From Tardiphaga robiniae (GTDB lineage: Bacteria; Pseudomonadota; Alphaproteobacteria; Rhizobiales; Xanthobacteraceae), in contig NZ_LVYV01000034.1 of the NCBI RefSeq assembly GCF_001618955.1, positions 62,001-126,000 of the forward strand: a DNA stretch of 64,000 nt, in the 5' to 3' direction. A program made the position numbers and the translations under genes. The notes under the pieces are model-generated. The model saw only the letters and a list, made by a program, of their open reading frames with translations, was not told the origin of the DNA and ran no database searches. Numbering within the stretch: position 1 is the first letter of the stretch; each line of letters starts with the position of its first letter. Shown here piece after piece: positions 1 to 64,000 of this stretch.

Positions 1-1097
1 CGCAAGCCTGCAACGGTGCATTTCTGGCACGGCCGAGTGGCGATATCTTCTCGATCGTGTCTCATCTCGGCGCGGAGCCGCAAACAGCGGAAGATCTCTG
101 TGCGCGGTTGTCGGGCATTCTCGATAATACGTTTCAGATCGACGGCCAGCACGTCAATGTTCGCTGTAGTATCGGCATCTCGGTCTATCCGCAGGACGGC
201 CGGGATATCGAAGCTCTCATTGCGCATGCGGATCTGGCGCTCGATCGCGCCAAGGCCGAGGAACGCGGCACCATCCGCTTCTTCGAGGCTGCGATGGATC
301 AGCACATCCGCGAGAAACGACTGCTGCAACGTGATCTCGTGGTGGCGGTCGAGAACAAGCAATTCCAACTCTATTTTCAGCCGCAGGCGACCACCGAGGG
401 CGCTGTCGTCGCCTTCGAGGTTCTGCTGCGCTGGCAGCATCCCGAGCGCGGCATCATCTCGCCGACGGTGTTCATTCCGCTGGCGGAGGAGAGCGGTCTG
501 ATAGGCGCCATCGACGAGTGGGTGGTGCGTGAGGCCTGTCGCGAGGCGGCGACCTGGGTCAATCCGCTGTCGATCGCCATCAACCTGTCGCCGGTCAACT
601 TTCAGCGCGGCGATGTACCCGGGATGCTCGCCGCCGTTCTGGCGGAAACCGGTCTCTGCCCAAAGCGTGTCGAGATCGAGATCACCGAAGGCGTGCTGAT
701 TGACGATTTTGCTGGTGCCATCGCGATCCTGCACGCCGTCAAGGAACTGGGCGTTCGCGTCGCCATGGATGATTTCGGCACGGGCTATTCGAGCCTGAGC
801 TATCTGCAGGCCTTCCCCTTCGACAAGATCAAGATCGACCAGACCTTCGTGGCCAAGCTTGAGGACAATCCGCAGTCCGCGGCTATTGTTCACGCCATCA
901 TCGGGCTCGGCCGCTCGTTGAAGCTTCCGGTGATCGCCGAGGGCGTCGAGACCGTCGCCCAACTGTCGTTTCTTGCGGCCGAGGGCTGTGCGGAGATCCA
1001 GGGTTTCCTGATCGGCCGCCCGCAGCCGATTGCCCATTACCAGAGTGTCGTCAGCACCCTGGATGGTACCGCCGCCGCGGCGAAGCTGGCCAGCTAG
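1..1097 (+). CDS. EAL-domain c-di-GMP phosphodiesterase with degenerate GGDEF (5' end outside window)
   Basis: The frame is open from base 3, so the N-terminus lies upstream of the window. The first residues carry the end of a GGDEF domain, but the active-site loop reads RPSGDIF where RxGGDEF is expected, so cyclase activity is unlikely. A complete EAL domain follows: EVLLRW (the EAL/ExLxR start), NLSPVNF, EITEG, DDFGTGYSSL, KIDQTF and EGVET are all present, which are the metal- and substrate-binding motifs of active c-di-GMP phosphodiesterases. The protein ends at a TAG 10 bp before the convergent Lrp gene. Sensor domains cannot be judged because the start is missing. Function as a c-di-GMP hydrolase is inferred from the intact motifs. 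Confidence 0.9.
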   Translation, partial: QACNGAFLARPSGDIFSIVSHLGAEPQTAEDLCARLSGILDNTFQIDGQHVNVRCSIGISVYPQDGRDIEALIAHADLALDRAKAEERGTIRFFEAAMDQHIREKRLLQRDLVVAVENKQFQLYFQPQATTEGAVVAFEVLLRWQHPERGIISPTVFIPLAEESGLIGAIDEWVVREACREAATWVNPLSIAINLSPVNFQRGDVPGMLAAVLAETGLCPKRVEIEITEGVLIDDFAGAIAILHAVKELGVRVAMDDFGTGYSSLSYLQAFPFDKIKIDQTFVAKLEDNPQSAAIVHAIIGLGRSLKLPVIAEGVETVAQLSFLAAEGCAEIQGFLIGRPQPIAHYQSVVSTLDGTAAAAKLAS

Positions 1098-1107
1098 CTC
1101 TGGGCCC

Positions 1108-1569
1108 TCACACCGGCAGCGCAATCGAATACTTCACCTGGCTGAGCGCGAAGCTCGACTCGATCGAGGCGATGCCGTCGAGCCGGGTCAGCTTGTTCTT
1201 CAGGAATGCCTCATAGGATGACAGATCCGCTGCGACGACGCGCAGGAGATAGTCGCGATTGCCGGTCATCAGGTAGCATTCCAGCACTTCCTCCCATTTC
1301 GAGATCGCCTTGGCGAAGCGGTTGAGGTCTTCCTCCTTCTGCCTGACAAGCTTGATGGAAATGAAGACGCTGACTGGCAGCCCGATCGATTTCTGATCGA
1401 CCAGGGCCATGTAGCGGGTGATGACGCCGCGCTCTTCCAGCAGTTTCACCCTGCGATGGCACGGCGAGATCGATAGCCCGACCCTCTCGGCGAGCTCCTG
1501 CATGGTGATGCGGCTGTCAATCTGCAGTGCGGCGAGAATCTTGCGGTCGATTGCGTCGAGGGCTGACAT
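1108..1569 (-). CDS. Lrp/AsnC family transcriptional regulator (MdeR-like by position)
   Basis: A 153-residue protein with the standard Lrp layout. An N-terminal helix-turn-helix (about residues 1-60) starts with MSALDAIDRKILAALQ and contains QELAERVGLSISPCHRRVKLLEERGVI; a RAM/AsnC ligand-binding domain (about 70-150) follows. It is transcribed divergently from the large 2-oxoacid dehydrogenase gene 152 bp away. This is the geometry of mdeR-mdeB in Pseudomonas, where an Lrp protein senses a methionine-catabolism effector. I infer that it controls that neighbour; the effector is unknown. Family assignment is secure, the specific role is by context only. Confidence 0.93.
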   Translation of the reverse strand: MSALDAIDRKILAALQIDSRITMQELAERVGLSISPCHRRVKLLEERGVITRYMALVDQKSIGLPVSVFISIKLVRQKEEDLNRFAKAISKWEEVLECYLMTGNRDYLLRVVAADLSSYEAFLKNKLTRLDGIASIESSFALSQVKYSIALPV

Positions 1570-1721
1570 TGGGAAAATTCCATGAAATCTGAAGCAGAAC
1601 CATTCATTTATCCCAATATGGCCCTGGTTGTCGCGATGAATTGAGAAAATCCCTTTGGGGCGCCTGCTAGAATGGCGACCTCATCACGAACCAGCACAGC
1701 TGGCCGACGCGGGAGCCCACC

Positions 1722-4106
1722 ATGCCGATCGATCATCATCGTTTGCAGACCCTGACCGCATTGGCGCGCAAGGTGCTCTGGCTCTCGTCATGGACCATCC
1801 ACAACGCCAATCACATCCGCCCCAATACCGACGGCCTCAAGGTCGGCGGCCATCAGGCCTCGTCGGCGTCGCTGGCGACGATCATGTCGGCGCTGTATTT
1901 CGCCGTGCTGAAGCCGGAAGACCGCATCGCGGTGAAGCCGCATGCGAGTCCGGTGTTCCACGCCATCCAGTATCTGTTCGGCAACCAGACGCGCGAGAAG
2001 CTCGAGAACTTTCGCGGCTTCAAGGGCGCGCAGAGTTATCCGTCGCGCACCAAGGACATCGATGATGTCGATTTCTCCACCGGCTCGGTCGGCCTCGGCG
2101 TCGCGCAGACGCTGTTCTCATCGCTGGTGCAGGACTACGTCTCGGCTCACGGCTGGATGAAGGACCGCCGCGAAGGCCGCATGATCGCGCTGGTCGGCGA
2201 TGCCGAGATGGACGAGGGCAATATCTTCGAAGCCTTGCTTGAAGGCTGGAAGCACGGGCTGCGCAACACCTGGTGGATCGTCGACTACAACCGCCAGAGC
2301 CTCGACGCCGTGGTGCGTGAGGGTCTGTGGGAGAAGTTCGAATCCATGTTCCGCAACTTTGGCTGGGATGTGGTGATCGTGAAGTATGGCCGGCTGATGG
2401 ACGCCGCCTTTGCCGAGCCCGGCGGCGCGGCACTGAAGACCTGGATCGACAACTGTCCGAACCAGATCTATTCGGCTTTGTGTTTCCAGGGCGGCGCCGC
2501 GTTCCGCAAGCGGCTCAACGACGAGATCGGCGATCAGGGTCTGGTGTCGCGCCTGATCGAGGCGCGCAGCGACGAGAAACTGCTGGCACTGATGTCCAAT
2601 TTGGGCGGCCACGATATGGCCAGCATGGTCGAGGCTTTCGAAGCCATCGATCACGATCGTCCGGTCTGCTTCATCGCCTATACGATCAAGGGCGTCGGCC
2701 TGCCGTTCCAGGGCCACAAGGACAACCATGCCGGCTTGATGACGCCGACGCAGATGGAGACCTGGCGCGCGGCGCAGAACATCCGGCCCGGCCATGAATG
2801 GGACAGATATGAGGGCCTGACGCAGGGCGCCGCGAAGCTCGATGCGTTCCTCAAGGATGTGCCTTTCGTGCAGCAGGGCACGCGGCGCCTGAGCGCCGAC
2901 GTGATCGACGTTCCCGCGCATCTGTCGTTCAAGCCGTCGCCCGCGATGTCCACGCAGCAGGGTTTCGGCCTCGTCCTGCATGAGCTGGCACGCGGCGATA
3001 CCGAACTGGCGTCGCGCATCGTCACCGCGTCGCCCGACGTCACAGTGTCGACGAACCTCGGAGCATGGGTCAATCGCCGTGGGCTGTTCGCACGCGCCGA
3101 GAAGGCCGATCACTTCCGCAGCGAGAAGATCCCCTCGACCTTCAATTGGGATTTCTCGCCAAAGGGCCAGCACATCGAACTCGGCATTGCCGAGAGCAAT
3201 CTCTTTATCCTGATGTCGGCGCTGGGCCTGTCGAGCAGTGTCAACGGCACGCGGCTGCTGCCGATCGCGACACTGTACGATCCCTTCATCAGCCGCGCGC
3301 TCGATCAGCTCAATTATGCCTGCTATCAGGACGCTCGCTTCATGGTGGCCGCGACGCCGTCGGGCATCACGCTGGCGCCGGAAGGCGGCGCGCATCAGTC
3401 GATCGCGACGCCGCTGATCGGCATGGCGCAGGACGGTCTCGCATCATTCGAGCCGGCTTTCGTCGACGAACTCGCCGTCATCATGCGCTGGGGCTTCCAG
3501 CACATGCAGCGCGACGCGGGCACCGATGACAGCGGCCAGCGCGCCGGCGGCGCGGTCTATCTGCGGCTCTCCACGCGCACCATCGAACAGCCGCAACGCA
3601 TGATGACGCCGGAGCTGCAGCAGGGCATCACCGACGGCGCCTACTGGCTGCGCAAGCCCGGCGCCAATTGCGATCTGGTGATCGCCTATACCGGCACGCT
3701 GGCGCCGGAGGCGATCGAGGCGACGGGCCTGCTCGGCGACAGCCATCGCGACATCGGCCTGCTGGCGATCACCTCGGCGGATCGTCTCCATGCCGGCTGG
3801 ACATCGGCGCGGAAAATTCGCCGCGACAGGCGTAACCCGCAGCATCTGAGCCACATCGAGAAGCTGCTCCAGCCGCTGCCGCGCGATTTCGGCATCGTCA
3901 CCGTGCTCGACGGTCATCCGGCGACTTTGGGCTGGATCGGCAGCGTCTGCGGTCATCGCATGGAAGCGCTGGGTGTCGAACAATTCGGCCAGACTGGCAC
4001 CATCGGCGATCTCTATCGCCATCACGGCCTCGACGCGAATGCGATCGTCGACGCGGCGGAAGAGCTGAGCGGCATTCCGGTCCTGCACCGGAAGATGGCG
4101 GTGTAG
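1722..4106 (+). CDS. mdeB: AceE/MdeB-like homodimeric 2-oxoacid dehydrogenase E1 component
   Basis: A 794-residue ThDP enzyme of the transketolase-like E1 family (pyruvate dehydrogenase E1, homodimeric type). The ThDP/Mg site is visible as GDAEMDEGN followed about 25 residues on by VDYNRQSLD, and the C-terminal half has the pyrimidine-binding and transketolase C-terminal regions. E. coli-type AceE is about 890 residues, so this is a shorter relative, closer in size to MdeB, the 2-oxobutyrate dehydrogenase linked to methionine gamma-lyase in Pseudomonas putida. No E2, E3 or mdeA gene lies in the window. The ATG has a GGGAG ribosome site 7 bp upstream. An Lrp regulator is divergent upstream and a stand-alone Lrp ligand domain lies downstream. 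The substrate (pyruvate or 2-oxobutyrate) cannot be settled from sequence; the gene symbol is tentative. Confidence 0.8.
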   Translation: MPIDHHRLQTLTALARKVLWLSSWTIHNANHIRPNTDGLKVGGHQASSASLATIMSALYFAVLKPEDRIAVKPHASPVFHAIQYLFGNQTREKLENFRGFKGAQSYPSRTKDIDDVDFSTGSVGLGVAQTLFSSLVQDYVSAHGWMKDRREGRMIALVGDAEMDEGNIFEALLEGWKHGLRNTWWIVDYNRQSLDAVVREGLWEKFESMFRNFGWDVVIVKYGRLMDAAFAEPGGAALKTWIDNCPNQIYSALCFQGGAAFRKRLNDEIGDQGLVSRLIEARSDEKLLALMSNLGGHDMASMVEAFEAIDHDRPVCFIAYTIKGVGLPFQGHKDNHAGLMTPTQMETWRAAQNIRPGHEWDRYEGLTQGAAKLDAFLKDVPFVQQGTRRLSADVIDVPAHLSFKPSPAMSTQQGFGLVLHELARGDTELASRIVTASPDVTVSTNLGAWVNRRGLFARAEKADHFRSEKIPSTFNWDFSPKGQHIELGIAESNLFILMSALGLSSSVNGTRLLPIATLYDPFISRALDQLNYACYQDARFMVAATPSGITLAPEGGAHQSIATPLIGMAQDGLASFEPAFVDELAVIMRWGFQHMQRDAGTDDSGQRAGGAVYLRLSTRTIEQPQRMMTPELQQGITDGAYWLRKPGANCDLVIAYTGTLAPEAIEATGLLGDSHRDIGLLAITSADRLHAGWTSARKIRRDRRNPQHLSHIEKLLQPLPRDFGIVTVLDGHPATLGWIGSVCGHRMEALGVEQFGQTGTIGDLYRHHGLDANAIVDAAEELSGIPVLHRKMAV

Positions 4107-4116
4107 GTCTTACTTA

Positions 4117-4172
4117 ACCTCGCCCCGCTTGCGGGGAGAGGTCGCCGCGTCTTCGCGGCGGGTGAGGGGCAT
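4117..4172. repeat. GC-rich palindromic intergenic repeat, copy 1
   Basis: Contains CCCCGCTTGCGGGGAGAGGT and then GCCGCG..CGCGGC and GGGTGAGGGGC, forming two stem-loops just after the dehydrogenase stop codon. Its core is found again in inverted orientation at 4255-4302. This is the look of the short dispersed palindromic elements common in Bradyrhizobium/Rhodopseudomonas intergenic DNA; it could also end transcription. Confidence 0.6.
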
Positions 4173-4254
4173 GGCACGGCCTCACCACATATTTCGAGTT
4201 CACAGATCGGAATTCGTGTGATCCGAGAATGCTTCATCTTGGCGAGCCGACTGC

Positions 4255-4302
4255 CTCGCCCCTCACCCCAACCCTCTCCCCGCGCAGAGCGGGGAGAGGG
4301 AG
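4255..4302. repeat. GC-rich palindromic intergenic repeat, copy 2 (inverted)
   Basis: Carries GCCCCTCACCC and CTCTCCCCGC..GCGGGGAGAG, the reverse complement of the core of the copy at 4117-4172. Between the two copies lies about 80 bp of unique AT-richer sequence. The inverted pair separates two genes that converge here. Confidence 0.6.
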
Positions 4303-4343
4303 CACACCGCCGGTGCGAAATTATTGGAGCGCGCAGCTCCGCC

Positions 4344-4580
4344 TCAAAACGCCTTGAACGTAATGATCGTATGCGTGTCCTGGATGCCCGGGATGGTCTG
4401 CACTTTCTCGTTCACGAAATGGCCGATGTCGGTGGCGTTATCGACGTAGAACTTCACCAGCAGGTCGTAATGCCCAGCGGTGGAATAGATCTCCGAGGCG
4501 ATTTCGGCTTCGGCCAGGGCGTTGGCGACGGCGTAGGACTGGCCAAGCTTGCACTTGAACTGGACAAAGAAGGGGACCAT
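4344..4580 (-). CDS. Stand-alone RAM/AsnC ligand-binding domain protein
   Basis: A 78-residue protein starting MVPFFVQFKCKLGQSY that covers only the effector-binding half of an Lrp/AsnC protein and has no helix-turn-helix. Such SARD/RAM single-domain proteins bind amino acids and can assemble with, or modulate, full-length Lrp proteins. The ATG at 4580 is preferred over upstream in-frame starts because GGAG lies about 7 bp before it and family similarity begins there. The nearby full-length Lrp gene at 1108-1569 is a candidate partner, by inference only. It converges with the MdeB-like gene across the inverted repeats. Confidence 0.85.
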   Translation of the reverse strand: MVPFFVQFKCKLGQSYAVANALAEAEIASEIYSTAGHYDLLVKFYVDNATDIGHFVNEKVQTIPGIQDTHTIITFKAF

Positions 4581-4733
4581 CGGTTTTCTCCGGAAACGGG
4601 CGATTTTAGAGATCATCAAGCCCAAAACAGGGTGCGGCGCAAGCCGCCAGCATGTCGCCACCTTGTCGGTCCGGCAATAGAGGGCTAGGACTGAGGTGCC
4701 CGCTTATCCCTTGATCTCGTGCGAGTTTTTCCG

Positions 4734-5534
4734 ATGCCCACACCCATTGCCCTGACCATTGCCGGTTCGGATTCCTCGGGCGGCGCCGGCATCCAGGCCG
4801 ACCTCAAGACCTTCGCGGCGCTGGGCGTCTACGGCGCCTCGGTGATCGCCGCGCTGACCGCGCAGAACACAAAGGGCGTCACCGGCATCCATCAGGTGCC
4901 GGCGGAGTTTGTCGCTGAACAGATCAACGCCGTGTTCGTCGATCTCGCGGTCGGCGCGGTGAAGATCGGCATGGTCGCGCAGCGCGATGTGATCGAGGTC
5001 ATCGCCGCCGGCCTCGCGACATGGCAGCCGAAACATGTGGTGCTCGATCCCGTGATGGTGGCCACGTCAGGCGATCGCCTGCTGGCGCCGGAGGCCATCG
5101 AAGCGCTGCGCAGCACGTTGATCCCATTGGCCCAGATCATCACGCCAAATCTGCCGGAGGCAGCCGCGCTGCTCGATGAACCAATGGCGGAGGGCGATGC
5201 GGCCATCGAGGCGCAGGGCAAGCGTCTGCTCGCGCTCGGCTGCAAGGCTGTGCTGATCAAGGGCGGCCACGGGACCGGTCCGGAGAGCACTGACTATTTT
5301 ATCACCGCAGACCGCGCCATTGCATTGCCGGCAGAGCGCGTGTCCACGAAGAATACGCACGGTACCGGCTGCACGCTGTCATCAGCGATCGCGGCGGGCC
5401 TCGCCAAGGGGCAGGACATGGAAGCCGCGGTGCGTGCGGCGAAAGCCTATGTCACGGCGGCGATCTCTGCGGCGGATCGTTTTACGGTCGGTCACGGCCA
5501 CGGCCCGGTGCATCACTTCCACGCGTTCTATTAG
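4734..5534 (+). CDS. thiD: Hydroxymethylpyrimidine/phosphomethylpyrimidine kinase
   Basis: A 266-residue ribokinase-family enzyme that phosphorylates HMP and HMP-phosphate in thiamine biosynthesis. Seen are the N-terminal [20 protein letters not shown] substrate loop, [16 protein letters not shown] and the C-terminal anion hole/catalytic motif [13 protein letters not shown] with its Asp-equivalent GTGC loop. Length matches ThiD. The start is placed at [11 protein letters not shown]; a GTG five codons upstream is possible. It stands alone here, with no other thi genes. Confidence 0.95.
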
Positions 5535-5647
5535 GCGTATCAAGATCGGCTCAAACCAACCTCGGCGCGCTCCAATCGCCTGAGCATCGGTCCGCGCACG
5601 AGCCTGTTGCATCTCATGGCATATGACGAAGGAACGTCGCGTGCCGC

Positions 5648-6067
5648 TTACGAGCCGTCGCGGCAGACGCTCACCATGTAGATTGTGAGCTCATTCGTGC
5701 CGATGAGGCTGTAGGGATCCTCGACCCCCTGTTCGCGGAGCCATTTCATCTGAAGATCATAGGCTTGGCGTTCGTGGGCTGCCACACACGGAGCTTCGAC
5801 GTTGTTGGCCCGTTGCACGTGATGCACGAGCTCGTGCAGCAGCGCGCTCTTCTGCCGCAAATTGACCGGTTGCCATTCGTGGGGAAGGTAGATCGCGCCT
5901 TGTTCGCGGCTGTAGAGGGCTTGAAATTCGAGCCCGCTATTCTCCGGCGCACCACTTAGCACAGCCATTTCTGCTGACGTCGCGAAATGGATTGGCGGGT
6001 GAGCCGGAGGGGCGAAGCCGGTTTGGGCGATGATCCATGCGATATAGGTGGCGATCAGAGCGTTCAC
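5648..6067 (-). CDS. Small HExxH protein, DUF6647-like putative metallopeptidase
   Basis: A 139-residue protein with an N-terminal hydrophobic stretch (MNALIATYIAWIIAQTGF) and a zinc-peptidase-type motif HELVHHVQ near residue 78. The Cys in the APCVAAHERQAYDLQ segment and the Cys near the C-terminus could form a disulfide if the protein is exported. The following acidic/Gln segment AHERQAYD resembles the third-ligand region of small gluzincin-like proteins. No substrate can be named. It is the last gene of a minus-strand group of small proteins. Confidence 0.75.
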   Translation of the reverse strand: MNALIATYIAWIIAQTGFAPPAHPPIHFATSAEMAVLSGAPENSGLEFQALYSREQGAIYLPHEWQPVNLRQKSALLHELVHHVQRANNVEAPCVAAHERQAYDLQMKWLREQGVEDPYSLIGTNELTIYMVSVCRDGS

Positions 6068-6135
6068 GTAGTGACCTCATGCGGATATGGCCTGCGGGGA
6101 ATTGAACGCTTCGGTTTGCGTAATCGTGGCTGGGA

Positions 6136-6288
6136 TCAGAAAAGGCCCGGACTCAAATCCAGGCCGTAAGTGAGCGAGAGCACGAACACCAGAATTCCGG
6201 CTCCGCAGAAAAACATAAAATGCTTGAGCACATCGAATCCGGTGATCGAACGAAGCGCGCGGGACATCGCGCTCGCGATTGCAGTCAT
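6136..6288 (-). CDS. Tiny single-pass membrane protein (50 aa)
   Basis: A 50-codon frame starting MTAIASAMSRALRS. A basic N-terminus leads into one hydrophobic helix (FMFFCGAGILVFVLSL) and the C-terminus TYGLDLSPGLF. That C-terminal signature, as I remember it, recurs in small orphan membrane proteins of Bradyrhizobium and relatives, which is why I accept so short a gene. It is co-oriented with its neighbours. No function is known to me. Confidence 0.6.
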   Translation of the reverse strand: MTAIASAMSRALRSITGFDVLKHFMFFCGAGILVFVLSLTYGLDLSPGLF

Positions 6289-6346
6289 GTCAGCCTCACG
6301 ATTGTTGCCGCCCATTGATGATTGATGCCGTCTTCGCCTGCCGCGA

Positions 6347-6709
6347 TCAGTCGCCCCAGGCTGCTATATTTACAGGGCGACTGTGCTCGGGCGCCGCCCG
6401 TGCGAGCAGGACGCCACCAATCACGTGCACAATGCCGAAGCCGATAAGGACCATGATCATCAGGTGTGTTTCGCTCAATCGCCTCACGTTTCTGGTCCTT
6501 TCACTATTCTGCATCTGGCGAACGCGCATTTTCGCGTCTGGCGCTGGAACGGGCTTGCCAGGATTGGTTTCGATGCGGTCGGAGATAAGATGCCGGTAGC
6601 GATGAATGATGTTGATTGCCTGCCGGCGACGGGATTCATGAAGTGCGCTGACGATCATCGAAGCCCCCACAGGTGCTGGAGATGGCGCCGGAAAGTCGGT
6701 CTTCATCAC
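6347..6709 (-). CDS. Small orphan protein with one C-terminal membrane helix
   Basis: About 120 residues, beginning MMKTDFPAPSPAPVGASM (the second Met is an equally good start). The N-terminal half has a charged segment, ALHESRRRQAINIIHRYRHL, of a type seen in orphan proteins of the family. The C-terminal half has one membrane helix (HLMIMVLIGFGIVHVIGGVL). It sits between two other tiny membrane proteins on the same strand. Unknown function; acceptance rests on the hydrophobic helix, composition and co-orientation. Confidence 0.5.
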   Translation of the reverse strand: MMKTDFPAPSPAPVGASMIVSALHESRRRQAINIIHRYRHLISDRIETNPGKPVPAPDAKMRVRQMQNSERTRNVRRLSETHLMIMVLIGFGIVHVIGGVLLARAAPEHSRPVNIAAWGD

Positions 6710-6787
6710 TCTTTTCCTGATACTTCACGGGATGATGCAGGTGAGCTTGCTGACCGCTCGGCCTGCCTGACACCCTTGAAATTTGCA

Positions 6788-7072
6788 TTAAAACTTCGCT
6801 GCGCTTGCTGGCATTGGCAGCGATGCTACCGCGGCTTTGGCTTTGTTCGCCAACGGTAGCGGCGGGCTCGACATGTAGTATGTGACGAAATCATCGGAAG
6901 CGAGGTCAGGCTGATCGGCTTGGGGCCTTTGGCTCGTTGCAGCCAATGCAATCAACAAAATCGAGCCATAGAACGCGATCACTCCAGTTCTCCATCTCGC
7001 GACGACTCGTCGTTCGTCTTCGGTTGAGAGAAAGGCATACGATCGCGCTCGTAGTTGCGCGGTATTGGTCAA
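6788..7072 (-). CDS. Small orphan protein with one membrane helix
   Basis: A 94-residue frame, MTNTAQLRARSYAFLS, with a basic/charged N-terminal region up to RRVVARWRTG, one helix (VIAFYGSILLIALAAT), and a polar Pro/Ala-rich tail. The topology suggests an inner-membrane protein with a short periplasmic tail. Third of the co-oriented tiny-protein genes. No recognised family. Confidence 0.5.
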   Translation of the reverse strand: MTNTAQLRARSYAFLSTEDERRVVARWRTGVIAFYGSILLIALAATSQRPQADQPDLASDDFVTYYMSSPPLPLANKAKAAVASLPMPASAAKF

Positions 7073-7114
7073 TGCGACCTCCTGCTTGTTGGCTACTTCG
7101 AAATCGAACTCAGA

Positions 7115-7267
7115 TCAGTCGCCCCCGAAAAGGAGGGGTGAGACGGGAGGCGTGGCGTGCGAAGCCGCCCTGGCTTTCGGAGCAGCCAGAGAAGTCAGCG
7201 CCACATCAACTCCGGCGAGGATCACGGTCAGGGTAGCGACGACCGCAATGATGTGACGCGTGCGCAT
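7115..7267 (-). CDS. Tiny exported or membrane-anchored peptide (50 aa)
   Basis: Begins MRTRHIIAVVATLTVILAG, an n-region of Arg/His followed by a hydrophobic core, then SLAAPKARA which could be a signal-peptidase site. An in-frame start 15 codons upstream (7312) is possible but would put a hydrophilic leader before the signal. It ends at LLFGGD. It is the most upstream member of the minus-strand small-protein group and is divergent from the SARP-type regulator. Confidence 0.45.
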   Translation of the reverse strand: MRTRHIIAVVATLTVILAGVDVALTSLAAPKARAASHATPPVSPLLFGGD

Positions 7268-7460
7268 GACGGCTTCCGGGTGAAGTTGCTCTGCGCCGAA
7301 TGCCGCTCGCATCTCGTCGCATTTTGATTTGAACCCGCCGCCGTCTCCTCCGGCGTTAGTCAGCCGTCATCGCCGCGTTAATATTGCTCGCAAAGTTGCC
7401 AATCCGCGTAGAATGTATATTCAGAGGGTGCGTCTGTTCAAAAATTGGAAGTAATTGGCA

Positions 7461-9443
7461 TTGTGCCCAAAATTTAATCTTTCGCTTTTGGGACGCTTCG
7501 TGCTCACCGGGCCGAACGGCGCCGTCGGCTTGCCAAACAAGAAGCTCTCGGGATTGCTTGCTTATCTGGCTTGCACGGCACCGGAGCCTCAGCCGCGCGA
7601 AAAACTGTCGACTCTGTTCTGGGGGTCTTATTTCGACGCGCAAGCCAAGCAGAACCTCCGTCAGTCATTGTTCAAGCTACGTCAAATTCTGGGGCGGGAT
7701 GCTCTCAAGAGTGATGGTGAGTTCGTATCGCTGAATACCACGGTGATCCTGTGCGATGTCAGCCGGTTCGAGGCCCTGGTGCGGGAGGGCGGCCGTGATG
7801 CGCTGGGTGAGGCAGCAGATCTCTATCGGGGGCGCTTCGTCGATGACATCGGTGTTACCGAAGAAGGCTGGAGCGATTGGCTGGCTGGTGAACGCCAGCG
7901 ATTTCAGGAGCTGGCTCTGAATGCGATAGTCGGGCTCGGCGAAAAAGAGCTGGCCGCCGGTCGCGCCGATCACGCATTGAAGGCCGGGCAACGTGCCAGC
8001 GCACTTAACAACATGCGTGAGGATGCGCATCGGCTGATCATGCAGGCTCTGTCTGCAACTGGGCGTAAAGCTGAAGCGCTCAAATACTATCAAGACGTCG
8101 TTACGCTTCTGAAGCGAGAGCTCAACACGGAGCCGGACGAGGCAACCAGAGCGCTCGTTGCTGAACTACGCAGAACCCAGACACTGATCGAATCGGCGGC
8201 TGTCAGCGAGGTCGAGATATCGGCTCCACCCGCGCCCGCTCTGATGATGGTCGTGGATCAACCATCCATCGTGGTTCTGCCGTTTCGGAACATGAGCGAC
8301 GACCCGGAGCAGGAATACTTCGCTGACGGTGTCACCGAGGACATCATCACCGCTTTGTCGCGCTTTCGCGAATTCGTGGTCATCGCACGCGGATCGAGCT
8401 TCGCCTTCAAGGATAGAAGGCTGACCAGCCGGCAAATCGCGCAACAACTGGGTGTTCAATACGTCCTGAGCGGCAACATCCGCAAAGCGGGCAACCGCAT
8501 TCGTGTATCGGCCGAACTAACCCATGCCCGCGATGAGGTTCAGGTCTGGTCGGATCGCTACGATCGCGCCATCGTCGATGTTTTCGATCTGCAGGATGAC
8601 ATCAGCGCGAGCGTCGCTGCAGTGATTGATCCGGCCGTGCGGAGCGCCGAGGTCGAACGCGCACGGCGTAAGCCGCTCTCTGATCTTTCAGCTTACGACA
8701 TCTACCTGCGAGCGCTTCCCCATCTATGGAACGGAACCCGTGACGGGATCACGAGAGCGATCGTATTGTTGCGACAGTCTCTCATCCTCGATCAGCTGCG
8801 CCCAGCCACGCTGGCGTCCCTTGCCTGGGCACTTGTCATGGCGTCGCCTCTGGGGGCGGTGGCTTTGCCGGAAACGTTGGTCGAAGCTCTCGCCTTGGCG
8901 CGCCGCGCGGTCGAGGAAGATGGCACAGATGCTTTTGCCCATGCGGTCTATGGCTTCACATTGTTTGGTCCGGTCGGCAACAACGATCAGGGGCGCATCC
9001 ACTGCAAGGAAGCTGTGCGCCTCAATCCAAGCTCCGCCTTCGCCTGGGGCATCCTTGGAATGATCGACAGCATGGGTGGGGACTATGAGCATGCTGTTAC
9101 ATGCCTTCACCGGTCGATCGCCCTCAGTCCCTACGACAATATGCTCCATTTTTGGATGACGGGCCTGGCTGCGTCATGCTTTGCACTCGGGCGCCCTGAG
9201 GATGGTGTCTTGTGGGCGCGCAACTCGATCCAGCAGAATCCGGCCAACGGTACGGGCCATCGCATGCTGGTAGCCAATCTCGTAGCCGCCAGACGATTGG
9301 AAGAGGCCCGTGGTGTGACGCGCCAGCGCGATGCTGTGCAAAAGACAACTATCGCAGAGCTTCGTGCTATGCGCTTTTTCAAGCAGGACGATGCTCTTGA
9401 ACGTTACCTATCGGCTCAGCGCGAAGCCGGCGTTACGGATTGA
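7461..9443 (+). CDS. SARP-type winged-helix/BTAD regulator fused to TolB-like and TPR domains
   Basis: About 660 residues in three parts. Residues 1-95 form a SARP-like winged helix, and 95-245 a BTAD helical domain (AADLYRGRFVDDI, AHRLIMQALSATGRKAEALKYY). From about 265, IVVLPFRNMSDDPEQEYFADGVTEDI begins the TolB-N-like module found in adenylate-cyclase-associated and CadC-like regulators, followed by TPR-like helices to the end. No cyclase domain is present. The start is a TTG; that at 7461 has GGAAG at good spacing, while 7455 is also possible. These one-component regulators are abundant in rhizobia; the target is unknown. The divergent small-protein group is a candidate target by position. 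Confidence 0.85.
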   Translation: MCPKFNLSLLGRFVLTGPNGAVGLPNKKLSGLLAYLACTAPEPQPREKLSTLFWGSYFDAQAKQNLRQSLFKLRQILGRDALKSDGEFVSLNTTVILCDVSRFEALVREGGRDALGEAADLYRGRFVDDIGVTEEGWSDWLAGERQRFQELALNAIVGLGEKELAAGRADHALKAGQRASALNNMREDAHRLIMQALSATGRKAEALKYYQDVVTLLKRELNTEPDEATRALVAELRRTQTLIESAAVSEVEISAPPAPALMMVVDQPSIVVLPFRNMSDDPEQEYFADGVTEDIITALSRFREFVVIARGSSFAFKDRRLTSRQIAQQLGVQYVLSGNIRKAGNRIRVSAELTHARDEVQVWSDRYDRAIVDVFDLQDDISASVAAVIDPAVRSAEVERARRKPLSDLSAYDIYLRALPHLWNGTRDGITRAIVLLRQSLILDQLRPATLASLAWALVMASPLGAVALPETLVEALALARRAVEEDGTDAFAHAVYGFTLFGPVGNNDQGRIHCKEAVRLNPSSAFAWGILGMIDSMGGDYEHAVTCLHRSIALSPYDNMLHFWMTGLAASCFALGRPEDGVLWARNSIQQNPANGTGHRMLVANLVAARRLEEARGVTRQRDAVQKTTIAELRAMRFFKQDDALERYLSAQREAGVTD

Positions 9444-9446
9444 GCT

Positions 9447-9929
9447 TCACGCGCCGATTGCAGATATCAACGTACGGACGGTCATGAAGATCAGGATGAG
9501 CGAGCCCACAGTCCAGAAGGTCGCGCGTATCTCATGAATCTGTCCGGTGAGATAGGCGATGAAGTGAAGCAGACGCGAGGCGACGTAACCGTATAGCAGC
9601 CATTGGGCGAGCAGCAGGGATGGTTGCGTGAGAATGTAGAGCAAACCCGCGACCAGGAAGTAGGGCAGGCTCTCGAGGTCGTTCATTTGGATCCGGCGAA
9701 TCCGCTCGACGCGCTCGTTGGGCAAGAGTTGCGCCGGGTCGGGTGCGGGGTTCATGGGCGTCTTCTTGATATCCTCGGGCGACCGGTAGCCGCCTTTGAC
9801 GCCGACCATACGGACTACGGTCAGCCACGACATCGCCACAGCCTTGAGGATCGTCAGGCTCGCAGCGATGACATAGGTAGCGAATAGCGGATTGTTCAGA
9901 GTGAGCTTGTCCAATGCGCCGTCCCCCAT
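9447..9929 (-). CDS. MAPEG family membrane protein
   Basis: A 160-residue protein with four predicted helices (about 15-40, 85-105, 108-128, 138-157) and the family's loop signature, here ERVERIRRIQMNDLESLP, matching the ERxxRxxxNDLE glutathione-binding segment of microsomal prostaglandin E synthase-1-like MAPEG proteins. Such proteins conjugate or reduce lipophilic electrophiles with glutathione in the inner membrane. Its end is 3 bp from the convergent regulator's stop. Enzymatic activity is inferred from family only. Confidence 0.88.
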   Translation of the reverse strand: MGDGALDKLTLNNPLFATYVIAASLTILKAVAMSWLTVVRMVGVKGGYRSPEDIKKTPMNPAPDPAQLLPNERVERIRRIQMNDLESLPYFLVAGLLYILTQPSLLLAQWLLYGYVASRLLHFIAYLTGQIHEIRATFWTVGSLILIFMTVRTLISAIGA

Positions 9930-10044
9930 AGGTCATGAATCGTATCTATGATCCAGCGCGTTTCCCAGTGAAATACAATGTCTGTTTGCGCGGAATTTTG
10001 CTTCCCCGTACGCGTGCTGATCGGAGAATGCTGCCCTTGAGTCA

Positions 10045-10380
10045 TCAGTTTTGCGGGAGGAGGCGGCGGCTGAAGGAAGGTAGTTTGAGACAAAGCTTGA
10101 CGATGAGAGGGAGCGCGAGGACCGGGATGACGCACGCAGCGACATAGCCCTCCGCGAGAGATGGCAGACCAAAGCTGGCCGCTGCCCACACGAGAGTGAC
10201 GTTACGGTTTCCGCTCACGAGGCCTATCGTTCCGGCGGTCTGTAACCCCATTCTCGCGAATGTCAAAGTCGCGAGCGCGCGCAGTCCAAAGTTGGAGACG
10301 ATCGCCGCGCCGAGCATGACATCGCTACAGAAGCGTTGTTGAGAAATGCGCGCAGTATGAGCGTTAGATCGTCCGATCAA
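10045..10380 (-). pseudogene. Remnant of a BASS-type (bile acid:Na+ symporter-like) permease, C-terminal part
   Basis: A 111-codon frame whose latter part looks like the last two or three helices of a multi-spanning carrier: GLVSGNRNVTLVWAA (a BASS-like GNRN loop) then GYVAACVIPVLALPLIV. A functional BASS-type permease is about 300 residues, and no compatible N-terminal portion is visible upstream; residues before about 20 look unrelated to a membrane protein. I therefore read it as the decayed 3' end of a transporter gene. It could alternatively be a short membrane protein. Confidence 0.5.
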
Positions 10381-10435
10381 CCGTTGTTGGAAAAGACGTC
10401 CAGGTCCGCCGCAGCAATCGGATTGCGATCTTGGA

Positions 10436-10660
10436 CTATCGGCGCTTCAGTAGCCAAGGTTCCCAGAAAAACCGCGACGCTTCGGCATGCGCTTCGTACA
10501 GGCCGATGCCGATATCGCGGAGAAAATCGGGCCTGTCTCTGATATCCGCGCGCAACTCTGCCCTGAAGCGGGCTCGCTGCCGCCACGTGGCAGGCAGGCT
10601 GAAGATCGCACCGAGACGCAGATGATCGTCGCCTGATACAAACTGTGCGTAGGCGCGCAT
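10436..10660 (-). CDS. Small DUF1127-like protein
   Basis: 74 residues starting MRAYAQFVSGDDHLRLG, with a well-placed CGGAG upstream of the ATG. The C-terminal part, FRAELRADIRDRPDFLRDIGIGLYEA, resembles the Arg-rich DUF1127 pattern (RRxLxxLxDxxLRDIGLxxxE), which in alphaproteobacteria is linked to small-RNA, phosphate and stress regulation. The match is partial and the role unknown. Confidence 0.6.
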   Translation of the reverse strand: MRAYAQFVSGDDHLRLGAIFSLPATWRQRARFRAELRADIRDRPDFLRDIGIGLYEAHAEASRFFWEPWLLKRR

Positions 10661-11128
10661 GGTGGTGCTCCGATTTTTGCGACCGGGATGTCCCGACACA
10701 TCACTGTGTGACAGCCATTGAAGCCTGTCGACGTCGTCGCCGACGTCAGTCAGGCGTCAGAGCAGCGTTATTTCCGCTCACGGCGCCGCGAAAAGGCGGC
10801 CAAGCGTTTCGAACGCGTTCAGGAAGGGCTTCATCTTGCAAATTCCGCGCGCATGAGCGCCGGATTCGGATCCACGCGCTGCAGCCGCTCTGCGATGTCG
10901 CGACCCATCTTGAGGCTTGATGCCGAAGCCGAGAGGCGCACGTCCGCGAAGCGCTCACGCTCGCCAGTAGGTACACATCAGTTACGGTCGTTCCTTTGGC
11001 GGCTCCCTGGCGTACCCAGCGGTACCTCTCATGCGACACTCTGTCGTCGATCTGTCATCCCCGCTTGATATCAGCCGAACAGCAAATGGGTTGTCCGATT
11101 CTTCGGGACACGCTGGACGGAACCTTCG
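10661..11128. other. Intergenic region without a supported gene
   Basis: 468 bp between two divergent genes. On the minus strand a short frame at 10831-10908 reads MGRDIAERLQRVDPNP, with protein-like composition, and may extend to a GTG at 10941, but it has no clear ribosome site and may be a gene remnant. The longer frames here have shadow-like, Arg/Ser-rich composition. Promoters for both flanking genes must lie here; I could not single out boxes. Confidence 0.4.
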
Positions 11129-11788
11129 ATGACGACGCTGGATCTCGAAAAATCCATTGTTGAAACGGCCTATGCGCGCTGGGCTCCGATCTATGATGCG
11201 GTGTGCGGTCCGGTGATGCTGAAGGGCCGTCGCGCCGCTGCCGAGGCCGCACGTGCTGTGGGCGGCAAGGTGCTCGAAGTCGGCGTCGGCACCGGCCTGT
11301 CATTCGATGACTATGATGCGACAACCGAGATCACCGGTATCGATCTGAGCGCGCCCATGCTGGCCAAGGCGCGCGCCAAGATGACAACCGGCCGCTATCC
11401 ATGGGTCAAGGACGTCCAGGAGATGGATGCCCATGCGATGAGCTTTGCAGACGCGACCTTCGACTGTGTCGTCGCACAGTTCGTGATTACGCTGGTCGAG
11501 AATCCCGAGCAGGTATTGTCCGAGTGCCACCGCGTGGTGAAGCCGGGCGGACGCATCATTCTCGTCAATCATCTGTATTCGGAGACCGGTCTGGCCGCTG
11601 CCGTTGAACGCTGGGCCGCCGTGAAGACCCGTTCCCTCGGGCTGCGCCCGGAATTCCCGTTCGCGCGGCTGCAGGCGTGGTCGCAATCGAACGCGGAATC
11701 GATCCTCGTCGAACGCCGCAAGGTGGCGCCGTTCGGCATCTACACATTGGTTACTTTTGAGCGAACCGCGGCGGCGCTGGCGGCGTAA
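11129..11788 (+). CDS. pmtA: Class I SAM methyltransferase, PmtA-like phospholipid N-methyltransferase
   Basis: 219 residues with the SAM motif I VLEVGVGTGLSF at about residue 50, motif II GIDLSAPMLAKAR, and post-motif CHRVVKPGGRIILVNHLY. The pattern fits the Rhodobacter/Bradyrhizobium type of phosphatidylethanolamine N-methyltransferase, which makes phosphatidylcholine in the inner membrane. The next two genes are envelope-related, which agrees. Distinguishing it from other small UbiE-like methyltransferases needs a homology search. Confidence 0.75.
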   Translation: MTTLDLEKSIVETAYARWAPIYDAVCGPVMLKGRRAAAEAARAVGGKVLEVGVGTGLSFDDYDATTEITGIDLSAPMLAKARAKMTTGRYPWVKDVQEMDAHAMSFADATFDCVVAQFVITLVENPEQVLSECHRVVKPGGRIILVNHLYSETGLAAAVERWAAVKTRSLGLRPEFPFARLQAWSQSNAESILVERRKVAPFGIYTLVTFERTAAALAA

Positions 11789-11844
11789 ATCGTCATCGCC
11801 GTGTCATGCAAATCAGTTAGCTGCTCGACATGGAAAGAGACGTG

Positions 11845-12642
11845 ATGAGTGAAGGCAACGAAAAGCGCTTTCGCACCTTGTTTATCTCCGACGTCCACCT
11901 TGGCGCCCGCGGATCGCAGGCTGACCGACTGCTGGACTTCCTCCGCACCCATGATGCCGATACCATCTATCTCGTTGGCGACATCGTCGATGGCTGGGCA
12001 CTGAAATCCGGCTGGCACTGGCCGCAATCCCATAACGACTTCGTGCAGAAAATGCTCCGCAAGGCGCGTAAGGGCGCGAAGATCGTCTATGTGCCCGGCA
12101 ATCACGACGAGTTTCTTCGGAACTATTACGGCACGCATTTCGGCGGTATCGAAGTCGTCGAGACCGCTCTCCATGAAGGCGTCGACGGCAAGAAGTATCT
12201 CGTCATCCACGGCGATATCTTCGATCTCGTGGTGCAGAATGCACGCTGGCTCGCCCATCTCGGCGACAAGGCCTATGATTTCGCGATCCAGATGAATCGC
12301 ATGGTCAACGCGTTGCGTAAATTGTTCGGCTTCCCCTACTGGTCTCTCTCGCAATGGGCCAAGCTGAAGGTGAAGAATGCCGTCAACTATATAGGCGCGT
12401 TCGAAGAGACGCTGGCCGGTGAGGCACGGCGTCACGGCGCCGATGGCGTGATCTGCGGCCATATCCACTACGCAACGATCCGCGACGAGCACGGCATCCG
12501 CTACATGAATTGCGGCGATTGGGTCGAAAGCTGTACGGCGCTGGTCGAACACGAGGATGGCCGCTTCGAGATCATTACCTGGACCGATCCGGTCCGCCGC
12601 GGCATGCCGGTGCCGGCGCTTGCACCGGCCAAGGCGGCGTGA
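11845..12642 (+). CDS. Calcineurin-like metallophosphoesterase (UDP-2,3-diacylglucosamine diphosphatase-like)
   Basis: 265 residues containing all five metallophosphoesterase blocks: SDVHLG, GDIVDGW, PGNHDEF, VIHGD and CGHIHY. The family is often called LpxH-like, but many alphaproteobacteria use LpxI for lipid A, so the true substrate may be another UDP-linked or phospholipid intermediate. The start at MSEGNEKRF has GGAAAGAG just upstream; an ATG five codons earlier is possible. The gene ends 14 bp before the glycosyltransferase, forming a two-gene unit. Confidence 0.85.
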   Translation: MSEGNEKRFRTLFISDVHLGARGSQADRLLDFLRTHDADTIYLVGDIVDGWALKSGWHWPQSHNDFVQKMLRKARKGAKIVYVPGNHDEFLRNYYGTHFGGIEVVETALHEGVDGKKYLVIHGDIFDLVVQNARWLAHLGDKAYDFAIQMNRMVNALRKLFGFPYWSLSQWAKLKVKNAVNYIGAFEETLAGEARRHGADGVICGHIHYATIRDEHGIRYMNCGDWVESCTALVEHEDGRFEIITWTDPVRRGMPVPALAPAKAA

Positions 12643-12656
12643 AGGATGGCGGATTG

Positions 12657-13706
12657 ATGCGCATTCTCGTCGCTACCGATGCCTGGCATCCCCAAGTCAA
12701 CGGTGTCGTGCGGACGCTGACGATGATGGCGGAGGCGGCGAAGGGCTTTGGTGTCGACGTGAGTTTTCTCACGCCGGAATCGTTTCGCACGGTCGGGCTG
12801 CCCAGCTACGCTGATTTACGCGTCGCGATCCCGAGCCGCCGCAAGATCGCGCGACTGATTGACGAGGCCAGACCAGACAACATCCACATCGCGACGGAAG
12901 GCCCGATCGGATTTTCTGCGCGCGCTTATTGCCGCCGTCGCAACATTCCCTTCACCACCAGTTTTCACACGCGCTTTCCCGAATATATCTCGGCGCGTTT
13001 TCCGATTCCGGAATCCTGGGTCTGGGCCGGCCTGCGCCGCTTCCATGGCGCCAGCTCTGCCGTGATGGCGGCTACGCCGGCGCTGGCGAGCGAGCTACGT
13101 GACCGCGGCTTCCGTAATGTCGTGCTGTGGCCGCGCGGCGTCGATGCCAATCTGTTTCATCCGCGGCAGGTCGATCTCGGCAAGCCGAAGCCGATTTTTC
13201 TTTCGGTCGGCCGCGTCGCCGTCGAGAAAAATCTCGAAGCCTTCCTCGATCTCGATCTGCCGGGTACGAAGGTCGTGGTCGGTGATGGTCCGGCCCGTGC
13301 TGCGCTCGAAGCGAAATATCCCGAGGCGCTGTTCACCGGCGCGTTGCAGGGCGAGGCTCTGGCCGTTGCCTATGCTTCAGCCGATGTCTTCGTGTTTCCG
13401 AGCAAGACCGACACCTATGGTCTCGTTCTGCTCGAGGCGCTGGCGAGCGGCGTGCCGGTGGCAGCCTTCCCGGTGACGGGTCCGAAGGACGTGATCGGCG
13501 CGTCGCCGGTCGGTGTCTTGTCGGATGACTTGCGGCAGGCCTGTCTCAAGTCGCTCGAAATTTCACCGCAGGATTGTCTCAGCTTTGCCGCAGGCCACAC
13601 TTGGGAGGCCTCGGCACGTGCTTTCGTCAGCAATATCAGCCATGTGCGGGCCGAAATCGCCGCCCGTGCACCGTCCGCAGCAAAGCATCCGCGTTTCGCT
13701 GCCTGA
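12657..13706 (+). CDS. GT4 family glycosyltransferase (MgtA/PimB-like)
   Basis: 349 residues beginning MRILVATDAWHPQVNGVVRT, the N-terminal signature of GT4 enzymes that mannosylate or glucosylate lipid acceptors. The C-terminal half has SVGRVAVEKNLEAFLDLDLP, VGDGPARAALE and FPSKTDTYGLVLLEALASG, the EX7E-type nucleotide-sugar site. Coupled to the metallophosphoesterase upstream. A glycolipid or envelope role is likely; the sugar and acceptor cannot be told. Confidence 0.88.
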   Translation: MRILVATDAWHPQVNGVVRTLTMMAEAAKGFGVDVSFLTPESFRTVGLPSYADLRVAIPSRRKIARLIDEARPDNIHIATEGPIGFSARAYCRRRNIPFTTSFHTRFPEYISARFPIPESWVWAGLRRFHGASSAVMAATPALASELRDRGFRNVVLWPRGVDANLFHPRQVDLGKPKPIFLSVGRVAVEKNLEAFLDLDLPGTKVVVGDGPARAALEAKYPEALFTGALQGEALAVAYASADVFVFPSKTDTYGLVLLEALASGVPVAAFPVTGPKDVIGASPVGVLSDDLRQACLKSLEISPQDCLSFAAGHTWEASARAFVSNISHVRAEIAARAPSAAKHPRFAA

Positions 13707-13759
13707 CATGCTCTTTGTATAGCTTGCCCGCCGGTTGTGCCGCGCGATAAAATGCGCTC

Positions 13760-14746
13760 ATGACAAACACCCCATTGCCGATCACATCCGCCGATATCGA
13801 TGCCGCCGCGCGCGTCATCGCCCCTTATGCAGCGCGTACGCCGTTGCTCCGATCGCCTGCGCTCGATGCGCTGACGGGCGCGAAAGTGTTCCTGAAGCCG
13901 GAAGTGCTGCAGCGAACCGGCTCATTCAAGTTTCGCGGCGCCTTCAACAAGATTTCCTCGATCCCCGAGGGTGAGCGCGGCAGGGGCGTCGTCGCATTCT
14001 CCTCCGGCAATCACGCGCAGGGCGTAGCCGCCGCAGCGCAGATCCTCGGTATGAAGGCGACCATCGTGATGCCGTCGGATGCGCCGGCGTCGAAGGTCGA
14101 ACGCACCAGGGGCTATGGCGCCGAAGTCGTGCTCTATGATCGCGACAAGGAAGACCGCGAAGCGATCGCCCGCGATATTGCCGGCAAGAGCGGCGCCACG
14201 GTCGTGCCGCCCTATGACGATCCGTTCGTGATGGCCGGGCAGGGCACTGTCGGCCGCGAGATCGCCGAGGACATGGCCGCCTTGGGCATCGTGCCGGACA
14301 TCATGTCTGCGCAGGCGTCCGGTGGCGGCCTGATCGGTGGCATCGCGACCGCCGTGAAGGCGCGTTTCCCCGAGACGGCAATCATCGTCGCCGAGCCTGC
14401 GGGGTTTGACGATCACGGACTCTCATTACGCGCCGGCAAGCGCGTCGCGCACAGCAATACGGGCCGCACGATCTGCGATGCGCTGATGGCCCTGACGCCC
14501 GGCGAAATCACCTTCGCTGTCAATCAGCGTCTGCTGTCGGGCGCTGTCACCGCCACTGACGACGAAGTCGGCAAGGCGATGGCCTTTGCGTTCCGCGACT
14601 TGAAGCTGGTGGTCGAACCCGGCGGCGCCGTGGCGCTGGCCGCGCTGATGCAGGGGCGTTTCGACGCGCGCGGCAAGACGGTGGTGATCGTTTTGTCCGG
14701 CGGTAATGTCGATGCGGATCTCTACGCCAGGATCATTAACGCCTGA
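13760..14746 (+). CDS. Threonine/serine dehydratase, PLP fold type II, without ACT domain
   Basis: 328 residues. The PLP lysine lies in GSFKFRGAFNK, the Asn-loop is SSGNHAQGVA, the phosphate-binding glycine loop is ASGGGLIGG and the C-terminal PLP-N1 residue region is VIVLSGGNVD. The absence of a regulatory ACT domain and the length match catabolic TdcB/serine racemase-like enzymes rather than biosynthetic IlvA. The reaction is deamination of L-threonine to 2-oxobutyrate and/or L-serine to pyruvate. Stands alone with a short gap after the glycosyltransferase. Confidence 0.9.
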   Translation: MTNTPLPITSADIDAAARVIAPYAARTPLLRSPALDALTGAKVFLKPEVLQRTGSFKFRGAFNKISSIPEGERGRGVVAFSSGNHAQGVAAAAQILGMKATIVMPSDAPASKVERTRGYGAEVVLYDRDKEDREAIARDIAGKSGATVVPPYDDPFVMAGQGTVGREIAEDMAALGIVPDIMSAQASGGGLIGGIATAVKARFPETAIIVAEPAGFDDHGLSLRAGKRVAHSNTGRTICDALMALTPGEITFAVNQRLLSGAVTATDDEVGKAMAFAFRDLKLVVEPGGAVALAALMQGRFDARGKTVVIVLSGGNVDADLYARIINA

Positions 14747-14760
14747 TCGAGACGGACGCG

Positions 14761-16014
14761 TTACGAGAAGAATGCGATCTTCTCGGCCTGCGTCATCTTG
14801 CGGATTGGTGCCAGCGGGTCCGATGCCGGCGCGTTCGGATCCGCGATCACGCCGCCAGCAATCAGCGCTGCGCCCAGCGACGGCGCAGCCGCTTCCACCT
14901 GAGGCACCAGGTCCGGCTGCGGCGGCTCAGGCGCCAGCGCGACCTCGGCGATCTGCGCCAGCGTCATCAGATCGGGATTGAGGGCTTCGGGCTCGGCTGG
15001 CTGAACAGCGACAGCTTCAACCTGCATCACCTCAGGTTCAAGGTATTGAGGCTCGGCAAGTTGAGACTCAATAACGTCCGGTTCGCTCAGATCGAGCGCG
15101 CCCATCTCTGCGGCGACCATATCGAGCACGGCGAGGTCATGCTCGTCTTCGGCAACGTCCGCCGTTTCAGGTTCCTGCACGAGATCGTCGGTGGCGATAG
15201 CCAGGGAGGCCTCAGCCATCGTCGCGGCAAGCTCCACGCTAGCTTCTGCGATGGGCGCGGCCGTTTCAGTGACGGTCTCTACGACGACCGTCTCTACGAG
15301 GGCCGGCTGTACAGCGGCGCGCGGCGGTTCGACGTTTGAGATCGTGACCGTCTCGGCCAGTACTTCGCTCGCCTGTGACTTGAACAACGGCGTCACGGAT
15401 GCTTCGCGCGCTTCTGCGACAACGTGCTCAGCCTTTTCGGCAACCGGAGCTGGCTCGGCTTGCGCAACCGTCGCCGCGCTGCCATCGACCATCTGCTCGA
15501 TGCGCTGCATCAGCAAGTCGTAGCTCGCCAACACGTCCTCGCGGCCATTGCCGTTGAACGCCTGCTGGCCGGCCTCGATGGCCTTTACCTGCGTGTCCAA
15601 GAGATCGCAGATGCGCGTGTCGGCGCCGCATTCGCGCAGCGTCCAGGCGATCTCGCGGATGATGCGGGTGCCGTTGCGGGCACCGGTCAAAACCTCGTCG
15701 GTGTCGACGCGCGGCATCGCCTCTATGGCGCTGGCCTTGGCCTGACGGACGGCAGAACGGATCGCGCCGAGCGCGGCGATCAGGCTGAGCGCCGGCGCCT
15801 GCTTCTGGGCGGCGAGATTGGCTTCAAGGCGCGTGACGGCTTCGAGCACCAGGCTGGTATCGGCGGTGCGGTTGCGCTTGGCGTATTCGGCGAGAAACCA
15901 GCGGCCGCGCGCGGTCTCCATGAAGGCTTCGCGGATCGCGTCATAGTCTGCCTCGCCCGGCAAGGTGGGGCGGGCGGAGATCGGCGACAGGGCAAATGCT
16001 TCTTCGGCCATCAT
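14761..16014 (-). CDS. Orphan protein with acidic Ala/Val/Glu-rich C-terminal half
   Basis: About 417 residues starting MMAEEAFALSPIS. The N-terminal 170 residues are helical and ordered, with the block DYDAIREAFMETARGRWFLA that I associate with conserved orphan proteins of rhizobia and relatives. Residues about 200-390 are low-complexity and strongly acidic, rich in E, A, V, Q and P, probably disordered. The last residues DPLAPIRKMTQAEKIAFFS form a short conserved-looking tail. This organisation suggests a scaffold or adaptor, but no function can be assigned. The double ATG at 16014/16011 leaves the start uncertain by one codon. Confidence 0.75.
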   Translation of the reverse strand: MMAEEAFALSPISARPTLPGEADYDAIREAFMETARGRWFLAEYAKRNRTADTSLVLEAVTRLEANLAAQKQAPALSLIAALGAIRSAVRQAKASAIEAMPRVDTDEVLTGARNGTRIIREIAWTLRECGADTRICDLLDTQVKAIEAGQQAFNGNGREDVLASYDLLMQRIEQMVDGSAATVAQAEPAPVAEKAEHVVAEAREASVTPLFKSQASEVLAETVTISNVEPPRAAVQPALVETVVVETVTETAAPIAEASVELAATMAEASLAIATDDLVQEPETADVAEDEHDLAVLDMVAAEMGALDLSEPDVIESQLAEPQYLEPEVMQVEAVAVQPAEPEALNPDLMTLAQIAEVALAPEPPQPDLVPQVEAAAPSLGAALIAGGVIADPNAPASDPLAPIRKMTQAEKIAFFS

Positions 16015-16090
16015 GATAACTCGTGGCGCGCACAGGGATGCGCGGTATGTAACCATCTCCACGATCCCGTGGCGAATCGCAGTTCACCTC

Positions 16091-17308
16091 ATGATAGCCG
16101 AATCTGCCACCCATAGCGCCCCGCAAATCCGCCGCAAATTCGCGCAGCGGCTGGCGATGTTCTACGGCACCGTGTTCGGCTCCAGCGGTTTCTATCTGCC
16201 GTTCTTCCCCGTCTGGCTGAAGGCGATCGGCATCGATCCGACCTGGATCGGCGCCATCCTTGCCGTGCCGTCGATGACGCGCTTCACCACGCTGCCCTTC
16301 ATCACCGCTTTCGCGGAGCGCCGTCATGCCCTGCGCCAGACGATGATTGTCTGTGCCTTTCTCACCATGATCGGCTTTGCGACAGTAGGCACGCTACGCG
16401 AGCCGCTCGCCGTGCTCCTGGTGTTCGCGCTGACGGCGGTGGTCTGGACGCCGCTCACGGCGCTGACCGATGGCTATGCGCTGAAAGGCGTGGTGCGCTT
16501 CGGCTTCAGTTACGGTCCGCTACGGCTGTGGGGTTCGGCCGCCTTCGTGGTTGGTGCGCTTGCCTGCGGTCTGGTGGTCAACTGGCTCGATGGTGAGCAT
16601 CTGATCTGGGTGATTGTTGCAGCGATGGTGCTGTCGGCTGTCGTCAGCCTTGGTCTGCAGCCACTTGGCGCGCCGACAGGCGACGGCACGGTGCTCTCGA
16701 AGGCAAGCGCGTTGCTACGCGATCCCGGCTTCCTCGCCATAGCGATCTCAGCCGCACTGATCCAGGGCAGCCATGCCGGCTACTACACCTTCGCGTCGAT
16801 CACCTGGCAGGGGTCCGGCCTCGACGGCCTCACCATCGCGGGTCTGTGGACGCTCGGCGTGCTCGCCGAAATCATCCTGTTTGCAGTGTCGCCACGCCTG
16901 ACTTTGTCACCTGCAACCATGGTCATCCTTGGTGGCCTTGGCGCATTGCTGCGCTGGACGCTGACCGCGCAAACGCTTCCGCTCCCGATTCTCGTGGTCG
17001 TGCAATTGCTGCATGGCGCGACCTACGGTCTGACGCAGCTGGGCACCATGGGCCTGTTGCTGCATCACGTCCCGCCGCATGTGATGGCGCGTGCGCAGGG
17101 CTATGTCACCGCCTGCACCGGCCTTGTGATGAGCAGCATGGCGGTTCTGTCAGGCGCGATCTATGCGCGTTACGGCGAGGGCGTTTACTACGTGATGGCC
17201 GTGCTTGGCCTTGCCGGCGCGACCGTCATATGGTTCGGCCGGCATCGCGCCGGGCAGCCGCCAGGCGTTGCGGGCGATCAGCCCCAGAGCGCCGCGTCGG
17301 GCGGATAG
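16091..17308 (+). CDS. MFS transporter, HcaT/NucT-like (12 TM)
   Basis: 405 residues with about 12 hydrophobic segments. The start MIAESATHSAP precedes FAQRLAMFYGTVFGSSGFYL, the N-terminal pattern of the LacY-related 3-phenylpropionate/nucleoside carrier subgroup, and the conserved loop AFAERRHALRQ follows TM2. The 3' end overlaps the convergent epimerase gene by 31 bp. Substrate unknown. Confidence 0.85.
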   Translation: MIAESATHSAPQIRRKFAQRLAMFYGTVFGSSGFYLPFFPVWLKAIGIDPTWIGAILAVPSMTRFTTLPFITAFAERRHALRQTMIVCAFLTMIGFATVGTLREPLAVLLVFALTAVVWTPLTALTDGYALKGVVRFGFSYGPLRLWGSAAFVVGALACGLVVNWLDGEHLIWVIVAAMVLSAVVSLGLQPLGAPTGDGTVLSKASALLRDPGFLAIAISAALIQGSHAGYYTFASITWQGSGLDGLTIAGLWTLGVLAEIILFAVSPRLTLSPATMVILGGLGALLRWTLTAQTLPLPILVVVQLLHGATYGLTQLGTMGLLLHHVPPHVMARAQGYVTACTGLVMSSMAVLSGAIYARYGEGVYYVMAVLGLAGATVIWFGRHRAGQPPGVAGDQPQSAASGG

Positions 17309-18279
17309 ACCGTGCTTTCGTCATAGCGCAGACCGCCGTCGCGATCCCCGGCGAGCAATAGCGGGCCATCAAGATCGACGAAGCGTGCATATTGCGCAAT
17401 CAGCATCGCGGGCGCCATCGCCAGCGACGTCGCCACCATGCAACCGACCATGATGTCGAGATTCATGGCGCGCGCGGCATCGGCCATCGCCAGCGCTTCG
17501 GTCAGGCCGCCGGCTTTGTCGAGCTTGATGTTGATCGCATCGTAACGCCCGCGTAACGCCTTGAGCGAAGCGAGGCCATGCACGCTCTCGTCGGCGCAAA
17601 CCATGATCGGCCGATGCACATGCATCAGCGCATCATCCTTGCCTGCCGGTAGCGGCTGCTCGATCAGCGTGACGCCGGCGTTGTGGCAGGCATCGAGATT
17701 GGCTTTCAGGTTGTCCGGCGTCCACGCCTCATTGGCATCGACGATCAACTCGGATTCCGGTGCGGCCTGGCGCACGGCCGTGATGCGGCTGATGTCGTCG
17801 TCACTGCCGAGCTTGATCTTCAGCAGTGGCCGGTAGGCCGCCTTTGCGGTGGCGGAGGCCATCGCCTCGGGCGTACCAAGCGAGATCGTATAGGCGGTGG
17901 TGCAGGCGCGCGGTGCCGGCCGCTGCAGCATGTCCCAGACGCGCAAGCCTTGGCTCTTGGCCTCGAGGTCGAGCAGGGCGCAATCCACGGCGTTACGGGC
18001 CGCACCGGCAGGCATGGCCGATTGCAGGGCGCTTCGGTCGAGGCCCGCGGCAAATCGGTCCTGCATCGCCAGGATGGCCGCCAGCGTGGCCTCCGGGGTC
18101 TCGCCATAGCGCGCATAGGGCACGCATTCGCCGCGGCCGGTCAGTCCGCCGCGGCTGATCTCGGCGACCACGACGACGGCCTCTGTTTTGGCGCCGCGGC
18201 TGATGGTGAAGGCGCCAGCGATCGGCCATTGCTCGATCCGGGCGGTTATTAGGGCGGGGGCAGCGTCGGATGCGGACAA
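17278..18279 (-). CDS. dgcA: Enolase-superfamily amino-acid/dipeptide epimerase (DgcA/YkfB-like)
   Basis: 333 residues with the mandelate-racemase/muconate-lactonizing layout. The catalytic KIKLG lysine pair region, the metal ligands in VDANEAW, IEQPL and CADES, and the opposite-face lysine in NIKLDKAGG are all present. In alphaproteobacteria this subgroup is annotated as N-acetyl-D-glutamate racemase DgcA or L-Ala-D/L-Glu epimerase, acting on D-glutamate or murein-derived peptides. Its usual partner DgcN is not in the window, so the exact substrate is open. Converges with and overlaps the MFS gene. Confidence 0.85.
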   Translation of the reverse strand: MSASDAAPALITARIEQWPIAGAFTISRGAKTEAVVVVAEISRGGLTGRGECVPYARYGETPEATLAAILAMQDRFAAGLDRSALQSAMPAGAARNAVDCALLDLEAKSQGLRVWDMLQRPAPRACTTAYTISLGTPEAMASATAKAAYRPLLKIKLGSDDDISRITAVRQAAPESELIVDANEAWTPDNLKANLDACHNAGVTLIEQPLPAGKDDALMHVHRPIMVCADESVHGLASLKALRGRYDAINIKLDKAGGLTEALAMADAARAMNLDIMVGCMVATSLAMAPAMLIAQYARFVDLDGPLLLAGDRDGGLRYDESTVYPPDAALWG

Positions 18280-18502
18280 TGCGGCGTCTTTCGGGCTGTG
18301 CCGGTAACGGCGGGTAATGGCGTGTCTATAAGTTTACGTGATCGCCGTGAACTTGTTTGCGACGCAATGCCGGTGTCTGAAAGGGCGGATTAAGGCTATA
18401 TTAACCATAGCAACGTGTTGGCTTCACTTGGCTTCTCAGAAACGTATTTGGGCGTGTTAATACTTTGTTCATGCACAGACTGAACGCCCGCGGGAGCCTG
18501 TT

Positions 18503-19633
18503 TTGAGCGGCCCGACTTTGGAACAGATCGCGAAAGGCGACGGCTTGGCGCTATGCGCGGCTGGGTCGTGGACGGCTCGTTTTGCCCCCGCGCTCGAAAA
18601 ACTCGTCGGCGAGGCCGAAAAGCTGACCGGTAGCCGCCCCAACATCTTCATCGACGTGTCGCAGGTCTCCAAGCTGGATACATTCGGCGCCTGGCTGATC
18701 GAGCGGTTGCGTCGGGCGCTGACCAATGGCGGCCACGAGGCGCAGATCGCGGGCCTTTCGGCGAATTACGCGACCCTGGTCGACGAGGTCCGCCGCGTGA
18801 AGCCTGCGGTCCCGTTACCGGCAAGCGGTAGCGCCTTGACTGCCGTGCTCGATGGCATCGGCCGCAATATCTATGGCATCGGGGAAACCCTCGTCGCGCT
18901 GGTCGATATGATTGGTGCCGTGATCGCGGCTTGGTTCCGCGTCTGGCGGCATCCGTCGAAATTCCGGCTCACCTCGGTGGTGCATCACCTGGAGCAGGTG
19001 TGCTGGAACGCAGTACCGATCGTGGTCCTGATCACCTTCCTGATCGGCTGTATCGTAGCCCAGCAGGGTCTGTTCCATTTTCGCCGCTTCGGCGCCGACG
19101 TCTTCGTGGTCGATATGCTCGGCGTGCTGGTGCTGCGTGAGCTCGGCGTGCTGCTGGTGGCGATCATGGTCGCCGGCCGGTCCGGCAGCGCGTACACAGC
19201 CGAACTCGGCTCCATGAAGATGCGCGAGGAGATCGATGCGCTTCGCACCATGGGCTTCGATGCCATCGAAGTTCTGATCCTGCCGCGCATGGTGGCGCTG
19301 GTGCTGGCGCTGCCCATTCTCGCATTTCTCGGCGCGATGGCTGCGCTCTATGGCGGCGGTCTGGTCGCCTGGCTCTATGGCGGAGTCGATCCATCGTCGT
19401 TCCTGTCGCGTCTGCGCGAGGCGATTTCGATCAACCACTTCATAGTCGGAATGGTGAAAGCGCCAGTGATGGCCATGGTGATCGGCATCGTGGCTTGTGT
19501 CGAAGGCCTGGCCGTGCAGGGCAGTGCGGAGTCGCTGGGGCAGCACACCACGTCATCGGTGGTGAAGGGAATCTTCTTTGTGATCGTGATGGATGGTGTG
19601 TTCGCGATCTTCTTCGCATCGATCGGGATCTGA
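18503..19633 (+). CDS. mlaE: MlaE-family ABC permease with N-terminal STAS domain
   Basis: 376 residues. Residues 1-110 form a STAS domain (IFIDVSQVSKLDTFGAWLIE), the role played by the separate MlaB in E. coli. Residues 120-376 are the MlaE permease, with HPSKFRLTSVVHHLEQ, LREL and the glycine-rich GSAYTAELGSMKMREEIDAL loop. It forms the inner-membrane channel of a phospholipid transporter maintaining outer-membrane asymmetry. The start is TTG with CGGGAG six bases upstream. First gene of the mlaEFD operon; only 5 bp separate it from mlaF. Confidence 0.93.
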   Translation: MSGPTLEQIAKGDGLALCAAGSWTARFAPALEKLVGEAEKLTGSRPNIFIDVSQVSKLDTFGAWLIERLRRALTNGGHEAQIAGLSANYATLVDEVRRVKPAVPLPASGSALTAVLDGIGRNIYGIGETLVALVDMIGAVIAAWFRVWRHPSKFRLTSVVHHLEQVCWNAVPIVVLITFLIGCIVAQQGLFHFRRFGADVFVVDMLGVLVLRELGVLLVAIMVAGRSGSAYTAELGSMKMREEIDALRTMGFDAIEVLILPRMVALVLALPILAFLGAMAALYGGGLVAWLYGGVDPSSFLSRLREAISINHFIVGMVKAPVMAMVIGIVACVEGLAVQGSAESLGQHTTSSVVKGIFFVIVMDGVFAIFFASIGI

Positions 19634-19638
19634 CGGCC

Positions 19639-20451
19639 ATGACCTCGACGACTGCGACGCCCATTACTGAGACGCCGACGGGTGCTGCCTCCACCTCTGC
19701 CGATGCGATCATCAGCGTGCGCGATCTCACGGTGGCGTTCGGCAGCCGTCGGGTGCTCGACGGCCTCAACCTGGACGTGGCGCGCGGTGAGATCCTCGGT
19801 TTCGTCGGTGCATCGGGAGCCGGCAAGTCCGTGCTGATGCGCACGATCATTGGCCTCGTGCCGAAAGTCTCCGGCACGATCGAGGTGTTCGGCACTGATC
19901 TCGATGGCGGCGACAAGGAACGCCGCGATGTCGAGCGGCGCTGGGGCATCCTGTTTCAGCACGGGGCGTTGTTCTCGTCACTCAACGTGCGGCAGAACAT
20001 CCAGTTTCCGGTGCGCGAATATCTCAAGGTCTCGGAGCGTCTGCTCGATGAGATCACCATGGCCAAGCTCACCATGGTTGGTCTCAAGCCCGAGGTGGCG
20101 GATCGCTATCCGTCGGAACTGTCGGGCGGCATGATCAAGCGCGTTGCGCTGGCGCGGGCGCTCGCGCTCGATCCGGAGATTGTGTTCCTGGACGAGCCGA
20201 CATCGGGTCTCGATCCGATCGGCGCTGGCGATTTCGACGAATTGGTGCGCACGCTGCAGCGAACTTTGGGGCTGACCGTTTTCATGGTAACTCATGATCT
20301 CGACAGCCTGCATACAGCCTGCGACCGGATCGCCGTTCTCGGTAATGGCAAGATCATCGCGCAGGGAACGATGGCCGACATGCTGGCCTCGCAGCATCCC
20401 TGGCTTCGGGAATATTTCCACGGCAAGCGCGCACGCGCTGTTATCGGCTAG
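19639..20451 (+). CDS. mlaF: MlaF-family ABC transporter ATPase
   Basis: 270 residues. Walker A GASGAGKSVLMR, signature LSGGMIKRVALARAL, Walker B IVFLDEPTSGLDP and the H-loop VTHD are intact. A 25-residue Thr/Ala-rich leader precedes the ATPase domain. It powers the STAS-permease/MCE system with its neighbours. The ATG follows the mlaE stop by 5 bp. Confidence 0.93.
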   Translation: MTSTTATPITETPTGAASTSADAIISVRDLTVAFGSRRVLDGLNLDVARGEILGFVGASGAGKSVLMRTIIGLVPKVSGTIEVFGTDLDGGDKERRDVERRWGILFQHGALFSSLNVRQNIQFPVREYLKVSERLLDEITMAKLTMVGLKPEVADRYPSELSGGMIKRVALARALALDPEIVFLDEPTSGLDPIGAGDFDELVRTLQRTLGLTVFMVTHDLDSLHTACDRIAVLGNGKIIAQGTMADMLASQHPWLREYFHGKRARAVIG

Positions 20452-20470
20452 TTGTATTGGAGTTGGTTTG

Positions 20471-21397
20471 ATGGAAACGCGGGCGAACTTCGTCCTGATC
20501 GGAATTTTCACGCTGGCGGTGATCGCCGCAGCGTTCGGCTTCGTGTTGTGGTTCCAGAATCTGCATTCGACTACGCAGCGCACGCCGCTGCGCATCATTT
20601 TCGAAGGCGCGGCGTCGGGCCTGCGCAACGGCGGCAATGTCAATTTCAATGGTATACGGGTCGGTGAAGTCGTCTCGGTGAAGCTCGACAATCCCAAGCG
20701 CGTCGTCGCGCTAGCGATGGTCGAGAATATCGCGCCCATTCGCAAGGACACACAGGTCGGCCTGGAATTCCAGGGGCTCACGGGTGTAGCGGCGATCGCG
20801 CTGAAGGGCGGTGATGAAGCTGCGCCCGCGGTGCCGCTGGATACCGACGGCGTGCCGGTGCTGACGGCCGATCCGGAGCTGCTGCGGGATATTTCGGAAT
20901 CGATCCGCGCGACGCTCAACAACGTCAATCGTCTGGTCGCCGACAATCAGGAAACCCTGAAAGGTGCGATGAAGAACGTCGAGACCTTCACGGCGACGCT
21001 GGCGAAGAATTCTGAAGTGATCGACGGCATCATGCTCAAGATCGACAGCGTGATGGGCAAGGCCGATGGGGTCATGGGCAAGGCCGATAGCGTCGTCGCG
21101 CGAACCGACAATATCCTGCTCGGCCTCGATGCGCTGGCGGGCGGCAAGGACGGCGGCGAACTCACGGCGGCCGTGAAGTCGTTCCATGAGCTGACCGAGA
21201 ACCTCGACAAGCGTTCCGGCGCATTGATGCTCGATGGCCGCCGTACCCTCGCGGATATCAGCCGTGCCGTGAACAATCTTGACCGCAACCCGACGCGTCT
21301 GTTGTTTGGCGCCAGCAGCGGCACACCCGCGGCTGCGCCTGCATCGGCGGCGCCTCCGGCACCCGCTGCTCCGCCGCGTCGTCGCCAAGCTCAATAG
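20471..21397 (+). CDS. mlaD: MlaD/MCE-family lipid-binding protein
   Basis: 308 residues starting METRANFVLIGIFTLAVIAA, an N-terminal membrane anchor, then an MCE domain (about 40-115: GLRNGGNVNFNGIRVGEV, VGLEFQGLTGVAAIALKGG). A long helical region follows, with repeated KIDSVMGKADGVMGKADSVV heptads, and a Pro/Ala-rich C-terminus ending in RRRQAQ. MCE proteins form hexamers that carry phospholipids across the periplasm. No MlaC or auxiliary lipoprotein gene follows; the next gene is an epimerase. Confidence 0.92.
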   Translation: METRANFVLIGIFTLAVIAAAFGFVLWFQNLHSTTQRTPLRIIFEGAASGLRNGGNVNFNGIRVGEVVSVKLDNPKRVVALAMVENIAPIRKDTQVGLEFQGLTGVAAIALKGGDEAAPAVPLDTDGVPVLTADPELLRDISESIRATLNNVNRLVADNQETLKGAMKNVETFTATLAKNSEVIDGIMLKIDSVMGKADGVMGKADSVVARTDNILLGLDALAGGKDGGELTAAVKSFHELTENLDKRSGALMLDGRRTLADISRAVNNLDRNPTRLLFGASSGTPAAAPASAAPPAPAAPPRRRQAQ

Positions 21398-21412
21398 GGA
21401 CGGAGAACGCTG

Positions 21413-22288
21413 ATGGAGATCGAGGACCGTTTCACCATCAGTAACGGCCGGATCACGGCGACCATCAAGTCCGACGGCGCTGAACTGTGCTCGCTGAAGG
21501 ATGCGCATGGGCATGAAGTGCTCTGGCAGGCCGGCGAGGAATGGCCTCGCCACGCGCCGCTGCTGTTTCCGATTGTCGGGAAGCTGAAAGACGATGTGCT
21601 GCGCCATCGCGGCCAGGTCTATGCGATGACCCAGCACGGTTTTGCGCGCGACCAGCGCTTCAGCTGGACCGGGCAGGGACCTGCGTCCTGCTCGCTGTCG
21701 CTGGCGGACAATGACGCCAGCCGGGCAAAATATCCGTTCTCGTTTCGGCTTGACGTCACCTATGTGATCGAAGGCGATGAACTGGTGATCGGTTATGCCG
21801 TGACCAACACTGGTGACGAGATGCTGCCGGCCTCGATCGGTGCGCATCCGGCATTTCACTGGCCGCTGAAGGATGGCGCCGACAAGCGCGCGCATACGAT
21901 CATCTTCTCCGATGCCGAACCGGCGCCGATCAGACGGCTTGAGGGTGGACTGTTGCTGAGGGAGCCGGAATCGTCGCCGGTGCAGGGCGGCGCACTGGCG
22001 CTGTCGGAATCGCTGTTCGTGAAGGATGCGATGATCTTCGATCATCTCGCCAGCAGATCGCTGAGTTATAGCGCGCCTGGCGGACCGACGATCACCTTCG
22101 CCTGGGAAGGTTTTCGCGAACTTGGCATCTGGTCGAAACCATCCGGCGCTGCATTCCTCTGCATCGAGCCGTGGTACGGCTATGCCAGCCCGGTGGATTT
22201 TGACGGCGAGTTCGCCGACAAGCCGGGCGTGATGCACATCGCGGTTGGCGAGACGCGCAGCTTCACCCAACGCATCGGGTTCGCATAA
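21413..22288 (+). CDS. Aldose 1-epimerase family protein
   Basis: 291 residues of the galactose mutarotase fold (LacX/YeaD-like). Conserved motifs include HAPLLFPIVGKL near the N-terminus, TQHGFARDQ (a catalytic His region) and SIGAHPAFHWPL, with the catalytic Glu likely in LCIEPWYG. It interconverts anomers of an aldose or hexose-6-phosphate. It starts 15 bp after mlaD and may be cotranscribed, but a functional link is not apparent. Confidence 0.88.
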   Translation: MEIEDRFTISNGRITATIKSDGAELCSLKDAHGHEVLWQAGEEWPRHAPLLFPIVGKLKDDVLRHRGQVYAMTQHGFARDQRFSWTGQGPASCSLSLADNDASRAKYPFSFRLDVTYVIEGDELVIGYAVTNTGDEMLPASIGAHPAFHWPLKDGADKRAHTIIFSDAEPAPIRRLEGGLLLREPESSPVQGGALALSESLFVKDAMIFDHLASRSLSYSAPGGPTITFAWEGFRELGIWSKPSGAAFLCIEPWYGYASPVDFDGEFADKPGVMHIAVGETRSFTQRIGFA

Positions 22289-22341
22289 GGTAACTGTCGC
22301 GGCCCGTGATCCAGCAGACCGCTGCATCGAGGAGGTCCGTC

Positions 22342-22746
22342 ATGTCGAGAACTGCGTCCTGTTCGTGCGGTCAGCTGTCCATCGTGCTCGAAGGCGAGCC
22401 GAGGGGCGTCGGTATATGCCACTGTTTCGCCTGCCAGCGCCGGACCGGCAGCGTCTTCGCCGCGCTCGCGGGCTTCGGGCCAAGTTACAATGTGAGCGGC
22501 ATCGCGACCGAATATGTCCGCACAGGGGATCAGGGGGCGCGCTTCCGATTCCGGTTCTGTCCCGTCTGTGGCACCAATCTCTTCCACACCGAAGAAGGAT
22601 ATGAAGCGCGTTCCGTAGCTGTGGCGGTCGGCTGCTTTGCTGATCCGGATTTTCCGCCTCCGGAGATCTCCGTCTATCATTGTCGGCGGCATGCCTGGGT
22701 GTCCTTGCCGTTCGGCGTCAACATTCACGACAAAAATCCCGCGTGA
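22342..22746 (+). CDS. GFA (glutathione-dependent formaldehyde-activating enzyme-like) family zinc protein
   Basis: 134 residues. Zinc-binding cysteines are visible in SCSCGQL, CHCFACQRRTGS and FCPVCGTNLF, the standard GFA/CENP-V arrangement. GGAGG lies 8 bp before the ATG, which decides this start over an ATG 12 codons earlier. Family members bind glutathione adducts or remain uncharacterised, so the role is unknown. Confidence 0.9.
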   Translation: MSRTASCSCGQLSIVLEGEPRGVGICHCFACQRRTGSVFAALAGFGPSYNVSGIATEYVRTGDQGARFRFRFCPVCGTNLFHTEEGYEARSVAVAVGCFADPDFPPPEISVYHCRRHAWVSLPFGVNIHDKNPA

Positions 22747-22807
22747 TGACGGCACCGGCCTGGCCCCGCCTATAGCGCTCCGGCACATCAGCAGGCCCAA
22801 CAAAAAA

Positions 22808-22833
22808 GCGGAGGCATCGCTGCCTCCGCTTTT
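22808..22833. terminator. Bidirectional rho-independent terminator
   Basis: A 9-bp perfect stem (GCGGAGGCA/TGCCTCCGC) with a TCGC loop, preceded by six As and followed by four Ts, so it can work on both strands. It lies between the convergent GFA gene and the giant coiled-coil gene. Confidence 0.9.
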
Positions 22834-22854
22834 CGCGTTCGTATTTAATCTTGC

Positions 22855-25800
22855 TTAGCCCAGCCGACCTGCTGCATGCGCGAGCAGGGTGTAGACCAGA
22901 CCCGTTTCCGAGGTCAGATGGCTGCGCAGCGCTGCCGGGCCGCGTTCATCGCGGGCGACTTCGTCGAGCAGGCGTTCGAACTCAGTGATGTAGCGATCCA
23001 CCGTGCCCTTGAAGTTGCGGTCCGACCGATACTTGCGGGCGACTTCATCGAAAGCCTTCTGGCCGGCGGGCGTATAGAGCCGCTTGCTGAAGGCCTTGCT
23101 CTCGCCGCGCTGATAGCGATCCCACATTTCAGCGGCCAGCGTACGGTCCATCAGGCGGCCGATGTCGAGTGACAGAGACTCCAGCGGATTGGCCGAGGCT
23201 GCAGGCTGCTGCGGAGCCGGTGCGCGGCGCGGCGGCGTGCGATCTTCTTCGACGTGATCGGCACGGCCGAGCAGATCCGACAGCCAGCCGTCACGGCCCT
23301 GGTCGGAGTTGGCTGGAGCGACCGACGGCGCTTCGGTGCGACGCGGGGCGGGGCCACCGATATCGGGCATCGGCAGGCTCGACGATGCGCTGCGGGCCGG
23401 CGGCTCCTCGCGGCGCGGGGCCGGACGCGGAGCCTCGTGGCGCGCTTCACTACGGCTGCTGGCGATCGCCATCGCAGGCTCCTCGTCACGCTGCACGCTG
23501 GTGGTGCGGCTGGTCGAGACCACGTCGAGGCCGCGGCCGTGGCGTGCGACGATGCGGTTGAGCTCGGCGAGCGCCTCGATCTGGTCGACGATCACCTTGC
23601 GCATCTGCGCAGTGCTCTCGGCGGCTTCCTGCGGCATGTCGAGAACGCCACGGCGCAGTTCGGTGCGGGTGCTCTCGAGCTCGTTGTGCATTTCGGCAGC
23701 CATCTGCTTCATGCTGGCGACCATCGACGAGAACTTGTCGGCCGACTGCTTGAACATGGCATCGGCTTCCTGCGTGCCCTGCTGGTAGATTTCGCTCATG
23801 GCTTGCGTTGTCGCGCGGCGCTCTTCTTCCGCGGCGGTGCGGACGGCTTCGAACTGCCGGCTGATCGCTGCCGAGCCCTGACCTGCGGTCTCCGCGACGA
23901 CGCGGGCGATGTCGCGGGCACGCTCTTCAGCGGCTGCCAGCGATTCATCGAGCAGGCCGGTGAAGCGGGTGAGGCGTTGATCGAGATCGGTGGTGCGCAG
24001 ATCGATGGTGGTGACCAGCGATTCCAGCGCGGCCTTGCGCTCGCCGACCGACGACATCGTGGTGCGGTTGCTCTGTTCGACCAAAGCCGCGGCATCCACG
24101 AGGGCGTGGCCATGGGTTTCGAACTGGCCCGAGAGCGAGCCGAGATCTTCCAGAGCCTTCGACGTCTTGGAGGTGAACACGGTGAGCTGTTCTTCCAGCG
24201 TCTGGGTAGCCAGGCCGTTGCGCGACGTCACGTCGTTCATGGTGGACACGAAATCTGCCACGCGGGTGACCAGAGCGCGCTCCAGCGAGTTGAGATTGTC
24301 GTGGGCGCCGGTGAGGACTTCCTGCAGCAGGATGTTGCCTTCACGCAGGCGTTCGAACAGCGCCACGGTATCGGTGCGCAGGATCTTGCTGGTTTCCTGC
24401 ATCTCGGTGACCGCAGTGATAGAGACCTGACGCGACTGCTCGATGGCGGTGCGCGAGCTCTGCTCGAGATCCTTCAGCGACTTGTTGACCGCACCGGTGG
24501 CAAGTTCGCCGGCCGTGGTGATCGCGCGAGCCACGTCCGTGCTGTTGGTGACCATGGTCTGCGAGAAGGTCTGGCCGCGGCTCTCGATGGCCTTGAGCGC
24601 GTCGGCGGTGACGCGATCGATATCGACCGTGAGCTGATTGGCCTTGGCGCCCAGCGCGTCGACGAGCGAACCGCGCTTGGCGTCGACCATCTGCGACAGG
24701 CGGTCGGTCTGCTGCTGCACGTAGGTGACGATTTCGTCGGTCTTGCCGGTCATCGTGGTGCCGAAGCTGCCCGAAGCGGCGAACACCGACCGCTCGATCT
24801 CCGACGAGGTGGTCTTGATCTTGGTGGTGATTTCGTTCGAGGCGGCGACCAGCGAGTTGTGCGCATTCTGCGCACTGGTCTGGATGTTGTCGGTAGTGTT
24901 GGCAGTGACGTTCGAGAGCGAACGCTCGATGTCGGCGGAGATCACCTTGATCTGGCTTGCAGCATCGGCCGACGAGGTCGCCAGCGAGGTCTGCACTTCG
25001 CGGGCACTCGACAGGATGGCAGCGGCCGTATCGGCGCCGACGGCGGTGAGCGTGCGCTGCACGTCGATGGAGAGCGACTTGACGTGGTTTGCCGCGTCCG
25101 ACGATGCATTGACCAGGGTGCTCTGGGCTTCGCGAGCGCCGGCAACGATCGATTCCGCGGTCGCGGTGCCGGCGGTCGTGAGGCTGCGTTCCATGTCGGC
25201 CGCGAGGTTGCGGGCGTGGTTCGACGCTTCGGTCGAGGCGTCGATCAGCGAGGACTGGACGTTGCGCGTGCTGGCCAGGATCGAGTCCGCGCTGGCGGTG
25301 CCGGCGGCGATCAGTGTGCGCTCCACGTCGGCCGCAAGGGTGCGGACCTGCTGCGAGGCGTCAGTCGATGCGGCGACCAGTGTGCTCTGCGCGGCGCGGG
25401 CGCCGGACAGGACCGAGTCGGCCGTCGCCGTGCCGGCGGCAGTGAGCGTGCGTTCGATATCGGCCGAGAGCGATTGGATCTGGCTGGCGACTTCCGAAGA
25501 GGTGGCGACCAGTGTCGACTGGGCGTCGCGGGCACCTGAGAGCATCGAGGCAGCTGTGGCTGAACCGGCCGCAGTGAGGGTGCGTTCGACATCGGCCGAT
25601 AGCGACTTCACCTGCAGCGAAGCTTCCGAAGACGCGTTGACCAGTGTGGCCTGCGCATCGCGGGCGCTGTTGACGATGGCCGTGGCGGCAGTGGTGCCGA
25701 CAGCGGTCAGCGAGCTCTCGATATCGGACGCCGTCAGCTTCAGCTGCGCGCCGACATCGGTCGAGACAGACACGAGGGATTCCTGCGCGGCGCGGGCGCC

Positions 25801-28272
25801 GGCCTGAATGGTCTCGCTGGTATTGACCATGAGATGCGTGAGCGAACGTTCGGCGTCCTCGACATTGGTCTTGATGCCGATCGAGAGTTCTTCGGCGCGG
25901 GCCATGAGCGAGTCGCTGGCCGTGCGGCCGGAGGTTTCGATACGGCCGGCAACGGCCTCAATGCGCGAGCCGAGCAGTTCCTCGAACTGTTCGACGCGGG
26001 TTTCGATCCCGCCGGCAACAATGCCGATACGACCTTCCATGCCGTCGTGGATCGTCTGGAAGCGCGCAGTGATGGTATCCGCGAACTGTGTGCTGCGGCT
26101 GTCGATGGCATCGGTGACGTTGTTGATGCGGCTGTCGATGGCCGTGATCGCCTGCGTCGTGCCTTCGGTGAGCGAGCTCGTGAAGTAGGAAAGGCGGTCG
26201 TCGATCGAGTGGATCGCCTGCACGGCGCCTTCCGTGAGCGCGGTGGTCAGGTGGGTCAGGCGGCCGTCGACCGAGCTGACTGCGAGGTTCGCGCCTTCGG
26301 TCAGGGCGGTGGTCAGATGCGTCAGGCGCGCGTCGACCGACTGGACGGCCTGGTTGGCACCTTCCGAGAGCGTCGATGCGAGGTTTTCAAGACGCGTATC
26401 GATGGTCGCGGTGACCGATTGCGCCCGAGCGTCAAACGTTTCTTCAAGGCTCTTGAGACGTCCATCGACGGTCTCGTCGAACGACTTGATCCTGGTGTCG
26501 AGCGACGCATCGAGATTGACGACGCGGCCTTCGAATTTGGTCTCGAATTCTGCGAGGCGGGTGTCGAGCGACGACGTGATGCCCCCGACATTGGACGCGA
26601 CGCGGGTGTCGAAATTATCGACATAGGTCTTCAGCGTCTCCGAGATGTCCTGCGTGCGCTGACCCAGGCGATCGACGACTTCGCCGCCGAAGGTCTTCAC
26701 GGTGCGGTCGAATTCCGAGATGTGCTTGGTGATGAGCGCCCCAAGCGTGCCGCTGTCGCGCGAGAAGCGCTCGGCCAGCTCGCTGCCCTGTTCCTTCACC
26801 AGTTCGTCGAAGGCGTTCATCTGCAGGCTGATGGTGTCGTGCGCGGTTTCGGTCTGGCTCGCGACCTTGGCCACCAGTGCGTTGACGGTGGCGTCGAGGG
26901 ACTCGCCCGCCTTGTCGCCTGACGTGAGGATCTGGTTGGCCAGGCGGTTGCCGGCATCGTCGATCTTGCTGACGAGGTCGCCGCTGCGCAGCTCGAGTTC
27001 GAGCAGCAAGGAGTCGCTGGAATTCTTAAGCGAGTCGTGGACCTGCTCGGTGCGATCCGACACGCGATCGACAATCGTGGACGAACGCTGTTCGAATTCG
27101 CTGGTGATGCGGTCGATACGCTCGTTGAGCATTTCGTGGACGCGGTCGGCGAGATCGACGAACTCGTCGTGCACGTGGCCGGTCTTGAAGTTGAGGCTCG
27201 TCGTCAGACGCTCGCTGGCGTCGAGCACCGCGCGGGTGGTCTCGGCGCTGGCCTCTTCGAGGCGGTCGAGCAGGTCGCCGCCACGCTCGCCGAGTGCGAG
27301 GATCATGTTGTCGCCGGCGTTGCCGAGCGCACGGGTGATGTGTTCGCCGCGCTCTTCCAGCGCACCGGTGATGCTCTTGGCGACTTCATCGACGCGCGAT
27401 GCGATGGCGTCTGAAATCAGTGCGATGTCGTGGCGGAGATCGATCTGCACGCCTGAAATGGCGGAGCGAACCTGCTCGGCCTGACCGACCAGGTTGTCGC
27501 GCTGATGCGCGATGTCCTGCAGCAGCGCGCGGATACGGACTTCGTTGTCAGAGTAAGCGCGCTCGAGCGCGGAAACTTCGTTGGCGACGAGGGTTTCGAG
27601 TTCGCCGGCACGCGCAATCGCGCGCTCGACGCCGTCGCCCATCGCGGCGACTTCGCGGCGGATCGCCTGGCCGACCGTGACCATCGAGTCGCTGGCAGTG
27701 CTTTCGGGCTCGGAGAAGCGAATCGCGACCTGTGCCATCGACTGGGCGATCAGGCGCATTTCCTGGCCGCGCCAGGCGAGGCTGGCGAGGAAGTAAAACA
27801 GCAAGATCGGGGCGAACAGCAGCGCAGCAAGGCCAGCCAGCGCCAGCGTGCCGCCGGAGCCCTGACCGATCAGGGCCTGCAGCGACGGCAGGAACGCAAC
27901 GGTCAACAGGCCTGCGCCGACGATCCACAAGCCGGCGAACAGGGTGGCGAGCGTATAGACGTTGCGGGCGGGGCGGTTCTTCTGCAGCGCCTGCAGGATC
28001 TGGCCGATGGTTTCGCGGTCATCGTTCGCGGGACGGCGCCCAAAGCGCTGATCGTCCTGAGGCTCGAAGCCCGGGCGATCATTGGTGATGCGTGCGTCGA
28101 AGGCGTTGTCGTCGAGGTCGATGGGGGAAGATGGATTGGCGGGAGCGTTGTCGGCACGGATCGCGGGTTGATCGCGATCGACATGCGCGGGGTCACTGAT
28201 GTTGAGTGCTTCCTGGATGGCAGAGAGCGCGACTTCGGTCGGATCCTTGGCCTTTTTGGTGTTGTTTGCCAT
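22855..28272 (-). CDS. gpr: Giant coiled-coil membrane protein, likely Growth Pole Ring (GPR) homologue
   Basis: 1805 residues. The N-terminal 100 are polar and acidic, and are followed by two transmembrane helices (about 104-128 and 142-167). Residues about 200-1600 are almost wholly helical coiled coil. Within this, residues about 602-733 hold six 22-residue repeats (pattern VDxRLxxLxxxLxEGxxxAxxS), and about 826-1168 hold eight 44-residue repeats (ARxAQSTLVxASxxA..), twice the 22-residue unit, as in apolipoprotein A1/A4/E-like domains. A Pro/Arg-rich linker leads to a conserved-looking globular C-terminus (last about 100 residues). This matches Agrobacterium GPR, an apolipoprotein-like protein that forms a ring at the growing pole in Hyphomicrobiales; TipN-like scaffolds are an alternative. 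The start MANNTKKAKDPTEVAL is preferred over upstream frame extension. Confidence 0.75.
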   Translation of the reverse strand: MANNTKKAKDPTEVALSAIQEALNISDPAHVDRDQPAIRADNAPANPSSPIDLDDNAFDARITNDRPGFEPQDDQRFGRRPANDDRETIGQILQALQKNRPARNVYTLATLFAGLWIVGAGLLTVAFLPSLQALIGQGSGGTLALAGLAALLFAPILLFYFLASLAWRGQEMRLIAQSMAQVAIRFSEPESTASDSMVTVGQAIRREVAAMGDGVERAIARAGELETLVANEVSALERAYSDNEVRIRALLQDIAHQRDNLVGQAEQVRSAISGVQIDLRHDIALISDAIASRVDEVAKSITGALEERGEHITRALGNAGDNMILALGERGGDLLDRLEEASAETTRAVLDASERLTTSLNFKTGHVHDEFVDLADRVHEMLNERIDRITSEFEQRSSTIVDRVSDRTEQVHDSLKNSSDSLLLELELRSGDLVSKIDDAGNRLANQILTSGDKAGESLDATVNALVAKVASQTETAHDTISLQMNAFDELVKEQGSELAERFSRDSGTLGALITKHISEFDRTVKTFGGEVVDRLGQRTQDISETLKTYVDNFDTRVASNVGGITSSLDTRLAEFETKFEGRVVNLDASLDTRIKSFDETVDGRLKSLEETFDARAQSVTATIDTRLENLASTLSEGANQAVQSVDARLTHLTTALTEGANLAVSSVDGRLTHLTTALTEGAVQAIHSIDDRLSYFTSSLTEGTTQAITAIDSRINNVTDAIDSRSTQFADTITARFQTIHDGMEGRIGIVAGGIETRVEQFEELLGSRIEAVAGRIETSGRTASDSLMARAEELSIGIKTNVEDAERSLTHLMVNTSETIQAGARAAQESLVSVSTDVGAQLKLTASDIESSLTAVGTTAATAIVNSARDAQATLVNASSEASLQVKSLSADVERTLTAAGSATAASMLSGARDAQSTLVATSSEVASQIQSLSADIERTLTAAGTATADSVLSGARAAQSTLVAASTDASQQVRTLAADVERTLIAAGTASADSILASTRNVQSSLIDASTEASNHARNLAADMERSLTTAGTATAESIVAGAREAQSTLVNASSDAANHVKSLSIDVQRTLTAVGADTAAAILSSAREVQTSLATSSADAASQIKVISADIERSLSNVTANTTDNIQTSAQNAHNSLVAASNEITTKIKTTSSEIERSVFAASGSFGTTMTGKTDEIVTYVQQQTDRLSQMVDAKRGSLVDALGAKANQLTVDIDRVTADALKAIESRGQTFSQTMVTNSTDVARAITTAGELATGAVNKSLKDLEQSSRTAIEQSRQVSITAVTEMQETSKILRTDTVALFERLREGNILLQEVLTGAHDNLNSLERALVTRVADFVSTMNDVTSRNGLATQTLEEQLTVFTSKTSKALEDLGSLSGQFETHGHALVDAAALVEQSNRTTMSSVGERKAALESLVTTIDLRTTDLDQRLTRFTGLLDESLAAAEERARDIARVVAETAGQGSAAISRQFEAVRTAAEEERRATTQAMSEIYQQGTQEADAMFKQSADKFSSMVASMKQMAAEMHNELESTRTELRRGVLDMPQEAAESTAQMRKVIVDQIEALAELNRIVARHGRGLDVVSTSRTTSVQRDEEPAMAIASSRSEARHEAPRPAPRREEPPARSASSSLPMPDIGGPAPRRTEAPSVAPANSDQGRDGWLSDLLGRADHVEEDRTPPRRAPAPQQPAASANPLESLSLDIGRLMDRTLAAEMWDRYQRGESKAFSKRLYTPAGQKAFDEVARKYRSDRNFKGTVDRYITEFERLLDEVARDERGPAALRSHLTSETGLVYTLLAHAAGRLG
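24769..25797 (-). repeat. Eight tandem 132-bp (44-codon) coding repeats
   Basis: Within the giant coiled-coil gene, eight successive units begin ARAAQ, ARDAQ, ARDAQ, ARAAQ, TRNVQ, AREAQ, AREVQ and AQNAH, and most share S.D.ERTLTAAG near residue 30 of the unit. Divergence is moderate, so these are old repeats kept for structure rather than a recent expansion; the last unit is shortened and grades into non-repeat helix. Confidence 0.85.
26100..26467 (-). repeat. Six tandem 66-bp (22-codon) coding repeats
   Basis: Units start with V/I-D-x-R (VDGRLKSL, IDTRLENL, VDARLTHL, VDGRLTHL, IDDRLSYF, IDSRINNV). Two adjacent units share LTHLTTALTEGA exactly. The unit is half the 44-codon repeat at 24769-25797. 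Confidence 0.8.
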
Positions 28273-28668
28273 GCTCGTTCCACGCCCCCTGATTACGCAA
28301 CTGACACAGAAGTCCCCACGATTCGTTCCCGCCTGCAGCATAACGACTGGCCATGTGCACCCCGCGGGACGAATTTCGGACTGCCGGTCGCTCGGCTTGT
28401 CCGCTACTTCCGCAAACATCCTATTGGCTTGGTCGCGCGAATGAAATGGTTCTGGTTAAGACATTCTTAATGATAGTTAACGGCTTGCCGCGGTAACTTC
28501 TTGTGGTACCTCAAATAAACGGAATGGCCCCTCAATCGTGGCGAGTTTGCGTCAAAACTGCGTCAACCCGGCGGATTGTACCTAGAACGTTCCGTTAACC
28601 AATTCCGTGTTTGGCTGCAAAAAATCGCAGCCGGATCGTTCGGTTGGCGGGAATTTGGGCCATCATCA
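28273..28668. other. Divergent promoter region between the GPR-like and Hpt genes
   Basis: 396 bp without a supported gene. It is AT-richer than its surroundings at 28440-28620 (for example TTAATGATAGTTAACGG), as expected for promoters serving both directions. No known sigma-factor box can be assigned with confidence. Confidence 0.4.
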
Positions 28669-29046
28669 ATGCCGCTTCATCTCGAACGGGTTCAATGGAT
28701 GCCGTCACCGCCGCTGGTTCCCGATGACGGACCGATCGATTTCCCCCACCTTCAACGTATGACTATGGGCGATAGCAGCCTGGAACGTGAAGTTCTGGCG
28801 ATGTTCGCGGCCCAGTCGAGCGAGTTGATCGAGAAGATCGTCAAAATGCCGGCGGATGTGGCTGAGCTCACGCACAAGCTGAAGGGCTCCGCGCAGGCGG
28901 TCGGCGCGTTCCGCATCACGGAAGCCGCCGAGTGGCTGGAAAGTGCGCTGCGCGACAACATCGATACCGCTGAGGCCCTGATGACGCTCACCGACGCCGT
29001 TCTCGAGGCGCGGGCGGAGATCGACGTCCTTCTGAAGCGGTCCTGA
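28669..29046 (+). CDS. Histidine phosphotransfer (Hpt) domain protein
   Basis: About 125 residues ending in LLKRS. A four-helix Hpt domain covers residues 30-120, with the phospho-accepting histidine in LTHKLKGSAQAVGA. It relays phosphate between histidine kinase receiver domains and a response regulator; partners are not in the window. The start is uncertain: 28669 (MPLHLERVQW) and 28699 (MPSPPLVPDD) both fit. An alphaproteobacterial ChpT-type role is not supported because there is no catalytic-like second domain. Confidence 0.8.
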   Translation: MPLHLERVQWMPSPPLVPDDGPIDFPHLQRMTMGDSSLEREVLAMFAAQSSELIEKIVKMPADVAELTHKLKGSAQAVGAFRITEAAEWLESALRDNIDTAEALMTLTDAVLEARAEIDVLLKRS

Positions 29047-29103
29047 TCCCCAAGGGATCAGCTTTGATCCCCGAGGGATCGTTTTTGATCCCCCAAAAGG
29101 GGG
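29044..29103. repeat. Three tandem GATCCC/GGGATC-type palindromes
   Basis: TGATCCCCAAGGGATCA (overlapping the Hpt stop codon), GATCCCCGAGGGATC, and CCCCCAAAAGGGGG lie one after another, each with a 3-4 base loop. The middle one is followed by GTTTTT and is a plausible terminator for the Hpt gene. The closely repeated units are unusual. Confidence 0.75.
29066..29086 (+). terminator. Probable terminator of the Hpt gene
   Basis: Stem GATCCC/GGGATC, loop CGA, then GTTTTT. A short stem but with a good T run, inside the palindrome cluster. Confidence 0.55.
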
Positions 29104-29212
29104 CATGCTTGGCCTGCTTTTCCAGATGACGGTTTTGCTGCGGAGCGCTGGCGCGATCCGGATCGACCCGTTATAGGACAGCCGGTATCTTCCTTTCGGC
29201 AGCGCGAGCATC

Positions 29213-29533
29213 ATGGCCAAGATAAACTTTGTCGATCACTCCGGTGAGACCCGCAGCATTGACGCCGAGACCGGCTCCACGGTGATGGAGGCGGCCATTC
29301 GAAATGCCATTCCGGGTATCGAAGCCGAATGTGGCGGCGCCTGCGCCTGTGCCACCTGCCACGTCTATGTCGATGAAGCCTGGCAGGAGCGCGTCGGTGC
29401 GCCGACGCCGATGGAAGAGGACATGCTGGACTTCGGTTACGACATCAAGCCGAACTCCCGGCTGTCGTGCCAGATCAAGATCACCGATGCGCTCGATGGC
29501 CTTGTTGTGATCACGCCGGAACGCCAGGCCTGA
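29213..29533 (+). CDS. 2Fe-2S ferredoxin, adrenodoxin/FdVI type
   Basis: 106 residues starting [19 protein letters not shown]. The cluster ligands are in CGGACACATC (three Cys in the C-x5-C-x2-C arrangement) and the fourth is in RLSCQIK. This matches vertebrate-type ferredoxins such as Rhodobacter FdVI and Caulobacter FdxB, which pass electrons to P450s or to Fe-S assembly. A ferredoxin-NADP reductase gene lies 0.7 kb downstream on the same strand and is the natural redox partner. Confidence 0.95.
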
Positions 29534-29552
29534 GCGTCCCCAGACTTGTTAT

Positions 29553-30023
29553 TTACTGCGCGTTCAAACCGCGCAGCATCCATGGCTGAAACCGGTCGAC
29601 AACGTCGGGCGGGATCGGCGTTGGTTGACGGTTGGTGAGGCCAACCATCACGGTCGTTGCGATCGCCGAGGCCATGCACTTGCCTTCCGAGAACACCACC
29701 TGCGAATAGGTTACCGAGGTCCGGCCGATCTTGGTGACGCCGAGCCCGAGTTCGATCTTGCCTGGCCAGTGCAATTCGGCGCGAAAGTGAATATCGAGCC
29801 GCGCTAACACCCAGCTTTGGCCAGGCGCGATCAGCCCGCAGGCCGGGTCCCGCATCAGCAACACGCGGCTGGTCTCGAAATAGCTGGAATAGACCGCGTT
29901 GTTGACGTGGTTGTTCGGATCGAGATCCGCAAAGCGCACATTGTCCGACAGGCGATAGGGATAGTCGTCGAGGACGGGCGCCGGGGCGCGGGCAGGGGCG
30001 TTCACGAAATTGATCTCCAGCAA
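29553..30023 (-). CDS. Acyl-CoA thioesterase, hot-dog fold (4HBT-like)
   Basis: 156 residues with the 4-hydroxybenzoyl-CoA thioesterase/FadM-like motif VRFADLDPNNHVNNAVYSSY near residue 30. The catalytic Asp is in DLDP and the HVNN turn follows. It hydrolyses acyl-CoA thioesters; chain length is not deducible. It lies between ferredoxin and its reductase on the opposite strand, so the pair is not a simple operon. Confidence 0.9.
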   Translation of the reverse strand: MLEINFVNAPARAPAPVLDDYPYRLSDNVRFADLDPNNHVNNAVYSSYFETSRVLLMRDPACGLIAPGQSWVLARLDIHFRAELHWPGKIELGLGVTKIGRTSVTYSQVVFSEGKCMASAIATTVMVGLTNRQPTPIPPDVVDRFQPWMLRGLNAQ

Positions 30024-30148
30024 TGCTTGGCAGGTTTGCGCCTGTTACAGCGCAGTTGCACAGCCCAGGCAAGGGCGGGGCACGTGCTGATTTCAGGCCG
30101 AGCCGCTGTGGCTTTCCCCGTGTGGCGCCGCTAGGCTGGACGCAATAG

Positions 30149-31234
<1,086 letters not shown>

Positions 31235-31496
31235 CTTCGGCTAGTTGTTGGAATCATCTTGTATGACGGAGATGCAAAGGCGGTTCGGATCGCCGGTAAC
31301 CGCGTCGGGTTCGGTGGGCAGCTTGTGGCAAAGCTATGGCCGCCGACACAATCGGACATCCAGCGCGCGATCGGCAATCTTGCAAAAGCCATCAACCGCA
31401 GTCACTCTCTCGTCGCGGAAGATTGATAGTCAATGCAATCGCATCGAGTGTGGATGCTCGGCGGGTGCATGGACGACGAACTGCACGGGGAAGACG

Positions 31497-32132
31497 ATGG
31501 CACAATTCCGATCCCGACGTCTGGCGCTCACAGTCGCTTCAGGTCTGGCCGCGTGCGCGATGTTGGCCGGCCCTCTCCACGCAGCTGAGCCGACTGCTGC
31601 CGGGCTTTGGCAGAAGGTTGAGAATAACAAGCCTGTCGTCTGGGTTCTGGTGGTTGACCATGGCGGCGGCGTATTCGAAGGTGCGATCGCCAAGACGTTT
31701 CCGAGCCCCGATGACAAGCCGGGCGACGACTTCTGCGGCAAGTGCGTCGATGACCGGAAGGGCCAGCCAGTGCTGGGTATCTCCTTCATCCGCAACATGC
31801 AGCAGCAGGGACTGAAATACGAGAACGGCAACATTCTCGATCCGCGCGATGGCAAGGTCTACAAGGCCAAGATGAGCGTCAGCGCCGATGGTCGGGCGCT
31901 CACCGTGCGCGGCTATTGGGGCATTGCGCTGCTCGGCAAGGACGAGACCTGGTACCGTCTGCCCGATACCGAAATGGCCTCGCTTGATCCGACGGTGATC
32001 GCGAAATATGTGCCGACGCTCGCTGCAGCTGTCGTCAAGCCGCCAACCGTCGGTAATGCCGCCGCGAAGGCCCCCGTCGCGCCGATGAAGAAGGCCAGCA
32101 ACGTGACCCCGGGTAGCAACGTCGCGCGCTGA
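31497..32132 (+). CDS. Secreted DUF2147 protein
   Basis: 211 residues with a signal peptide ([20 protein letters not shown], probable cleavage after LHAAE). The DUF2147 pattern follows: AGLWQKV near the start, a Cys pair [17 protein letters not shown], then [15 protein letters not shown] and [22 protein letters not shown] Lys/Ala-rich C-terminal tail follows. The fold resembles small lipocalin-like barrels; function is unknown. Start chosen for the GGGGAAG ribosome site and the signal peptide. Confidence 0.88.
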
Positions 32133-32189
32133 TCGTCGCCAACTTGCTTGTGGCTCCCCCACAAGCGAAGACTGTCCAACACCCCACAT

Positions 32190-32222
32190 TCTGGAAGCCG
32201 ACGCCATGGCGCGTCGGCCATT
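32190..32222 (+). terminator. Possible terminator hairpin after the DUF2147 gene
   Basis: Stem GCCGACGC/GCGTCGGC around CATGGC, followed by CATTT. A second hairpin (GCTTGTGG/CCACAAGC) lies 35 bp upstream. T runs are weak, so termination is uncertain. Confidence 0.35.
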
Positions 32223-32399
32223 TCGGTGCCAATTCAATCGTGGCGCGCCAGCTTCCAACGTTGCTTATCGGCTCTCTCCGGACGTCATTCATTTGAATAC
32301 CGGATCATAGAAATATGATTCCACGTCTGTTCTTCGCGGTCCGTCGATCGATATCGTGCATCGATTCAATGACAATGGCTGCTGAAGGAGCCCATCACG

Positions 32400-32969
32400 A
32401 TGATCGTTGCGCATTACGAGCATCGCTTGCCCGCCGACTATGATCTCGGCTTGATCCGCTCACGCGCAAGGGAGCGCGGTCCGCTCTGGGATGCAAAGCC
32501 GGAGCTTTACTTCAAGGGATTTCTCTTGCGAGAGAGCGGGCACTTCGGGGCAACGACGTCGAGCTATTCCTCGCTTTATCTATGGCGGCACGACGAGGCG
32601 TTTCGCGATTTTCTCGTGAACGGCGGATACAAGATCGTTGTCGATATGTTCGGTCGGGCGCGGATCGAAACACGCGTTGCCCTCGATGCCCGGAAGGGGG
32701 CTGGACGGGAGGCCCGCTTTGCCTATCGGCAGGACGTCGCCATTCCGCCCGATGCCGATCTCGCAGCGGCAATGACAGGCGAGATCGAGCGCAACGCGGA
32801 TCTCTCGGCACGCGCCGGAATCGTTGCGGCCGTCATCGGACTGGATGCCGAGACGTGGGTCTTCACCCGCGTTCTGCTCTCGGAGAATGAATGCACCGAT
32901 GCTGGTGCTTGCTATCAGATCCTGCATCTGGCGCAGCCGCTGCTGGATCGCCTTCCATACGCTACCTAG
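32400..32969 (+). CDS. DUF4865 family protein (putative monooxygenase)
   Basis: 189 residues, MIVAHYEHRLPADYDLGLIR, matching the small DUF4865 family, which has the feel of a dimeric alpha/beta barrel monooxygenase domain. The conserved blocks PLWDAKPELYFKGFLL and YSSLYLWRHDEAFRDFL are present. It is adjacent to a LysR regulator and a 14-TM MFS pump, an arrangement I recall as recurrent for this family. No catalytic residues can be named. Its end overlaps the LysR stop by 4 bp. Confidence 0.85.
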   Translation: MIVAHYEHRLPADYDLGLIRSRARERGPLWDAKPELYFKGFLLRESGHFGATTSSYSSLYLWRHDEAFRDFLVNGGYKIVVDMFGRARIETRVALDARKGAGREARFAYRQDVAIPPDADLAAAMTGEIERNADLSARAGIVAAVIGLDAETWVFTRVLLSENECTDAGACYQILHLAQPLLDRLPYAT

Positions 32970-33823
32970 CTCGTATGCGCGCGGTGTTCGCGGAACGCAG
33001 CCGCGAGGGTTCGCAGCGCTTGGCGAGACTGCATATCCGACAGTGTCGAGAGAAGTACGATTTCCGATGACGCCAGCGGTGGCAGGCCAAATTTCTGGCT
33101 GACTTCGATGGTGCCGGCCGGTGCAAGCCGGCAGGAGAAGACCGCGGTGGCAAGGCCCGCCGAGACAGCGTCCGACACGACTGAAGAGCCGCCACCGAGA
33201 AACACCTCCGTCCATGCGATGCCGGCCGCGTCCAGCGCATGAATGGCAACGTCGTGCACGCCACATACTGGCGTTAGCGCCGCCAGTCGCAATGCCTCGC
33301 CCGGCCGGTGCACAAAGCCTGGTGCTGCGAACCAGCCGAAATGCTCGGGCGCAAGCACTTCGCCGTCGCGTCGGTCATCCTCACGCCGGACGATGGCCGC
33401 ATCGATTTCGCCGCGGTCGAATGCGTCCAGCAAATTGCGTGAATTATCGAGGCGAACCTCGATCGTGAGCGTGGGGTCATGCGCATTCAGGCGAGCCAGC
33501 AGCGTCGGAACCTCCGGCCCGGCCACATGGGCCGCAATGCCGAGTGCGAAACGGCGACGGGTCGCAGACAAAGCTGCGACAGCGCGATCATGCGCGGCCA
33601 GGAAGTCGCGGGCTGAATCGACGAATAGCGCGCCTTGCGCCGAGAGGCGCACCATTCGCGGGGTTCGTTCGATCAATTTATGGCCGAGGCGGTCTTCCAG
33701 CCGCTTCAGCTTCACGCTGATCGCGCCCTGGGTCGTGCCGAGCGCTTCCGCCGCACGCGTGAAGCTCTGAAGATTGGCGATGGTCACGAATGCCTGCACG
33801 GCATCCACGTCCAGGGCGCTCAT
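32966..33823 (-). CDS. LysR family transcriptional regulator
   Basis: 285 residues. N-terminal helix-turn-helix: AVQAFVTIANLQSFTRAAEA then GTTQGAISVKLKRLEDRLGH, followed by a periplasmic-binding-like effector domain. Divergent from the MFS gene (159 bp gap) and convergent on the DUF4865 gene. By position it probably controls both, responding to an unknown small molecule. Confidence 0.94.
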   Translation of the reverse strand: MSALDVDAVQAFVTIANLQSFTRAAEALGTTQGAISVKLKRLEDRLGHKLIERTPRMVRLSAQGALFVDSARDFLAAHDRAVAALSATRRRFALGIAAHVAGPEVPTLLARLNAHDPTLTIEVRLDNSRNLLDAFDRGEIDAAIVRREDDRRDGEVLAPEHFGWFAAPGFVHRPGEALRLAALTPVCGVHDVAIHALDAAGIAWTEVFLGGGSSVVSDAVSAGLATAVFSCRLAPAGTIEVSQKFGLPPLASSEIVLLSTLSDMQSRQALRTLAAAFREHRAHTS

Positions 33824-33981
33824 TTGAATTATCCAGATTTGTTGTCTCTGAAATACTCAATCATCCAATTCTGAAATTGTCAACCTCTGCCTATGTTGCG
33901 TTCATCACAACGGAGACCGGGTGGACCTCATCCTCTGTCGTCGGGCTTCACTGTGGCGCGTTATTATCCCGAAAGGCTCCC

Positions 33982-35526
33982 ATGCTCTCCGAATCGACAC
34001 GACAAAGCACATTGGCTTTGGCGGCTGCCTGTCTCACCTCCCTGATGTTCGGTCTGGAGATTTCCAGCATTCCCGCGGTCCTGCCGACGCTGGAGCGAGT
34101 GCTTCATGCCGATTTCAAACAGCTCCAATGGGTCATGAATGCGTATACGATCGCGGTGACGACGGTGCTGATGGCAACCGGCACGCTCGCGGATCGCTAT
34201 GGGCGCAAGCGCATCTATCTGATTTCGATCGTCGCGTTTGCCGCTGCATCCCTGCTTTGCGGCCTGACCGAAAATATAATGGTGCTGATCGTTGCCAGAT
34301 TTCTCCAGGGCATCAGCGGCGGGGCGATGCTGATCTGCCAGGTCGCGGTGCTATCCCATCAATTTCCGGAAGGGCGGCAACGCGCCGTTGCATTCGGCTG
34401 GTGGGGGATCATCTTTGGCATCGGTCTGGGCTTCGGCCCGATCATCGGTGGTGCGATCGTGGCTTTGTCGAGCTGGGAATGGGCCTTCCTCATCCATGTC
34501 CCGCTTGCCGTGATCGCCCTGATCCTCGCCGGGAGCGGAGTTCGCGAGTCGCGCGATCCGGGGGCCAGCAGCCTCGATCTTGCAGGGATCATCACGCTCT
34601 CGCTTGCGGTCTTCTGCCTCGCATTCTTCATTACGCAAGGTCCGGATATTGGCTTCGACAGCTGGACGGCGTTTGCGATCGTCGGCGTGTTCGCTGCAAG
34701 CCTGATCGGCTTTATCGTCGCCGAGCATCTCAGCCCGAGGCCGATGTTCGACTTCACCGTCTTCCGGATCCGTAATTTTGCCGGCGCGCTGGTCGGCTCG
34801 ATGGCCATGAACTTCAGCTTCTGGCCGTTCATGATCTATCTGCCGATCTATTTCCAGGCAGGGTTGGGTTATGGCAGCGTCGGCGCCGGACTGTCGCTTC
34901 TGGCCTATACGTTGCCGACGCTGGTCGTGCCGCCGGTGGCCGAACGCCTCGTGCTACGTTTCCATCCGGGTCTGGTCATCCCGCTCGGCCTGTTCACGAT
35001 CGGAACAGGGTTCTTCGCCATGAAGATCGGTAGCTCGGTCGCGCATGCGAGCTGGCTGACGATGCTGCCGGGATGCGTCCTTGCCGGCATCGGATTGGGT
35101 TTGACCAATACGCCTGTGACCAACACGACGACCGGATCGGTGCCGCAGGAACGCGCGGGCATGGCGTCAGGTATCGATATGAGTGCCCGCATGATTGCGC
35201 TTGCCATCAATATCGCGCTCATGGGCCTCATTCTCGTCGAGGGGGTGCGCGCGTCTTTGAAGTTCGCGCTGCCGAGCGGTACCAGTGTTGAGCTATTACG
35301 CTCGCTGGCAGAAAGCGTCGCCGCCGGCACGGCGCTCGCGTCTGAATACAATCTCGGCGGAGCCGCCATTCAAGACGCCCTGACCCAAGGATTCGGCTGG
35401 GTCCTGCTTTATGGCGGAATGAGCGTGTGGATTCTCGCGGGCATCAGCTTTGTTGTCTTCGGCCATGGACTGCCGAGACGCGCGCGCCATGGTCAAAGCT
35501 GTGTCGAAGGCGACGGTAGGGCGTAG
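33982..35526 (+). CDS. MFS drug transporter, DHA2/EmrB-QacA type (14 TM)
   Basis: 514 residues with about 14 hydrophobic segments. The motif A loop GTLADRYGRKRIYL after TM2 and motif C-like GLGFGPIIGGAIV in TM5 are those of proton-coupled drug antiporters. Start at MLSESTRQSTLAL with GAAAGG upstream; an in-frame upstream extension is rejected as non-membrane sequence. Likely exports a toxic compound under the divergent LysR gene. Confidence 0.92.
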   Translation: MLSESTRQSTLALAAACLTSLMFGLEISSIPAVLPTLERVLHADFKQLQWVMNAYTIAVTTVLMATGTLADRYGRKRIYLISIVAFAAASLLCGLTENIMVLIVARFLQGISGGAMLICQVAVLSHQFPEGRQRAVAFGWWGIIFGIGLGFGPIIGGAIVALSSWEWAFLIHVPLAVIALILAGSGVRESRDPGASSLDLAGIITLSLAVFCLAFFITQGPDIGFDSWTAFAIVGVFAASLIGFIVAEHLSPRPMFDFTVFRIRNFAGALVGSMAMNFSFWPFMIYLPIYFQAGLGYGSVGAGLSLLAYTLPTLVVPPVAERLVLRFHPGLVIPLGLFTIGTGFFAMKIGSSVAHASWLTMLPGCVLAGIGLGLTNTPVTNTTTGSVPQERAGMASGIDMSARMIALAINIALMGLILVEGVRASLKFALPSGTSVELLRSLAESVAAGTALASEYNLGGAAIQDALTQGFGWVLLYGGMSVWILAGISFVVFGHGLPRRARHGQSCVEGDGRA

Positions 35527-35537
35527 TCCGGACCGAC

Positions 35538-37496
35538 CTATCGCGCGGCTGGCTGCAGCACCATCGGTGCCAGCGGCTCCTGCGTGACATCAGCTTCCGC
35601 GCCCAGCCGCAATACGCTCGCCGCTGCCGGCACGACGGCATCGGCCATCGCGGCGTGGCCTTCGCCGGTGGGATGGATCGCACCGCCATAGACGGCGGAG
35701 AGAATGCCCCAGGTCGCGTCATGGATATCGGCCGGCTGGATCGCCGCCGAATAGCCCTGCGGGTAGGTCATCGCCGCGAAGTAGCTGTCATTGGCGTCGC
35801 GGATCCAGCGGCCACGCGGCAAATAGGGGCGGAATTCGCTGGCGCCGCGACCGCACACCATCGGCTGCGCTGCGGCTTCGACGAGACTGGTCTCGAAGCT
35901 GTCGCCCTTGGGCGAGAAGCAGGCGCGATCGAATTCGGGATCGGACGACGACCGCGCGCAGAATCCGTGATTGGCGAAACTCGCCTGATGCTGATCGACG
36001 AAGGTCATGCGGTCGGCTTCGGGATTGCGGCACAGTACGCCGCCCTGGCACAGCGCGATGGACTTCAGTTGCGGCAGGAATTCGGACTCGACGAAGTTGG
36101 CGACATTGGCCAGCCGCCGCGGATCGGCTGAGAATGACGGATGCACGTCGAAGCCGGCCGGGCCGCCGGGGCAGGGCGCGCCATTGGCGAAAGTCGGGTT
36201 GGCGTAAGCGGCAAACACCACGCGCGACATGTCTCCGCCGACCAGCGGCTTCAGCGCTTCCCTCACCTTGCCGAAGCTGGCGGGCAGTTCGCGAGCCAGC
36301 GCGCTGCGGGAGTCCTCGACCGATCCGAGAATGCCACCGCGCCTGAACAGCGCACGTTCGGTTGCGTTTTCGACGATGACGTCAGCGACGAGGCCCGAGA
36401 AGTTGATGTCGTTGGCGCCGATCGACAGCAGGACGAGATCGAGCCGGCGTGCCGGCTGCCGGCGCTTCGCGGCAGTGATGGCTTCACGCAGCTCGGCGAT
36501 CTGCGCGTTGACGCTGCCCGCACAGGTGCTCGCATTCTTTGTGGTGAGGCACTCACGCGCGCGCTGTCCGCCCAGCAATCCGTCGGCGATTGTCGCGCCC
36601 GAACAGGCCAGCGGCAGATAGGTGACGGCGATGTGCGGATACTGCACGGCGAGCGCCAGCGCGGCGCGGGTCTGGTAGCTATAGAGCGAGCGGTGGCACG
36701 CGGCGTTGAACCACTGCGCGCCCGCGCGCTGCCAGGCCTGCAGCGACTCATAGGAGTCGCAGGAGCGGCCGCCTTTGAAGCCGGCGCGACTCGGCCGATA
36801 GAACTGCCCGCTCGGGCCGCCGAGATAAGAGCGGAAGCAGAAGCCGTCATCGGACAGTGCGACCGGACGATCCGGATTGCCTTCGCCCGAAGCAATGGAA
36901 TCGCCGAGGCCCGCAATCAGGATGTCGCGCACGGCGATGTCGGCGGTGACACGGACAGGCGCCTCGGCGCCGCTGGTGACCTCCACGGTCGCCACCGTGC
37001 GGCGACCATAGATGGCGCGGAAATTGATCGGCTCGGCGCAATCGAGAGTGGATTGACGCGGGCCTTCGCCGTCCTCGAAGGTCCAGGCGCAGATCGCACC
37101 GACCGGCACTTCGCCGGTAAGGCGGACGGTGATCGGATGTTCGGTCGGCGTCAGGTAGCTTTCCTTGACGGTGTCACGGGTGCAGGGCTCGCTGACCTTT
37201 CCGGCCAGATCGATGCATAGCCGGTTGACGGTGTTGCGCGCCCAGCCGCGGCCGTCGCTCTGCACGCCCAGAACCTGTTCGGCGGCCAGCACGCTGCGGT
37301 TGTGCATGGCGTCGACATGGAGCTGGAAGTCACGCTCTTCGCGGAACAGCCGGAAGCGGTTGCGCACTTCCCAGGAGATCTGGATCGAACTGTTGGCGAT
37401 GCCCTGCGCGGCGGCCGGTCCAACCGGCAGCGCGCCCAGCATGCCCAGCAGCACGGCGAGGTTGATTAATGAACGTCTGAAATAAATGGGGGCCAT
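35538..37496 (-). CDS. Secreted SGNH/GDSL hydrolase
   Basis: 652 residues. Signal peptide: RRSLINLAVLLGMLGALPVG then PAAAQG. A beta-rich N-terminal domain (about 30-200) precedes the hydrolase. Catalytic blocks are GLGDSIASGEGNPD (block I Ser), LLSIGANDINFSG (block III GxND) and the C-terminal HPTGEGHAAM (block V His). Many cysteines suggest disulfides in the periplasm or outside. The acyl or acetyl ester substrate is unknown. An in-frame TTG at 37580 overlapping the upstream stop is possible, but the ATG at 37496 sits right before the signal peptide. It follows the membrane protein gene on the same strand. Confidence 0.82.
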   Translation of the reverse strand: MAPIYFRRSLINLAVLLGMLGALPVGPAAAQGIANSSIQISWEVRNRFRLFREERDFQLHVDAMHNRSVLAAEQVLGVQSDGRGWARNTVNRLCIDLAGKVSEPCTRDTVKESYLTPTEHPITVRLTGEVPVGAICAWTFEDGEGPRQSTLDCAEPINFRAIYGRRTVATVEVTSGAEAPVRVTADIAVRDILIAGLGDSIASGEGNPDRPVALSDDGFCFRSYLGGPSGQFYRPSRAGFKGGRSCDSYESLQAWQRAGAQWFNAACHRSLYSYQTRAALALAVQYPHIAVTYLPLACSGATIADGLLGGQRARECLTTKNASTCAGSVNAQIAELREAITAAKRRQPARRLDLVLLSIGANDINFSGLVADVIVENATERALFRRGGILGSVEDSRSALARELPASFGKVREALKPLVGGDMSRVVFAAYANPTFANGAPCPGGPAGFDVHPSFSADPRRLANVANFVESEFLPQLKSIALCQGGVLCRNPEADRMTFVDQHQASFANHGFCARSSSDPEFDRACFSPKGDSFETSLVEAAAQPMVCGRGASEFRPYLPRGRWIRDANDSYFAAMTYPQGYSAAIQPADIHDATWGILSAVYGGAIHPTGEGHAAMADAVVPAAASVLRLGAEADVTQEPLAPMVLQPAAR

Positions 37497-37576
37497 GGCG
37501 GTGTTGAACGTCACGTATGGGGCGGAAGTAAGAAATCGATTGGTCGGACGCGCGGTGTGGCGCGCCCGCTGCTGAT

Positions 37577-38653
37577 TCAACCCTGTGACTGACGCTTCAA
37601 TGGCTGCTCATGCACCACGACCGGGGCGGGCTCGGTCTCGCGACGTTCATTGCGGTCATCCAGGCGGCGCCTGTGCCATGGCTGGATGACACTGAGCCAG
37701 ATTTCGCGGCTGCCCATGATGCAGATCGAGATGGCGAACGGGATCATGAAATACAGGATCCGGAACATGACCACGGTGGCGACCAGCTCCTCTTGGCGGA
37801 ACTGCGGCAGCGCCACCAGCAAAGCGGCGTCAAACACGCCAAGGCTGCCCGGCGCATGGCTGGCGAAGCCCAGCAGGGTGGCGAGGATAAACACCACGGC
37901 CAGCGAGACGAAATCGATAGTGGGCTGATCTGGCATCAGCAGATACATGGCCAGCGCGCAGAAGCCGAGATCGACAACGCCGATGGCGATCTGCAGCAGC
38001 GTCAACTGCGCGGAGGGCAGGACGACCTTCCAGCCGTTCTGACCGAGCTCGCGGCGCTGCTTGCCGACCGACAGCCAGACCAGATAGCCGATGATGCCGG
38101 CCAGACAGCCGAACCCGATCAGCCGATTGATGGCGTTGGGCAGGAGATCGATGGCCGAGGCGGCCTGTGGATGCCAGACCATGCCGATGCCCAGCACGAA
38201 CAGATTGCCGAGCCAGAAGGTCAGTCCGGAAATGAAGCAGATCTTGGCGACGTCGATGGCGTTAAGGCCGTAATCCGAATAGATGCGGAAGCGGATGGCG
38301 CCGCCAGTGAAAACGGTGGCGCCGATATTGTGGCCAATAGTGTAGCTGGTGAAACCTGCCAGCGCCGCGATCCGATACGGCACATGCTTCTTGCCGATCG
38401 TTCTGAGTGCGAAGTAGTCGTAGAAGGTGAGGGTGCAGAAGGCGCCTATCACGCACAGCGTCGCCATGGCGATTTGCATCGTCGATTTCGCGGCCATCGC
38501 TGCCAGGATCTTGGCGGTATCGAGGCCCTTCAGCGTATGGACCAGATGGGAGATAGCGAGGGCGATGACGATCAGGCTTGCGACAACACCCAGCCGTTTC
38601 CAGCCGACGTGTTGCTTGAAGCCGCGCCCGAGCGCGGTCAGCAATCGTTGCAT
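37577..38653 (-). CDS. LPG synthase-like/UPF0104 integral membrane protein
   Basis: 358 residues with about eight hydrophobic segments, of the flippase half of MprF-type lysylphosphatidylglycerol synthases (YbhN family). Motifs: GFTSYTIGHNIGATVFTGGA, RFRIYSDYGLNA, and GFASHAPGSLGVFDAAL. There is no aminoacyl-transferase domain. A strong GGGAGGA ribosome site fixes the start at MQRLLTALGRG. These proteins are thought to flip lipids or export glycolipid precursors. Probably cotranscribed with the SGNH hydrolase. Confidence 0.88.
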   Translation of the reverse strand: MQRLLTALGRGFKQHVGWKRLGVVASLIVIALAISHLVHTLKGLDTAKILAAMAAKSTMQIAMATLCVIGAFCTLTFYDYFALRTIGKKHVPYRIAALAGFTSYTIGHNIGATVFTGGAIRFRIYSDYGLNAIDVAKICFISGLTFWLGNLFVLGIGMVWHPQAASAIDLLPNAINRLIGFGCLAGIIGYLVWLSVGKQRRELGQNGWKVVLPSAQLTLLQIAIGVVDLGFCALAMYLLMPDQPTIDFVSLAVVFILATLLGFASHAPGSLGVFDAALLVALPQFRQEELVATVVMFRILYFMIPFAISICIMGSREIWLSVIQPWHRRRLDDRNERRETEPAPVVVHEQPLKRQSQG

Positions 38654-38710
38654 TCGTCCTCCCGGCGGAGCGCGAACAGGTGGAAAGCCGATCGGGGTAA
38701 CAGGCGGCAA

Positions 38711-39055
38711 GCGGCGACCAATTCACTCATACGCGAAGTTCACTCATCAAGCCCAAACCCTTACGGCAAAAACGTTTCGTTGTGCAGTCCTTGACAGCGC
38801 CAGCGTTAATGCCGCGCCGCAAGGTCGCCACATACCCGCGCCGGCTGCAAAGCCCTGACCCTGCAAGGCAATCACACAGATAATTCCAAGCCATTCGTCC
38901 CGCATTTCATATAGGCGGGCAAGTCGAATGTTCCATGCGGCAAATCAAGACGGGCCCGGAACACGTCCCAATATCGATGGTTACCGGCCTATCGCAACCG
39001 AGCGGGACAATGCGCCGCAGCGGCGACCCCGTTCCAGAACACCGGGATTGAAACG
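38711..39055. other. Divergent intergenic region with stress promoter
   Basis: About 345 bp between the LPG-synthase-like gene and the ferritin-like gene. No gene is seen. It contains the EcfG-type promoter listed at 38958-38982. Confidence 0.5.
38958..38982 (+). promoter_or_regulatory. Predicted sigma-EcfG general-stress promoter
   Basis: GGAAC, a 17-base spacer, then GTT: the consensus of the alphaproteobacterial general stress sigma factor (GGAAC-N16/17-GTT). It lies about 70 bp before the start of the ferritin-like DUF892 gene, a family typically under this control. Confidence 0.75.
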
Positions 39056-39562
39056 ATGGGACTGTTCACCAAGGACATCAAGACAATGGATGACCTGTTT
39101 GTGCACCAGCTGCAGGACATTTATTACGCGGAGAAGCAGCTTCTGAAGGCGCTGCCGAAAATGGCTGACAAGGCTGCAGAACCACTGTTGAAGCAGGCTT
39201 TCAAGACGCATTTGCAGGAAACCGAAGTGCATGTGCAGCGGCTTGAGCAGGTCTTCGCCATGCACGGCGCCGAGGTGAAGGCGGTTACCTGCCCGGCGAT
39301 CGACGGTATCATCAAGGAAGCCGACGAGACCGCCGGGGAGGTCGAGGACAAGAAGGTACTCGACGCCGCGCTGATCAATGCGGCTCAGGCCGCCGAGCAC
39401 TACGAGATCGCGCGTTACGGCAGCCTGATCGCCTGGGCGCGCCAACTCGGCCGCAATGACTGCGCGGCCGTGCTGCAGAAGACGCTCGATGAGGAAAAAA
39501 CCACCGACAAGAAGCTGACCTCGCTGGCCGAAGGCAAGGTCAATATGCGCGCCGCAAGCTGA
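39056..39562 (+). CDS. Ferritin-like DUF892 protein (YciE/YciF type)
   Basis: 168 residues, four-helix ferritin-like fold. MDDLFVHQLQDIYYAEKQLL at the N-terminus carries the first carboxylate ligands, and EVHVQRLEQVF and AAEHYEIARYGSL the others, forming a likely di-metal site. YciE/YciF relatives are stress-induced and found in osmotic and stationary-phase regulons; their activity is unsettled. The upstream EcfG-like promoter agrees with stress expression. Confidence 0.93.
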   Translation: MGLFTKDIKTMDDLFVHQLQDIYYAEKQLLKALPKMADKAAEPLLKQAFKTHLQETEVHVQRLEQVFAMHGAEVKAVTCPAIDGIIKEADETAGEVEDKKVLDAALINAAQAAEHYEIARYGSLIAWARQLGRNDCAAVLQKTLDEEKTTDKKLTSLAEGKVNMRAAS

Positions 39563-39594
39563 TCGTGGTACTAGCGATCACACGGCACAGAAAC

Positions 39595-39624
39595 GTCGCG
39601 CGGGCGAAACCTGCGCGACTTTTT
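39595..39624 (+). terminator. Rho-independent terminator after the ferritin-like gene
   Basis: A 10-bp stem (GTCGCGCGGG/CCTGCGCGAC, with one G-T pair), loop CGAAA, then TTTTT. Confidence 0.85.
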
Positions 39625-39631
39625 GCTTCGC

Positions 39632-40066
39632 CTACGCCTTTCGCAGCGCGAAATGGGCTCCGCAGAACGCCATGACGCCGCCGAGGCCGAGGGCGGCAAG
39701 ACTGGCCAGAACACCTGATGCGGTCGGTAGTGCGTTGGGCGCCGAGGCCGCCTGACCGGCGCCGGCCAGAAACAGCACGCCGATGGTGATCAAAAACTGC
39801 CGCATGCGCTGCGGGATGCGACCGGATGCTGCGCTGTGCAGCAGGTTCGCGGTGACATAGCCGCCGACAAAGGCCATCGCCGCAATCAACCACCAGGCGA
39901 AGGCCGATCCGATCGGCATGAAATTGTCGGGATCGTTGCGCCAGAGGCCACCGAGATCGAGGCCGAAGCGCTGGCCGAGCATGTGTACGGCCAGCGCCAG
40001 CAGCAATCCTGAAATCATCGCGCCGGCCAGAATCAGGCGGCGCGGAAAAGTGGTCGTCTCGGCCAT
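39632..40066 (-). CDS. Orphan four-helix membrane protein
   Basis: 144 residues starting MAETTTFPRRLILAGAMISG. Four hydrophobic segments (about 11-30, 58-78, 92-108, 118-138) with short polar loops, ending in GAHFALRKA. No recognised family. Divergent from the next gene, with 70 bp between them. Start chosen at the Met just before the first helix; the reading frame extends upstream but with shadow-like composition. Confidence 0.65.
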   Translation of the reverse strand: MAETTTFPRRLILAGAMISGLLLALAVHMLGQRFGLDLGGLWRNDPDNFMPIGSAFAWWLIAAMAFVGGYVTANLLHSAASGRIPQRMRQFLITIGVLFLAGAGQAASAPNALPTASGVLASLAALGLGGVMAFCGAHFALRKA

Positions 40067-40136
40067 GGCAAGCTTGTAAGGGACATGCAGGCGATCGCGC
40101 AAGCAAGCGAGGTCGGACAGCGCAGGGGACTTCTGT

Positions 40137-40751
40137 TTGCTCAAGACCCTCTTCAGGCGCAGGGACGCATCGTCTGCCGCAGAAGCGGCAGCGCCGGGGC
40201 ACACCTATGCCTACAAGGCCTCCCTGATTGGCGCCGCGCATCGCTATGAATTGACCGATGAAGGTTTGTTATGGCGCACAGGTCATCGCTCTGGCGTCTG
40301 GGCCTATGCGGATATCGCGGCAATCCGGCTGTCCTACCGGCCGATGGGGATGCAGCACCGGCGCTTTCGCGCCGATATCGATCATGCCGACGGTCGTCAC
40401 ATCACGATCTTCTCGACGTCGAAACAAACCGTCGCGCTGATGGAGCCGCAGTCGGGCTACAGCGCGTTTATCCTGGAGCTACATCGACGTCTCGCTGCGG
40501 CAGGTAGTCTGGCCAGGCTGAGCTCCGGCCTGCGACCAGGCATCTACATAATGATTGTCGCGGCACTGGCCTTTGTCGGTCTCGCAATGACCGCGCTGCT
40601 GCTGCGTGCACTCCTCACTGGCGAGTTTGCCGGCGTGGTCTTCATCATTGGCTTCGCAGTATTCTTCGGCTGGCAGATCAGCGGTTTCATCCGCCGCAAC
40701 AAGCCGCGCAACTATGCGTTCGACAGCGTGCCGCAAGAGCTGTTGCCGTAG
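40137..40751 (+). CDS. Orphan membrane protein with N-terminal soluble domain
   Basis: 204 residues from a TTG start with AGGGGA upstream. A soluble N-terminal domain (about 25-125; YELTDEGLLWRTGHRSGVWAY and a beta-rich stretch reminiscent of PH-like membrane-protein domains) is followed by two membrane helices (about 135-155 and 165-182). Function unknown. Its 3' end abuts the convergent UspA gene. Confidence 0.7.
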   Translation: MLKTLFRRRDASSAAEAAAPGHTYAYKASLIGAAHRYELTDEGLLWRTGHRSGVWAYADIAAIRLSYRPMGMQHRRFRADIDHADGRHITIFSTSKQTVALMEPQSGYSAFILELHRRLAAAGSLARLSSGLRPGIYIMIVAALAFVGLAMTALLLRALLTGEFAGVVFIIGFAVFFGWQISGFIRRNKPRNYAFDSVPQELLP

Positions 40752-41177
40752 TCACGGCCGCACGACTAGTACCGAACATTTCGCATAGCGCACCACATGG
40801 CCGGCATTGGAGCCGAGAAAGTAGGTGCGCATCGCCGGGCGGTGCGAGGTCATCACAATGAGATCGGCCTTGATCGCCGAGGCTTCTTCGAGAATCTCGT
40901 GATAGATGCCGCCCTGTCGCACCACGCTGGAGACGCGGGTACTGTCGATGCCGCAATCACGTGCCACCGCCGCAAGAGCGGCCTGCGACGATTCCAGTTG
41001 CTGAGTATCGAAATCCGCCGGGACATATTCGGCCAGCATCACCGGCGTCATCGGCATTACGTTGAGCAGCCGGACGGTGGCACCGAAGGTTTGCGACAGC
41101 GTCGCGGCCTGGGCAATCGCGGGTTTGGCCACATCGGTTTCGGCCAGATCAATCGGGACCAGAATGGATTTGTACAT
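40752..41177 (-). CDS. Universal stress protein, UspA family
   Basis: 141 residues, MYKSILVPIDLAETDVAK, a single Usp domain. The C-terminal nucleotide-binding motif is partly kept: LGSNAGHVVRYAKCSVLVV matches the G-x9-G-S/T region, but the first glycine of the loop (usually GxxG) reads HRPAM, so ATP binding is uncertain. The strong GGAGGTG site decides the start over an upstream in-frame start. Likely stress-induced. Confidence 0.93.
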   Translation of the reverse strand: MYKSILVPIDLAETDVAKPAIAQAATLSQTFGATVRLLNVMPMTPVMLAEYVPADFDTQQLESSQAALAAVARDCGIDSTRVSSVVRQGGIYHEILEEASAIKADLIVMTSHRPAMRTYFLGSNAGHVVRYAKCSVLVVRP

Positions 41178-41236
41178 GCCCACCTCCATCGTCGTCCGGA
41201 GGAGGATAGCACAAACCGTGTTCCGATGGGCCCGGC

Positions 41237-41773
41237 TTATTCGCCCGCGGCACCCTTCAGCAGTTTCGGACTGACGAATTGCACGAGTTGTCCATCGCGG
41301 AAGGCAACGTCGTTCCAGTCCTCGATGGGAAAGTCGATCACCACGATGCTGCCGGTCGGCAGGTTGTCGGCGACAGCTTTCCTGCCTGCGGCATCGCCGC
41401 CGCCAATCAGGCTGAGCGCCATTTCATGCAGGCCGGGATTGTGGCCGACCAGCATCAGCTGCTCTGGGTCTTCCACGGCCGCGCCGCGGATCACCGCCAG
41501 TAATTCGGAGAGGCCGGCGCCATAGAGTTCATCAAGGCTGGCGACTGTCGGTTTCGCCGCCGGCATCGCCGCGGCGACGAGGCTCCAGGTCTGCTGCGCG
41601 CGTACCGCCGTGGAGACGCAGACCAGGTCGGGCAGGGGCGGATTTCTACTGAGCCAGGCGCCCATGAGCGCCGCATCCAGCCGGCCGCGGTCATCCAGCC
41701 TGCGATCGAAATCCTTGCCGCTCGGCGCGTCCGTTTCAGTCTTGGCGTGACGCAGCAGCAGTAAACGGCGCAT
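41237..41773 (-). CDS. SixA-like histidine phosphatase
   Basis: 178 residues, starting MRRLLLLRHAKTE. The RHG motif (RHAK) supplies the phospho-acceptor His, and LMLVGHNPGLHEMA the second catalytic His. The size matches SixA, which removes phosphate from histidine phosphotransfer domains. The protein substrate is unknown; an Hpt protein is encoded 13 kb away. Confidence 0.9.
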   Translation of the reverse strand: MRRLLLLRHAKTETDAPSGKDFDRRLDDRGRLDAALMGAWLSRNPPLPDLVCVSTAVRAQQTWSLVAAAMPAAKPTVASLDELYGAGLSELLAVIRGAAVEDPEQLMLVGHNPGLHEMALSLIGGGDAAGRKAVADNLPTGSIVVIDFPIEDWNDVAFRDGQLVQFVSPKLLKGAAGE

Positions 41774-41914
41774 GGCGCGATCTCGATTCGGCAAGAGCAA
41801 GAGGTAGTAGCGAGGCAGGCGGCGCGGTCGCGCCAGACGTCAGGTCTGCGGATTAATGGACATGAACCGTGAGGACAAGGTGACAAGCGCCCCACCTGTC
41901 CGTAAGAAAACGTC

Positions 41915-43288
41915 ATGACCGCCCCTTCCGCAAGCGTGACATTTGGACCTGAGGTCGCCGACGCCGACCGCGCGCGGCTGACCTTCAGCCTCGATGTCGA
42001 TGTCTGCGTGGTCGGGGCCGGGCTCGCCGGGCTCAGCATTGCGCTGGAAGCGGCGCGTCTGGGTGCAAGCGTCGCGGTGCTCGAAGGACGTCATGTTGGC
42101 TGGAACGCGTCCGGCAATCAGCTGGGAACCGTGATGCCGGGCTTTGGCCTGCCGCTCGCCGATCTGATTGCGCGTGTTGGCCTGGAGGACGCTCGGGAGT
42201 TGTGGGCGCTGTCGAAGCAGGGCGCAGAGTATGTCCGGACCCAGGCATCAGACGACCTGATCCCCGGTCTCGGCCTGTCCGAGGGGGCGCTGGAAGTCTC
42301 CAATGTCGATGTCGGCGATCGCCTGATCGCACGCCTGCAGATGCTCGGCGAAGATTTCGATACTGAAGTGGACGGCTGGCAGATCGACCGCGTCCGCGAC
42401 GTGCTGAAAACTAAACGCTACTTTCACGGTGTGCATTATCCGAAGGCGTTCCAGATCGATGGCCGCAAATATCTGTTGGGTCTCGCAGCGCTGGCAAAAC
42501 AGGCCGGTGTGCGGATCTTCGAGGACACGCCGGTGGTCAGCATCGATGCCGGCGGCATCCGCAAGCGCATCGTGACTCCGTCGGCGCGGATGCGTGCCAC
42601 ACACATCGTGCTGGCCGGCAATATCCATCTTGGTGCGCCTGCGCAAAAGCTTTCGGACACGCTGTTGCCGGTGTGGCGCTATGCCGGCATCACCGAACCG
42701 CTCGGCGAGCGTCTCACCGAGGCGGTGACGTTTCAGGGCTCGGTGAGTGACAGCGACGGCGTCGACCATTTCCGTATTGTCGATGGTGATCGGCTGATGT
42801 GGTCGAGCCCGGAAACAACCTGGGCCGGGCACCCAGAGCGCTATGCCGGCGCCATCGCGCGCCGGATCCGCACCGTGTTTCCGGCGCTGGGCAAGGTTGC
42901 CATGGCCGAGACCTTCGGCGGCGCGCTCGGCCAGACCGTGCACGGCATGCCGCAGATCGGGCAACTCCGTCAGGGATTGTGGGTCGCCAGTGGCTTCAGC
43001 CATCGGGGCCTGAACACGACGGCCATGGCCGGGCAACTGATCGCCCGTGGCATGTATGCCTATGATGATCGCTTCAAGCTGTTCGCGCCGTTCGAACTGG
43101 TCTGGGCTGGTGGCACGACCGGGCGGGCCGTCGGTTACGCGGTCGGGCTATGGGAGCGGCAGGGCTCGGCGCTGGCCGGCACGCTGGCGCGGTATCGCGA
43201 ACGGGCGCGGGCGCGGGAGCGGATCCGTGAGGCGCGGCTGGCGGAGGCTAATCTGCGTGCGGGAACGCGGGGCCCGCGGCCGGGCTAG
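41915..43288 (+). CDS. FAD-dependent amine oxidase-like oxidoreductase (DAO family, PuuB/OrdL-like)
   Basis: 457 residues. The FAD-binding Rossmann motif VCVVGAGLAGLSIALEAAR is at about residue 30, followed by SGNQLGTVMPGFG where DAO proteins contact the flavin, and a C-terminal GLWVASGFSHRGLNTT loop. The pattern fits gamma-glutamylputrescine oxidase-type enzymes that oxidise a secondary amine. An Arg/Ala-rich C-terminal extension (about 20 residues) is unusual. Substrate unknown. Confidence 0.82.
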   Translation: MTAPSASVTFGPEVADADRARLTFSLDVDVCVVGAGLAGLSIALEAARLGASVAVLEGRHVGWNASGNQLGTVMPGFGLPLADLIARVGLEDARELWALSKQGAEYVRTQASDDLIPGLGLSEGALEVSNVDVGDRLIARLQMLGEDFDTEVDGWQIDRVRDVLKTKRYFHGVHYPKAFQIDGRKYLLGLAALAKQAGVRIFEDTPVVSIDAGGIRKRIVTPSARMRATHIVLAGNIHLGAPAQKLSDTLLPVWRYAGITEPLGERLTEAVTFQGSVSDSDGVDHFRIVDGDRLMWSSPETTWAGHPERYAGAIARRIRTVFPALGKVAMAETFGGALGQTVHGMPQIGQLRQGLWVASGFSHRGLNTTAMAGQLIARGMYAYDDRFKLFAPFELVWAGGTTGRAVGYAVGLWERQGSALAGTLARYRERARARERIREARLAEANLRAGTRGPRPG

Positions 43289-43416
43289 GCCGATCCCCCG
43301 GTTTTGGCGCGCAACAAAACGTGAGTAATATTTCGGAACCGGCGTGTAACTTCCGGCTCGTCCGCCCGTATTTCAGGCGAACGAGATGATCGTCTCGATT
43401 GTCAGGGAGACCAACC

Positions 43417-43923
43417 ATGATCGACCGCCGCTTTCTTTTGACGACCGCTGCTGGCCTGGGAGGATTGCTGTCGCTGAAATGGCTGACGGCTTCGTCGGCG
43501 CGGGCTGCCTCGGACGAGAAGTTCGAAGTCATGAAGACCGATGAGGAATGGCGCAAGCAGCTGACGCCGCAGCAATATGAGATCCTGCGCAAGGAAGGCA
43601 CCGAGCGGCCGTTTTCGAGCCCGCTGAACAAGGAAAAGCGCAAGGGCACCTTCGCCTGCGCCGGCTGCGACAATCCGCTGTTCTCGTCGGAGACCAAGTT
43701 CGAGAGTGGCACCGGCTGGCCGAGTTTCTGGCAGCCGCTGCAGAATGCTGTGGGCGAGCGCAAGGATTCGACGCTCGGCATGGTTCGCACCGAGATCCAC
43801 TGCCGTCGCTGCGGCGGCCATCTTGGTCACGTCTTCGATGACGGCCCGAAGCCGACTGGTCTGCGCTACTGCATGGACGGGTTCGCGATGATCTTCAAAC
43901 CCGCCGCGCCGTCGGCGACCTGA
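43417..43923 (+). CDS. msrB: Peptide-methionine (R)-S-oxide reductase with Tat signal
   Basis: 168 residues. The N-terminus [20 protein letters not shown] is a twin-arginine signal followed by ARAAS, so the enzyme is probably exported folded. The MsrB domain has zinc Cys pairs CAGC and CRRC, the loop [20 protein letters not shown] and the catalytic Cys in RYCMDGFAM (family usual RYCxN, here Asp follows Met). It repairs oxidised methionine in envelope proteins. GGGAGA precedes the ATG. Confidence 0.93.
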
Positions 43924-44004
43924 GCCGGAGGCCTGACGCCCGCTACGTAGAACCCGGCGAAATCAGGCGCCGATCCGGCAATTATTACCCCTCTAGGCAA
44001 TTGT

Positions 44005-44031
44005 GCCCCGGTCTTCGGACCGGGGCTTTTT
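44005..44031 (+). terminator. Rho-independent terminator after msrB
   Basis: A 9-bp stem GCCCCGGTC/GACCGGGGC with a TTCG tetraloop and TTTTT. It insulates the flagellar operon that begins just downstream. Confidence 0.93.
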
Positions 44032-44065
44032 GTTTAGTGCATTGAATTTACTGGACTTATGCCCT

Positions 44066-44080
44066 TGGCACGGGGCTTGC
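44066..44080 (+). promoter_or_regulatory. Sigma-54 (RpoN) promoter for flgE
   Basis: TGGCAC-GGGGC-TTGC matches the -24/-12 consensus with exactly 10 bases between GG and GC. It lies 75 bp upstream of the flgE start. Flagellar hook genes in Caulobacter and relatives are sigma-54/FlbD dependent. This orders the flgE-flgK-flgL unit as middle-class flagellar genes. Confidence 0.85.
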
Positions 44081-44155
44081 GACGTCTCCTCCGACAGCGG
44101 CTGCGAATTTGGCACCATCCGGCGGGCCGCCCGGATTGAAGTTGGAGACGATGTA

Positions 44156-46012
44156 ATGGGTATCTTCGGCGCTCTCACCACGTCCGTTGCGGGCCTGCGG
44201 GCGAACTCCTATGCGCTGGAAAACATTTCCGGCAACATCGCGAACTCGCAGACCACCGCCTTCAAGCGGATCGATACCAGCTTCCTCGACCTCATTCCCG
44301 ATGCCGGCACATCCGCGCAGGTGGCCGGCAGCGTGACGGCGCAATCGCGCAGCACCAACACCATCGCGGGTTCGGTGCAGTCGTCTTCGGTTGCGACTTA
44401 CATGGCGATCAATGGCGACGGCTTCTTTGCGGTGCAGAAGCCGGGCAACGTTTCCGACAGCACGCCGGTGTTTGACGGCGTCAACAAATACACCCGTCGC
44501 GGCGACTTCTCACTCGACAAGAACGGCTATCTCGTCAACGGCGCCGGCTACTATCTTCAGGGCGTCAAGATTGATCCCACGACCGGCAACCCGGCCGGCA
44601 GCTCGCCGGAAGTGCTGCGCTTCCAGAATGACTTCCTGCCGTCGCAAGCCACCACCAAGATCGACTACCGCGCCAACCTCGCCAGCTATCCGCTGACCAC
44701 CAAGCATCAGACGGCGGTGCCTGGTTCCGAATTGCTGCGATCGGCCGACTTCGTATCAAACCCGCGCGTGCTGGGCACTGCGGCAACGCCCTTCGGGAAT
44801 ACGGCTGTTCCCGGAAACGCGCGCAACAATTTCGCGACGACGCCGGCGCCGATCTCGGCGAATACCATGCTCGCGCCCGTATCCGGCAGCGATACGCTGC
44901 CGGTCGGCTTCGCCAACGGCGATACGCTCGTGCTGAAGACCACCAGCGCCGGTGTCACCACGACCAAGACGCTTTCGTTCTACACGGGTGCCGTTGCTCC
45001 TGCGGCCGTGGCAGGCACGACCTTCATCCCTATCGATACGGCCTATGTCGGCGACGTGCTCACCGCCATCGATGCCGCGACCGGCAACACGTCGCCGCTA
45101 TCGAGCGTGTCCGCCACCGGCGTGATCACGTTGAACTCCGGTACGGCAAACGACTTTACGCTGGCGGCAGGTTCGACGACCACGGCGGTCGCCGCATTCC
45201 AGGCCCTGGGCTTCACCGGCACCGTCACCGGCCTTCGTTCGGGCGGCGGCACGGCGGGCACCGGCATCGTGATCGGCAGTGACGCTCAGACCTTCCTCGA
45301 TGAATCGATCAGCGGCGGCGCCAAGACCGTCTATGACGGCAACGGTGCACCGGTCAGCCTGCAATTCAGGTGGGCGAAGGTCGAGTCCGCCACGCAGGGC
45401 GGAACGGATACCTGGAACCTGTTCTACCAGACCGACCCCGCGGCCACGGGCGCAACCGCGGCCTGGCAGAATGTCGGCACCGACTTCAAGTTCGGACCGA
45501 ACGGCCAGATGCAGCCGGTCGTCGGCCAGATCACGCTGACCGGTCTGACCGTCTCGGGCAAGGCACTCGGCAACGTGACCATGGCGTTCGGCACCGGTGG
45601 CCTGACCCAGTTCGCCGACACCAACGGCAACGTTCAGGTCAATCAGCTCGAGCAGGACGGCTACGCTGCGGGTCAGCTCCAGAGCGTATCGGTCAGCAAT
45701 GAAGGACGTGTGGTCGGCAGCTACTCCAACGGCCGTAACATCGATCTTGCTGAAGTCAGTATCGCCACCTTCAACGGTGCCAACTTCCTCAAGCGCATCG
45801 ACGGCGGCGCGTTCGAGACCACCAACGAATCCGGCGAGGCACTGTACGGCAAGGGTGGCAGCATTTCCGGCTCGTCGCTGGAGTCGTCGAACACCGACAT
45901 CGCCGACGAATTCACCAAGCTCATCGTCACCCAGCAGGCCTATTCGGCCAATACCAAGGTGATCACGACCGCCAACACCATGGTTCAGGATCTGCTGAAC
46001 GTGATGCGTTAA
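44156..46012 (+). CDS. flgE: Flagellar hook protein FlgE
   Basis: 618 residues from MGIFGALTTSVAGLRANSYAL. The N-terminal rod/hook signature ENISGNIANSQTTAFKRIDTSF and C-terminal DEFTKLIVTQQAYSANTKVITTANTMVQDLLNVMR are typical. The middle is enlarged (about 200 residues more than E. coli FlgE), with Thr/Gly/Ala-rich domains, as in other alphaproteobacterial hooks. Its secretion is N-terminal-signal dependent through the flagellar export apparatus. First gene after the sigma-54 promoter. Confidence 0.95.
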   Translation: MGIFGALTTSVAGLRANSYALENISGNIANSQTTAFKRIDTSFLDLIPDAGTSAQVAGSVTAQSRSTNTIAGSVQSSSVATYMAINGDGFFAVQKPGNVSDSTPVFDGVNKYTRRGDFSLDKNGYLVNGAGYYLQGVKIDPTTGNPAGSSPEVLRFQNDFLPSQATTKIDYRANLASYPLTTKHQTAVPGSELLRSADFVSNPRVLGTAATPFGNTAVPGNARNNFATTPAPISANTMLAPVSGSDTLPVGFANGDTLVLKTTSAGVTTTKTLSFYTGAVAPAAVAGTTFIPIDTAYVGDVLTAIDAATGNTSPLSSVSATGVITLNSGTANDFTLAAGSTTTAVAAFQALGFTGTVTGLRSGGGTAGTGIVIGSDAQTFLDESISGGAKTVYDGNGAPVSLQFRWAKVESATQGGTDTWNLFYQTDPAATGATAAWQNVGTDFKFGPNGQMQPVVGQITLTGLTVSGKALGNVTMAFGTGGLTQFADTNGNVQVNQLEQDGYAAGQLQSVSVSNEGRVVGSYSNGRNIDLAEVSIATFNGANFLKRIDGGAFETTNESGEALYGKGGSISGSSLESSNTDIADEFTKLIVTQQAYSANTKVITTANTMVQDLLNVMR

Positions 46013-46070
46013 TCGCAAGGCCGCATCTGCGGCCTTCTTCCCGCGTGAACCTTGAGAGCGACAGTTAGTT

Positions 46071-47972
46071 ATGAGTCTGAACGACGCACTCTCCATTGCC
46101 ATGTCCGGCCTGCGCGCCAATCAGGCCGCGATGTCGCTGGTCTCCTCGAATGTGGCCAATGCGGAAACGCCTGGCTACATTCGCAAGTCGACGGATCAGG
46201 TCGCAGTCAATTCCGGTAACGGCAGTAGCGTCCGCACCGTTGGCGTTAATCGCGAACTCGATCAATATATCCAGGCGCAGCTCCGCACCGAAACGTCGGG
46301 CGCGGGCTATGCCTCGCTCCGTTCGAGCTTCCTGCAGCAGATGCAGAGCCTCTATGGCGATCCTGGTTCAGTCGGCTCGCTCGAATATTCCTTCAATGCC
46401 CTGACGACGGCAGTGCAGGCGCTGTCAACGAGCGCAGACAGTCAGTCGGCGCGGATCGGCGTGCTCAACGCCGCGCAAACACTCGCGCAACAATTGAATT
46501 CGATGACGCAGGGCATTCAGAGCCTGCGTAGCGCGGCGGAAAACGGCATCAAGGATTCCGTAACGACCGCCAACACTCTGATGAAGCAGATTGCCAAGAT
46601 CAACAATCAGTTGACGGCCAATCCGCAAGGCGGAACATCGACGGATTCCAACACCGCCGCGCTGCTCGATCAGCGCGATCAATATGTCACGCAGCTATCG
46701 CAGCTGATGGATATCCGCGTCACCACCAATGGCGCCAATCAGGTCACCATCTTCACCGGTTCCGGTGTGCAGCTGGTGGGCAACGAAGCGGCGACACTGG
46801 CGTTTAATGCCCAAGGCACAGTATCGGCCGGCACGACGTGGAGCGCGGATCCCAGCAAGAGCAATCTCGGCTCGGTGGTGATCGAATTTCCGAACGGCGG
46901 ATCGATCGACCTGACTGCTGCCGGCGCTATCAAGTCGGGCACGATCGCCGCATATACCGAACTTCGCGACAAGACGCTTGTCGAGGCGCAGAACCAGCTC
47001 GATCAGTTCGCAGCGTCGATCTCGAGCGCGCTCTCGGACAAGACGACAGCTGGAAGCGTCTTTCCTGTGCCGACGGTGCCGCCGACGGCGCTGCCGGCAG
47101 GGACGCCGACCGGCTTTACGCTCGATGTGTCGCAGATGAAGCCGGGCAATGTGATTCACTTCACGTATACGGATACGGCGACCAACACGCAGCGCGAAAT
47201 TTCGTTCATGCGGGTCGATGATCCCAGCGTGCTGCCGCTGCCGAACACGGCAACGACCGATCCGAATGATACCGTCATCGGCCTCGATTTTTCTTCGGGC
47301 TTCGGCTCGGTTCTGAATCAGTTGAACGCGGCGCTTGGCGGCCAGGCTACGTTCTCCGGCACGGCCGGCGCGCTCACCGTCGTCAACAATCCCGCATTCT
47401 CCAACGTCAATGCGGCGTCGGTGACGGTCACACAAGGTCCCAACGATCTGAGCAACGGCAACCCGGAGCTGGCGCTGTTCACCGATAGCGGCACCGCTTA
47501 TAGCGGTGGCATCAGCAAGAGCGGTTCGCAGATGGCCGGTCTCGCCGGCCGGCTGACGATCAACAATGCGATCGTCGCCGATCCCTCCAAGCTGGTGGTT
47601 TATAGTGGATCGACGGCAGCAGGCGACACGACGCGGTCGGCCCTCCTGCTCAACCAGTTGAACAATGCCAGTTTCACTTATTCGCCGGCGACGGGAACGG
47701 GCAGTGATACGGCACCGTTCAAGGGGACGCTGTCGAGCTATATGCGCCAGTTCGTCGGGCAACAGGGCGCTGCGGCGGATTCCGCCAAGCAACTCGCGGA
47801 TGGCCAGAACGTCGTTCTCAACACACTCGACAAGAAGATGGCAGACGCGTCCGGCGTGAATATGGATGACGAGATGGCGCATCTGCTGTCGTTGCAGAAC
47901 GCCTATTCGGCCAATGCGCGCGTGATGTCGACGGTCAACGAATTGTACAAAACCCTGATGCAGGCATTCTGA
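46071..47972 (+). CDS. flgK: Flagellar hook-associated protein 1
   Basis: 633 residues. N-terminus MSLNDALSIAMSGLRANQAAM with SSNVANAETPGYIRKS, C-terminus MDDEMAHLLSLQNAYSANARVMSTVNELYKTLMQAF: standard FlgK ends, with a variable middle. Forms the first hook-filament junction layer. It is 58 bp after flgE and 7 bp before flgL, so cotranscribed. Confidence 0.95.
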   Translation: MSLNDALSIAMSGLRANQAAMSLVSSNVANAETPGYIRKSTDQVAVNSGNGSSVRTVGVNRELDQYIQAQLRTETSGAGYASLRSSFLQQMQSLYGDPGSVGSLEYSFNALTTAVQALSTSADSQSARIGVLNAAQTLAQQLNSMTQGIQSLRSAAENGIKDSVTTANTLMKQIAKINNQLTANPQGGTSTDSNTAALLDQRDQYVTQLSQLMDIRVTTNGANQVTIFTGSGVQLVGNEAATLAFNAQGTVSAGTTWSADPSKSNLGSVVIEFPNGGSIDLTAAGAIKSGTIAAYTELRDKTLVEAQNQLDQFAASISSALSDKTTAGSVFPVPTVPPTALPAGTPTGFTLDVSQMKPGNVIHFTYTDTATNTQREISFMRVDDPSVLPLPNTATTDPNDTVIGLDFSSGFGSVLNQLNAALGGQATFSGTAGALTVVNNPAFSNVNAASVTVTQGPNDLSNGNPELALFTDSGTAYSGGISKSGSQMAGLAGRLTINNAIVADPSKLVVYSGSTAAGDTTRSALLLNQLNNASFTYSPATGTGSDTAPFKGTLSSYMRQFVGQQGAAADSAKQLADGQNVVLNTLDKKMADASGVNMDDEMAHLLSLQNAYSANARVMSTVNELYKTLMQAF

Positions 47973-47979
47973 GGTAATC

Positions 47980-49569
47980 ATGACGATCAGCGGTGTCAGC
48001 GGGCGAACATCCTATATCGGATCCGGAATTACCAGTCTGCGCGATCAGCTCGATACGCTGACGCAGCAGCTGTCGAGCGGCAAGATCTCCAACACCTATG
48101 CAGGGCAGGGCAGCGGTCGCAGTCTCGCCATCGCGTTGCGCGCGCAGATCAGCGGTGTTGCCGCTTATGCGGACACTGCGGTGAATCTGAACACGCGCAT
48201 CGGCGTGGCCAACCTGTCGCTACAGCGCCTCGTGGCGGTCGGATCGGATGTCAAAGGCGCCGCCGTCAGCGCCGGCAGCAATTTCGATAATACCGGTCAG
48301 ACGCCGGGGCAGAAGACGGCTTCGCTCGGCTTCTTCGATTCCGTCGATATGCTGAATGCGCGGTCGGGCGACCGCTACCTGTTCTCCGGCCGCGCCACCG
48401 ATACGGCGCCTGTTGCTCCCGCCGACCAGATCATGAACGGCAATGGTGCGCTCGTCGCCGGCCTCAAGCAGGTGATCGCCGAGCGCAGGACGGCCGATCT
48501 CGGTGTCAACGCAAACGGGCGCGTCGGGAGTGCGGTCGGAACCCCGGTGACATCGGTCGTAATCTCCGAAGAAGACGCGACGCCAGCCCCGCCGTTGGAA
48601 GCTCAACCCTTCGGTATGAAGGTCACCGGCGTGTCTACCACGATCGCCGGTGCCACCGTCACCCAGCCGGTCGATCTGCCAGCGACCATCCCGCCTGCGC
48701 TGCCGGCGACGCCTGTGGCAAAATCGATGTCGATCGATCTCGGAGCGACCAACCCGAATGCCGGCGATCAGGTGAAGTTCACGCTCACGATGCCCGACGG
48801 GACGACCGAAGACATCGTCCTGACGGCGTCGGACCAGACGCCGCTGCCGGCGGGCAGTTTTGCCATTGGCGCCGACAGCACCGCGACGGCGGCGAACCTC
48901 AACACCACGCTAGGCTCCGCGATGAAGGATCTCGCCAACGGACCGATGGTGGCGGCATCTGCGATTCAGGCTGGCGACAATTTCTTCGACCAGCCGCCGC
49001 TGCGCGTCGGCTCGACGCCGCTCGGCTCAGCGACCACGCTCATTGCCGGTACGGCCGACAATACCGTGATCTGGTATCAGGGCGAACAGAACACGGCCGC
49101 CAACGGCACGGCCCGCGGATCGGCAGTCTCCCAGATCGATACATCGATCAAGGTGCAATATGGCGCGCGCGCCGACGAGCAGGCCCTGCGCGCGCAACTG
49201 CAGACAGTCGCGGTGTTCGCGGCCGTGGCCGTCGATCCGGCACAGCTCAGCAATGCGACCTATGCAAAGAGCGCCAATGCGCAAATCGCGGCGCTGAACC
49301 AGCGCGTGGCGCAGAACCTGGCGAATATCCCTGGCCAGCAGACGATTCAGGACATCCAGGCCGACTTCGCCGGAGCGCAGGCGTCGATCAAGTCGAGCAC
49401 GGATCGTCAGGTCCAGACCAAGGCGATGGCCCAGACGATGCTCGACTCCATCGAGGGCATCAACGACGACGAGGTCGCGACGAAGATCCTGGCGCTGCAG
49501 ACCGCGTTGCAAGCTTCGTACCAGACTACGTCGTCATTATATCAGATGAGTCTGGTCAAGTTCCTCTGA
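47980..49569 (+). CDS. flgL: Flagellar hook-associated protein 3
   Basis: 529 residues, flagellin-like at both ends (QLDTLTQQLSSGKISNTYAG at the N-terminus; LALQTALQASYQTTSSLYQM at the C-terminus). It is longer than enterobacterial FlgL (about 310) because of a central insertion rich in T, A and P. It forms the second junction layer between hook and filament. The next gene, the glycosyltransferase, begins 28 bp downstream. Confidence 0.93.
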   Translation: MTISGVSGRTSYIGSGITSLRDQLDTLTQQLSSGKISNTYAGQGSGRSLAIALRAQISGVAAYADTAVNLNTRIGVANLSLQRLVAVGSDVKGAAVSAGSNFDNTGQTPGQKTASLGFFDSVDMLNARSGDRYLFSGRATDTAPVAPADQIMNGNGALVAGLKQVIAERRTADLGVNANGRVGSAVGTPVTSVVISEEDATPAPPLEAQPFGMKVTGVSTTIAGATVTQPVDLPATIPPALPATPVAKSMSIDLGATNPNAGDQVKFTLTMPDGTTEDIVLTASDQTPLPAGSFAIGADSTATAANLNTTLGSAMKDLANGPMVAASAIQAGDNFFDQPPLRVGSTPLGSATTLIAGTADNTVIWYQGEQNTAANGTARGSAVSQIDTSIKVQYGARADEQALRAQLQTVAVFAAVAVDPAQLSNATYAKSANAQIAALNQRVAQNLANIPGQQTIQDIQADFAGAQASIKSSTDRQVQTKAMAQTMLDSIEGINDDEVATKILALQTALQASYQTTSSLYQMSLVKFL

Positions 49570-49597
49570 TCGCGCAGAGGCAGGGAGAATATTTCGA

Positions 49598-51805
49598 ATG
49601 AGTTTGGCCAGACACGCTGCGCCTGCGGTCCATCGCAAGCAGGACAAGCTCATGGCGCTGCTGATGCAGGCGCAGCAAGTGCATCAGCGCGGCGACATCG
49701 AGCAAGCGCGCGGGTTCTACAAGCAGGTTCTCAAAAAGCATCCGAATCACTTCGATGCGCTTCATCTGCTTGGCGTCTGCGAGCATCAGACGGGCAATCA
49801 GGATTCGGCCGAGCGTCTGGTGCGCCGGGCGATCATGCTCGATTCGGCGTCGGCCGCCGCCTATTCGAACATGTCGGCGATTCTCTCCGCCCAGCTCCGC
49901 TTTGCCGATGCACTCGATTTTGCCGACCGGGCGCTGGTGCTGGATTCGGATTTCGCGGACGCACATTTCAACCGCGGCAATGCGCTGGCTGGACTGCACC
50001 GCAATGTGGACGCCATCGAGAGCTTCGATGCTTCGATCGCGCTGATGCCGTCATATGCAAATGCGTTCAACAACAAGGGCAATGCCCTGCACCGGCTGCG
50101 CCGCTTCGCCGAAGCGCTCGAATGCTACAGCGTCGCGGTCCGTCTGAAGCCGACGTTCCTGCTGGCCCATGTCAACCGTGGCGCCGTGCATCTGGAGATC
50201 CGGCATTTTTCAGCAGCCGTCACGGATTTCGAATGCGCGCTGGCGCTTGATACGAGCCACACCGGCGCCTGGGTGAATCGCGGCGAAGCCTTGTTCGCAT
50301 GCGGCCAGCGCATCGACGCGCTGCGCAGCTTCGACAAGGCGCTGTCACTCGACCGCACGATCGCCGAGGCGTGGCTCGGGCGCGGCAACGTGCTACTCCA
50401 CGCGATGAAAGTCTCGGAGGCGCTCGAAGCCTACACCGAGGCGCTGAAGATCAATCCGGAATTCGTCAACGCGCTGTCGCAGCTCGGTCAGTGCCACGCG
50501 TTTCTCGGCGACATCGAGGCGGCGAACGCTTGCATCGACCGCGCGCTTGCCCTCAAGCCGTATGCCGAAGCTGCGCTGTCGAACCGGATCTATATGCTGG
50601 ATTTCATCGAAGGCGCCGGTTTCGAGCAGCATTGGGCGGCGAGGTCGGAGTGGTGGCGCCAGATCGGTGCCAAGATCGCCGTCGAGCGAACGCTTCTGCA
50701 CGACAATGCGCGCGATAGCGACAAGCGGATCGTCGTCGGCTATGTGTCGGGAGACTTCAGGCAGCATTCAGCAGCGTTCGCCTTTCGGCCGGTGCTGCGA
50801 AACCACGACAAGTCGCGCTTCGAGGTGGTGTGCTATTCGGTGTCCGCGCATCAGGACGCCGTGACGGAGACGTTCAAGGCCTGCGCGGACCGGTGGCGCG
50901 ATGTGTCCCAAATGTCGGACGGCGAACTGGCCGAACAGGTCAAGGCAGACGGTGTCGACATCCTGGTCGATCTGTCCGGCCATAGCTTTGGCAATCGGTT
51001 GCGCAGTTTCTCGCTGAAGCCCGCGCCGGTGCAGGTGACCGCCTGGGGCCATGCGACGGGGACTGGGCTGCAGACCATGGACTATCTGTTCTCCGATCCG
51101 GTCGCGATTCCCGACCATGCGCGGCATCTGCATGCCGAGAAGATCGCTGATCTACCGTGCCTGATCATCGTCGAGGAGCCGCCTGCGGGCTTGCATTCGG
51201 CGGCGCTGCCGCGCGCGACGAACGGCTATACGACCTATGGCATTTTCAACCGGATCACCAAATTCTCCGACGCCGCCATTGCCCTCTGGGCGCGCATTCT
51301 CGATGCCGATCCCACGTCGCGCCTGTTGATCAAGGATACGGCGCTCGACGATGCGCGCGTGCAGGCGACGCTGCTCGGCCGGTTCACCGCCCAAGGTGTT
51401 GCCGCCGATCGCATCACTTTGTTGGGCGCGACGTCGCGCGAGGAGCATCTCGCCGCCTATGCCAGCGTCGATGTTGGACTGGACACGTTTCCGCAAGGCG
51501 GCGGCGTCTCGACCTGGGAGGCACTCTATATGGGTGTGCCCGTGGTGGCGAAGCTGGGCATCGCCGTCGGCAGCCGGTTATCGGGAGCGATCCTGTCTGC
51601 CGTCGGGCTCAATGACTGGGTCGTCGATGATGATGAGGCGTATATCGCGCGCGCGCTCGGTGCGACGCTCGACGAACTCGCGGACATTCGTGCCCGGCTT
51701 CCGGACATGATCGCCGAGCGCTGCAGTCCGGCCGCCTATACTCGCGCGGTCGAGGAGCAATACCGGGCCATGTGGACCAGGTATTGCGAGGAGTCGACGT
51801 CGTAA
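49598..51805 (+). CDS. TPR-SPINDLY-like O-GlcNAc transferase, putative flagellin glycosyltransferase
   Basis: 735 residues. About nine TPR motifs fill residues 15-340 (for example ALVLDSDFADAHFNRGNALAG). A C-terminal GT41 domain (about 365-735) has HSAAFAFRPVLRNHDKSRFE, VDILVDLSGHSFGNRL, APVQVTAWGHATGTGLQTMD and GGGVSTWEALYMGVPVVAK, the nucleotide-sugar binding loop. It acts in the cytoplasm on Ser/Thr of protein substrates. Its place between flgL and the two flagellins suggests it glycosylates flagellins or hook-associated proteins, as GT41 and related enzymes do in other bacteria. AGGGAGA lies before the ATG. Confidence 0.88.
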   Translation: MSLARHAAPAVHRKQDKLMALLMQAQQVHQRGDIEQARGFYKQVLKKHPNHFDALHLLGVCEHQTGNQDSAERLVRRAIMLDSASAAAYSNMSAILSAQLRFADALDFADRALVLDSDFADAHFNRGNALAGLHRNVDAIESFDASIALMPSYANAFNNKGNALHRLRRFAEALECYSVAVRLKPTFLLAHVNRGAVHLEIRHFSAAVTDFECALALDTSHTGAWVNRGEALFACGQRIDALRSFDKALSLDRTIAEAWLGRGNVLLHAMKVSEALEAYTEALKINPEFVNALSQLGQCHAFLGDIEAANACIDRALALKPYAEAALSNRIYMLDFIEGAGFEQHWAARSEWWRQIGAKIAVERTLLHDNARDSDKRIVVGYVSGDFRQHSAAFAFRPVLRNHDKSRFEVVCYSVSAHQDAVTETFKACADRWRDVSQMSDGELAEQVKADGVDILVDLSGHSFGNRLRSFSLKPAPVQVTAWGHATGTGLQTMDYLFSDPVAIPDHARHLHAEKIADLPCLIIVEEPPAGLHSAALPRATNGYTTYGIFNRITKFSDAAIALWARILDADPTSRLLIKDTALDDARVQATLLGRFTAQGVAADRITLLGATSREEHLAAYASVDVGLDTFPQGGGVSTWEALYMGVPVVAKLGIAVGSRLSGAILSAVGLNDWVVDDDEAYIARALGATLDELADIRARLPDMIAERCSPAAYTRAVEEQYRAMWTRYCEESTS

Positions 51806-52327
51806 GCTCATGCCGCCCGATCGAGCGCAACCGCCACGGCTCACCGTCGACGGCGGTGGACGTGTCATGCCGCGCCAGGATCGGCGGCAAACTCAATGAC
51901 ACTATGGCTTGAGGATGAAGCGGCTGGCAGCCGCCGGTCGCAATCGACCATGCATGTCGGGCAATTGCCGACGCGGCGGTTGGTACATGCTTCAGACGCG
52001 AAATTGTTGCATGCGCCACGATCTATCTAGTTAAGTTTGTCTGAATGCCCACTGGGGAAGCTGCAACCGGGTCGGTGATTTGACGCCGCGGATGAGCACG
52101 GCATGAGGCGCTGCCTCGGATTGAAAAGTCGCTGATACAATTCAACTAATCGCTGTTTTTATGGGATATTCGGCCTCGGTTTTCGAGGCGAACTGGTAGT
52201 TAAATACATCCTCCGGGCGTGTAAAATCGCGTGCTTCCCTTTTACGCAATCTTAGAATCTGACGGTCATGTTACCCCGTGTCGACCAAGAAGGTCGTTCG
52301 TTGTGTCTACCAGGAAGGTAACCAAAC
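51806..52327. other. Flagellin upstream region
   Basis: 522 bp without a gene. No sigma-54 element of good quality is present, so flagellin transcription may use another sigma factor. AT-rich segments at 52120-52260 are likely promoter. The last 50 bp hold an imperfect direct repeat (listed separately) just before the flagellin start. Confidence 0.5.
52280..52319 (+). promoter_or_regulatory. Two imperfect 15-bp direct repeats in the flagellin leader
   Basis: GTCGACCAAGAAGGT and GTCTACCAGGAAGGT, 13 of 15 identical, 25 bp apart. The second contains the AGGAAGG ribosome site of the flagellin gene. FlbT is known to act on flagellin 5' leaders, so the repeat could be a regulatory or translation element; this is inference. 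Confidence 0.45.
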
Positions 52328-53917
52328 ATGTCCGGCATTACACTCTCGTCCTCCGTCCGTCAGAACCTGCTCTCGCTGCAGTCGACCGCGGATCTTCTCT
52401 CCACCACCCAGAACCGCCTCGCGACCGGCAACAAGGTCAACTCGGCGCTCGACAGTCCCACCAACTTCTTCACCGCGCAGGGCCTGAACAACCGCGCTGG
52501 CGACATCAACAACCTGCTCGATGGTATCGGCAACGGCGTGCAGATCCTGCAGGCTGCCAATACCGGCATCACCTCGCTGCAGAAGCTCGTTGACTCCGCC
52601 AAGTCGATCGCCAACCAGGCGCTGCAGGCGACCTCGGGTTATTCGACCAAGTCGCAGTTCTCTACGACGATCGACGGCGCGACCGCCGAGACCCTGCTCG
52701 CACCCGACACGGCTGCGACACTGACCGGCTCCACGGTCGCCACCCTCGCAACCGGCTCTGACCTGAGCACGGCCGCTGGTGGTGCCTTCGCTGCTGGTGA
52801 CACGCTCACCGTCAACGGCAAGACGATCACCTTCGCGACCGGAGCCGCGACTGCCGGTACGGCTGCTTCGGTGACTGATGCGGATGGCAACGTCACCATC
52901 AACCTCACCTATGACAACGCCGGCACCAGCGATCAGTCCACGACTGCCACGCTGAAGGCCGCCGTTGAAAGCCTCGCTGGTGCAGGCAGCTCCTTCGCGA
53001 TTGCCACCAACGCGGTAACGATCACGGCAGGCGATAAGTCGACCAGTATCACGCTCGGCGGTACCGCACTCAGCAAGCTCGGCCTCACTGCCGGCACCAC
53101 CGTCCCGACCAGCACTTTGGCTGGACAGGCACTGACCATCGGTGCGATTGACGGTAGCGCTGCCCAGACTATCACGTTCGGCAGTGGCGCAGGTCAGGTC
53201 AACACGCTCGACGACCTGAACAAGAAGCTTGCCAACAGCAACCTGCAGGCTTCGGTCAACAAGGACGGTAAGCTGACCATCCAGACCACCAACGACGAAG
53301 CCTCGTTCGACCTGACGGCCAGCGGTATCATCGGCGGTTCGGCGACTGGTGCGGGCAAAATGTTCGGCGTGCTGAACACCTCCGCTCCGGTCGAAGACGT
53401 CAACGCTCAGAACACCCGTGCGGGTCTGGTTGCCCAGTACAACACGGTGATCGATCAGATCAAGACGACGGCTGCTGACGCTTCCTTCAACGGCGTCAAC
53501 CTGCTGAACGGCGACACGCTGGCTCTGACCTTCAACGAAACCGGCAAGTCGAAGCTCAGCATCTCGGGCGTCACCTTCGATCCGGCTGGTCTGGGTCTGG
53601 AATCGCTGACCAAGGGCGAAGACTTCCTCGACAACGCTGCCACCAACAAGCTGCTGACCGGTTTGAACAACGCCAGCTCGACGCTGCGTTCGCAGGCTTC
53701 GGCCTTCGGTTCGAACCTGTCGGTCGTGCAGATGCGTCAGGACTTCTCGAAGCAGATGATCAACGTGCTGCAGACCGGTGCGTCGAACCTGACCCTCGCC
53801 GACACCAACGAGGAAGCGGCCAACAGCCAGGCGCTGTCGACCCGTCAGTCGATCGCCGTCTCCGCGCTGTCGCTGGCCAACCAGTCGCAGCAGGGCGTGC
53901 TCCAGCTGCTCCGCTAA
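52328..53917 (+). CDS. fliC1: Flagellin (first copy)
   Basis: 529 residues. N-terminal D0/D1 MSGITLSSSVRQNLLSLQST with NRLATGNKVNSALDSPTNFF and C-terminal TLADTNEEAANSQALSTRQS through LLR. The central part (about 110-360) is a Gly/Ala/Thr-rich surface domain. It is a paralogue of the next gene with nearly identical ends and a different middle. Secreted by the flagellar type III apparatus, probably O-glycosylated by the GT41 enzyme upstream. Confidence 0.95.
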   Translation: MSGITLSSSVRQNLLSLQSTADLLSTTQNRLATGNKVNSALDSPTNFFTAQGLNNRAGDINNLLDGIGNGVQILQAANTGITSLQKLVDSAKSIANQALQATSGYSTKSQFSTTIDGATAETLLAPDTAATLTGSTVATLATGSDLSTAAGGAFAAGDTLTVNGKTITFATGAATAGTAASVTDADGNVTINLTYDNAGTSDQSTTATLKAAVESLAGAGSSFAIATNAVTITAGDKSTSITLGGTALSKLGLTAGTTVPTSTLAGQALTIGAIDGSAAQTITFGSGAGQVNTLDDLNKKLANSNLQASVNKDGKLTIQTTNDEASFDLTASGIIGGSATGAGKMFGVLNTSAPVEDVNAQNTRAGLVAQYNTVIDQIKTTAADASFNGVNLLNGDTLALTFNETGKSKLSISGVTFDPAGLGLESLTKGEDFLDNAATNKLLTGLNNASSTLRSQASAFGSNLSVVQMRQDFSKQMINVLQTGASNLTLADTNEEAANSQALSTRQSIAVSALSLANQSQQGVLQLLR

Positions 53918-53945
53918 ACTTCAGCGGACTAGTCGAAACAGAAGG

Positions 53946-53973
53946 CGGCGGGGCAGAAAGCCCCGCCGTTTTT
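53946..53973 (+). terminator. Terminator after first flagellin
   Basis: A 9-bp stem CGGCGGGGC/GCCCCGCCG, loop AGAAA, then TTTTT. Confidence 0.93.
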
Positions 53974-53990
53974 CGTTGTCCGATCGTCGC

Positions 53991-54028
53991 AAAGGCCCGG
54001 AAAGCTCAAGCTTTCCGGGCCTTTGCCG
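53991..54028 (+). terminator. Second hairpin after first flagellin
   Basis: A perfect 15-bp stem (AAAGGCCCGGAAAGC) with a TCAA loop, followed by GCCGTTTT. With the hairpin just upstream it gives two stem-loops in a row, as is common after highly expressed genes. Confidence 0.75.
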
Positions 54029-54292
54029 TTTTGGGACAGTTTTACGAAAGCCTTAATCCGCTGTTAACCATATCTTAAATGGTCGTCGGTCATATTCGGC
54101 CTGAGTAGGAAGCAGGTAGGCCGAGAATCGGCCGCGTTTAATCCGGGCATCGCCGCAAGGCGGACCGAGATTCCTCTTCCAGAAGGGCGTCAAATTTAAC
54201 CGGCAGCATCGCGGCGAGGCGGGTCTCGTTAGATGCACCATGCGCTTGCGCGACCTGAAGGTCGACCGCGCTGGGAACAGGAAGGTTTCCAT

Positions 54293-55891
54293 ATGTCAGG
54301 CATCGTTCTTTCGGCTTCGGTTCGCCAGAACCTGCTGTCGTTGCAGTCGACCGCGGACCTCTTGTCCACGACGCAGAACCGTCTTGCGACGGGCAAGAAG
54401 GTTAACACCGCGCTCGACAACCCCACGAATTTCTTCACGGCAGCAGGGCTCGACAGCCGCGCCGGCGACATCAACAGCCTGCTCGATGGCATCGGCAACG
54501 GCGTGCAGGTGCTGCAGGCGGCCAATACCGGCATCACCTCGCTGCAGAAGCTGGTCGATACCGCGAAATCGATCGCCAACCAGGCGCTGCAAATTCCGGT
54601 CGGCTATAACGCCAAGTCGTCGTTCACGACGCCGATCAATCCCGGTGCGACCGCCGACAACCTGTTGGGTACATCCACGAAGACCGACAACACCTATGTC
54701 GGCACTGTCGCGAATAACAAGAATGCCGCTGCCATCACCGGCGCCACGCTGCTGTCGGGTGCTGCCGCCACGGACTCGATCGCCACCAGTTTCGCGGCGA
54801 ACGACACCATCACCGTCAATGGTCAGAGTCTGACTTTCAGGGCGTCGGGCGCTTCGGGCGCCAACGAAATCAACATCACGGACAGCGTCACCACGCTGCT
54901 GAGCAAGATCGATGCGCTGTCGGGTGGTACCGGCTCTGCAGTCAACACGGCAGCGCCCATCGGGGCGATCACGTTGCACACGGGTGCGGCTTCTGATCTG
55001 TCGATCACGAGCTCGAACACCGCCGCGCTCGCCGGGCTCGGGCTGGGTACGTCGGTGACCCAGGCGCGGACCTCAGGTCCGACGGCCCTGGGTGGCCCGC
55101 CGGCACTGACGCTGACGATCGCGGCAACCAATCCGTCGAGCACCGCAACGAACATCACCTTCGGTACCGCGAGCGGCCAGGTCTCGACCCTGGCGCAGCT
55201 CAACGCCGCGCTGGCGCCGAACAACCTGCAAGCCGTCATCGATCCCGCCGGCTTCATGACCATCCAGACGTCCAACGATGCGGCCTCGTCGACCATCGGC
55301 GCCATTGGCGGCACGGCCGCGGCCGTCGGCAAGCTGTTCAATGGCCTGGTGCCAAGCACGCCGGTGACGGACTTTGCGTCACAGACCTCGCGCGCCAATC
55401 TCGTCGCGCAGTACAACAACATCATCGACCAGATCACGACCACGTCCCAGGATGCTTCGTTTAACGGCATCAACCTGCTCGGTGGCGATCAGCTCAAGCT
55501 CGTGTTCAACGAAACCGGAAAATCGACGCTCAACATCGCCGGCACCACGCTGACGCCGGCGGGTCTTGGTCTCGGCAAGCTTGCCGCAGGCGCTGACTTT
55601 CTCGACAATACCTCGGCGAACAACACGCTGGCTGCGCTCAATATCTCCAGCTCGGTTCTCCGCGCGCAGGCCTCGGCGCTCGGCTCCAACCTGTCGATCG
55701 TGCAGATCCGTCAGGAATTCGCCAAGAACCTGATCAACGTGCTGCAGACCGGCTCGTCCAACCTGACGCTGGCCGACACCAACGAGGAAGCCGCGAACAG
55801 CCAGGCACTGTCGACCCGGCAGTCGATCGCGGTGTCCGCGCTGGCGCTGGCCAACCAGTCGCAGCAGAGCGTACTCAAGCTGCTCCAGTAA
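54293..55891 (+). CDS. fliC2: Flagellin (second copy)
   Basis: 532 residues starting MSGIVLSASVRQNLLSLQST. Residues 1-100 and the last 100 are nearly the same as in the first flagellin, while the central part (about 105-360) shares little. This suggests relaxed selection or diversification of surface-exposed domains. GGAAGG precedes the ATG; an upstream in-frame ATG 20 codons earlier is rejected. Confidence 0.95.
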   Translation: MSGIVLSASVRQNLLSLQSTADLLSTTQNRLATGKKVNTALDNPTNFFTAAGLDSRAGDINSLLDGIGNGVQVLQAANTGITSLQKLVDTAKSIANQALQIPVGYNAKSSFTTPINPGATADNLLGTSTKTDNTYVGTVANNKNAAAITGATLLSGAAATDSIATSFAANDTITVNGQSLTFRASGASGANEINITDSVTTLLSKIDALSGGTGSAVNTAAPIGAITLHTGAASDLSITSSNTAALAGLGLGTSVTQARTSGPTALGGPPALTLTIAATNPSSTATNITFGTASGQVSTLAQLNAALAPNNLQAVIDPAGFMTIQTSNDAASSTIGAIGGTAAAVGKLFNGLVPSTPVTDFASQTSRANLVAQYNNIIDQITTTSQDASFNGINLLGGDQLKLVFNETGKSTLNIAGTTLTPAGLGLGKLAAGADFLDNTSANNTLAALNISSSVLRAQASALGSNLSIVQIRQEFAKNLINVLQTGSSNLTLADTNEEAANSQALSTRQSIAVSALALANQSQQSVLKLLQ

Positions 55892-55921
55892 GTCTGGCGG
55901 TCGCACCAAGATTACCGAACC

Positions 55922-55944
55922 GCGGGAGAAATCCCGCCGTTTTT
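55922..55944 (+). terminator. Terminator after second flagellin
   Basis: A 6-bp stem GCGGGA/TCCCGC, loop GAAA, then CGTTTTT. Confidence 0.75.
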
Positions 55945-56145
55945 CGTTGGTCGGGTAGTCAGCGGCGCGTCGCCCGGTATCCTGGCTTTCCCCAAACTGA
56001 AGACGCCGGTCGCTGAACGCTGGTATTATTCGAATCGCAGGCGTATTTTCAGGGTTCCTGGATAGTCATGCCCGCCCGAAACGTGGCACCAGATACCATT
56101 GGCTTTGCATGTGGCCTCACGGCCGCTGCGGGGAAGGAGAGCTGA

Positions 56146-56523
56146 ATGCCTTTGCGAGTCGAACTGAAGCCGGGTGAGCGAATCATCATCGGTCAGAGCG
56201 TGATCACCAATTCCGATACGCGCACGGCGTTTCTGATCGATGGCGATGCGCCGATCATGCGCGAAAAGGACATCCTCACGTCGGAGACTGCAACGACGCC
56301 GGTCAAACGAGTCTATCTCTGCGTGCAGATGATGTATCTGGAGAACGATATCCCGGCCTATCAGGAGCTATATCTCGGCTTCATCAAGGAATTGATCGAA
56401 GCGGTTCCGAGTTTTCGCGAAACGATCGAGGACGTCAGTAAGCTTATTTTAAGCGGCGCGCTTTACAAAGCACTCAAGGAATTACGTCCGCTGATCAAGC
56501 GGGAAGAAGAGTTTTTGAGGTAG
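56146..56523 (+). CDS. flbT: Flagellin mRNA regulator FlbT
   Basis: 125 residues, MPLRVELKPGERIIIGQSVI, the full FlbT family pattern. In Caulobacter FlbT binds the flagellin mRNA leader and lowers its stability until hook assembly; in some rhizobia it activates. It overlaps nothing and is 3 bp before flaF. Acts in the cytoplasm. Confidence 0.94.
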   Translation: MPLRVELKPGERIIIGQSVITNSDTRTAFLIDGDAPIMREKDILTSETATTPVKRVYLCVQMMYLENDIPAYQELYLGFIKELIEAVPSFRETIEDVSKLILSGALYKALKELRPLIKREEEFLR

Positions 56524-56526
56524 CGA

Positions 56527-56892
56527 ATGTCGATCGGTGCTCAAGCCTACGCGCGTACTGCACAGACCACGGCGACACCGAGAGACATCGAAGCCCAAGC
56601 CCTTCTGAAAGCAGCGCGCAAGCTTCAGGACGTTGTTGAAAATTGGGACCATACTGATGCAGGTCTCGACGACGCTCTTCTGTTCAATCGCAAGCTCTGG
56701 TCCATCTTCGTCGGCGATGCCATGAATGACCAGAATCCGGAATCGATCGAGATCCGGCAGAATATCGCCAATATCGGCATTTTTGTTCTGACGCAGTGCA
56801 CCGCGCTTCAGCAGGTCCGCCAGGTCGAACATCTCCAGGCGCTCATCGATATCAACCGCAATATTGCCGCGGGACTGTCCGGTCGCCCGTGA
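56527..56892 (+). CDS. flaF: Flagellar biosynthesis regulator FlaF
   Basis: 121 residues, MSIGAQAYARTAQTTATPRD, matching the FlaF family throughout (LLKAARKLQDV, LLFNRKLWSIFV). It promotes flagellin synthesis, with FlbT as an antagonist, and is cotranscribed with flbT. Confidence 0.94.
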   Translation: MSIGAQAYARTAQTTATPRDIEAQALLKAARKLQDVVENWDHTDAGLDDALLFNRKLWSIFVGDAMNDQNPESIEIRQNIANIGIFVLTQCTALQQVRQVEHLQALIDINRNIAAGLSGRP

Positions 56893-56982
56893 ACCTGACT
56901 CCGTAACGATAGCTTAACGGTCTGAGCGGCCTAATGGCGCCTGACAGGCGCGGCGATTCGAAGCCGCGTGCGACGAGGCACG

Positions 56983-57342
56983 ATGGCAGACGCACTCAGC
57001 ATTCTTGCAACGGCTTACAAGACGACAACGCCGGTCACGGCAGGCAAGTATGTGGCGGTGGATGCCGACGCCTACAAAGGCAGTTGGCAGGGCACCTATG
57101 CTAATGGGAAGAAGTTCGAGGTCGCGATTTCGCAGGTCGAAGGCTTCCGCGCGCAGGTGAAGTATCAGAGCGAGGGGACCGTGAAGTATCAGCAGGTCCT
57201 GATCAAGGATAACTCGTTTCGCGTGGGCGACACCAAGTTCCAGATGACGGCCAACAACAAGGCGACGATCAAGAACGTCGTGACCGACGCCGCCACCGGC
57301 AGCACCTATCTCGATACGGCCTTTGCAACGCGCAACGTCTGA
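56983..57342 (+). CDS. Small orphan flagellar-cluster protein
   Basis: 119 residues starting MADALSILATAYKTTTPVTA. After a helical N-terminus, residues 30-119 are predicted beta-rich (YKGSWQGTYANGKKFEVAIS, VGDTKFQMTANNKATIKNV), suggestive of a small barrel. No signal peptide is clear, but the N-terminal region resembles flagellar export substrates. It lies 90 bp after flaF. No known family; a filament-associated or matrix protein is a guess. Confidence 0.65.
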   Translation: MADALSILATAYKTTTPVTAGKYVAVDADAYKGSWQGTYANGKKFEVAISQVEGFRAQVKYQSEGTVKYQQVLIKDNSFRVGDTKFQMTANNKATIKNVVTDAATGSTYLDTAFATRNV

Positions 57343-57350
57343 TCAGCGCA

Positions 57351-57737
57351 TTAGATCCTGCGATCCGTCTCCATACGCCGATTCTGCAGCTTTGCGTCCT
57401 GGTTGAGCGTGTCCATGGCGCGCAGATAGGCGCGGGAGCGCAGTCGCGATTCCTCGGGATACTGGTCGATCACCTGGTTGGACTTCTTGTCCACAGACAC
57501 GAAGACGATCTCGCCTGCGCCCTTGTCGATGATGACTTCCTTCGAAATCCGATCACTATCGACCTGCTGATAGTTCGCCGCAGAAATGTTCGGCTGTAGC
57601 ACGCGGGGCGCTGCCGATACGGTCTTGTCGGGAGGCAGTTGCGTAGGCACGGCTTCGCGCACCGCTTCTGGTGCGGGTCTGATGACCGGTGTGGCGACCG
57701 GTGCCCCCACCGGTTTGATATTGAAGTCGGCACCCAT
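57351..57737 (-). CDS. flaG: FlaG-like protein
   Basis: 128 residues, from an ATG with AGGAGG upstream. The N-terminal half is Pro/Ala/Thr-rich and likely disordered. The C-terminal region, EIVFVSVDKKSNQVIDQYPE, resembles the FlaG family core (vDxxTgevixqiP). FlaG affects filament length in other bacteria. The match is short, so the name is tentative. Confidence 0.55.
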   Translation of the reverse strand: MGADFNIKPVGAPVATPVIRPAPEAVREAVPTQLPPDKTVSAAPRVLQPNISAANYQQVDSDRISKEVIIDKGAGEIVFVSVDKKSNQVIDQYPEESRLRSRAYLRAMDTLNQDAKLQNRRMETDRRI

Positions 57738-57901
57738 GGCAGCCCTCCTGGCTCCATTCGATAAATCCCGACCCGTTCCCAAACAACATTATGCACCGAA
57801 CGGCTGAATCCGGTGCTTACTTGCGTGCTGTAATTTAGTTCAAAAGATAGCAATGCCGCGGTGCGTCAAACGCAGCGACAGCCGCGTGACGAACTATACG
57901 A

Positions 57902-58396
57902 TCAAAGTGACCGGCTGACGACGATGGGTGTCATGTTGACCCGGCCCGGCTGAGCCTGTCGACCGGCGGCCGTATAGGTCTGCGGGATATTACGCTTCTG
58001 AACCTCGGCATTGACACCGCGGACAATGCCTTCCGACACCGCATGCGCGGTGGCGAGCACAGTCAGATTGACCTGCAGCATCGCACGGAACACGTCGTGG
58101 TGCTTGCGCAAGGCCGAGAGCAGGTCGGGCGTCTTCTGCGCGAGATATGTCTGGCTGATCTTGAGCAGCGAGATCATCGCGATGTAACGACGTGAAATGT
58201 CCGCCTTCGGTGCTTCGAGTTTGATCGCGTCACGGATATTGCCGGCGCGGACCAGCGTCGTCTCCTGTTCGATGATGGCGAGGAGTTCGTTCATCACCTT
58301 CATCAACTCGTCGGCGAGCTGGCGGGCTTCCATCAACGTCGCGACCGAACGCGGTGCGACGATCGGGGCGGCTTGCTGGCGTTGCGCGTTGTTCAT
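57902..58396 (-). CDS. FlgN-like flagellar export chaperone
   Basis: 164 residues, MNNAQRQQAAPIVAPRS, all-helical, with the N-terminal helix pair AELMKVMNELLAIIEQETTL-like and a C-terminal basic tail. Position directly after flgJ-like and flgI genes agrees with the FlgN/FliT type chaperone that delivers FlgK/FlgL. Sequence conservation is weak, as usual for this family. Confidence 0.65.
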   Translation of the reverse strand: MNNAQRQQAAPIVAPRSVATLMEARQLADELMKVMNELLAIIEQETTLVRAGNIRDAIKLEAPKADISRRYIAMISLLKISQTYLAQKTPDLLSALRKHHDVFRAMLQVNLTVLATAHAVSEGIVRGVNAEVQKRNIPQTYTAAGRQAQPGRVNMTPIVVSRSL

Positions 58397-58413
58397 GGCG
58401 GTGTCCTCTGCGA

Positions 58414-58761
58414 TCAGCTGGCGCGATTGGCTTGCTGGATGATGAGCGAACGAAAGACTTCGTTGGAGATGCCGACGCCGCCGGCCTTGGCGAAGGACTT
58501 CGAATATTCGTCTGTCAGCATCGAGCGCCATGCGCCGGTGCCGGTGGTATCGCCGAACGGGCCTTCGCCCTTGATGCCTGATGTCATCTGCGAAAACATC
58601 GTGTTGATGAACATCGCCTCGAAGTCTTCGGACTGCTTGCGCGTCTTGGCCTGAGCTTGTGGCGACACTTTGTGCAGGGCATCGATCAGGGTCTGATCGG
58701 GGCGGCCATTGATGGTCGGGTGCTTGGCCTGATAGGCGGCGACGGCGGTGTTGACGTTCAT
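58414..58761 (-). CDS. Rod-binding protein, FlgJ N-terminal domain only (CheL-like)
   Basis: 115 residues. The conserved block SEDFEAMFINTMFSQM then GDTTGTGAWRSMLTDEYSKSFA is the FlgJ rod-binding domain. The muramidase domain of enterobacterial FlgJ is missing, as in other alphaproteobacteria (Caulobacter CheL). It chaperones or caps the rod. The start ATG overlaps the flgI stop (TGATG), showing translational coupling. Confidence 0.85.
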   Translation of the reverse strand: MNVNTAVAAYQAKHPTINGRPDQTLIDALHKVSPQAQAKTRKQSEDFEAMFINTMFSQMTSGIKGEGPFGDTTGTGAWRSMLTDEYSKSFAKAGGVGISNEVFRSLIIQQANRAS

Positions 58762-59885
58762 CACATCACCTCGATGTCGGCCTGGATGGCGCCCGCGGCC
58801 TTGATGGCCTGCAGGATGCCGATCAGGTCGCGCGGGCCGATGCCGAGTCCGTTGAGGCCGTCGACGAGCTGCTGCAGCGAAACGCCGTCCTTCACCAATG
58901 CGAACTTCTTGCCGTCCTCGGTCACGCCGACACGCGTGCTTGGCGTGACGACAGTGCGGCCGTTGGAGAATGCATTGGGCTGGCTGACATTGGCGCTCTC
59001 CGAAATCGTCACGGTGAGATTGCCTTGCGCCACGGCGACAGTGGCGACGCGCACGTCACGGCCCATCACGATGATGCCGGAGCGTTCGTCGATGATGATC
59101 TTGGCGGCCAGATCCGGTTCGACCTGCAGCTGCTCGATCTCGGTGAGCAGCGCGACGACGTTGCCCTTGAACTCCGGCGGGATCGACAGCTGCACGGTGG
59201 AGGGATCGATCGGCTCGGCGGTCTTGGATCCCAGGAAGTCGTTGACGGCGGCGGCAATGCGCTTGGCGGTGGTAAAGTCGGGGTTGCGCAAAGCAAGGCG
59301 CACATTGGGCAGGCGGTTCAGCGCAAATTCGATCTCGCGCTCGATAATGGCACCATTGGCGATGCGGCCAACGGTCGGCACGCCGCGGGTGATGCTGGCG
59401 GCAGCGCCTTCGGCGGCAAAACCGTTGATGGCGAGGGAGCCCTGGGCGACGGCGTAGACATTGCCGTCGGCGCCGAGCAGGGGGGTGACCAGCAGGGTGC
59501 CGCCGGTCAGATTCTTGGCATCGCCGAGCGCCGAGACGGTGACGTCCATGCGGGTGCCCTGGGTGCCGAAGGCGGGCAGGTTGCCGGTGACCATGACGGC
59601 GGCGACGTTGCCGGTGCGCAGCGTCTGGCCACGAATGTTGACGCCCATGCGTTCCAGCATTGCCTGCAGCGACTGGCGGGTGAACGGGATGTTGTTGAGG
59701 GTGTCGCCGGTGCCGTTGAGGCCGACCACGAGACCGTAGCCGATCAGCTGATTCTGCCGGACGCCTTCGATATTGGCGAGATCCTTGATCCGCGACGTCG
59801 CATGTGCCGACACCGCCTGCATGAGCAGCACGAGCAGCACCGCACAGGCCGTCTGACAGAATCGGATCGAAGGTAGGCTCGGCAT
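58761..59885 (-). CDS. flgI: Flagellar P-ring protein FlgI
   Basis: 374 residues. Signal peptide MPSLPSIRFCQTACAVLLVL ending near HATS, then RIKDLANIEGVRQNQLIGYG and GLNGTGD, which are diagnostic for FlgI. It forms the periplasmic P ring around the rod. It is followed by flgJ-like and flgN-like genes, and preceded by a sigma-54-like promoter. Confidence 0.95.
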   Translation of the reverse strand: MPSLPSIRFCQTACAVLLVLLMQAVSAHATSRIKDLANIEGVRQNQLIGYGLVVGLNGTGDTLNNIPFTRQSLQAMLERMGVNIRGQTLRTGNVAAVMVTGNLPAFGTQGTRMDVTVSALGDAKNLTGGTLLVTPLLGADGNVYAVAQGSLAINGFAAEGAAASITRGVPTVGRIANGAIIEREIEFALNRLPNVRLALRNPDFTTAKRIAAAVNDFLGSKTAEPIDPSTVQLSIPPEFKGNVVALLTEIEQLQVEPDLAAKIIIDERSGIIVMGRDVRVATVAVAQGNLTVTISESANVSQPNAFSNGRTVVTPSTRVGVTEDGKKFALVKDGVSLQQLVDGLNGLGIGPRDLIGILQAIKAAGAIQADIEVM

Positions 59886-60212
59886 CCTCTGCTCCCCGCT
59901 GAGGTCTTCACTGGACCGCTCGCCACTCCCATGACGACGATCCGACTTTCATTATGCGAGGGCCGTGCCAGTGTTTCGAAGAGCTTTAAGGCATTGATTT
60001 ATAATAGGAATGATGAGGAGTTTCGGGCCGGGCGAGTGGCCTGCGCCCCGGCGAATGTGCCGCCTGCGGCAGATTTTGCCGGGCCGTTTACGATTGATTA
60101 ACCATAAAAGACGACCTTTCCGGTTGGAGGTCCGTTTACGCTCGCGATGGTACTGAGCGAACGGCAAGCCGCCGTGGGCCGGGATTGGCCATCACCCTCG
60201 CTGGACACGCCG
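59886..60212. other. Divergent flgI/fliX promoter region
   Basis: 327 bp. Contains the minus-strand sigma-54 site at 59956-59970. For fliX no good box was found. A short AT-rich stretch (GATTGATTAACCATAAAAGA, 60091-60110) may be its promoter. Confidence 0.5.
59956..59970 (-). promoter_or_regulatory. Sigma-54 (RpoN) promoter for flgI
   Basis: On the minus strand TGGCAC-GGCCC-TCGC, with exactly 10 bases between GG and GC; only the -12 T is changed (TCGC for TTGC). It lies about 70 bp before the flgI start, a good distance. Confidence 0.65.
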
Positions 60213-60623
60213 ATGCGCATTTACGGACCGAACGGCACTACATTCGGAGCCCCGTCGTCAGGAGCGAAGAAAACCAGTTCGACCGGGTTTTCGTTGCCTG
60301 ATGCGACACCGACCTCCGAGACCAAACCGACCGTAGCGCCCCGGGCGGCCAACAGTATCGATGCGCTTCTGGCCATGCAGAGCGTCGAAGATCCCATGGA
60401 GCGTCGCAAGCGCTCGGTGAAGCGCGGCCGCGGCGCGCTCGATGTCCTCGATGAACTCAAGATCGGCCTGCTCGCGGGCTCGATCAATCCGGCCATGGTG
60501 GCGCGGTTGCGCAGTGCAGCAGCCAATCTCAAGGAATCATCCGGCGACCCCGGTCTGGACGCCGTGCTTTCCGAGATCGAGCTGCGGGTCGAAGTTGAGC
60601 TGGCCAAGGCTGGCCAGGTCTGA
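60213..60623 (+). CDS. fliX: Flagellar assembly regulator FliX
   Basis: 136 residues, MRIYGPNGTTFGAPSSGAKK, with the FliX helical core RRKRSVKRGRGALDVLDELK. In Caulobacter FliX couples assembly of early structures to FlbD, the activator of sigma-54 promoters. Its presence supports the sigma-54/FlbD control suggested by the flgE and flgI promoters. Divergent from flgI. Confidence 0.92.
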   Translation: MRIYGPNGTTFGAPSSGAKKTSSTGFSLPDATPTSETKPTVAPRAANSIDALLAMQSVEDPMERRKRSVKRGRGALDVLDELKIGLLAGSINPAMVARLRSAAANLKESSGDPGLDAVLSEIELRVEVELAKAGQV

Positions 60624-60866
60624 TCCGCTCGGAGCGGCCCCAAGTCCGGCTGTAGCCCGTATAAGCGCCGTTTAGCCTTCCACAGCCCTTTGACCAAAGA
60701 CCGGGCCGGGCTGCTGCCACATGCTGCAGCAGCACGGTTCCGGCCCTGAAACCCGGCGGTGGATGGCCGTTCCGGAGGTATCCTGACGTTATTGTCTGTC
60801 ACATGACCTAGCTATATAAGCTGCGGCGCGGCCGGTCATTTCCGGCGCCTTGCACGCATAGATGGA

Positions 60867-61283
60867 TTGGCCTTGGACAAGTTGAAAAGCTATCGCCCCT
60901 CCGAAAAAGAGCCTTTCATGAACGACCGGCAGCGCGACTATTTCCGCGCGAAATTGCTGGCCTGGAAGGAAGAAATCCTCCGTGAATCGAAACTCACCCT
61001 GCAGGCTTTGCAGGAGGAGAACGTCAATCACCCCGACCTCGCCGACCGGGCATCGTCGGAAACCGACCGCGCGATCGAACTGCGAGCGCGCGACCGGCAG
61101 CGCAAGCTGATCTCCAAGATCGACGCCGCGCTGCTGCGGATCGAGGATAATACCTACGGCTATTGCGAGGAGACCGGCGAGCCGATCTCACTCAAGCGGC
61201 TTGAAGCCCGCCCGATCGCAACACTCTCCGTGGAAGCCCAGGAGCGCCACGAGAAGCGCGAAAAGGTCTATCGCGACGAATAG
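60867..61283 (+). CDS. dksA: DksA-like RNA polymerase-binding protein
   Basis: 138 residues with the DksA coiled-coil (RDYFRAKLLAWKEEILRESK) and its acidic tip DLADRASSETDRAIELRARD. The zinc-finger module keeps only one cysteine: YGYCEETGEPISLKRLEARP, followed by ATLSVEAQERHEK, where E. coli has four. This reduced form is normal in alphaproteobacteria. It binds the polymerase secondary channel and mediates ppGpp-linked control. The TTG start is tentative. Confidence 0.93.
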   Translation: MALDKLKSYRPSEKEPFMNDRQRDYFRAKLLAWKEEILRESKLTLQALQEENVNHPDLADRASSETDRAIELRARDRQRKLISKIDAALLRIEDNTYGYCEETGEPISLKRLEARPIATLSVEAQERHEKREKVYRDE

Positions 61284-61291
61284 TCTTTCCG

Positions 61292-61328
61292 ATGTCAAAC
61301 GGCCGCCCCTTGGGCGGCCGTTTGACAT
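61292..61328. terminator. Terminator hairpin after dksA
   Basis: A perfect 17-bp inverted repeat (ATGTCAAACGGCCGCCC) with a 3-base CTT loop, followed by TTCGG. A strong structure, but with a weak T run. Confidence 0.7.
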
Positions 61329-61480
61329 TTCGGAATTCCGAATGTGCATCGCGCACGCAGCGCGATGCGGCATGTCGCAGTCACTGCACTGCAGCACGAT
61401 GACATTTTAAAACACGCGAATATGAACGTCATCATTCCCCAATAGGACGTAGGCTGGGCCCAGAAAAAAAGGGAGGATGA

Positions 61481-61747
61481 ATGATGGCTGCGCCTGCCTC
61501 TTATGATCCCGATACGATTGCGCTGATGCGCAACGTTCTCCAGAAGGTCGTCGCGAAGGTGCCTGAGCAGCACCGCACCTCCTGCAATCAGGCTGCCATC
61601 GCCTCGCGCATCCTGGCGACTGCGGCGCAGGGCCGGCGCTCCGAAGATGTCCTGACGACGGAAGCTCTGGCCGAGGTGAAGGAGATTTTCACCGGGCCCG
61701 CCGGGATGAGGCGGCTCCACGAGGATCTCACCAAGGTTTTTGGCTGA
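61481..61747 (+). CDS. Small orphan protein
   Basis: 88 residues, MMAAPASYDPDTIALMRNVL. The helical, charged sequence with AASRILATAAQGRRS-like motifs has the look of a conserved soluble orphan of this family of bacteria. No domain recognised. AGGGAGGA lies 6-7 bp before the ATG. Confidence 0.7.
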   Translation: MMAAPASYDPDTIALMRNVLQKVVAKVPEQHRTSCNQAAIASRILATAAQGRRSEDVLTTEALAEVKEIFTGPAGMRRLHEDLTKVFG

Positions 61748-61887
61748 GTTTAGAAGTCCGATGGAAATTACAAGCAAGCATCAGTTCGCTGCAGCGACAC
61801 CGTGCGTGCTTGCCAAGCCGAATGGTGATCGCTACCCGCATCGCTGATGTCTCGACATGAATTGTTCGACCAGCGAAGGGGGCACCG

Positions 61888-62676
61888 ATGGAAAAATATC
61901 TCGCGATCGCCGAAATCCTGGCCTACGTCCGCCATAACCGCACGCCGCTCACCGTGTTGCCGCCAGACGCGGTCCCGCATGACGAAGCTGACGGCTATCG
62001 CGTGCAGGACGCGCTTCACAATTTGCTGTCACCCGATTTCGGTTTGCAGGTCGGTTACAAGATCGGCTGCACCAGTGCGGTGATGCAGCAATATCTCGGT
62101 ATTTCGCATCCTTGCGCCGGCGGACTCTATATGGGCGGTGTTCATACCGCCGGAACGTCGCTGCGCTACAACGACTATGTACATGTCGGCGTGGAGTGTG
62201 AAATTGCGGTCCAGTTCGCGAACGATCTGATGCCGTCGGGCGAGCCGTTCACGGCCGATGATGTCGCAACAGCGATCGATGCCTATCATCCGGCTATCGA
62301 GATCGTCGATGATCGTTATGCGGACTGGCGCAGCATGGATGCGCCGACACTGATCGCGGATGATTTCTTTGCGGCAGGATGTGTTCTGGGGGTGCCTGTT
62401 GCTCGTGGCAAGGCGCCTGATCTTCTGTCGGTGATTGGACGTGCCGTCGTCAACGGCACGGAAGTGGGGCGCGGCAACGGCGCCGATGTTCTTGGCCATC
62501 CACATCATGCACTGGCCTGGCTTGCCAACCATCTCGCGGCCCGAGGCAAAATATTGCGCGCCGGGGACTTCGTGCTGACGGGTAGTCTTGTGCAGACAGC
62601 ATGGCTCAATGCTGGCGATCACGTCCGGATGGAGTTGCTGGGATTGGGCAGTGTCGAGGTGGATTTCAAGAGCTGA
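61888..62676 (+). CDS. 2-keto-4-pentenoate hydratase/FAH-family protein
   Basis: 262 residues of the fumarylacetoacetate hydrolase fold, MhpD-like: YKIGCTS, CEIAVQFANDL (metal-binding Glu region), AIEIVDDRYADW and the C-terminal AGDFVLTGSL. It hydrates 2-hydroxypentadienoate-type compounds or decarboxylates oxalocrotonate-like ones in aromatic catabolism. No other meta-cleavage gene is nearby, so the pathway is unknown. Confidence 0.88.
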   Translation: MEKYLAIAEILAYVRHNRTPLTVLPPDAVPHDEADGYRVQDALHNLLSPDFGLQVGYKIGCTSAVMQQYLGISHPCAGGLYMGGVHTAGTSLRYNDYVHVGVECEIAVQFANDLMPSGEPFTADDVATAIDAYHPAIEIVDDRYADWRSMDAPTLIADDFFAAGCVLGVPVARGKAPDLLSVIGRAVVNGTEVGRGNGADVLGHPHHALAWLANHLAARGKILRAGDFVLTGSLVQTAWLNAGDHVRMELLGLGSVEVDFKS

Positions 62677-62809
62677 CCGCAGCGCTTCGCCTGGCCGCGT
62701 TTAGAGTCTGTCCAGAACGACGACGGCCTTCCGCCAGGGGAGCTGACGGAAGGCCGCGCGTGAACACCTCATCGCATGGGAGCACGATGAGATGTGGGAG
62801 CTCATAACG

Positions 62810-63562
62810 TTAGAAGGGTAGCAGCACGTCCATCACTTGCTGGCCGTAGCGCGGCTGCTGGACGTCCGAAATCTGACCGCGACCGCCATAGGCGATGCGG
62901 GCCTGGGCGATCTTGGCGCTGTCGATGGTGTTGTCGCTCTGAATGTCTTCTGGACGCACGATGCCGGCGACGATCAGTTCGCGGATCTCGTAGTTGACGC
63001 GGATTTCCTGCTTGCCCTCGACCACGAGATTGCCGTTCGGCAGCAATTGGGTGACGACAGCGGCGACGCTGGTTTGCAACGCTTCCTGCCGTGCGACCGA
63101 TCCCTTGCCGTCGCTCGACGACGATCCATCAGCCGTCAGCAGACGGCCGGGCAGGACCGAGGCAGCCGAACCTGTCAGCAGCTTGCTGCCCGCAAAGTCG
63201 GTGATCCCCGAGTTTTCCGTATTGGTGCGGCTGCGCTGGGTCTCGTTGGCGATATTGGCCTTGTCGGTAAAGTTCACGGTGACCGTCAGAATGTCGCCGA
63301 TCTGGCGTGCGCGCTGATCCTTGAAGAACGCGCGTGATCCGCTGCGCCACAGGGAGTTGGCGTTGTAGGATGCGACCTCCGGCTTTGGCATTGGCATCTG
63401 CACCGGCTTGTAGCCGGGCTGCGTCGTCGGGTTTTCGATCGCCGTGAGCGCAGGCTTCTCTCCGATGGACGCGAGACGGTCGATCGATGAACAGCCGCTG
63501 GCAGCAAGGCCGACCGTCAGAAGCGCAGCGCCGGTGGCGAAGGGACGATGGAACTGGAACAT
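62810..63562 (-). CDS. flgH: Flagellar L-ring lipoprotein FlgH
   Basis: 250 residues. Lipoprotein signal with lipobox LAASGC (Cys near residue 24). Diagnostic FlgH blocks follow: SLWRSGSRAFFKDQRARQIG, DILTVTVNFTDKANI, NLVVEGKQEIRVNYE, and the C-terminus QQVMDVLLPF. It forms the outer-membrane L ring. It is 5 bp downstream of flgA, so cotranscribed. Confidence 0.95.
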   Translation of the reverse strand: MFQFHRPFATGAALLTVGLAASGCSSIDRLASIGEKPALTAIENPTTQPGYKPVQMPMPKPEVASYNANSLWRSGSRAFFKDQRARQIGDILTVTVNFTDKANIANETQRSRTNTENSGITDFAGSKLLTGSAASVLPGRLLTADGSSSSDGKGSVARQEALQTSVAAVVTQLLPNGNLVVEGKQEIRVNYEIRELIVAGIVRPEDIQSDNTIDSAKIAQARIAYGGRGQISDVQQPRYGQQVMDVLLPF

Positions 63563-63567
63563 CAACT

Positions 63568-64000
63568 TTACTCAGCTTTTCGAGAAACAGGCACGTGGTC
63601 GTTGGCAGCAAGCGCGACGGGAGAGGTGGCAGCGGGAGAGTCGGTCAGGGGAGGTCTGGCCTGGGAGATTTTTTCGGACGGGAGAGACTCGCGGGTTGGG
63701 GCAAGAGTTGGCGCGGGAGTTTCTACTTGCGCGGGGAGACGCGGCGATGGAGCGGAGACGGCGACCTGGCCGCGACCGACCACGACACCGGAGACGGTGC
63801 GCTTGGACTGCAGGTTGATCACATTGACCACGTCGCCTTCGGTGCCGCCTTCGATGGCCTTGCCGCGGAGCGTGAGGTAGAGCCCGGCGGTTTCGTAGAT
63901 CAGCGTCACCGCCTGATCGCGGGTGACGAGGTCAGGCTTGGCGAGGTCGGCATTGCGGATTGCCTGACCGGCGCGCAATTGGCGGCGGCTCTGCATGCCC
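63568..64000 (-). CDS. flgA: Flagellar P-ring assembly protein FlgA (start outside window)
   Basis: The visible 143 codons cover the C-terminal part: RRQLRAGQAIRNADLAKPDL, then VNVINLQSKRTVSGVVVGRG are the conserved SAF/FlgA blocks of the periplasmic P-ring chaperone. A Pro/Ser/Thr-rich tail of about 55 residues after the core is longer than in enterobacterial FlgA. The N-terminus lies beyond base 64000. Confidence 0.9.
   Translation of the reverse strand, partial: GMQSRRQLRAGQAIRNADLAKPDLVTRDQAVTLIYETAGLYLTLRGKAIEGGTEGDVVNVINLQSKRTVSGVVVGRGQVAVSAPSPRLPAQVETPAPTLAPTRESLPSEKISQARPPLTDSPAATSPVALAANDHVPVSRKAE

Follow-up and report, generated by a model that had tools for sequence, protein, structure and literature searches.

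A probable GPR/RgsE-type pole scaffold in Tardiphaga robiniae and its apparent kinship with TipN

How bacteria that grow from the pole and have no MreB place their growth zone is a question that is raised by one very long gene in the window, by which we mean the whole stretch of 64,000 nucleotides analysed here. The original prediction took its product for a homologue of the Growth Pole Ring protein (GPR) of Agrobacterium. Marks of the GPR/RgsE kind are a ring of six copies or a focus at the pole that grows, and a loss of rod shape in its absence. Is the window protein one of these, or is it a pole marker of the TipN type, an apolipoprotein-like lipid binder, or simply a long coiled coil? The features from which an answer can be put together are as follows.

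22855..28272, minus strand: gpr/rgsE-type gene, 1805 aa (frame from ATG 28272 to the stop at 22855; Pfam; alignment with the S. meliloti protein)
27493..27987, minus strand: N-terminal module, residues 96-260, with two membrane helices and a conserved juxtamembrane segment (hydropathy; S. meliloti alignment; profile comparison)
23635..27705, minus strand: proline-free helical rod, residues 190-1546, hydrophobic period 3.665 (composition, period and stripe analysis)
25933..26526, minus strand: 22-residue repeats, residues ~583-780 (self-comparison)
24709..25764, minus strand: eight 44-residue repeats, residues 837-1188 (self-comparison)
23503..23760, minus strand: conserved rod-end segment, residues 1505-1590, with D-M/L-P-x-E-A (relatives' alignment)
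23203..23502, minus strand: proline-rich linker, residues ~1591-1690, with a W..DLL motif (composition; motif by eye)
22858..23184, minus strand: C-terminal helical domain, residues 1697-1805, kin to the end of an 882-aa protein of C. vibrioides (profiles, model)
28576..29046, plus strand: divergent Hpt-domain gene adjoining gpr (PF01627, 1.4e-8; longest frame, so that the true start may lie inside)

The 1805-residue reading frame, described earlier without its strand, is confirmed and lies on the minus strand. It extends upstream to a further ATG at 28419, but ATG 28272 is favoured because a start of the type MANN/I..KKAKDPTEVALSAIQEALN is seen in six same-genus copies (L027, L028, L030, L032, L046 and L047), the comparison being confined to same-genus copies whose first 40 residues contain MANN/I..KKAKDPTEVALSAIQEALN whole. 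The long plus-strand ORFs inside the gene are probably shadow frames of G+C-rich coding DNA. The protein has a single match in its own genome, and the viral contigs searched held no relative of it.

The architecture that had been claimed was borne out. Hydropathy averaged over 19 residues exceeds the threshold of 1.5 in segments starting at 105-118 and 138-151, as expected of the two N-terminal membrane helices; by a simple hydropathy rule such a pair occurs in 168 of 188 proteins, and among the 20 without one are ORFs truncated where a contig stops. Read by eye, the six 22-mers are contained in the 22-residue block at ~583-780, and the eight 44-mers occupy residues 837-1188. When the sequence was scored against itself at each offset with BLOSUM62 and compared with shuffles, residues 561-720 gave 2.27 at offset 22 (shuffle mean -0.60, sd 0.18) and residues 801-1130 gave 2.46, 2.26 and 2.26 at offsets 44, 88 and 132 (shuffle mean -0.20, sd 0.12), or ~16 and ~22 shuffle deviations over the mean. 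The C-terminal domain is present too, helical and made of the last ~105 residues. Pfam places PF01442 (Apolipoprotein) on the protein in 7 stretches with 194.6 bits against a cut-off of 90; no other Pfam model, and nothing in NCBIfam, scores above its cut-off.

The kinship with GPR was approached through the protein of S. meliloti, in place of Atu1348 itself. A tblastn search of a plasmid collection with the last 181 residues returned 4 records of Sinorhizobium and 1 of Shinella, with identities of 43-44% and coverages of 86-92%. One of them, from S. meliloti Ak57, is 3.7 Mb long although its title says pSymB; the CDS matched there, named 'kinesin', has 2089 aa, which is the published length of RgsE (PMC7327166); the two are equated here by species and length, not by the locus tag SMc00190. 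Between this protein and that of the window, 90 of 219 residues are identical in the N-terminal region (41%; score 425, maximum of 200 shuffles 76) and 100 of 257 in the C-terminal region (39%; score 393, maximum of 200 shuffles 78), and BLASTP of the whole window protein gives 235 bits. The rods are 25% identical, a figure that two rods of the same period may reach without close kinship. PF01442 scores 257.8 bits in the S. meliloti protein. Both ends, PF01442 and an Hpt neighbour thus speak for the claimed homology. Since homologues of RgsE have been published for all Rhizobiales families, with distant ones in Emcibacterales and Rhodospirillales (PMC7327166), the window protein adds to an already known kind; taken alone, it is an ordinary member of the GPR/RgsE family.

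A synteny comparison had also been proposed, and it yielded the divergent Hpt-domain gene, which the window shares with S. meliloti and with 27 of 31 order loci. When the Hpt protein of the window was searched for, an Hpt-like ORF was found beside gpr, always divergent and upstream, in 13 of 14 same-genus loci and 14 of 17 others of the order. Among loci from other orders it was found at 8 of 73, and among the 84 of Caulobacterales type at none. The literature search turned up no paper on an Hpt gene together with RgsE, and this neighbour is here brought to attention. Farther off, at 18503-21397 on the plus strand, lies a lipid transport cluster with an MlaE-type permease, an intervening ORF and an MlaD protein; in the fetched flanks an MlaD-like ORF, never gpr itself, occurs at 18 of 31 order loci, 12 of them from the same genus and 6 not, and at 12 of 73 elsewhere. 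No MreB (PF06723, E <= 1e-60) was found in G000 or in the 4 other order genomes of the class sample; its absence in G000 is counted in favour of a GPR-type role, because it is expected where growth is polar. Across the class, MreB is found in 350 of 385 genomes and in 142 of the 155 carriers of the C-terminal domain, a count that comes from a hand-transcribed cross-match of two tables. For Rhizobiales it has been published that Rgs proteins and MreB exclude each other; extended class-wide to this domain, that rule fails.

The C-terminal domain is also found outside the order. The search for relatives used the C-terminal 181 residues as query, and an alignment of 16 order sequences (A1) matched 147 of the 385 genomes in the class sample. 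All 107 loci that were read carry the domain close to the C-terminus of one ORF or more (108 ORFs in all), which is not an independent count because the loci were picked from matches. A wider profile of 79 rows without family f115 (A5) matched 284 of 297 genomes in the order (249 of 254 good ones), nearly all with a single match per genome, and 155 of 385 in the class sample (128 of 315 good ones), with 66 families outside the order. Pfam and NCBIfam scans of the 79 members gave nothing convincing (best E 0.001 and 0.0047, to models that look unrelated). Predicted models reach a pLDDT of 82.6 for the window domain and 94.1 for that of C. vibrioides, and a fold search of the PDB matched neither at E <= 0.001; the likeness of the two models is not independent evidence, because the window model used 28 Caulobacterales-type rows besides itself. 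The best PDB hit by sequence profile, an endolysin-STING fusion at 0.0037, was taken as chance. MamY (NF040997) reached at best 0.0055, in two of the 79 members, and was found in 0 of 24 genomes, where the MamY control was silent too; the telomere resolvase PF16684 was found in 0 of 297 order genomes.

There are a number of irregular copies. Two same-genus genomes carry a second scrap of the domain ~2.3-3.2 kb downstream of gpr (L022:12152-12520 and G004:C11:82944-83066), one with an internal stop, perhaps a decayed partial duplicate. ORFs of 318-402 aa that match the domain weakly (L226-L230) occur in families f73 and f124, in genomes that also have a long one; L120:4142-5131 (f74) is a 330-aa version with two helices, and in L091 (G428) a TAA interrupts the match. 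Order genomes without a match include G054, G096 and G131, which are all three sampled from f36, and G086, G153 and G226 of f23; since G054, G086, G153 and G226 are 99-100% complete, the domain must there be lost or strongly diverged.

The domain leads to Caulobacter. A profile of three f115 proteins (A2) matched 80 of the 89 genomes of that family, and in a scan of named genomes 80 of 94 confirmed loci were kept, the first being that of C. vibrioides DSM 9893 (L144); the titles of the 80 read Caulobacter, Phenylobacterium, Brevundimonas, Caulobacteraceae or Caulobacterales, or are bins labelled Alphaproteobacteria, Proteobacteria or bacterium. The DSM 9893 protein has 882 aa counted from the first Met. 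As TipN has 882 aa (PMC13170164) and combines a large coiled coil with a pair of membrane helices at its N-terminus (PMC9178275), the C. vibrioides protein is very probably TipN, judged by species, length and architecture. Against 28 Caulobacterales-type rows from the named-genome scan (A4), A1, which holds order sequences only, gave 97.6% (E 3.9e-12, 64 columns) and A5 98.6% (E 1.3e-15); A5 is surely without f115 and may include other Caulobacterales, a weakness of which A1 is free. Searched against the whole C. vibrioides genome, A5 found the 882-aa protein best (7.3e-11; next 0.038). The N-terminal module behaves alike: the order profile against that of Caulobacterales gave 97.4% (E 9.1e-12) with four order-profile controls at 0.1-0.5%, and one control, class-rest against reversed Caulobacterales, was unclean at 31.5% (E 5e-4).

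Single sequences point the same way, most clearly at the C-terminus. Against the 882-aa protein the window's C-terminus scores 98 (shuffle maximum 49) and its N-terminus 84 (62); for S. meliloti the scores are 62 (42) and 79 (61). In phmmer searches of a set of only three sequences the C-termini reached the C. vibrioides protein at 4.5e-9 (window) and 4.1e-4 (S. meliloti), and a single membrane module searched against that protein gave no match (E 3 for the window, best domain 0.011; E 3 for S. meliloti). An HMM of the order's membrane module picked up 47 of the 73 class-rest proteins and 30 of the 84 of Caulobacterales type; for an HMM of the post-rod region the figures were 11 and 13, and neither found any reversed Caulobacterales sequence. 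In the literature, PMC8546619 mentions a GPR-TipN 'similarity' without detail and PMC13170164 terms TipN 'analogous'; no description of a domain common to GPR/RgsE and TipN was found in the literature searched, which did not cover the 2019 GPR paper. That 230 of the 385 class genomes have no domain match agrees with the statement in PMC5182065 that most alphaproteobacteria are without TipN; the carriers nevertheless fall in many more families than PMC7327166 reports for RgsE.

What sets the order apart is the rod. Residues 190-1546 form a proline-free run of 1357 residues, for which simple arithmetic, with one stretched helix and 0.15 nm per residue, gives a length of ~200 nm. The hydrophobic period, taken over the longest proline-free run, lies at 3.65-3.685 (11/3) in 22 of 24 order proteins, the exceptions being L040 (3.625) and L042 (3.61); these 24, 8 of them same-genus, come from 25 of the 31 loci, six same-genus ones having been left out and one run being too short. 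None of 80 proteins from outside the order (10 of f115 and 70 of the 73 class-rest) has the 11/3 period; for 77 of them the value is 3.55-3.635, with many at 3.57. Each of the 104 peaks rises above 100 shuffles. In 13 of 14 same-genus orthologues the run is 1357, 1379, 1401, 1445 or 1467 residues long, that is, 1357 plus 0, 22, 44, 88 or 110; the fourteenth, L029, was left out as an ORF without membrane helices (probable frameshift; run 1178). The hydrophobic stripe keeps its phase from ~300 to 1290 (~990 residues), at -118 to -143 degrees over nine consecutive 110-residue blocks, and coherence is absent in the first block and past residue 1290. Over residues 190-1189 one of the eleven positions is 95% hydrophobic, another 62% and the other nine 4-25%, and the rod holds 2.4% lysine with a net charge of -72. 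It looks like a hendecad coiled coil, to which a narrow stripe would be better suited than to a lipid sheath.

The same rod may be read as an apolipoprotein-like lipid binder that lies on the membrane or gathers lipids at the growing pole, a hypothesis already published for Agrobacterium GPR (PMC8262873). The 11-residue period speaks for it, as do the PF01442 scores of the window protein, of the S. meliloti protein and of the order member L035 (301.9 bits). The hydrophobic stripe, however, takes up ~3 of 11 positions, and together with the scarce lysine and the strong negative charge this argues the other way, as an argument from composition made without an apolipoprotein as yardstick. In relatives from outside the order the same ends sit on rods of other periods, mostly near 3.57, and none of 7 such proteins scanned matches PF01442 at E <= 0.01. 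We find lipid binding doubtful, and the amphipathic membrane-lying helices of the original prediction are not favoured because the stripe looks narrow.

A second alternative would make the protein a new-pole marker of the TipN type, concerned with division memory and flagellum placement rather than with growth. Both of its ends are related to the C. vibrioides protein, and contacts with Tol-Pal have been published for TipN (PMC7403779) as well as for RgsE (PMC7327166). The original prediction had counted a best reciprocal match to TipN against itself; the window protein is indeed kin to the probable TipN, but the RgsE-length protein is far closer. A TipN pattern of ~880 aa with a ~400-residue rod is likewise not what is seen in the window (1357 residues, period 3.665); of 10 proteins from the Caulobacteraceae-type family none has the giant 11/3 rod, and no Hpt neighbour was found at the 84 loci of the Caulobacterales-type group. 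A marker role in place of growth organisation is thus distinctly unlikely, although GPR and TipN do not shut each other out, the probable TipN being itself related to the family at both ends. Hardly credible is a generic coiled coil (SMC-, kinesin- or ZorA-like) whose likeness to GPR would lie in helix periodicity only: it could draw on a weak NCBIfam match to ZorA (3e-7; 29 bits, where the cut-off is 190) and on the PLSDB name 'kinesin' of the S. meliloti gene, but the kinship is carried by the non-repetitive ends, whose order is the same throughout the ORFs read, and nearly all of the 284 order carriers have a single match.

We therefore hold it highly likely that the window protein is a GPR/RgsE orthologue, a single-copy, membrane-anchored pole scaffold that most likely marks the growing pole. 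Its homologues have been localised to the growth pole and linked to rod shape (PMC8262873, PMC7327166), and the RgsE of Brucella is located at the new pole (PMC9938171); as their homologue, the window protein is expected to act as organiser of the growing pole, where it would gather the envelope-building machinery. The N-terminal hairpin would anchor the scaffold in the inner membrane, the very long cytoplasmic rod, as a hendecad coiled coil, would space the anchor from the C-terminal helical domain, and the latter, borne on the flexible proline-rich linker, would dock a partner. Partners reported for RgsE are TolQ, RgsA and RgsS (PMC7327166). In GPR the last 115 residues lie beyond the Pro-rich region 1890-2000, and loss of the last 10 residues impairs complementation whereas loss of 221 abolishes it (PMC8262873). 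The domain is likely the docking part, because deletions of 10 residues (part of it) and of 221 and 332 (all of it) cost GPR function, and it offers a reason for these phenotypes. Foci still form with the deletions of 10 and 332 and are lost with that of 221 in depleted cells, and the 332 deletion keeps more function than the 221 deletion (PMC8262873); a simple docking reading does not explain this difference. GFP fused to the C-terminus is likewise reported to disturb GPR (PMC8262873).

On sequence grounds, the results suggest that two separately studied pole organisers, RgsE/GPR and TipN, descend from one ancient family. Going further, we lean towards a history in which an alphaproteobacterial pole scaffold with a membrane hairpin and the unnamed C-terminal domain gave rise to both. 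In Hyphomicrobiales its rod would have been rebuilt from 11-residue units, with length changes by full repeats, as polar growth replaced growth driven by MreB, and a link between scaffold and phosphorelay would run through the divergent Hpt gene. The shared domain joins two literatures and raises a testable question, namely whether it docks the same partner in both, RgsE and TipN having each been published to touch Tol-Pal (for TipN, PMC7403779).

Among known systems, apolipoproteins A1/A4/E (PF01442) resemble the window protein in their 11-residue periodicity and in a score above the cut-off; unlike them it is membrane-anchored, 1805 aa long and apparently narrow-striped, and the match in periodicity does not show common descent. 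With TipN, as represented by the 882-aa C. vibrioides protein, it has the N-terminal membrane module and the C-terminal domain in common, in the same order; the 882-aa protein is half as long, has a rod period of ~3.59, is without a Pfam match, and no Hpt neighbour was found for it. RgsE of S. meliloti and GPR (Atu1348) share with it the two membrane helices, the PF01442 rod, the Pro-rich linker and the C-terminal domain, and in S. meliloti also the divergent Hpt neighbour and ends that are 41% and 39% identical; from both it differs in being shorter, 1805 aa against 2089 and 2115, and in having 22- and 44-residue repeats of its own.
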